From positions 1 to 23,534 of the IMG/VR virus record IMGVR_UViG_3300039018_000195: DNA of 23,534 bases; one strand, given 5' to 3'. The translations under genes were made by a program, and so were the position numbers. The DNA comes from a virus. Positions 1 to 23,534 of the stretch are shown here, piece by piece (positions within the stretch are counted from its first letter, which is position 1; each line of letters begins with the position of its first letter). The notes beneath the pieces are model-generated. The model did no database searches. It had not been told where the DNA came from and saw only the letters and a program-made list of their open reading frames with translations.

Positions 1-408
1 TAATCAAATAGCTTGTCAAAGGCTGTTTTGTGGCTCTCATCAAAGATTATCATGGTCCTACTTGCAAGGAATGTAGCATACTTTTCAGCCCTTCGAGATA
101 GTGTTTCAACCATTGCAACGTGGCATGATAGCGATAAGTCGGGATTTGAATTAGCTTTGATAAATTCGGGTGTTAAACCTACTCTTTCAAAAGCACCTCC
201 AGCTTGCTTCATTAGTTCAATCCTATCCGTTACAACCAACGCCCGACCTCCGCGCTTTATGTGTTCGTTCACCATGTGAGTGAAAAGTACAGTTTTGCCG
301 TCAGCCCGCGCCCGTAGGTGCGCACAAAACAACTTTCGTATGTCCTGTTTTCATCGCATTCCTAAGGGCGCGGATAGCTTCTATTTGGTATGGTCTTAAA
401 TCAATCAC
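1..408 (-). pseudogene. Superfamily 2 DEAD/DEAH-type helicase, 3'-truncated by window edge and frameshifted in Walker A
   Basis: An ATP-dependent superfamily 2 helicase, probably acting in phage replication or recombination with the primase-helicase upstream. The N-terminus reads (M)IDLRPYQIEAIRALRNAMK, a Q-motif-like start, then VVLCAPTGAG, where the frame meets a TGA at 301-303. Reading resumes one frame over as DGKTVLFTHMV, then a motif Ia-like ALVVTDR, a motif Ib-like VAMVETL and the motif II FDESHK before the window edge. Removing seven bases (297-303) restores a canonical APTGAGKTVLF Walker A, so I read this as a 7-bp insertion. The start is GTG at 408, overlapping the stop of the upstream HNH gene as GTGA. 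The family call is firm. Whether the gene is truly broken, or the insertion is a sequencing or assembly error, cannot be decided here. Confidence 0.82.
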
Positions 409-827
409 TTTGATAGTTTTTCTCTCATGTGATGTATGTTCAATATGGTAGTTTTATCGCGTTCGTTATAAATACCATTTGCAAATGCGTGGCGCATATT
501 TTCGGCATTTGTAGCCCACTCCAAGTTTGACACATGGTTATTTAGCTTATTACAGTCTATATGGTTCACCGTGTTTTTATTTAACGGATTATCAATAAAC
601 GATTCTGCTACTATCCTATGCAAAGACTTGGTATGTTTTTTTGACTTTACAGATAAATAAACCCTCAAGTATCCTTTTTTATTTGGCGTAGACTTCAAAA
701 CTGTTTGTGAAAAATTTGCAACCCTTCCATCTTTGTAAATAGTTTCACATTGCTTACGCCTTACTTTTCCAGTATTACTTACTTCATAATACCCTTCAAA
801 ATTTTTAGCATCAATCCAAGTTTCCAT
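405..827 (-). CDS. HNH homing endonuclease with NUMOD4 domain
   Basis: A 140-residue free-standing homing endonuclease that would cut a specific DNA site to spread its own gene. Residues 4-25 (WIDAKNFEGYYEVSNTGKVR) match the NUMOD4 DNA-binding motif. The HNH core follows, with H70 in LHRIVAESF, N88-H89-x-D91 in VNHIDCNKLNN, and the typical SNLEWAT at 100-106. Its last four bases overlap the GTG start of the helicase, and it sits between two replication genes, the usual setting for phage HNH enzymes. It has its own promoter-like sequence directly upstream. The target is unknown. The neighbouring helicase carries a small insertion in its most conserved motif about 100 bp downstream, which is suggestive but not evidence of cutting there. 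Confidence 0.9.
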   Translation of the reverse strand: METWIDAKNFEGYYEVSNTGKVRRKQCETIYKDGRVANFSQTVLKSTPNKKGYLRVYLSVKSKKHTKSLHRIVAESFIDNPLNKNTVNHIDCNKLNNHVSNLEWATNAENMRHAFANGIYNERDKTTILNIHHMREKLSK

Positions 828-838
828 TGTTTTTTTTG

Positions 839-870
839 TAAAGATAAGGTAAAACGGTAAAACGTCAAAA
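839..870 (-). promoter_or_regulatory. Putative Bacteroidetes-type promoter for the HNH gene
   Basis: On the minus strand a TTTTG (866-870) is followed, after a 19-base spacer, by TATCTTTA (846-839), one base off the TAnnTTTG consensus. The spacer fits the expected 19-21 bases. A short A-rich leader then precedes the ATG at 827. The spacer contains a direct repeat of CGTTTTAC. This is motif inference only. Confidence 0.45.
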
Positions 871-878
871 CATTATTT

Positions 879-3254
879 TCAAAAAGGGTCTATTTCAATT
901 TCATCTTCTACTGCTTGCGTTTCGGTTTCGAACATAATCCAACGAATATCGCTTTTACCTTGCGTTACCTTGTAGCCCATTTGCTTACCGTAAATGTCCA
1001 TCCATTGCGTAAACTTCCTTTGTGATAGTGTTCGCTCGTAGTCCTTGTATTCAGCTACAAACGCTGCAAACCTTGCGCCCTTATCTAATCGTTGGTTAAC
1101 AGATAGGTTTTCTTCTGTTGCCCATTCTACGAAGTCGCTCGAAGTTTCTTTGATGAATTTGCGGAGGTCTAAGTTTACCGATTCATGCGCTACTAATCCA
1201 TTTGACAAATAGAATTGAACGCATCCAATCATAAAGGTGTCAAACCTCGCCCATTCTGCAGCATCCCATTCATCAAATAGCATACAACCAAATTCATCAA
1301 AAGGGGTGTGATGCGCTCCAAAGTGACTGCTAAACTCTACTTCGAACTTTCGCCTTTCGAACGAACCGCCAATACCGCCAATCGTGTAATTTGTGGTTAT
1401 GACAATTTTAGGGCTACGGCTAACAGGAATGTGTATAGCATCCTTGTTTTTCTTTTCAAGCGTTATCCCTTCGGTAATAAGTGAAAACAATTGTTCGAAT
1501 GCAAAAGACTTTTTAACGTCATCGAATACCAGCACTTGCGTATCTGCCCCAACGGTTTGATATGGGAATGATTTTTCAAAACTGAATTGCTTACCGTCCA
1601 AAGTCGCAACCCTTTTCATTCGCCCGATTGCATTGCAAAACATACCCTTACCACTTCCACCGTTAGGGTTTTCACTTATCAATTCATCATTCATTATGAT
1701 AGCCTTGTTATTTGCGGAGGTCTTATGTGAGTGTAATAAGTAACCCGCCACGCTTCGAAGTGAATTGAACCTATGTAAATCTTTGCCAGCAGCAAGGAAT
1801 AGGAAGCGTGAATACATACCGCCATCCTTTCCAACTTCTACAAAGTCGCGTTCGATTACGTGTTTCTTCCAAACAAAACCATCCAAATCTAAGTAGTCAA
1901 TCTTTCGAACGTAGTCTATCCCAACTTCAACCGCGCAATTTTGATAGTACAAATAGCAATTCGTTTCCGTGTCCTTTTTTAGCTTGACTTCTGCAGTATC
2001 CAACATTGATAGGTAGTCATCTTTGAACAACCGCGTTTGATTTGCCATAAAGTCATAAGGTGAATACCCCACGTCAGCGCGGTTCAAAATATGAGTTAGT
2101 ACAAAGTCCTTCATGTAAGCTGCAGCCGTATCTTCTAAAAGATTCGAATTGATTTTCACAAATAGGTAACTACTTGAACCTTCGGGAAAGAACTTGCAGA
2201 ATTGATTTTGTTCTAAAAAGAACTTGTAACGGTGTGGGCTAAGTTGGATTTTGCCTTTCTCATTGTAAGTCCAAAAGTCACTAATTGCCAGAGTTTCGCG
2301 TATCTGTTCGCTTACGTCCTCCGCTATTTCTTCGCTTATGCCTATTTCTTTTGCTATCGTTTTTACTGTTTTCCCAGCCCTTATTTGCTTTTCAACTTGG
2401 GCGTGTGCATTCTTATCTTCGAAAAATTGCGTTCCGAATTCGCCCGTGTTTTTATAGGCAGATTTTACCACCTTTTGAATTTCAGTAAATGGAAAGTCTT
2501 TAACCGCAAACTGTGATAGATGTTGTTCGCTTACCTCTTTGGCAACTCCAAACTTATTTAACGCTGCGGCAAAAACAAATAGGTCGGCATTTCTTCCTTT
2601 GCCAGCACCTTTCTTTTTACCTTCCCACCACTTATGAATTTTCGCAATTATTACCGTATCCGATTTTACAGGAATATAAGCGTGTGAAACTCCAATGTCG
2701 GTTAGTTCCTTTTCTACTTTGTTGTGCCAAATGTCGGCTTCCTTATTGACGTATAAATTCGGGTCGTAGCTTTCGTAGCATACTCGGCTTACATCGCTTG
2801 TACTTGTATCGAAGTATTGACATTCCTTAAAGTAATCATGCAGGGCTTCGAAGTATTCCTTATGCCCTGTTGCATCCGTTGGAGGTATTCGAACCAATAT
2901 CTTTAACCCGTTGCCGCTTGGTGAAGTGAATAATGCGTATGTGTATTCCCAAGCCTGTAAAGTATCGCGCCATGTCGTGAGTATGTCGGCATCTTCGAAC
3001 CCATCAAAATCTAAACATACCAATCCGCTATGCTTTACCAATCCTGCAGCCGACCTATTGGAAAACGTACCACAAAAGCAAATTGAAGGAAGCCCCATCT
3101 TTAATTGGTTTCGAACTTCCTTTTCGGGTTCTAACCTAATTCGGCTCAATAGTTCTTTACTATTTCCGTTTCGAATACGCTCCAAGCAAAAGTCAACTGA
3201 CCGATTGAATCCTGTTGCAGTTGCTGTTATATTTTTGAAGATTGTGATTGTCAT
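879..3254 (-). CDS. Primase-helicase (BT4734/VirE-type primase N-terminus, SF3/VirE-like ATPase C-terminus)
   Basis: A 791-residue replication protein expected to make primers and unwind DNA at the phage fork. The N-terminal third resembles the BT4734/VirE-N archaeo-eukaryotic primase-like domain: LVCLDFDGFED with D82 and D84 as likely metal ligands, and the conserved SPSGNGLK at 111-118. A linker around 280-325 includes a helix-turn-helix-like stretch (KTVKTIAKEIGISEE). The C-terminal ATPase has Walker A NGGSGKG (531-537), Walker B VLVFDDV (574-580) and a sensor KIVITTNY (616-623), followed by paired arginines R634-R635 that could be the arginine finger. It starts at ATG 3254 after a roughly 165-base structured leader and is followed by the HNH and helicase genes. 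No frame damage is seen. Confidence 0.88.
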   Translation of the reverse strand: MTITIFKNITATATGFNRSVDFCLERIRNGNSKELLSRIRLEPEKEVRNQLKMGLPSICFCGTFSNRSAAGLVKHSGLVCLDFDGFEDADILTTWRDTLQAWEYTYALFTSPSGNGLKILVRIPPTDATGHKEYFEALHDYFKECQYFDTSTSDVSRVCYESYDPNLYVNKEADIWHNKVEKELTDIGVSHAYIPVKSDTVIIAKIHKWWEGKKKGAGKGRNADLFVFAAALNKFGVAKEVSEQHLSQFAVKDFPFTEIQKVVKSAYKNTGEFGTQFFEDKNAHAQVEKQIRAGKTVKTIAKEIGISEEIAEDVSEQIRETLAISDFWTYNEKGKIQLSPHRYKFFLEQNQFCKFFPEGSSSYLFVKINSNLLEDTAAAYMKDFVLTHILNRADVGYSPYDFMANQTRLFKDDYLSMLDTAEVKLKKDTETNCYLYYQNCAVEVGIDYVRKIDYLDLDGFVWKKHVIERDFVEVGKDGGMYSRFLFLAAGKDLHRFNSLRSVAGYLLHSHKTSANNKAIIMNDELISENPNGGSGKGMFCNAIGRMKRVATLDGKQFSFEKSFPYQTVGADTQVLVFDDVKKSFAFEQLFSLITEGITLEKKNKDAIHIPVSRSPKIVITTNYTIGGIGGSFERRKFEVEFSSHFGAHHTPFDEFGCMLFDEWDAAEWARFDTFMIGCVQFYLSNGLVAHESVNLDLRKFIKETSSDFVEWATEENLSVNQRLDKGARFAAFVAEYKDYERTLSQRKFTQWMDIYGKQMGYKVTQGKSDIRWIMFETETQAVEDEIEIDPF

Positions 3255-3278
3255 GCAATAGTATTTTACTCTAAGTTA

Positions 3279-3294
3279 CCCTAATATATTGGGG
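3279..3294. repeat. Imperfect 16-bp palindrome upstream of the primase start
   Basis: CCCTAATATATTGGGG is palindromic except for one T/G pair and lies 25 bp before the primase ATG. It could be an operator, or an RNA hairpin (with a G-U pair on one strand) masking the translation start. No copy was noticed elsewhere in the window. Confidence 0.35.
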
Positions 3295-3335
3295 AATTAG
3301 ACGGTTAATGAATATGTAAGTAGTGTAGAAAGAGA

Positions 3336-3379
3336 AAGCCTACTGGGTTCAGAGTAGCGGCTCATCCCCCAATAGGCTT
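3336..3379 (-). promoter_or_regulatory. Stem-loop in the primase leader (attenuator or structured 5' UTR)
   Basis: The arms at 3336-3347 and 3368-3379 form a 12-bp stem around a 20-base loop. In minus-strand RNA every position pairs, including one G-U; in plus-strand RNA the same position would be a C-A mismatch. This supports minus-strand transcription of the element. It lies between the primase promoter and its ATG. The sequence after the 3' arm is only mildly U-rich (TTTCTCTTTC), so it could be a weak terminator or a leader regulating the primase. Confidence 0.45.
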
Positions 3380-3420
3380 AAATATGTCTTTTCAATTCTG
3401 GTTAACCATTCCGCTAAATG

Positions 3421-3441
3421 GCAACGGTTGCAAAGATACAA
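3421..3441 (-). promoter_or_regulatory. Primase promoter (-7 box TATCTTTG) overlapped by a GCAAC-N-GTTGC palindrome
   Basis: Minus-strand TATCTTTG (3437-3430) is an exact TAnnTTTG match. The palindrome GCAACGGTTGC (3421-3431) overlaps the end of that box and the expected transcription start, where a repressor would block initiation. No good -33 TTTG is seen. The leader to the primase ATG would be about 170 bases. Confidence 0.5.
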
Positions 3442-3461
3442 TTAGTTTTTGAATATCCTAC

Positions 3462-3673
3462 TTACGCCTTATCTTTTTTTGTTTTAGCATTATCGTTTAT
3501 TTGAATAAGCCCGATGCGCGGGGTCTAAGTTTTTACAACTGTTTGATTTTCATACAAGTAAACATATTTACGCCCTATCTCCTTAGTGAAATCCAATTTT
3601 GAAACAAGTGTGAAGTTAAAAAAGGCTAAAAATAAATGAGAGAGAGAGTAGGAAAAGAACCGATAAGGCGTAA
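3462..3673. repeat. Iteron-like repeats of TTACGCCTTATC
   Basis: Copies lie at 3462-3473 (direct), 3568-3579 (direct, one mismatch: TTACGCCCTATC) and 3662-3673 (inverted, exact). Spacing is about 95-105 bp. They flank AT-rich DNA between the modification operon terminator and the primase promoter. They could bind a replication initiator or a regulator. Confidence 0.4.
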
Positions 3674-3692
3674 AGATGTGGCGTAACCCCAT

Positions 3693-3715
3693 AAAAAAAG
3701 CCCCCAATTGGAGGC
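3693..3715 (-). terminator. Rho-independent terminator of the modification operon
   Basis: In minus-strand RNA, GCCTCC-AATT-GGGGGC forms a 6-bp stem (3715-3700, one U-G pair) followed directly by seven U residues (3699-3693). It lies about 50 bp after the stop of the HTH gene ending at 3768. Confidence 0.82.
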
Positions 3716-3767
3716 TCTTTAGTTATTGGCTTGGTTTCGAGATGCGCTTGTAGGCGTTGGGGTTGGG

Positions 3768-3974
3768 TCATGGTATAAAGTATTCGTTGCATAGTATCAT
3801 TACGCCTAAGCCGTTCTTTTCGCGCACCAGCCTATCTTTTACGTCAATACCTCCGCGTCTGAATCGGGATATTTCTGTTGGTAAATTCTCATGGCCGTAC
3901 AATCTGAATGCAGAGTAACGGTTCAATGGTTGGCCGCTTTGGAGGTGAGTAAGGATGTCGGAGGATTTTGACAT
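3768..3974 (-). CDS. Small helix-turn-helix protein (HTH_39-like)
   Basis: A 68-residue protein with the pattern of the short phage winged-helix family HTH_39. A first helix (SSDILTHLQSGQPLNRY) leads into SAFRLYGHENLPTEISRFRRGGIDV, where the LPTEISRFRR helix would read DNA and the following residues make a wing. It is the last gene of the modification operon, its ATG overlapping the stop of the radical-SAM-like gene as TAATG, and a terminator follows about 50 bp on. It could regulate the phage operons or assist the modification enzymes; nothing in the sequence chooses between these. The HTH call is fairly secure, the role is not. Confidence 0.7.
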   Translation of the reverse strand: MSKSSDILTHLQSGQPLNRYSAFRLYGHENLPTEISRFRRGGIDVKDRLVREKNGLGVMILCNEYFIP

Positions 3975-4810
3975 TATGCTTTTAATTTGAATAGTTTTAA
4001 CTGTTTAATCGTGCCACGTTTATTTGGGTACTGTTGCACTTTAGGCTTAATGTTTAGCCCGCACATTTCGTGACAAGTTGAACATTTACCAAAATATGTA
4101 CTTGGTTTGAATTTACTAACTAAAGCCTTTTTGCCTAAAAAAGTTGTTTCAGAAACTTTAACAACCCCATCATTAACTAATGCGTTACGCCTATTCAATC
4201 GCAAAACCGTGTCTAGCGTATTTTCGTTTTTGAATAATTTAGATTGAACCTTTGCTAATTCGTGACCCGTTTCGTTTTCTAAATTAAAGTCGGCTGAAAC
4301 GACCCGCAAAACGGACTTGCAATATCGTTTTAGTATTTCGTATTGCGCTAAACTATTTGCAATCAAATGTGGTTTGTCCAATGCAGAAACTGAGGTGTTA
4401 ATACATACGTTTACCGTTGCCATATAGTCTAACTGCGATTGGTTTAAGTTTGTCCAATGCTTTGTAATTATCACAATTTGCTTATTACAATGCTCAATAC
4501 CCTTAATGATTTTGATTGTATGTTCCCAATTTTCTGAAGGGTCTCCACTTGTTCCAATACGTATAAAATCTAACTTAACGCGGTTAATTCCATCTACTAT
4601 TTTGCGCCTATGCTTTTCGTTCACAAAGTCACGGTATACCGTTTTTGAAAAGTCATATCCGTAAAGTTTAGCAGACTTTGCCGCGTAGCAATCACCATAG
4701 CAACCGCCTTTCTCATTTGTCATCCCACTATTGCACCCGATAGAGGTATCTAACGAGTAGATACCTCTTGAGTTTTGCGTAAGTGAAATAGTAGATGAAT
4801 AGCTGCGCAT
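3974..4810 (-). CDS. Radical-SAM-like iron-sulfur protein (phage Gp37/Gp68-DUF5131-like)
   Basis: A 278-residue protein with cysteines laid out like the phage Gp37/Gp68 (DUF5131) radical-SAM-like family: C26, C37 and C41 in GCNSGMTNEKGGCYGDCYAA. This is not the classical CxxxCxxC but matches the family's GC...GCxxCYA style. Alternating strands and helices follow as in a partial TIM barrel (IRIGTSGDPSENW, IVIITKHW, VNVCINTSVSALD, LRVVSADFN). A second cysteine group, C243-x2-C246-x3-C250, near the end may hold another cluster or zinc. It overlaps the GNAT-methyltransferase gene at 4810 and the HTH gene at 3974. I infer a role in a DNA base modification together with the methyltransferase; the substrate is unknown. 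Confidence 0.6.
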   Translation of the reverse strand: MRSYSSTISLTQNSRGIYSLDTSIGCNSGMTNEKGGCYGDCYAAKSAKLYGYDFSKTVYRDFVNEKHRRKIVDGINRVKLDFIRIGTSGDPSENWEHTIKIIKGIEHCNKQIVIITKHWTNLNQSQLDYMATVNVCINTSVSALDKPHLIANSLAQYEILKRYCKSVLRVVSADFNLENETGHELAKVQSKLFKNENTLDTVLRLNRRNALVNDGVVKVSETTFLGKKALVSKFKPSTYFGKCSTCHEMCGLNIKPKVQQYPNKRGTIKQLKLFKLKA

Positions 4811-6201
4811 TACAGGCGGCCTATGTTTTCGTGGCGGTCTTTAATTTTGGTCATATCGCCTTTGTAAAATACAAGTATCTTTTGTTCACGCTTTGGGAAC
4901 TTGCGATAGTGAAGCGTTCTTTTTGCGTGGGCAAGGCGTGTAAACTCACACTCTAAATACACAATTTTGTTGTAAATGTGTAGCCCTTGTTGCTTGAAGA
5001 AAATTTCATGCTCCGCTTCGCAGCCGTAGTACGCCCCGTTTTTATCGCGGCTATCGCCTGTCATTACCACAAAGAAACAATTATCATTTAACGCTTCTAT
5101 TGCGTGTTTATACCCAGCGAAAAGCGTATCTCTAAACTCATCGTAAGTTGGTATCGCATTCAATTCACCAACGGGCGGCTTACCATCATAATCCAAATAA
5201 TCCTCAACTTGGTAATACGGTGGGCAAGTGAAAACCAAATCGTATTTCTGTTTTGGCTTAAACTTTGAACTATCAGACTTAACCCATTTCGTGTTGTAAA
5301 AATCCTTGCAAATGGCATTGTTTGCATCACATTGATTTTGTCGTATTTCGCTCGATGTGTATTCGTAGCCGTGGTCGCCCGTTACAAATCCAAATTGAAC
5401 ACCTCCGCCAAAGGGATTGTAAACCCTTACGCCATCTTTAGGCATGAAGAAACGGAGTATTACTTCGCAAGCAACAGGGTCTAAAACAGAAACGTTACCA
5501 TTAAACGACTTTCCTTTTTTGTCGATTATAGTTCCGTCCTCCGCTACTTCTTGCGTTGCTAAAACTACGTTCGACATTCCATTATCGCCCATCCATGCAC
5601 CCTCGCGGCTTGCGTACTTTGGATTTACAACACCGTTACGTTCACCAGCGGCTTCGATTTTCTCATTCCACTCTTTTTTCATCTTTAACCAATCGCCTTT
5701 TGTGCTGTTCCACACGTTTGTCATTGTGGCGTGGGCTAAGCGTTTCAATCGAACTTGTTTCAGTTCACCGTAAACCATGTATGAATAACCGCTCAAATTC
5801 AAATACTCTTTGAACCCGATTTCTGCAAATACCTTTGGATTTTCTAAGTCGTGTTTTTGGCTCACGGTCATTACCATAGGATAACCAAACGTGTTTTGCT
5901 TGATTATTTCGCCCACCATTTTAGCGTAAATATGTTTGTCCTTTTTGTTCAAATCCATAGCCGATTGAAGCAAACAAAACTCTTTTGCATCGTGGTTAAT
6001 TTGAAACGTAAAGAAACCCGCAAACTCATCATTTATATGCAAAATAACGGCTGAGTGTATTTGCATATTCTTACGGGCGGCTCGATATGCTACCTTGTCC
6101 TCAATAGCTAATTTAGCTACATCATTTTCATAACCCGACCCGATAACGGATTCAACGGTGGTGAAACTTACTTTGTCCTCAAAAAGTTTTGCTTGGTTCA
6201 T
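4810..6201 (-). CDS. GNAT-like domain fused to a DNA amino-methyltransferase
   Basis: A 463-residue two-domain protein. Residues about 10-150 look like a GNAT fold (VILHINDEFAGFFTF, then a helix with HIYAKMVGEII, then NPKVFAEIGFKEY) but without the usual Q/R-x-x-G-x-G/A acetyl-CoA loop. The C-terminal part is an N6-adenine or N4-cytosine methyltransferase: motif I YNPFGGGVQFG (261-271) and motif IV TCPPYY (325-330), with later strands CFFVVMTGD and KIVYLECEF. CPPY replaces the commoner DPPY/NPPY/SPPY. A Mom-type GNAT enzyme modifies adenine in phage Mu, so the fusion suggests a hypermodified base, perhaps to evade restriction. It starts at ATG 6201, about 29 bases after the expected transcription start, and heads the operon with the radical-SAM-like and HTH genes. 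Confidence 0.78.
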   Translation of the reverse strand: MNQAKLFEDKVSFTTVESVIGSGYENDVAKLAIEDKVAYRAARKNMQIHSAVILHINDEFAGFFTFQINHDAKEFCLLQSAMDLNKKDKHIYAKMVGEIIKQNTFGYPMVMTVSQKHDLENPKVFAEIGFKEYLNLSGYSYMVYGELKQVRLKRLAHATMTNVWNSTKGDWLKMKKEWNEKIEAAGERNGVVNPKYASREGAWMGDNGMSNVVLATQEVAEDGTIIDKKGKSFNGNVSVLDPVACEVILRFFMPKDGVRVYNPFGGGVQFGFVTGDHGYEYTSSEIRQNQCDANNAICKDFYNTKWVKSDSSKFKPKQKYDLVFTCPPYYQVEDYLDYDGKPPVGELNAIPTYDEFRDTLFAGYKHAIEALNDNCFFVVMTGDSRDKNGAYYGCEAEHEIFFKQQGLHIYNKIVYLECEFTRLAHAKRTLHYRKFPKREQKILVFYKGDMTKIKDRHENIGRL

Positions 6202-6233
6202 TTTGTTGTTTTTAGCTGGTTAAATTCATGCCT

Positions 6234-6241
6234 CAAATATA
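6234..6241 (-). promoter_or_regulatory. -7 box of the modification operon promoter
   Basis: Minus-strand TATATTTG matches TAnnTTTG exactly, and a TTTG-like element begins 18 bases upstream. The inverted repeat at 6272-6290 is centred 40 bp upstream of this box. The predicted leader is about 29 bases. Confidence 0.6.
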
Positions 6242-6271
6242 CACATTATTCATTCCAAAACGCGCTTTCTT

Positions 6272-6290
6272 ATTTAGAATGGTTCTAAAT
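6272..6290. promoter_or_regulatory. Regulon operator copy A (ATTTAGAA-TGG-TTCTAAAT)
   Basis: A perfect inverted repeat with 8-bp arms and a 3-bp spacer. It is one of four near-identical sites that precede four operons. It overlaps the stop codon of the 59-residue gene and lies upstream of the promoter of the GNAT-methyltransferase operon. Confidence 0.75.
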
Positions 6291-6464
6291 TATCGTAAAC
6301 AGATTCCCGTCTTTAGTAACTGGCAACGTTTTCAAACTTGCTTCAATCGCGGCAATACTCCACCGATGTTTTTGGATTCGCAAAAGGTGTTCTTGCAGCA
6401 TTGTAACGGAGTAGCTGCCTTGTAAAAGGAGGGTTCGGATTGCGGAGGTGCGGCTCATATCCAT
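6285..6464 (-). CDS. Small winged-helix-like protein, 59 aa
   Basis: An uninterrupted 59-residue frame starting MDMSRTSAIRTLLLQGSYSV and ending GNLFTII. The layout (three helices with IRTLLL, MLQEHLLRIQ and SIAAIEASLKTL, then two short strands PVTKDGN and FTII) resembles a minimal winged-helix DNA-binding domain. It sits 27 bp after the DnaA-like gene, and its stop codon lies inside one of the four shared inverted repeats. That makes it a candidate for the protein binding those repeats, but this is only inference. A second in-frame ATG at 6458 is possible. No family is recognised. Confidence 0.6.
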   Translation of the reverse strand: MDMSRTSAIRTLLLQGSYSVTMLQEHLLRIQKHRWSIAAIEASLKTLPVTKDGNLFTII

Positions 6465-6491
6465 TTAGTTATTTGCGCCCGAAAGTCGCGG

Positions 6492-6962
6492 TTAATTACT
6501 AAGTCCTGTGTGGAAGTTTGTCATGTAATCCAATCCAACTTCATCTTTTAGCTTTCGATAGATATTATCGTTGGCATACTTAATTGCGTCTGTTTTGATG
6601 TAGTTGATAACGATTGTGTGATTAGGCACTCCATTAGCGTAAAAATAACCCATAAAAGCCGCAATGTCAGTCATGCTCAAATCTAGGTGCATTCGTATCA
6701 TTGCAACTAATATCCTTCGAGCGTTGCACGTTTTATAGGTTTGAGAATTGCCCCTAATAGCCCCAATTGAAACCTCACAAACGCGGGTAATTGATTTTAG
6801 AATTAAGTCAAGTGTTGGGTTATCGGGTATTAGTTCTTCGCAATCTTCATGCAGAATAGTGAACGCGCCCGACTTTCTGCAATTGTTTACCACGCTCATG
6901 CTTAACGCAAACCGACCCCCGCAGTTCGTGCATAGTAGGTGTTGGTCTTGAATGGTTATCAT
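6492..6962 (-). CDS. DnaA C-terminal-domain-like protein with N-terminal zinc-finger-like cysteines
   Basis: A 156-residue protein. Cysteines at 11, 14, 28 and 41 (CTNCGG...C...C) suggest a small zinc-binding domain. Residues about 50-140 follow the DnaA domain IV plan: a helix with ILKSITRVCEVSIGAIRG, then CNARRILVAMIRMHLDLSMTDIAAFMG, then the signature-like PNHTIVINYI (113-122) close to DnaA's HTTVxHA. Such proteins could bind DnaA-box-like sites to direct replication, or act as transcription factors. There is no AAA+ ATPase, so it cannot replace DnaA. It starts at an ATGA overlap with the 53-residue gene and is followed by the small winged-helix-like gene. Confidence 0.72.
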   Translation of the reverse strand: MITIQDQHLLCTNCGGRFALSMSVVNNCRKSGAFTILHEDCEELIPDNPTLDLILKSITRVCEVSIGAIRGNSQTYKTCNARRILVAMIRMHLDLSMTDIAAFMGYFYANGVPNHTIVINYIKTDAIKYANDNIYRKLKDEVGLDYMTNFHTGLSN

Positions 6963-7120
6963 TTCTTAGGCGTTTGGCAAAATGTAATTAACTGTTGTAT
7001 TCTTTCGGGATATATAAACCATTCTTCTACAAGTTCGCCCTCCGCTTCGAGTATTTCGTGAGCAAGGTCTTTAGCCTTTTCATAGCATTCTTTAGGTGTT
7101 GGGAGTTTAGCTTCATTCAT
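6959..7120 (-). CDS. Hypothetical protein, 53 aa
   Basis: A short acidic, helical frame reading MNEAKLPTPKECYEKAKDLA and ending QTPKK. Both ends overlap neighbours by ATGA: the start overlaps the stop of the gene at 7117-7380 and the stop overlaps the start of the DnaA-like gene. This close packing is the main support for it being real. No function is recognised. Confidence 0.65.
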   Translation of the reverse strand: MNEAKLPTPKECYEKAKDLAHEILEAEGELVEEWFIYPERIQQLITFCQTPKK

Positions 7121-7380
7121 TTCGCGTTAGATATTACAGGCGTTTGCAGAATTACTCTATGCGCCCCGTTTTCGATGGTCAGGCTGTACGTTCGCCCGTT
7201 CCAATGGGTTTCTGTTTGCAAAGCCCGCGCAAGTTCGCCTAACGTGGTCTTGTCGCATTCTATGTGTGCGGATGCATTCGCCCAAAGACGTATGGCTGCA
7301 ATTTGTCCTTTGAGTTTCGCCAATTCGCTTAGGTTTGGCGTTTCAATTATAGCGGCTTCGAGTTGTTGAAGTGTTGGCAT
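7117..7380 (-). CDS. Hypothetical protein, 87 aa
   Basis: Starts MPTLQQLEAAIIETPNLSEL with a helical first half. A second half is richer in strands (WNGRTYSLTIENGAHRVILQ) and might be a small beta hairpin. It is the second gene of the operon that begins at 7718, about 75 bp after the preceding stop, and overlaps the 53-residue gene by ATGA. No family is recognised. Confidence 0.65.
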   Translation of the reverse strand: MPTLQQLEAAIIETPNLSELAKLKGQIAAIRLWANASAHIECDKTTLGELARALQTETHWNGRTYSLTIENGAHRVILQTPVISNAK

Positions 7381-7454
7381 GGGTTCTAAGTTTATGCGCT
7401 TGAGCGGGTTTGATTTCTCGCCACCTTACTCAATCGCGGGTGAGTTAAAAGGGG

Positions 7455-7718
7455 TTAGGCTTTCGCCCTTCCCCGTATTTGTAAACCTTTTTGGAATGTT
7501 GCCTCCGATATTCTACCTTGCTCATGCGCTGCGTTTAAGCAATTCATGCAAGGCTTAAAGCTGCCTTTGGCATAGCTTCTAATGCGTTCTGCAAATCCTA
7601 CTGTTTTGCTAATGATAATCATTCCATTGCTTCGTGTTCCGCATTCAGCGCGTTGTTGGTCGCATTTTGCATCACCTGTTTTCTTTGCAATGTGGCTAAG
7701 TGTTGAAAGTCCGTTCAT
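7455..7718 (-). CDS. Hypothetical cysteine-containing protein, 87 aa
   Basis: I place the start at ATG 7718 (MNGLSTLSHIAKKTGDAKCD). The frame is open further upstream, to a TTG at 7754, but that TTG is part of the promoter box TATATTTG, so translation must begin later. The protein has C19, C26, C57 and C60 (KPCMNCLNAAHEQGRI), which could bind zinc, and a basic tail. It is the first gene of an operon preceded by regulon operator copy B. No family is recognised. Confidence 0.65.
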   Translation of the reverse strand: MNGLSTLSHIAKKTGDAKCDQQRAECGTRSNGMIIISKTVGFAERIRSYAKGSFKPCMNCLNAAHEQGRISEATFQKGLQIRGRAKA

Positions 7719-7751
7719 TTCCGTGGTTGTTTGTTGTGTTAATTCGTGCAG

Positions 7752-7759
7752 CAAATATA
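7752..7759 (-). promoter_or_regulatory. -7 box of the DnaA-like operon promoter
   Basis: Minus-strand TATATTTG is an exact TAnnTTTG match and is identical to the box of the modification operon. The leader to ATG 7718 would be about 30 bases. The upstream operator is centred 54 bp away, 11-14 bp further than at the other three promoters, and no clear -33 element is seen. Confidence 0.6.
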
Positions 7760-7803
7760 GGCATGATTTTGTAATTGGTACTCACTCGAAAAAATAAATC
7801 GCA

Positions 7804-7822
7804 ATTTAGAATGAGTCTAAAT
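7804..7822. promoter_or_regulatory. Regulon operator copy B (ATTTAGAA-TGA-GTCTAAAT)
   Basis: Same 19-bp inverted repeat as the other three sites but with one arm base changed (GTCTAAAT for TTCTAAAT). It lies between the terminator hairpin of the recombination operon and the promoter at 7752. Confidence 0.7.
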
Positions 7823-7826
7823 AAGA

Positions 7827-7856
7827 AAGTTCGACCTACCTAAGTAAGCCGAACTT
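7827..7856 (-). terminator. Long stem-loop terminator of the recombination operon
   Basis: Arms 7844-7856 and 7827-7839 pair over 13 bp (with G-U pairs) around a 4-base loop. In the minus direction TTTCTTATTT follows, a moderate U-rich tail. In the plus direction a run of six T lies a few bases on, so it may act both ways. It separates the recombination operon from the next operator and promoter. Confidence 0.6.
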
Positions 7857-7937
7857 AATTCCTTTTTTATACCATAGCGGGAACTTCTACAATACCCCAT
7901 CCAAATCCGCTGCGCTGGTATAACGTCTACTATTGCC

Positions 7938-7959
7938 CACCCGTAAGGAAGGACGGGTG
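7938..7959. repeat. 7-bp stem-loop after the SSB-like gene
   Basis: CACCCGT and ACGGGTG pair around an 8-base loop, 20 bp past the stop of the DUF3127 gene. No U-run follows on the minus strand, so it may stabilise the 3' end or act with the stronger stem-loop at 7827-7856. The surrounding 7860-7978 holds no gene I can support. Confidence 0.4.
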
Positions 7960-7978
7960 CATGATGAGTATGGGGGGG

Positions 7979-8332
7979 TTAAAAGGGCAATGTCCCGTCC
8001 TCGTCTAACGGGTCGGCTACTTGTTGCGGTGCTTGCGTAACTATCGGAGCGGTTGCAACACGCGATTCCATACGTGCCTGTGCGGTTAGTTTCCAACCCG
8101 TTATGCTTGCGAAGTATTTACCTTGCCATTCTCGGCCACCTAAATTTACCTCCACGCTTACCGATTGCCCTACTTGCAACCCGTCTAATAGCGCGGTTTT
8201 GTCTTTAGTAAATTCTACGGGGCAAAGGTTATTATACTCTTGCTCGGTTTTGACTACCAATAGCCGCTTACTGAATTTCTCGCTTATTACTTCTGTTTGT
8301 CCGATGTGGTGAACTGTGCCTGTGATTGTCAT
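7979..8332 (-). CDS. DUF3127 OB-fold, SSB-like protein
   Basis: A 117-residue single-stranded-DNA-binding-like protein. Residues 1-82 follow the DUF3127 pattern, with the signature VNLGGREWQGKYFASITGWKL near 62-82. A disordered alanine/glutamine/proline linker leads to the tail DPLDEDGTLPF, which looks like the acidic, Phe-ending tip by which SSB proteins recruit replication and repair partners. It is the last gene of the recombination operon, just after the Gp157-like gene and downstream of the ERF annealing protein, the usual company of phage SSBs. It would coat ssDNA during replication or annealing. Confidence 0.82.
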   Translation of the reverse strand: MTITGTVHHIGQTEVISEKFSKRLLVVKTEQEYNNLCPVEFTKDKTALLDGLQVGQSVSVEVNLGGREWQGKYFASITGWKLTAQARMESRVATAPIVTQAPQQVADPLDEDGTLPF

Positions 8333-8334
8333 TT

Positions 8335-8829
8335 CTATTTGATTTGTAAGTTTTGGATTGTTTCGATTTTGTAGCCTTGCACGTCCTCGCCATTCTCAAT
8401 AGCGGCTTTAATTGCTGTTATGTTTGGCTTACGGGTTTCGGGAACTAAGGTAGTGAATCTATCGGCTAAAGTGAACGCCACGCCATCGCTTACGCATCGC
8501 TTAGACGTTCTAAAAGATAGCTTAATTAGTGGCGTTTTCACTTCCTGAATGTCGAAGTATTGCATTGCGTTACTGATTGCAGCTTTCAAACGTTCGGCTT
8601 TCTTCTCCTCCGATTTCGCTAGTGCTTGAAGCCTTGCTATCTCGGCTTTGATTGCTTCGATGTCGTGTTCTGCTTGCTTAATCACATAGGCGTATGCAAC
8701 TGCCTTACCTTGCAACTCCGCTTGGTTTATAGCCAGCGCGGTTTCAATTTCGGGTGTTATTTCCTCCTGTTCTAATAGGGTTGCAAGTTCGATGTACTCT
8801 TGCTCGATTTGGTAAAGTGGCTTGTTCAT
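8335..8829 (-). CDS. Siphovirus Gp157-like protein
   Basis: A 164-residue protein matching the Sipho_Gp157 family layout. It starts MNKPLYQIEQEYIELATLLE, has a long helical coiled-coil region with IEAIKAEIARLQALAKSEEK and KKAERLKAAISNAMQ, and ends in a strand-rich module (VKTPLIKLSFRTSKRC ... GYKIETIQNLQIK). This family is regularly found beside phage ssDNA-annealing and SSB genes, as here, though its biochemical role is not settled. It lies 2 bp after the preceding start-stop junction and 2 bp before the SSB-like gene. Confidence 0.75.
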   Translation of the reverse strand: MNKPLYQIEQEYIELATLLEQEEITPEIETALAINQAELQGKAVAYAYVIKQAEHDIEAIKAEIARLQALAKSEEKKAERLKAAISNAMQYFDIQEVKTPLIKLSFRTSKRCVSDGVAFTLADRFTTLVPETRKPNITAIKAAIENGEDVQGYKIETIQNLQIK

Positions 8830-8830
8830 T

Positions 8831-9421
8831 TTAATAAGTTATTTGAAATAAACCCCAAAGAATAGAAATTTTGCGCTGCTCACTTTTACATGGATTAGGT
8901 TCAATGTGCGCAACTTGCTTATATTTTGACTGCGCAGATTTAAGCATGATTCTTGAGTTAATCCCGCGTTTCCCGTTTGTCGCAATTAGCTTACTTGATT
9001 TTATTGCTTCATCAGTGGTATTGTACGTTTCCGCTAAATAACGTAGCCCACCTTTGACCCTTACCCATTCATTAACTGGATAGTTATTAAACAGGTATTT
9101 GATGGCATTTTGAGTAGCATCATTAGTTACTACTAACTTCTTTTTGCTGTTGCCGTAGTCAATACCTCTTTTTTCGTACGAAAGCCTAATTCGGTTCGAT
9201 TCTTTTATTAGTTCTTGCGTTGCCTTTTCAACCGATAGTGATTTCACATATCTAGTTGGAGTGCCTAAATTGGTCATTTGTAGCGATGCAGCCGCCCGCG
9301 ATATTCTTGTTCCTACGTGCGAAGTTAATCGAGCAGATTCAATGTTTTTGCCTTTATGCAATAGACTTACAAAATGGCTAACTCTTGATTCGTAGGCTTG
9401 TTGGTTTTTTTCCTGTTTCAT
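8831..9421 (-). CDS. Hypothetical basic protein, 196 aa
   Basis: A lysine/arginine-rich protein beginning MKQEKNQQAYESRVSHFVSL. It contains RLTSHVGTRISRAAASLQM, which resembles the phage anti-repressor/DNA-binding HTH style, and LRYLAETYNTTDEAIKSSKL, which could be a second HTH. It is inserted between the ERF and Gp157-like genes, overlapping the ERF stop by ATGA. No family is recognised and no catalytic motif stands out; binding to DNA is a guess from its charge and helices. Confidence 0.6.
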   Translation of the reverse strand: MKQEKNQQAYESRVSHFVSLLHKGKNIESARLTSHVGTRISRAAASLQMTNLGTPTRYVKSLSVEKATQELIKESNRIRLSYEKRGIDYGNSKKKLVVTNDATQNAIKYLFNNYPVNEWVRVKGGLRYLAETYNTTDEAIKSSKLIATNGKRGINSRIMLKSAQSKYKQVAHIEPNPCKSEQRKISILWGLFQITY

Positions 9422-10020
9422 TTGGATGCAAGTAATTCAGCGTTCGCTGTGGTTAGTGTATAGGCTTTTTCTATTTCGGCTACGGTTGTAGTTCCTTCGC
9501 TTACGGCTTTCTTTGCGGCTTCCCATTTCGGGTGCGAAGGGTTAAGGTCGGCTTTCACCTTTGGCGTTGGTACTGGTGCGGCAACTTGAACGGGTGCGCT
9601 TGTTTTACGTTCGGGGTTGTCTATATCGTCCTCGTCCGTTGCGATGTGAAAATACTTCAAAAGAAAGTACCGTTCAGCATAGGTAAGCGCAGAACCTAAT
9701 CCCTTTTCCCAATCGTTTTGACCGTTGGCATGAAATAGATTTTCGTCCTTTTCGCCCGTTTCGCAGTCGACCCAAGTAAACCGCAAAGCAACACTTGAAA
9801 ACATTTCAGACTTCGCCCCGCTCTTAACCGTGTAATCAATGCGTTGGTTATGGCAGCTTAGTACCTCTTGTTTCAATAGAAGCCCTTGCGCGTTCATTAG
9901 CGGCTTTATCTCGCTTAGCACCTTAGTACCTGACACAAATTCGTAACCAAACGATTTAGCGTTCTTTTTTAGCCCGTTAACGTGCTGCTGAATTGTGAGT
10001 AGTTTTTTGTAGATGATCAT
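9418..10020 (-). CDS. erf: ERF-family single-strand annealing protein
   Basis: A 200-residue recombination protein of the ERF superfamily, which anneals complementary single strands during phage recombination and genome circularisation. Diagnostic residues are GSALTYAERYFLLKYF (109-124) and ATDEDDID (127-134), preceded by DWEKGLG. The segment from 140 is a proline/valine linker followed by a helical tail (HPKWEAAKKAVSEGTT) that resembles the small helical module found at the end of some ERF and SSB-type proteins. It overlaps both neighbours by ATGA and shares an operon with the Gp157-like and SSB-like proteins, with which it would work. Confidence 0.88.
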   Translation of the reverse strand: MIIYKKLLTIQQHVNGLKKNAKSFGYEFVSGTKVLSEIKPLMNAQGLLLKQEVLSCHNQRIDYTVKSGAKSEMFSSVALRFTWVDCETGEKDENLFHANGQNDWEKGLGSALTYAERYFLLKYFHIATDEDDIDNPERKTSAPVQVAAPVPTPKVKADLNPSHPKWEAAKKAVSEGTTTVAEIEKAYTLTTANAELLASK

Positions 10021-10295
10021 CCTTTCTTTTTCTTTTCAGTTACTTCTACTTTCTCAATCACGCCATCTACTGGAGTGAAGTTTTGCAGTTGCCAAGTCCG
10101 CTTGGTAACGCCCGTAGGCTTGTCTGAATTGCCTATAAGCACTTCGCCAACACCCTCGTTAGTTTCTGCATCTCGCCCTGTCATTTGAACCACAACGCCC
10201 GAATAATTACCGACTGCCAACGTAGGGAATTCCCACGTGGTTTTATCTACTCTGTTGGCTAATGAGTTTTGCCATACTTTCTTTTCCTTTTTCAT
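10017..10295 (-). CDS. Hypothetical protein, 92 aa
   Basis: A small lysine-rich-ended protein (MKKEKKVWQN ... VEVTEKKKKG) with a strand-rich middle (NYSGVVVQMTGRD, GEVLIGNSD, KRTWQLQNFTPVDG). It overlaps the ERF gene by ATGA and the upstream gene by ATGA. Nothing identifies a function; its place in the recombination operon suggests a DNA-metabolism accessory protein. Confidence 0.6.
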   Translation of the reverse strand: MKKEKKVWQNSLANRVDKTTWEFPTLAVGNYSGVVVQMTGRDAETNEGVGEVLIGNSDKPTGVTKRTWQLQNFTPVDGVIEKVEVTEKKKKG

Positions 10296-10513
10296 TTTGC
10301 AAGTATCTCTAAAAGTTCAAACTGTAATTTATCAATGTCAAAATCGCAAGCAAGAAACACCTTCATAACGTTCATGCCGTTGAAGTTGATTGAATCAATT
10401 TCTAAGGTGTCGCCCGTTGGTGGTACGTCCCGCGTTCCTTCGCTGCCTTTGTCAAGGTAGTACTCGATGCGAAATTCTACATCGTTAATGGTGTGGTCTA
10501 TGTGGTCTAGCAT
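10292..10513 (-). CDS. Hypothetical acidic protein, 73 aa
   Basis: Acidic, with a strand-rich first half (INDVEFRIEYYLDKG, DTLEIDSINFNGMNVMKVF) and a helical end (DKLQFELLEILAK). The length and composition recall small phage single-domain accessory proteins. Its ATG overlaps the last codons of the 44-residue gene upstream. No family is recognised. Confidence 0.6.
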   Translation of the reverse strand: MLDHIDHTINDVEFRIEYYLDKGSEGTRDVPPTGDTLEIDSINFNGMNVMKVFLACDFDIDKLQFELLEILAK

Positions 10514-10641
10514 GGCTCAACTATTTTACCTTGTTTAACCAATTTAGCGTAGTAGTATTCTACACCTTCATCACTTAACCCGCCAATAAATACATTGGCT
10601 TGTTTAAGCAATTCACATTTTTGTTCGATTGTAAGTTCCAT
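10507..10641 (-). CDS. Small hypothetical protein, 44 aa, first gene of the recombination operon
   Basis: Reads MELTIEQKCELLKQANVFIG and ends VKQGKIVEPC. The frame is uninterrupted, begins about 39 bases after the expected transcription start and ends overlapping the start of the next gene (ATGCTAG), as a translationally coupled leader gene would. It is mostly helical. No function is recognised. Confidence 0.6.
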   Translation of the reverse strand: MELTIEQKCELLKQANVFIGGLSDEGVEYYYAKLVKQGKIVEPC

Positions 10642-10683
10642 TATGTTTGTTTTTACCCTTAGCTTCGTTGCTAAATCGTGCGG

Positions 10684-10707
10684 TAAAAATACACATAATT
10701 CACATAC
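10684..10707 (-). promoter_or_regulatory. Putative promoter of the recombination operon
   Basis: On the minus strand TATTTTTA (10691-10684) is one base off TAnnTTTG. A GTTG lies about 20 bases upstream of it, extending past the stated end. The regulon operator copy C is centred 43 bp upstream of the box, the same distance as at the M15 operon. It is weaker than the other boxes. Confidence 0.45.
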
Positions 10708-10724
10708 GCAACACGAAAAACGTA

Positions 10725-10743
10725 ATTTAGAATGATTCTAAAT
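10725..10743. promoter_or_regulatory. Regulon operator copy C (ATTTAGAA-TGA-TTCTAAAT)
   Basis: A perfect inverted repeat with 8-bp arms, one of four in the window. It lies in the short gap between the end of the M15 operon and the promoter of the recombination operon. Confidence 0.75.
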
Positions 10744-10748
10744 AAGGG

Positions 10749-10970
10749 TTACTTGGACGCTTCGAGCAAACTTAGCCGAGTTTCCAATACTTTAATCTGC
10801 TGCCCTTGAGTTAGGCAAACACCTTGCAGCCGTTCAACTTCAACACGCAAGGCCGCGCGTTTCTGAAATATGCCAATGATGGCGTTTAATATCAATTCAG
10901 CACCGCCCCAAATTATTTCGACTGGGATTGTGCCTTTTAGAATGTTCTGTTGTGCTTGTGCTTGGGTCAT
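10749..10970 (-). CDS. Small protein with hydrophobic helix and coiled coil, 73 aa
   Basis: I start it at ATG 10970 (MTQAQAQQNILKGTIPVEII), which overlaps the TGA of the 31-residue membrane protein as ATGA. The frame is open upstream but that part would overlap the small membrane gene. A moderately hydrophobic stretch (WGGAELILNAIIGIF) precedes a heptad-like helix (LRVEVERLQGVCLTQGQQIKVLETRLSLLEA). This could be a membrane-associated coiled coil, such as a spanin-like or holin-regulating protein, but no family is recognised. Confidence 0.6.
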   Translation of the reverse strand: MTQAQAQQNILKGTIPVEIIWGGAELILNAIIGIFQKRAALRVEVERLQGVCLTQGQQIKVLETRLSLLEASK

Positions 10971-11062
10971 GTCCAATAAGTAAGGTAAACGATTGCGCCA
11001 ATTACCAACGCGGCAAAGATTACAATAGCCCACGATAGGCGGTTAATGGTTTGGTCGGTCAT
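10967..11062 (-). CDS. Tiny single-pass membrane protein, 31 aa
   Basis: Reads MTDQTINRLSWAIVIFAALV followed by IGAIVYLTYWT. About 20 hydrophobic residues make one membrane span after a short polar head. The start overlaps the stop of the gene upstream by ATGA, and the stop overlaps the next start by ATGA, which is the main reason to believe it. It follows an M15 peptidase and a small acidic gene, so a lysis accessory role is possible. Confidence 0.6.
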   Translation of the reverse strand: MTDQTINRLSWAIVIFAALVIGAIVYLTYWT

Positions 11063-11298
11063 TTGGATTCTGGTTTATCAAACATTGTTTCCTTCCATCT
11101 ATTCCATTCGTCCGTAGCATCTGAATCACCCTCATATCCTATTAAGATTAACCCGTGGTCGCCTTTGTAAAGAAATTCGGGCAGCTTATCAGTTACGGTA
11201 AATAAATCCATAATCCTTTCGATTGCATCGTTTTGAGTTATTTCTCGGCTTGCAAGTTCAGCAACTATGTCGTATAATTGGTTTTCTTGGTAGTCCAT
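11059..11298 (-). CDS. Hypothetical acidic protein, 79 aa
   Basis: I start it at ATG 11298 (MDYQENQLYDIVAELASREI), where TAATG overlaps the stop of the M15 peptidase. The longer open frame upstream lies entirely within that gene. The first half is helical and the second strand-rich (YKGDHGLILIGYEGD). It is acidic and without membrane segments. No family is recognised. Confidence 0.62.
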   Translation of the reverse strand: MDYQENQLYDIVAELASREITQNDAIERIMDLFTVTDKLPEFLYKGDHGLILIGYEGDSDATDEWNRWKETMFDKPESK

Positions 11299-11711
11299 TA
11301 TTTCCTTAAAATTTGCAGATGAGGAAAATCGGGAAACTTCGCCCAGTCGCCCCCATATTCCAATTCGACCCCAAAGGTAAGGGCTACGGCTTGCAAGTGT
11401 CGGGCGATGGCTGTTAAATGCGAAATATCCCAACTTGCCTTACCATCTACAAAAGCGTAAATATCGAACGCTTCGCCACTTTGATGTCGGCTTAACTTTT
11501 TGAACCCATCTGCGTTGGTAATCTTTGCACCCGCCTTAGTTCTACCTTGCGCATACATTTCGTTTTGACGGTATGCACTACGCAAGCCACCGTCTAAAGG
11601 TATGCCAAAATCGTATGGGCTGTTGGTAATTGCCGCTTCGATAATCTCGATTAACACGGGTTTAACTCCTTGCAATCGGGCGCGGGATGTCTTTGAAAGT
11701 TTGTATATCAT
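11298..11711 (-). CDS. M15-family peptidase, probable endolysin
   Basis: A 137-residue zinc peptidase of the M15 (VanY/Ply500-like) type, cutting peptide bonds in peptidoglycan. The core is RSAYRQNEMYAQGRT (44-58), the zinc motif SRHQSGEAFD with H76 and D83, and PHLQ with H131 after GGDWAKFPDF. The small size and lack of a signal peptide or binding domain fit a phage endolysin that needs a holin to reach the wall. It heads an operon with small membrane proteins, but the holin-like genes lie on the far side of the tmRNA gene. Its ATG is almost at the expected transcription start, so the message may be leaderless. Confidence 0.85.
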   Translation of the reverse strand: MIYKLSKTSRARLQGVKPVLIEIIEAAITNSPYDFGIPLDGGLRSAYRQNEMYAQGRTKAGAKITNADGFKKLSRHQSGEAFDIYAFVDGKASWDISHLTAIARHLQAVALTFGVELEYGGDWAKFPDFPHLQILRK

Positions 11712-11715
11712 GCCC

Positions 11716-11723
11716 CAAAACTA
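11716..11723 (-). promoter_or_regulatory. -7 box of the M15 operon promoter
   Basis: Minus-strand TAGTTTTG matches TAnnTTTG. The peptidase ATG follows after only four bases (GGGC). Operator copy D is centred 43 bp upstream. No clear -33 TTTG at the right spacing is seen. Confidence 0.5.
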
Positions 11724-11756
11724 AGCATTAAACCAACACGCCCGACATTGGGGCTA

Positions 11757-11775
11757 ATTTAGAATGGTTCTAAAT
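11757..11775. promoter_or_regulatory. Regulon operator copy D (ATTTAGAA-TGG-TTCTAAAT)
   Basis: A perfect 19-bp inverted repeat, identical to copy A. It lies directly after the U-tract of the tmRNA terminator and upstream of the M15 operon promoter. Confidence 0.75.
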
Positions 11776-11809
11776 AAAAAACCCGCTACTCAATTAAGAA
11801 TAGCGGGTT
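11776..11809 (-). terminator. Rho-independent terminator of the tmRNA gene
   Basis: In minus-strand RNA, AACCCGCTA (11809-11801) pairs with TAGCGGGTT (11788-11780) over 9 bp around a 12-base loop, followed by a U-tract to 11776 and further U after one A. Its upstream arm partly overlaps a helix that closes the tag region of the tmRNA. Confidence 0.88.
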
Positions 11810-12039
11810 AGACTTTGGTTGTCCTCTACCGATTACGCGGCCAGTCTAACTGGTTGTGCAAACATTTGTATTACTTTGCCATTTTCGGCTTGTCAACTCC
11901 CTACGTGCCATTACATCCGTCAAAACCAGTCACCCCCTAATAGTCGGGGCATTTAGCCCCAGTCCAACAACAGACCTTGTGGAGGTGGAGGGAGTCGAAC
12001 CCTCGTCCAAATGTACGCTTTCGCATATCAACGTCAACG
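11807..12039 (-). ncRNA. ssrA: Circularly permuted (two-piece) tmRNA
   Basis: tmRNA rescues stalled ribosomes. Here the 3' half precedes the 5' half. The acceptor piece (about 12039-11980) has the T arm GAGGG-TTCGACT-CCCTC (12004-11988), then CACCTCC (11987-11981) and discriminator A at 11980. About 42 bases with a GGGGC/GCCCC hairpin (11946-11960) intervene. The coding piece then begins GGGGGTG (11937-11931), followed by the tmRNA D-loop sequence ACTGGTTTTGACGG. The two ends form a 7-bp acceptor stem whose third pair is G-U, the alanine identity element. ATGTA near the 5' end pairs with TACAT before the T arm, as helix P2. A tag frame ends LAA-stop. An 8-bp helix (11850-11843 with 11814-11807) resembles P5. 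CCA is not encoded. Exact processed ends are inferred. Confidence 0.85.
11833..11868 (-). other. tmRNA tag reading frame (QMFAQPVRLAA-stop)
   Basis: The frame ends CTG GCC GCG TAA, giving the Leu-Ala-Ala tail that proteases recognise. The resume codon is placed at CAA 11868 because the five bases before it (TAATA) fit the UAnUn pattern preceding resume codons, and this phase agrees with the LAA end. CAA rather than an Ala or Gly codon would be unusual; GCA at 11859 is a less likely alternative start. Confidence 0.6.
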
Positions 12040-12042
12040 GTG

Positions 12043-12050
12043 CAAATGTA
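12043..12050 (-). promoter_or_regulatory. -7 box of the tmRNA promoter
   Basis: Minus-strand TACATTTG is an exact TAnnTTTG match and would start transcription near 12039, giving an acceptor piece of about 60 bases, close to those of known two-piece tmRNAs. A second TACATTTG lies inside the acceptor piece but is part of the P2 strand. A 5-bp-arm inverted repeat (GTTCA-N7-TGAAC, 12075-12091) lies upstream. Confidence 0.55.
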
Positions 12051-12108
12051 CTAAAAACGTTCACTAATCCACCACGTTCACAAAATATGAACACATTGAA
12101 AGAATGAA

Positions 12109-12222
12109 CTAACGCCCCTGCCCTCTGTACGCCTTAAAACCTTTCGCCCGATACTTTCTATGCCTGCGGAGTTTGCGCTTAACACGGGCCTTAAATTGCC
12201 CCCCTGTGATGTTCTTAGCCAT
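12109..12222 (-). CDS. Small, highly basic protein, 37 aa
   Basis: Reads MAKNITGGQFKARVKRKLRR and ends FKAYRGQGR, with more than a third Lys or Arg. I start it at ATG 12222, where TAATG overlaps the stop of the upstream gene; the longer open frame is only the shadow of that gene. Such a charged peptide could bind nucleic acid or membrane. It is the last protein gene before the tmRNA. No family is recognised. Confidence 0.6.
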   Translation of the reverse strand: MAKNITGGQFKARVKRKLRRHRKYRAKGFKAYRGQGR

Positions 12223-12545
12223 TAGTCTTTCTTTGGTTTTGGAGGTATGTTTGTGAGTGAGCGAATACCACGGTCTAGTTCGTCTATTCGGTGCATAGCT
12301 TCGCGGTGCTGTTGGAAACATAACTCCTCGGCTTTTTTAGAACGGTCTAATTCTAATCGAATATCAGCAAGATCATCTTTGTTTATCCTGTGAATTTCTT
12401 GGTATTCGTTAATAAGCCCTTTGACCTCCTCTAATTGTTGGTTCTTGCCTAATCGAATCCCACCAAATACACCCCCTGCAAGTCCTCCGATTGCTGTTAA
12501 AATTGCGCCTATTCCTTCCGCTTCCATTGTGCTATGTGTTGCCAT
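12222..12545 (-). CDS. Membrane-anchored coiled-coil protein, 107 aa (lysis-related candidate)
   Basis: Starting at ATG 12545 (MATHSTMEAEGIG; ATG 12527 is also possible), the protein has a glycine-rich hydrophobic segment GAILTAIGGLAGGVFGGIRLG, one membrane span or signal anchor, followed by a long charged coiled coil (EEVKGLINEYQEIHRINKDD to MHRIDELDRGIRSL) and a proline/lysine tail. This shape, next to a holin-like gene, is that of an inner-membrane spanin or similar lysis accessory protein. The open frame upstream of 12545 overlaps the holin-like gene and is not used. Function is inferred from topology and place. Confidence 0.6.
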   Translation of the reverse strand: MATHSTMEAEGIGAILTAIGGLAGGVFGGIRLGKNQQLEEVKGLINEYQEIHRINKDDLADIRLELDRSKKAEELCFQQHREAMHRIDELDRGIRSLTNIPPKPKKD

Positions 12546-12762
12546 TGTTTCGTTTGTCTTTGTCGGCACTCCCTTGCGAACTACCAAAGTAATAACTTGC
12601 CACGCTTGTAACGATACCAAAGGCAAACCCGATAGCCGTATCAATAGTGCGTTGGTTTTCAGTTGGTATGGTTAAGAATGAAGCCGCGAAAACGTAACCC
12701 ATCGCGCTAAGGTATACCACGAATGCAAGGAATAATCGGGTGTAGCTGCTATTGAACCTCAT
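12532..12762 (-). CDS. Holin-like small membrane protein, 76 aa
   Basis: Two membrane spans are clear: FLAFVVYLSAMGYVFAASF and IGFAFGIVTSVASYYFGSS, the second followed by a polar, charged tail QGSADKDKRNNGNT. The YFGSSQGSxDK ending after a glycine-containing span is common in small phage membrane proteins placed as holins. It overlaps both neighbours by 14 bases and lies in the string of small membrane proteins after the virion genes, as expected for a hole-forming lysis protein. Two spans would make it class II-like. No experimental family can be named. Confidence 0.65.
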   Translation of the reverse strand: MRFNSSYTRLFLAFVVYLSAMGYVFAASFLTIPTENQRTIDTAIGFAFGIVTSVASYYFGSSQGSADKDKRNNGNT

Positions 12763-12943
12763 ATTGCTTCAATTGAATTTCGCCCCATGTTTGCATATCT
12801 TCACCTATTGGCATCGCGCCCAGTATCCAATCAAACATACCGCCTACGTTAACCCATACGGTTACAAATTCGCCTACCACGTTACCCTCGCTAAACGTAA
12901 ATTTCGGGTCGGTCAATGTAATATAATCGAACTTGTATCTCAT
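12749..12943 (-). CDS. Hypothetical protein, 64 aa
   Basis: I start it at ATG 12943 (MRYKFDYITLTDPKFTFSEG), whose ATGA overlaps the stop of the lectin-domain gene. It is strand-rich with many aromatic residues (FVTVWVNVGGMFDWILG) and no membrane span. It might be a small virion or assembly protein, since it follows the virion block directly. No family is recognised. Confidence 0.6.
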   Translation of the reverse strand: MRYKFDYITLTDPKFTFSEGNVVGEFVTVWVNVGGMFDWILGAMPIGEDMQTWGEIQLKQYEVQ

Positions 12944-14517
12944 GATAAAACTCCGCCATCGGTTAGGGTAAAAGTACGGCAAAACATACCGAAGTAGCTG
13001 CCCGTCTTATCTCGTGCCTGTTGCGCTACGGTGGAAGTGTTAAACCATAGGTAAGCGTTCGCGGGTGAAAGGTGGTAAGTAGTCGATGTCCAAGCGTAAT
13101 CCATAACACCCGCACCAAACCAATTAAACGGAGCGTAACCCCACGAATAGTTAGTTCCTTCCCTTCTCAAATTAGTTAGTTCACGGTCGTTAGTTAATCT
13201 CCATCCTGAATATCCTGCAACGGTTTTAGTATTGGCATAGGTAAGCATTGCCGCCCATGTTCTTGCGGTTACTACATCGGCTTTATCGTAACCAAGTAGC
13301 TGCCCTGTTAGTGGTGAACGGCTTTGATGGTCTAAAACGATATTATTTGCATAAGCCGACCCGCCTAAAGTATCTGTGAAGCGATTAGTATTGCCGAACA
13401 TATTATTCTCCGACATAACAAGCCAAGAAGTACCACGCCCCGATTGTACTTGACCGTCTGACCCTGTGCCATAGTTTACTGTTTCGCCCGTCTTTAATAG
13501 GAATGCAGTTGTTTTTGCCGTTGGAACTGCACTCGTGAAACTTAGCGTATCAGTAGGCGCATCGTAACTACCTGAATTAACAACGCCATCAAGTTTAGTG
13601 ATTAGGTTAAATGTCGTTCCACTTGCGGGCGTTTCTTTCGTTACTCCGTTAATTTGGAAGGTAACGGGTGAACATGGTGCGCTTGTAACGTCCCAAGTAT
13701 GGTCATCGAATGCCGAACCACTTGCAACCCCGTTTAATCGAATGACATAGTTTTGCGCGTCCTCGGCTTTTACGCTATCCATCGCAACCCCGTTAAAATT
13801 TACGGTGCTATTTGCGATTTCCCAATCTGCTCCATCCAAAGAACCAACAGGTACACCGCTTATATTTCTAACTACTATATTCTCCGTTCCTCCACTTGGT
13901 ACGGTTGCCACTTGCACCCCGTTTAATTCGATGGTGGCATCTAAACAAGTTATTCCATACTCCGCTTCTAAACACGCTACTTGCGTTGGGGTCAAACGTG
14001 CAATGACGCTAGGGTCGCAAAAGTCATAAAGCGTTAACCCATCAACACTAGGCGGTATACTTGCGCCTGTTTGTGGTATTTGGCAAGCGTCCCATGTGAA
14101 CGGTTGCCGTATTTGAATCAGTACGCTATTGCCCGCAACCCTATCATTAAACCGCTCTGTAAACGGGTCGATGCTTGCGTTGGTTATTACCTTGTAGCTT
14201 TGGGCGTGTTGCTGTTGAAAGTAAGCCAGAAAGTCCAAAAGGATTAGCAATGTATCGCTTAATACCTCTTGCTCCATGCCAGCCGTGTCGTCCCCTTCTT
14301 CGCCCGTAATAACCCTATCAGCACAAACCAATCGGATGGAATAAACCAATTCGCGGTCACCTACGCTAGTGCTTTCGTGGAATACCCAAAGCAACGGATA
14401 ACTCCGCTCCTCCGCTTGCCACTCTGCAAAGTCACCTACTCCCGTTGATTGGATTTGTAGGTGTGCTGCTCCTAGTGTCGTTATTTGCGATATTACTTGA
14501 TTGAGCGTTAATAGCAC
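12940..14517 (-). CDS. Virion protein: tail-completion-like N-terminus, repeats, and C-terminal DUF1566 lectin-like domain
   Basis: A 525-residue three-part protein. Residues 1-145 form an alpha-beta domain (MLLTLNQVISQITTLG ... SVLIQIRQPFTWDACQIP) like the minor tail/head-completion proteins that follow connectors. Residues 195-330 hold about three repeats around xLNGV...PSGGTENIVV...GSLDG, short beta modules. Residues 345-518 match DUF1566 (Lcl C-terminal, C-type-lectin-like): TARTWAAMLTYANTKTVAGYSGWRLTNDREL, then DYAWTSTTYH, then MFCRTF. Such a lectin domain usually binds surface glycans, so this may be a receptor-binding or decoration protein. The start is GTG 14517, with a TAA directly before it in frame. 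The next gene overlaps by ATGA. Domain calls are firmer for the C-terminus. Confidence 0.7.
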   Translation of the reverse strand: MLLTLNQVISQITTLGAAHLQIQSTGVGDFAEWQAEERSYPLLWVFHESTSVGDRELVYSIRLVCADRVITGEEGDDTAGMEQEVLSDTLLILLDFLAYFQQQHAQSYKVITNASIDPFTERFNDRVAGNSVLIQIRQPFTWDACQIPQTGASIPPSVDGLTLYDFCDPSVIARLTPTQVACLEAEYGITCLDATIELNGVQVATVPSGGTENIVVRNISGVPVGSLDGADWEIANSTVNFNGVAMDSVKAEDAQNYVIRLNGVASGSAFDDHTWDVTSAPCSPVTFQINGVTKETPASGTTFNLITKLDGVVNSGSYDAPTDTLSFTSAVPTAKTTAFLLKTGETVNYGTGSDGQVQSGRGTSWLVMSENNMFGNTNRFTDTLGGSAYANNIVLDHQSRSPLTGQLLGYDKADVVTARTWAAMLTYANTKTVAGYSGWRLTNDRELTNLRREGTNYSWGYAPFNWFGAGVMDYAWTSTTYHLSPANAYLWFNTSTVAQQARDKTGSYFGMFCRTFTLTDGGVLS

Positions 14518-14564
14518 TTAGGTACGTTTTTAGTAGTTCTTTGTTCTTGTTTGACTTCCCGCGT

Positions 14565-15119
14565 TTATTCATCTCGATACTTTTGTTGTAAGCTGCCCGC
14601 AAGCCGCGTGCTACCTAGAAATATACTAGACTTGAACGCATTGCTGCTAGGCTGAATAATGTCTAACCCGCTTGCTGGATTGGCATAATCGGGAAACAAA
14701 GTAGAGTTTTCACATAGGTAATTGATAAGCCGTTGCTTGTACCATTGCGCTTTATTCAGTTCCATTTCGCAGATATAGTCCACGTCCGATTTGAACGCGG
14801 GATTGCTTTGCTCACTGTTTTGAATTTGCAGCCCTTTATTGGTTATCTTGTAGTGCGCCATCCTAATACACTCAGCCGTAACGTAGTGCTTCAAACATGG
14901 CTGTATGTAGTTATCCATAAGCGACTTGTTAACGCCCGCTAATGTATTGGCTATGATATACCCCATTAGAGCAACGTAGTAGGTCGTTCCAATTACGGTT
15001 TGAATCTCCGAATCTTGCGCCCAAAGTATTGCTTCTTTGATATACTTAATATCCACGTTTTTAGATACCTGAGTATTATCCTTTAGAAAGTCCTCAGATA
15101 AGAATAGTGCTGTTGCCAT
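14565..15119 (-). CDS. Head-tail connector-like protein (DUF6712-like), 184 aa
   Basis: A mostly helical protein (KNVDIKYIKEAILWAQDSEI ... VIGTTYYVALMGYI ... YICEMELNKAQWYKQRLINY) of the sort found just after portal in Bacteroidetes phages, with the DUF6712 style of a helical bundle around a GTxYY stretch. It would form the ring joining portal to neck or tail. It overlaps the portal stop as TAATG. About 47 non-coding bases separate it from the next gene. Confidence 0.65.
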   Translation of the reverse strand: MATALFLSEDFLKDNTQVSKNVDIKYIKEAILWAQDSEIQTVIGTTYYVALMGYIIANTLAGVNKSLMDNYIQPCLKHYVTAECIRMAHYKITNKGLQIQNSEQSNPAFKSDVDYICEMELNKAQWYKQRLINYLCENSTLFPDYANPASGLDIIQPSSNAFKSSIFLGSTRLAGSLQQKYRDE

Positions 15120-17125
15120 TATGTTCTAGATTTTATCACAACACTTTCCCACGCATGGCGGCAATAGCTAGTAGTTACGTCCGTTCCTTTGCGCGTCCAA
15201 AATCCACCTCTACGCATCCAAACGTTTCTATCTTCAGCCATGCTTATCGCTTGTATTTGCTCCGATGTCCAAACCCGATTAGCACTTTGCCCTATCATTT
15301 TGCGGCAAAAAGGTCGCGTAGTTGGTAGCACATCTGCGCCTGTTGCTTCTTGGCTTTTAACATATCGGTATGCTATCTTGAAACTTACTCCTAACGGCTT
15401 GGCTTGTGCTAATTGACGCAACCCATCCGTACTAACCTCATAAGCTATTTGAGTTGCCCCCGCTATTGATTGCGTTCCAACGGTCAAAAGCCCCTGCGCC
15501 ACTAATTCGTTAACGCCTATTGCAATTTCTTCGATGCTTGCGTTAAGTAACTCCGCAATGCCCGCGTAAGTGACTAACGGGTTTTGTTTGAGTTGTTCAA
15601 GTATACCCATCAAAAAAGCGTCCTGTTCAATTCCAAACTTTAGAACCCGACCCTCAAATGCAAGTTGGTCTTTTTCATCTCTAAACCTAACCTTGCGTAT
15701 TGGCTTTACGATTTCCCACTCATCCAGTGAGTAGCCTGTTTGCGCAAATGCTTCGGCAACTAAATCTTCGCCCTCTTGACTAGAAAACATCGAACTTGTA
15801 ACCTCATCCCCTCCGCTTGCTAATGGTGGCAAGCCTACTGTTTGACGAATTTCGTTTTTACTCATGCTTTCAAGCACCTTATTTGCCACTAACGGACTAA
15901 GTGTATTGATTGCATCGGTAATACTTTGCGCCTTTTCGCTCACTTCTTCAACTAATGGTGGCAATCCAACTGCTTCGCGTATTTCATCTGGTGTCATTAC
16001 GCTAACTTTTGTAGCTTCGCTGTAACCCTCGGTTATCGGTTCGCTAGGTATAATCTGAATGCGCTTTTCAAAGCCTTGTAACGCGGCTAATTCATTGAAC
16101 ACATCCATAATAAAGTCTTGCCGCGCCCGTACGTAGGTATTCTTAAACAGTTCATAGCTATCGCGTATCTGTGAACGGGTCGCAAATACCCCCTCTTCTT
16201 TGATGCCAAACAATGCAGGGTCAACTACCCTGTGCCCGCTGAATATCTCTTGTTGTACGGTCTTATTTAGGATGTCAAACCTATCGTCAAAGTCATTAGA
16301 ACCTAGTGGCAAAACCTCAACCGCTTGTTCTTTGCTATCGTTAAAGTTTAGTAGTATGCGATTGGCATTATCCGTACCGCAAAACTTAGCTTCTATTTTA
16401 CCCTCAATAGATTCCTGTTCTTCCTCCGTTGGTTGCCCGTTAAAGAAATTAAACATAAAGCCAGCTACAAACCCATTCTTAACAGAATTAAGGTGAAAGT
16501 TTGCAATTTCGCTATCTAGTTCGATGTAAGGAATTGCACCCAAATAAGGCGGCAAAGGATAATAGTCTGCCTTTGGATGATATGCTTTAATATAGAGTAG
16601 CTGCTTGCCTTGTTTGTCGCTCCAATCAAACGCTTTTATAGGTTCGATGGTGTCGGCTTTGGCTTTCTTCCAATCGGGGCAATAGTAATAGGTCTTTTGG
16701 TCTTTGCTTACGCGGTACTTTGCAAACTCCGCATGATAGATTTGATACCCTCCTTTTTTATCGTAAAGTATTTCTAGCGCAAAACCTCCAAAAATCTCTA
16801 AATCCAAAGAGCACATCGCAATAATGTCCTCCAAAGTTTGGTTAGGGTTTGGTTCTTCGATGAACTTAAACAACCGCGCTACTTGCTCGGTGTTTAACCC
16901 AGTTTCATTAACGCTCAAACCTTGCCCAACTACGTAATCTACCTTGCCGTTTACTATCGCGTAATGCTTTGCCGACCTATCGTAGATATGCAGCAAGTAA
17001 TCGGGGTATTGATTTACCCAACCTTCGCTAGTTCCGTACAAAATCCAATCCTTAGACTGTTGTTCTTTGAACTCAGGTACTTTGTGAGCGGCAAAATTTA
17101 AGACTGAAAAGCTATTTTTACCCAT
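15119..17125 (-). CDS. Portal protein with embedded winged-helix-like domain and C-terminal cysteine/histidine motif
   Basis: A 668-residue portal, the ring at the capsid vertex through which DNA is packaged. I start it at ATG 17125 (MGKNSFSVLNFAAHK), overlapping the upstream gene by 8 bp. The N-terminal two thirds have portal hallmarks: YPDYLLHIYDRSAKHYAIVN, VDYVVGQGL, LDLEIFGGFALEILYD, and the QQEIFSGHRVVDPALFGI region. The motif EIRxxVGLPPL occurs twice (near residues 381 and 425). Residues about 500-572 look like a winged helix (ILEQLKQNPLVTYAGIAELL ... AIGVNELVAQGLLTV ... STDGLRQLAQ), unusual in a portal. The end has RPFCRK and SYCRHAWES, reminiscent of the small C-terminal domain of phage head-morphogenesis proteins. 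Confidence 0.82.
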   Translation of the reverse strand: MGKNSFSVLNFAAHKVPEFKEQQSKDWILYGTSEGWVNQYPDYLLHIYDRSAKHYAIVNGKVDYVVGQGLSVNETGLNTEQVARLFKFIEEPNPNQTLEDIIAMCSLDLEIFGGFALEILYDKKGGYQIYHAEFAKYRVSKDQKTYYYCPDWKKAKADTIEPIKAFDWSDKQGKQLLYIKAYHPKADYYPLPPYLGAIPYIELDSEIANFHLNSVKNGFVAGFMFNFFNGQPTEEEQESIEGKIEAKFCGTDNANRILLNFNDSKEQAVEVLPLGSNDFDDRFDILNKTVQQEIFSGHRVVDPALFGIKEEGVFATRSQIRDSYELFKNTYVRARQDFIMDVFNELAALQGFEKRIQIIPSEPITEGYSEATKVSVMTPDEIREAVGLPPLVEEVSEKAQSITDAINTLSPLVANKVLESMSKNEIRQTVGLPPLASGGDEVTSSMFSSQEGEDLVAEAFAQTGYSLDEWEIVKPIRKVRFRDEKDQLAFEGRVLKFGIEQDAFLMGILEQLKQNPLVTYAGIAELLNASIEEIAIGVNELVAQGLLTVGTQSIAGATQIAYEVSTDGLRQLAQAKPLGVSFKIAYRYVKSQEATGADVLPTTRPFCRKMIGQSANRVWTSEQIQAISMAEDRNVWMRRGGFWTRKGTDVTTSYCRHAWESVVIKSRT

Positions 17126-17507
17126 TGTATACCGCGAATGTTTGGGCATCATTGCCCGTGTATGTAGGTGTGCTTGTAGTTGTGCCTGTTACGACACACA
17201 TACCACTCTCAAATGCTGTTAATCCCGTAGGGTTAAGATTGCTTGCGCTTGCTTGCCCGTAAATCACATAGCGATATTCGCCCTCCAATGTTAGCGTTAC
17301 TTGCGCGTTGGTGGGCGTTGGTGTTGCTGTTTCCGTAATAGTAAACGCATTATACCTATCAGTAAAAGCACTAGTGTCATCGGCTATGCAGTATTGTGTA
17401 ACCATGCTAGTGAGGTTCTCAAAGGCAAAAAGGTAATGCGCTGCCGTTCCCTTTTCAGTTGTGGTAACGATTACTAAGTTAGCTTGCCCTTTGGTTATCC
17501 TAATCAT
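17118..17507 (-). CDS. Probable virion protein, 129 aa, beta-rich
   Basis: Starts MIRITKGQANLVIVTTTEKG and is rich in Thr and strands (AQVTLTLEGEYRYVIYGQAS), with a repetitive TGTTTSTPTYTGN end. Nothing suggests an enzyme. It lies between the capsid and portal genes, overlaps both neighbours (TAATG upstream, 8 bp downstream), and could be a decoration or head-completion protein. No family is recognised. Confidence 0.62.
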   Translation of the reverse strand: MIRITKGQANLVIVTTTEKGTAAHYLFAFENLTSMVTQYCIADDTSAFTDRYNAFTITETATPTPTNAQVTLTLEGEYRYVIYGQASASNLNPTGLTAFESGMCVVTGTTTSTPTYTGNDAQTFAVYNG

Positions 17508-17944
17508 TAGGTAAGTGCGATGAAATACTCAATATCTACAGATGCCGTGTCTGCTATTGCGCTTATCGCTGTGATGTCGGCAAATGCGCTAAACGATGCA
17601 GCCGTTTCAATGTTTCCATTGTGCAACTCAAACGATTTACCCGCTTCCAATTTGAACCAAGCGTCATCGGTTGCGGAGGTAATATGCAATTTGATGTAGT
17701 TTGTATCGTCCTTGTTTGTGATGCGTAGGTATTTAACCGCGCTACGTACAAACGTGCCAGCCGCAACCGCTGTACCGTAATTAACTACGGTCACTTCGCT
17801 TGTAGGTATGGTTAGAATGCGCTCGTCCACCTCGTTTATATTCGCTATGGTTAGCGTATTCGAGTTGCCGTACGTCTTATTATTGAGTGATACCGCTTCT
17901 GTGATTGTAACGGTCAAAGTAGCGTTTACGATTGTAGATGCCAT
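17507..17944 (-). CDS. Probable virion protein, 145 aa, beta-rich
   Basis: I start it at ATG 17944 (MASTIVNATLTVTITEAVSL); the longer open frame begins in the terminator region upstream. It is strand-rich (TLTIANINEVDERILTIPTS, VKYLRITNKDDTNYIKLHIT, FKLEAGKSFELHNG) without cysteines or catalytic motifs, as in a jelly-roll or Ig-like decoration protein. It follows a terminator, so it may head its own transcript with the portal genes. No family is recognised. Confidence 0.62.
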   Translation of the reverse strand: MASTIVNATLTVTITEAVSLNNKTYGNSNTLTIANINEVDERILTIPTSEVTVVNYGTAVAAGTFVRSAVKYLRITNKDDTNYIKLHITSATDDAWFKLEAGKSFELHNGNIETAASFSAFADITAISAIADTASVDIEYFIALT

Positions 17945-17990
17945 TGTAAGTATTTTGGTTAAATAGGTAAAATGCTCAAAGTGTTTCAAA

Positions 17991-18014
17991 AAGAAAAGCC
18001 GCTATTAACGGCTT
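17991..18014 (-). terminator. Rho-independent terminator between capsid and portal genes
   Basis: In minus-strand RNA, AAGCCG (18014-18009) and CGGCTT (18001-17996) pair around a 7-base loop, followed by TTCTTTTTG. It is moderate in strength and could lower transcription from the capsid genes into the portal group. A second, shorter stem (AACCG/CGGTT) overlaps the stop codon at 18041. Confidence 0.7.
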
Positions 18015-18040
18015 CTCAAAATTCCTATGTCAAACCGTTT

Positions 18041-18562
18041 TTAGGCGGTTATTGATGCAAGTAAAGCTACTGGTACTGCCAACATTGGGTTAGGCTCTAA
18101 GCCATTGAACGACATTGTATATCCGTTCAAATCTGCAAAGGCTGTTCCTGTTGCCCCTGTTCCTGTTGCGAAGTCTAGCCCGTTAGCATAGCCAGCAACC
18201 CAATAAGACGGAGTAGCTTCGTTGGTTTCGATAATTGCCACTACTCTATTCTTTGCAAGTAGTTGCATTTCGTTACGTTTAGCCACGTCCAACTTGCGAA
18301 GCACGAAAGTCAAAGAAGGTACATAGTGGAGTGACCCGTTGCGATTGCCCGCTGTTGGGTCGTCACTAAACATACTTTCTTCTTTGGTTAATTCGTACTT
18401 TCTAAATACGGCTGTTGGTGTTGCGAATGATGCGATTTGTCCAGTAGTGGCAACCGCTCCAAGTGCAATATAGTCATTATAGGCCGCAAACCTTACGGAT
18501 TTGATACCTCCAATGTCCTCTTTACATCCTAATGTAAATCCCTGTGTTAATGCGCAAGCCAT
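18041..18562 (-). CDS. Probable tail-tube-like or virion protein, 173 aa
   Basis: I start it at ATG 18562 (MACALTQGFTLGCKEDIGGI); the longer frame starts inside a stem-loop. The MACxLTxGxxLxCxDxxGGIK opening is one I associate with conserved virion proteins of Bacteroidetes phages. The rest is strand-rich (SVRFAAYNDYIALGAVATTG, GSLHYVPSLTFVLRKL, RVVAIIETNEATPSYWVAGY). Its place right after the major capsid protein and its size suit a tail tube or capsid-decoration protein. It lies between a stem-loop and a terminator, so it may be made at its own level. Confidence 0.62.
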   Translation of the reverse strand: MACALTQGFTLGCKEDIGGIKSVRFAAYNDYIALGAVATTGQIASFATPTAVFRKYELTKEESMFSDDPTAGNRNGSLHYVPSLTFVLRKLDVAKRNEMQLLAKNRVVAIIETNEATPSYWVAGYANGLDFATGTGATGTAFADLNGYTMSFNGLEPNPMLAVPVALLASITA

Positions 18563-18580
18563 GTTTGTGTGTATAGTAAA

Positions 18581-18604
18581 GGCGTGGGCGATTAAGCCCA
18601 CGCC
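18581..18604 (-). terminator. Strong stem-loop after the major capsid gene
   Basis: GGCGTGGGC and GCCCACGCC make a perfect 9-bp stem around 6 bases, 15 bp after the capsid stop. In the minus direction only TTTA follows, so it is a partial terminator or an RNA-stabilising hairpin protecting the 3' end of the capsid message. Confidence 0.55.
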
Positions 18605-18618
18605 ATTAGGTTAATTGA

Positions 18619-19587
18619 TTAAAGAACTATCGCAGCGATTTCGTTCGGGAAAGCAACTTGCGTACCCACTTTGAACTCCATTGCAATTTTTACTTTGCGG
18701 TCATCTTTCGAGTACCATACTTCAAGGCTATCAAAGTCGCTTTCAGCATCCACACCAATGTAGAAGTTAGAAGCCGAACCCGCGTAAACGCTATTCACTC
18801 CTGTTAAACCGTCTACTGGTATAAACTTCAAGTTGATGCCGGGGAAAGTCAAACCTTCGCTTGCATCGGTATCAGTTGCGCCTTTTACTCCGCTATTGAT
18901 TTGCACACCGTAAGTCGAACCTCCAACTACCAACGCTTGTACTAGAACCGCGTAAGTGTCATATCCAACGAATGCTACAAGGTCGGTCTTAGAAGTAAGT
19001 CCAGCCCCTGCAAGTGACTTGTACAAACGGAACGCCATCTCTTGTGCGTTGGTTACTGTGAATGCAGTAGATAGCGGAGTGCCACCTAAGTTGGCATTGA
19101 TGTAGCCAGAACCGATTGTAGCGATAAAGCCATCCCAATACGCACCGTTGTTTGAAGTTGGTGCAGAAATGTTGCCCTTCCAAATGTTCTTGTCGATTTC
19201 CAAAGCAACCTTTGCAAGATACACCTCCATGATTTTAGACCACACCTCCGCTGGTTCTACGGTTTCCATGTGCGCGCCCGCCTTCATTTTGGTAACGAAG
19301 AACTTAGTTTCCAAATCTTTTGGACACCATTCATCGTTAATCTTTACCTTGCCGGGAGTAAGCGTTCTTTGTGTAAACGTGGTATTACCAGTTGCATCAA
19401 AAGAACATCCGTCAGCTTGAAAGAAAACCGATTGCGTAAGAATAGGCAGTTTAGATGGCCCTTTTACTCCGGGCATCACTTCTACCAGATTCATCATTTT
19501 AGCTTTGTTTATAGTTCCCGCCATCAAAGGGAACGCGTTCTCCTCGATGTAGTTTACTAAGCCGCCAACATTAAATGCACTTGCCAT
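18619..19587 (-). CDS. Major capsid protein (HK97-fold likely)
   Basis: A 322-residue protein that would form the capsid shell. It starts MASAFNVGGLVNYIEENAFP, followed by KAKMMNLVEVMPGVKGPSKL, an E-loop-like region with FTQRTLTPGKVKINDEWCPK, and a C-terminal domain with LVAFVGYDTYAVLVQALVVG and NFYIGVDAESDFDSLEVWYS. The length, composition and place after a protease and a scaffold-like gene fit an HK97-fold capsid protein of Bacteroidetes siphoviruses. A strong stem-loop follows the stop. No fused scaffold domain is present, in line with a separate scaffold gene. Confidence 0.82.
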   Translation of the reverse strand: MASAFNVGGLVNYIEENAFPLMAGTINKAKMMNLVEVMPGVKGPSKLPILTQSVFFQADGCSFDATGNTTFTQRTLTPGKVKINDEWCPKDLETKFFVTKMKAGAHMETVEPAEVWSKIMEVYLAKVALEIDKNIWKGNISAPTSNNGAYWDGFIATIGSGYINANLGGTPLSTAFTVTNAQEMAFRLYKSLAGAGLTSKTDLVAFVGYDTYAVLVQALVVGGSTYGVQINSGVKGATDTDASEGLTFPGINLKFIPVDGLTGVNSVYAGSASNFYIGVDAESDFDSLEVWYSKDDRKVKIAMEFKVGTQVAFPNEIAAIVL

Positions 19588-19599
19588 TTTGTTAAGTTT

Positions 19600-20208
19600 T
19601 TAAGAGTTTGTTTTTTGTTTTTTACGAAGGGCTAACCATCTGTCTAGCCCGTCTGTTGGTTCTTGTTTGAAGTAATTTTTAACGGGCTTTGTAGGCTCTG
19701 CTGTTGGTGTTGTGGCGAACTTCTCGAAAAGGTCTGCCATTTCGTTAACCGCTTTTCTTAAATTCGCGTTATCAGCTTTGATAGCTTCATTCTCGAATTT
19801 AAGGTTGTTGATACGGTCACCAATCGAAGCGTTAATCTTCGCCATAACCGCTGCCTGTATTTCATCCATGTTGAATGCAGGCTTTTGTGGTGCTAGTGTT
19901 GGCGCGTTCGGTGCAACCTCCATTTCTTCAACAACTACTTCGGCTTCAGGTGCTGGTATGATTTCAGTAATTAGACCGCCCTCAGTTGTAACCACGCTTC
20001 CGTCCTCTAGTTGGTGTGCCGCGTCAGGTGCAGGTAGCAATTCGCCATCTGCTCCGATAACTTGAACCATTGCACCTACGGCAACTTCAGGTTCAATGCG
20101 TACTAACGTGCCATCTATTAGCTTGGCATCCTCGAATTTCAATTCAGTAGCAAACAGTAATTTCTTAATGTCGCCCAATTTTTCCTTTATGGTTTGTTCT
20201 AAATTCAT
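19600..20208 (-). CDS. Scaffold-like protein with coiled coil, 202 aa
   Basis: A charged protein with a beta-rich first part (LVRIEPEVAVGAMVQVIGAD, HQLEDGSVVTTEGGLITEII), an acidic valine/glutamate linker (EAEVVVEEMEVAPN), and a helical coiled coil at about 114-164 (MDEIQAAVMAKINASIGDRI ... ENEAIKADNANLRKAVNEMA), then a basic tail (WLALRKKQKTNS). Scaffolding proteins have such helices and a basic tail that binds the capsid protein. It sits between prohead protease and capsid genes, the standard scaffold position. Sequence alone does not prove the role. Confidence 0.7.
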   Translation of the reverse strand: MNLEQTIKEKLGDIKKLLFATELKFEDAKLIDGTLVRIEPEVAVGAMVQVIGADGELLPAPDAAHQLEDGSVVTTEGGLITEIIPAPEAEVVVEEMEVAPNAPTLAPQKPAFNMDEIQAAVMAKINASIGDRINNLKFENEAIKADNANLRKAVNEMADLFEKFATTPTAEPTKPVKNYFKQEPTDGLDRWLALRKKQKTNS

Positions 20209-20248
20209 AGGTTCGATTTTGAGTAAATAGATTTAAGAGTGTTGGTGT

Positions 20249-20824
20249 TCAATTAGCCTTTAACATTTCCGCAAGTGCTGAAATAATACGGCTATCAATA
20301 TCGCGTTCGATTGCTTCATCAAATAGGCCCTCCACGCTAAACCCGCGAAAAGTTCCGTCTTTAACTTTAGCCCAAACCGCATCATTGTCTACTTTGAACG
20401 ACCCGAACCAACTGCCATTAGGTAGTGGGTCGTGACCGCTTGGAGTACCTATTCCACGTTCTTCATCAATCAATATGCTTTCAAACATGAAAACCCCGTT
20501 CACGTCCTTTTTGTGCATTTCGTTTACCATTGAAAGCCGACCCTCACGCATGAATTTGAACACTATTTTCTTAATGGTTTCAGCATTGAATACAACGTAG
20601 TATTCTTCGCCTGTTTTTGACCGTCTGAAAATTGGCAAGTCGGCAACCATTAGCGCGCCCGAAACAATACGCTTTTCTTCGCTTTGTATTTTGAACGCTT
20701 GCCCGTGTTTCTGAAATGCTAACCATTCGCGTTTAATTGCGGGGTCGTCTACAAAGGATATTTTCTCTACCCTTGTTTCATCGTCCATTTCGTCAATAGT
20801 CATTTCTACTAATCTCTTTTCCAT
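20249..20824 (-). CDS. XkdF-like prohead protease, 191 aa
   Basis: A phage serine protease of the XkdF (Peptidase_S78_2) type, which trims scaffold and capsid proteins during prohead maturation. Family features: ISFVDDPAIKREWLAF (22-37), VSGALMVADLPIFRR (54-68), a His in NEMHKKDVNGVFMFES (H104), and GFSVEG with Ser163 near the end. H104 and S163 are the likely catalytic pair. It is followed by the scaffold-like and capsid genes, as usual for this protease. Confidence 0.82.
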   Translation of the reverse strand: MEKRLVEMTIDEMDDETRVEKISFVDDPAIKREWLAFQKHGQAFKIQSEEKRIVSGALMVADLPIFRRSKTGEEYYVVFNAETIKKIVFKFMREGRLSMVNEMHKKDVNGVFMFESILIDEERGIGTPSGHDPLPNGSWFGSFKVDNDAVWAKVKDGTFRGFSVEGLFDEAIERDIDSRIISALAEMLKAN

Positions 20825-20835
20825 TGCCTTAATTA

Positions 20836-22737
20836 TTAGCCACCTCCAAAAGTGGATTGTGATTCTATTTGGTTAATGTTTGCTTGCGACCCTGTTATTT
20901 GCGTTTCTACAACATAGGCTTGAACGGGTGCTAGTTCCGCTTGCTCAGTGTTTCCTAGTTGCGTGGTGTTGGTTGTAACGGGCGCGAATGATGGCGGTGC
21001 TGTTGCGCCTACGCTTGCGCTTGTTGGAATAGAACCTCCACCTCCACCCGGTACGCTTGCAAGAATTGTACTTGCTTGGGCAACCGCTGCTAAAACTGTT
21101 GCAATTTGAGTAGCAATAAAGACGGGTGTTGCAACTACTGCGCCCGGCCCTGTTGCTGTTGCGCTTTCCGTAGCCCCTGCGATAGCCGAACTAATAGACA
21201 TTGCCGTGTTTATCGCTAATTGACCCAACGCAAAGACTTTAGACGCTGCTGTTTGCTCACCTTGCGCATTTGTAATTATTTGCCCCAAAGAACCTAAACC
21301 GCTTGCCAATGCGCTGCCAACTGCCAAACGTGCGTCTTTAATCTTCTTATCGGCTCCGAGTGCCTTTTCAGCCGCTGCCTTTTCAGCCGCTGCTATGTCC
21401 TCCGCGCTTTTTACGGCATCGTTTAGCTTCTTGGTATAGTATGCAGTTTCAAGTTCGCCTTTGATTAGTAGTTGTTCTTGTTGGTATAAGTCCTCCGCTT
21501 CCTTTATTTCTAGTAACCGCGCATCTAAGTCTAATTGATTTTCATTGATTGCAGTTATTACGGCAAGGTGTTTTAGTTCCTCCGCCTTTTGCGCCCGTTC
21601 TATGTCTAATGCTAGTTGTTCTTCCGCTGTTACTGCCTTGCGTTCCGCAATGTATTCATCTATTAACTGCTCATTTGCTGCCCGTTTTTCAGCTATCTTA
21701 TATTCGCTTTCTGCTATTGCGGCTTTTTCTTCCGCTAGTTTCTTCGCTAGTTCTAGTTCAGCATCATTGCGTTCTTTTACTTTGGCTAAGTGTGCAGCAT
21801 CGCGTTCGCGGTCTAGTGTTTCCTGTTCATTCTTTAGCCCTTGCAACTCCGTACCTAACCGCTTTTGGCGCATGGTAGTTTCGCGTTCAAGGTCGTTAAG
21901 CCTAATTTTTGCCGCGTCTACTGCATCGTTTTCGTCCTCACTTGCTTTACCTCTAGCTGTTATTTGGTCTTGAAGTATTCGTAGCCGTTCCTTTGCAATA
22001 GCTTGTTCTTGTTGCGCTACTTCTTCTTCTAGCTTGCCCGCGTCCTTAATCGCTTGCGCCCGTTCCTTTGTAGATTTAGTTAGGTCATCCGCTATCATTC
22101 TAGCGTTGGCTATTTCCTTGTTTGCTTCCGAACGCCTTACCCCTAGTTCGTCCTCCGCTTCAAGTACCTTATTCATCGCGGCTTCTAATTGCCCCGCTTG
22201 CTTTGCTGCCGTTACCGCCTTGTTTCCTAAGTCGCTAAAGCTATCTCCAATCTTTGCAAGCCCGCTCGATATATCACCACTTGCAATTTGCTTTAAGCCT
22301 TGCAGTAGTCCAATCATTGCGTTACTTACCACGCTCACCGCTGCACCTAGTGACGCCATGATAACCCGTAGCTTCTGCGCCCCTGCTTCGGTTTGCGTAA
22401 AGTAGCTGATAAGTGTCCCGATTAGAACGACAAATGCACCAATGCCGCTTGCGATTAACGCACCTTTGAGCGTGTTAAACCCGCCTACTACTTTACCTAT
22501 CGTTCCTGTAAGCCCTTGCATTGCGCTTGCGGCTTGTCCTATTGGGCCGGGTATAATAGACGCGGCATCTGCACCCGCCTTAAACCCATTCGCCATTGAC
22601 TTAGACGTTTTGTCCGTTTCGGCTTTTAGGTTTTTTACGCGGTTCTTTGTTTCATCGAGTTGCTTGTTTACGTTGCCCAAACTTGCGCCCGATGGATTGA
22701 CCTCTACGTCAATCATTATTTTTCTAGTTTCAGCCAT
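20836..22737 (-). CDS. Tape measure-like tail protein, 633 aa
   Basis: A long helical protein that would set tail length. N-terminus: MAETRKIMIDVEVNPSGASL, then NVNKQLDETKNRVKNLKAET. Hydrophobic segments at about 92-112 (GALIASGIGAFVVLIGTLIS) and 126-147 follow. A very long coiled coil (about 185-470), rich in Glu, Ala, Lys and Arg, comes next, then a Gly/Ala-rich hydrophobic region (about 475-555) and a Ser/Gln/Thr-rich tail ending QSTFGGG. These are tape-measure features; 633 residues is short for the family. It precedes the protease and capsid genes instead of following the tail genes, which is an unusual position. A minor tail protein with a similar build is the alternative. Confidence 0.72.
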   Translation of the reverse strand: MAETRKIMIDVEVNPSGASLGNVNKQLDETKNRVKNLKAETDKTSKSMANGFKAGADAASIIPGPIGQAASAMQGLTGTIGKVVGGFNTLKGALIASGIGAFVVLIGTLISYFTQTEAGAQKLRVIMASLGAAVSVVSNAMIGLLQGLKQIASGDISSGLAKIGDSFSDLGNKAVTAAKQAGQLEAAMNKVLEAEDELGVRRSEANKEIANARMIADDLTKSTKERAQAIKDAGKLEEEVAQQEQAIAKERLRILQDQITARGKASEDENDAVDAAKIRLNDLERETTMRQKRLGTELQGLKNEQETLDRERDAAHLAKVKERNDAELELAKKLAEEKAAIAESEYKIAEKRAANEQLIDEYIAERKAVTAEEQLALDIERAQKAEELKHLAVITAINENQLDLDARLLEIKEAEDLYQQEQLLIKGELETAYYTKKLNDAVKSAEDIAAAEKAAAEKALGADKKIKDARLAVGSALASGLGSLGQIITNAQGEQTAASKVFALGQLAINTAMSISSAIAGATESATATGPGAVVATPVFIATQIATVLAAVAQASTILASVPGGGGGSIPTSASVGATAPPSFAPVTTNTTQLGNTEQAELAPVQAYVVETQITGSQANINQIESQSTFGGG

Positions 22738-22740
22738 AGA

Positions 22741-23534
22741 TTAAGGTGTTGGGATGAGCATATAAAATACCTCCAAAGTTACATCGCTATCTCCAGCCGT
22801 TGGGTCTGCGGTTGGGTTTAGCACTTGTATATCAGCTCCGTCCACATAAATAGAATCAATTGACAATCCAGAACCGCCCGTAAATGGTAGCCATATATCA
22901 GCTGAAAAATTAAGAACGGTTCTTAATAACATTGGTGACGTAGCTCCTACTGCCCAAATCTCTATTTTGTTGGAAGTTGCGTATGGCGTTGTGTTAAAAG
23001 TAGCTTTCATGTTTCCAGTCAAAGCCCGTATGTAATAACCAGATGGAACAGTTATTCCGAATGGTATTGGCGTAGTAAACATTGAATTTATTTGCGATGG
23101 AGTTAATGTAATTACCGCCCTTTGCACACCACCTGCCCCATTGATAACCGTATTACTTTCCGTTATATTCTGATTATACACTCCGATAGCCGTCACGTTT
23201 TCCACGCCATCAGCCACCACGTTATTAGAGCCGATTAGTGTGACGTTCTTAGTTGCTCCTACCTTGTTGTTTTCGCCTTGCACAAAGAACCCAATAGCGT
23301 TAGGGCTGACCGTGTTATTACGCCCTACTACCTGACCTTGAAACGGCTCAAATTGATTGCCATTAAGTAGCCTTTTAGAAGGTGTCATAGGCGCAATCTC
23401 TAGCATCTTGCCACTACCCAAAGACTTACCACTACCCATTGCCGCGCTGCGCTTTTCATCTATTACGATGTCGCCCGCTTTGAATAGTTCTACTTTGGTA
23501 AGTCCTGTTTTGAACGGGTTGTAATCAATTACCT
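22741..23534 (-). CDS. Fibre/adhesin-like virion protein, 5'-truncated at window edge
   Basis: The reading frame is open to the right edge of the window, so the true start lies beyond it. An ATG at 23439 is internal: upstream, VIDYNPFKTGLTKVELFKAG and DIVIDEKRSAA continue in frame. After a GSGK-rich stretch comes a passenger-like region, IGFFVQGENNKVG ... VTLIGSNNVVADGVENVTAIGVYNQ, which resembles the left-handed parallel repeats of trimeric adhesins and tail fibres. The end is strand-rich (GYYIRALTGNMKATF ... IDSIYVDGADIQVL). It could attach the virion to its host or form a fibre; the role is inferred. Confidence 0.6.
   Translation of the reverse strand, partial: VIDYNPFKTGLTKVELFKAGDIVIDEKRSAAMGSGKSLGSGKMLEIAPMTPSKRLLNGNQFEPFQGQVVGRNNTVSPNAIGFFVQGENNKVGATKNVTLIGSNNVVADGVENVTAIGVYNQNITESNTVINGAGGVQRAVITLTPSQINSMFTTPIPFGITVPSGYYIRALTGNMKATFNTTPYATSNKIEIWAVGATSPMLLRTVLNFSADIWLPFTGGSGLSIDSIYVDGADIQVLNPTADPTAGDSDVTLEVFYMLIPTP

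What the first reader, a model, noticed from the sequence alone, without database searches (positions are those of the whole stretch)
11776..12050. A circularly permuted, two-piece tmRNA gene in a Bacteroidetes-type phage
The 3' half (T arm, CACCTCC, discriminator A) lies upstream of the 5' half (GGGGGTG-ACTGGTTTTGACGG), separated by about 42 bases with a hairpin. The ends form a 7-bp acceptor stem with a G-U third pair, the alanine identity element. A tag frame ends LAA-stop and the gene has its own promoter and terminator. Known permuted tmRNAs come from alphaproteobacteria, betaproteobacteria and cyanobacteria; I know of none described for this group of phages, and Bacteroidetes hosts normally carry one-piece tmRNA. 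A phage copy could serve a phage-specific purpose such as tagging host or phage proteins.
Basis: partly seen in the sequence, partly recalled or inferred. Interest (0 to 1): 0.92.

Follow-up and report, generated by a model that had tools for sequence, protein, structure and literature searches.

The report
Two-piece tmRNA gene in Bacteroidota phage
A virus of Bacteroidota bacteria carries its own ribosome-rescue RNA gene with the two halves in swapped order and a tag-peptide code unlike that of the bacterial copies examined; similar genes sit in other Bacteroidota phages and prophages, while nearly all the bacteria sampled use a one-piece version.

Summary
The minus strand (12050-11780) holds a complete circularly permuted tmRNA gene: TAnnTTTG promoter box, T arm and 3' acceptor strand, 42-nt spacer with hairpin, 5' acceptor strand with G3-U70, tag frame, terminator. 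Rfam tmRNA_permuted scores 55.3 bits (cut-off 47). ARAGORN calls the permuted form but the wrong tag; the frame shared with relatives is GKVIQMFAQPVRLAA.

It belongs to a family found in IMG/VR contigs, Maribacter phage Panino, Chryseobacterium phage MA9V-3, crAss-like phages and two Bacteroidota prophages. Across 24 members the acceptor stem pairs in every cell, with compensatory changes, and many share a tag of the form G[K/N]VIxM...R. Of 395 Bacteroidota genomes, two had the permuted form, both in prophages of genomes that also carry a one-piece tmRNA; sampled one-piece tags are GENNYALAA-like.

Two-piece phage tmRNAs are known, and several of these genes are deposited simply as "tmRNA". 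So the gene is a new member of a known RNA family; what I did not find reported is a Bacteroidota-phage lineage with a conserved tag. Best mechanism: a functional extra tmRNA using host SmpB and adding a phage-specific tag. Processing, charging, tagging and independent origin are inferred.

The parts
12043..12050 (-). Bacteroidota-type -7 promoter box TACATTTG (TAnnTTTG)
   Evidence: Sequence; TAnnTTTG lies upstream in 11 of 24 family members, 1.34 expected from shuffles. The consensus itself is from my own knowledge
12009..12028 (-). P2 helix, 3' strand (approximate), start of the acceptor-side piece
   Evidence: Duplex prediction; over 24 members own-partner mean -7.18 kcal/mol against -4.76 with swapped partners, 0 of 20000 permutations as low
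11988..12008 (-). T arm: GGAC, stem GAGGG/CCCTC, loop TTCGACT
   Evidence: Sequence; RF04321 match; family alignment
11981..11987 (-). Acceptor stem 3' strand CACCTCC
   Evidence: P1 pairs in 168 of 168 cells over 24 members, best of 5000 shuffles 161; compensatory changes at pairs 5-7
11980..11980 (-). Discriminator A; CCA not encoded (next bases CAAG)
   Evidence: Sequence
11938..11979 (-). Intervening sequence of 42 nt, presumably removed, with hairpin at 11960-11946
   Evidence: Sequence; fold
11931..11937 (-). Acceptor stem 5' strand GGGGGTG, with G3-U70
   Evidence: Sequence; G3-U70 in 24 of 24 members
11919..11930 (-). D-loop-like segment ACTGGTTTTGAC
   Evidence: RF04321 match; shared by the family
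11899..11918 (-). P2 helix, 5' strand (approximate)
11833..11880 (-). Tag frame GKVIQMFAQPVRLAA-stop; resume codon GGC 11880-11878, TAA 11835-11833
   Evidence: Alignment with tags of relatives, e.g. prophage L245 GKVIQMNNAPVRLAA and L235 GKTIQMFDYEAKVAA
11780..11809 (-). Intrinsic terminator, 12-bp stem, T-rich tail

Best explanation
A functional, circularly permuted (two-piece) tmRNA gene of a Bacteroidota phage, carried in addition to the host's own one-piece tmRNA. Shown from sequence: permuted order, acceptor stem with the alanine identity pair, T arm, P2, tag frame and terminator, conserved in related phages. Inferred: one precursor is transcribed from the TAnnTTTG promoter; RNase P cuts at 11938/11937, the 3' side is trimmed to the discriminator A and a host enzyme adds CCA, giving two pieces held together by P1 and P2; alanyl-tRNA synthetase charges it; host SmpB (none found in this contig) brings it to ribosomes stalled during infection; translation resumes at GGC and adds (A)GKVIQMFAQPVRLAA, ending in a protease signal of the LAA type. 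The tag, unlike the sampled host tags but shared among phages, suggests selection for phage-specific tagging or for keeping ribosome rescue going while mRNA is being degraded.
For: RF04321 55.3 bits over the whole model. Members gathered with free letters (N) at the fifth acceptor pair still pair there: GC 14, CG 5, AT 4, TA 1, and pairs 6-7 switch together in two crAss phages; 168 of 168 P1 cells paired. P2 prefers its own partner. Similar tags in independent phages and prophages, with third codon positions varying most: 394 differences against 252 and 120 at positions 1 and 2; share test p 0.028. Promoter box enriched. One of 84,980 genomes matched the strict permuted pattern: Sunxiuqinia indica, in a region with RecT, antirepressor and integrase; the same genome has a one-piece tmRNA with tag GENNYALAA. 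G235: permuted copy in a region with phage DNA polymerase, helicase and integrase, plus a one-piece tmRNA. Permuted form in 2 of 395 Bacteroidota genomes; one-piece model over cut-off in 141 of 148.
Against: No expression, processing or tagging data. The gene is absent at this position in the relatives compared, so it is dispensable for that phage group. The third-position test is modest, pools related sequences, and the tag group was chosen by resemblance. The fragment is incomplete, so a phage SmpB cannot be excluded.
Confidence: 0.85

Rival explanations
1. A permuted tmRNA captured by phages from alphaproteobacteria, betaproteobacteria or cyanobacteria, rather than a separate permutation in Bacteroidota phages. 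(This concerns origin and is compatible with the same function.)
For: Same gene order, and recognised by a model built from those three lineages (PMC11915505).
Against: Most family members read TTTGAC where most permuted phage genes with ANDxxALAA-type tags read TTTCGAC, and two Bacteroidota one-piece genes (L236, L276) also read TTTTGAC and have T before GGAC. The tags differ from the ANDxxALAA type. These are few characters and no tree was made.
Confidence: 0.35
2. A decoy or inhibitor of host trans-translation: it competes for SmpB or alanyl-tRNA synthetase, like the tag-less phage DS6A form reported to inhibit endogenous tmRNA.
For: Precedent described in PMC11915505.
Against: The tag frame, resume region and stop are kept across members and look conserved at the peptide level.
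Confidence: 0.07
3. An attachment-site remnant or decayed pseudogene from integration into a host tmRNA gene.
For: tmRNA genes are common integration sites (PMC11590407 raises this for Panino).
Against: Both halves are complete and permuted, with promoter and terminator. The S. indica prophage T arm and acceptor differ from those of the host gene, so it is not a copied 3' end of that gene.
Confidence: 0.03
4. Assembly artefact or chance arrangement.
For: Single metagenomic contig, linear fragment.
Against: The same order recurs in many independent contigs, in isolate phages and in bacterial genomes.
Confidence: 0.01

Closest known systems
[quoted passage not shown]
   Same: Gene order, T arm, acceptor stem, D-loop-like segment, tag frame; scores over the cut-off
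   Different: Found in Bacteroidota phages; the tag and P2 sequences differ from the ANDxxALAA-type genes seen here; RF01849-51 did not appear among the matches
Two-piece tmRNAs of marine phages: Melnitz, Pelagibacter phage Mosig (PMC9004378)
   Same: Permuted tmRNA in a phage genome
   Different: Described as close to alphaproteobacterial ssrA, with a glutamine riboswitch; hosts are Proteobacteria
tmRNAs annotated in crAss-like phages, Chryseobacterium phage MA9V-3 and Maribacter phage Panino
   Same: Permuted by ARAGORN and RF04321; phages of Bacteroidota; Panino tag GKVMNVSFAPTVRQFA resembles the window's
   Different: Records say only tmRNA; crAss tags are GN..V.DYT type; spacers are mostly longer than 42 nt
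Bacteroidota one-piece tmRNA (RF00023)
   Same: Same tRNA-like domain; TTTTGAC in two of them
   Different: Unpermuted, about 350-400 nt, tags of 9-10 residues such as GENNYALAA

Membership tests
Permuted tmRNA (RF04321) | Covariance-model score over the curated cut-off | tested here: met
   55.3 bits, cut-off 47
Permuted tmRNA (RF04321) | 3' half encoded upstream of the 5' half with a spacer | tested here: met
   11980 before 11937 on the minus strand, 42-nt spacer
Permuted tmRNA (RF04321) | Seven-pair acceptor stem with G3-U70 | tested here: met
   Sequence; 24 of 24 members
Permuted tmRNA (RF04321) | T arm with TTCGANN loop; D-loop-like segment without anticodon | tested here: met
Permuted tmRNA (RF04321) | P2 helix joining the two pieces | tested here: met
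   Family-level permutation test; weak for the window alone: 657 of 5000 shuffles as good
Permuted tmRNA (RF04321) | Tag reading frame with small hydrophobic end | tested here: met
   GKVIQMFAQPVRLAA-stop
Permuted tmRNA (RF04321) | Processing into two pieces with CCA on the acceptor piece | not testable with these tools
   Needs RNA sequencing
Permuted tmRNA (RF04321) | Works with SmpB and tags proteins | not testable with these tools
   No SmpB in this fragment; host SmpB assumed
Standard one-piece tmRNA (RF00023) | Single contiguous match over the cut-off | tested here: not met
   Two separate sub-threshold matches in swapped order, 32.4 and 17 bits
Alpha, beta or cyanobacterial permuted lineage | Nests in one of the three lineages | tested here: inconclusive
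   Diagnostic letters only, no tree

The most novel reading that the evidence does not exclude
A further lineage of circularly permuted tmRNA arose separately in phages of Bacteroidota and has spread among unrelated phages with a conserved tag of its own, so that infected cells carry a second, phage-specific protein-tagging code beside the host's one-piece tmRNA.
Probability: 0.45. Interest if true: 0.72.

Novelty: new variant of a known kind. Interest (0 to 1): 0.52.

Why it matters
Why phages carry tmRNA is open. Here the phage copies differ from the host's in both gene order and tag, and one tag motif recurs in unrelated phages. That makes the purpose testable: the phage tag can be told apart from the host tag by mass spectrometry. 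Isolates (Maribacter phage Panino, Chryseobacterium phage MA9V-3) and a prophage in Sunxiuqinia indica offer laboratory systems. It would also add a case of tmRNA permutation outside the three main bacterial clades.

Tried and rejected
ARAGORN's tag was rejected because it does not match the relatives. A genome scan with the capsid profile found no prophage of this phage itself, so its host is inferred from promoter type and from weak primase and portal similarity to flavobacterial phages. Close relatives of the phage lack the gene, so conservation had to be sought in unrelated phages. The first regular expression for the acceptor stem misregistered four sequences (157 of 168 cells); one search widened it and, where two registers were possible, took the better-pairing one, in the shuffles as well. 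Searches for a paper describing permuted tmRNA in Bacteroidota phages found none, but the library lacks most subscription journals and supplementary tables were not available, including the phage list of PMC11915505. Attachment-site and artefact readings were rejected as set out among the rivals.

Full report
What is there. The window is a complete IMG/VR record of 23,534 bases, a linear fragment. Its main genes run on the minus strand and include a portal protein, an Erf-like annealing protein, a primase, a weak tape-measure match and an M15-type endolysin. Between a small gene (12109-12321) and the endolysin gene (11298-11711) lies a permuted tmRNA gene. Order on the minus strand: promoter box TACATTTG (12050-12043), P2 3' strand, T arm (12008-11988), acceptor 3' strand CACCTCC (11987-11981), discriminator A (11980), 42-nt spacer with a hairpin, acceptor 5' strand GGGGGTG (11937-11931), ACTGGTTTTGAC (11930-11919), P2 5' strand, tag frame (11880-11833), terminator (11809-11780).

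More than chance. RF04321 tmRNA_permuted matches end to end with 55.3 bits, cut-off 47, E 1.7e-8. The one-piece model RF00023 finds the two halves separately, in swapped order and below its cut-off. Folding is better than in shuffles, z -2.86. ARAGORN calls tmRNA* but gives a tag that does not agree with relatives.

A family of relatives. An exact T-arm pattern and a permuted pattern with free letters (N) at variable positions were scanned over viral contigs. Many loci are permuted. One group shares the window's kind of tag: window GKVIQMFAQPVRLAA; L122 GKVVKMFSPSLRAVA; L169 GKVINMFGQPQLRAVA; L201 GKTFEMFHAPLRAVA; L160 GKVIQMNEPAKLAA; L207 GKVINLFSAEQVRLVA; L088 AKVITLGQPLRMAA; L084 GNVIEMYPQLRATA. 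Maribacter phage Panino has GKVMNVSFAPTVRQFA and Chryseobacterium phage MA9V-3 GNVIDINKYVAKLEVAA. crAss-like phages are permuted too, with tags of the GN..V.DYT kind.

Tests on 24 members. The acceptor stem pairs in 168 of 168 cells; the best of 5000 partner shuffles reached 161. Pair 5 occurs as GC 14, CG 5, AT 4 and TA 1; pairs 6 and 7 switch together in two crAss phages; G3-U70 is present in all 24. The scan patterns fixed much of the T arm and of pairs 1-4 and 6-7, so for pattern-found members the free evidence lies at pair 5; the crAss phages and MA9V-3 were found by plain similarity instead. P2 strands fit their own partner better than swapped ones: mean -7.18 against -4.76 kcal/mol, 0 of 20000 permutations as low; for the window alone P2 is not significant (657 of 5000 shuffles as good). 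Third codon positions vary most in the first six tag codons of 16 tags (252, 120 and 394 differences at positions 1, 2 and 3; share test p 0.028); this is modest, because sequences are related and the group was chosen by tag. TAnnTTTG boxes occur in 11 of 24, with 1.34 expected; several of the others have a tRNA just upstream.

Hosts. The strict permuted pattern hit one of 84,980 bacterial and archaeal genomes, Sunxiuqinia indica. Its copy (tag GKTIQMFDYEAKVAA) lies in a region with RecT, antirepressor and phage integrase, and the same genome has a one-piece tmRNA with tag GENNYALAA. RF04321 over 395 Bacteroidota genomes hit two: this one and G235, whose copy has tag GKVIQMNNAPVRLAA and lies in a region with phage DNA polymerase, helicase and integrase; G235 also has a one-piece gene. 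The search over many genomes used stricter filters, so weak cases may be missed. RF00023 passes its cut-off in 141 of 148 Bacteroidota genomes. The host tags printed, from the best-scoring loci plus G235 and S. indica, are 9-10 residues, such as GEYNYALAA and DNNYSYRLAA.

The gene in its phage group. Related phages with portal identity of 81-94% that cover this place do not have the tmRNA there; in two of them checked by Pfam the next gene is a calcineurin-like phosphoesterase (L010) or an RNase H-like exonuclease (L012). So the tmRNA looks like exchangeable cargo.

How it most likely works. Processing by RNase P and 3' trimming, CCA addition, alanine charging through G3-U70, delivery by host SmpB, resumption at GGC and addition of the 15-residue tag after alanine follow from what is known of two-piece tmRNA; none of these steps was tested here. 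No SmpB was found in this fragment.

Known and new. Permuted tmRNA is a known RNA family, and two-piece phage tmRNAs are known: 53 of 133 unique phage tmRNAs in PMC9004378, 50 of them from marine or aquatic phages. PMC11915505 holds 79 phage tmRNAs and speaks of three main bacterial clades with the permuted form; its supplementary list could not be read. The Panino paper reports a tmRNA, and the passages found do not give its form. I found no paper that describes permuted tmRNA as a feature of Bacteroidota phages with a shared tag, in a library that lacks most subscription journals. A separate origin of the permutation is possible but not shown: it rests on a few shared letters.

Noticed in passing
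L008 386-554 and L007 231-332: RAGATH-9 and RAGATH-20 RNAs lie upstream of the permuted tmRNA in crAss-like phages cr125_1 and cr60_1.
   Followed up: no
L290 (Alcaligenes phage vB_Af_QDWS595), L289 (crAssphage cr53_1), L005 (Cellulophaga phage phi40:1): tmRNA genes with no listed annotation: permuted in the first two, one-piece in the third.
   Followed up: partly
L010 8311-9333, L012 14497-15315: The place of the tmRNA in related phages is taken by other genes: calcineurin-like phosphoesterase or RNase H-like exonuclease.
   Followed up: partly
window 3974-6201: A 278-aa protein with CYGDCYA and no Pfam or PHROG match, next to an ORF with a PHROG DNA methyltransferase match; possible DNA modification pair.
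   Followed up: no
L092, L136, L204, L135: A second group of permuted phage tmRNAs, with tags such as GEHVEMAMAA and GEQVELAMAA and spacers containing a repeated A+T-rich unit.
   Followed up: no
window 405-827: NUMOD4-HNH homing-endonuclease-like gene.
   Followed up: no
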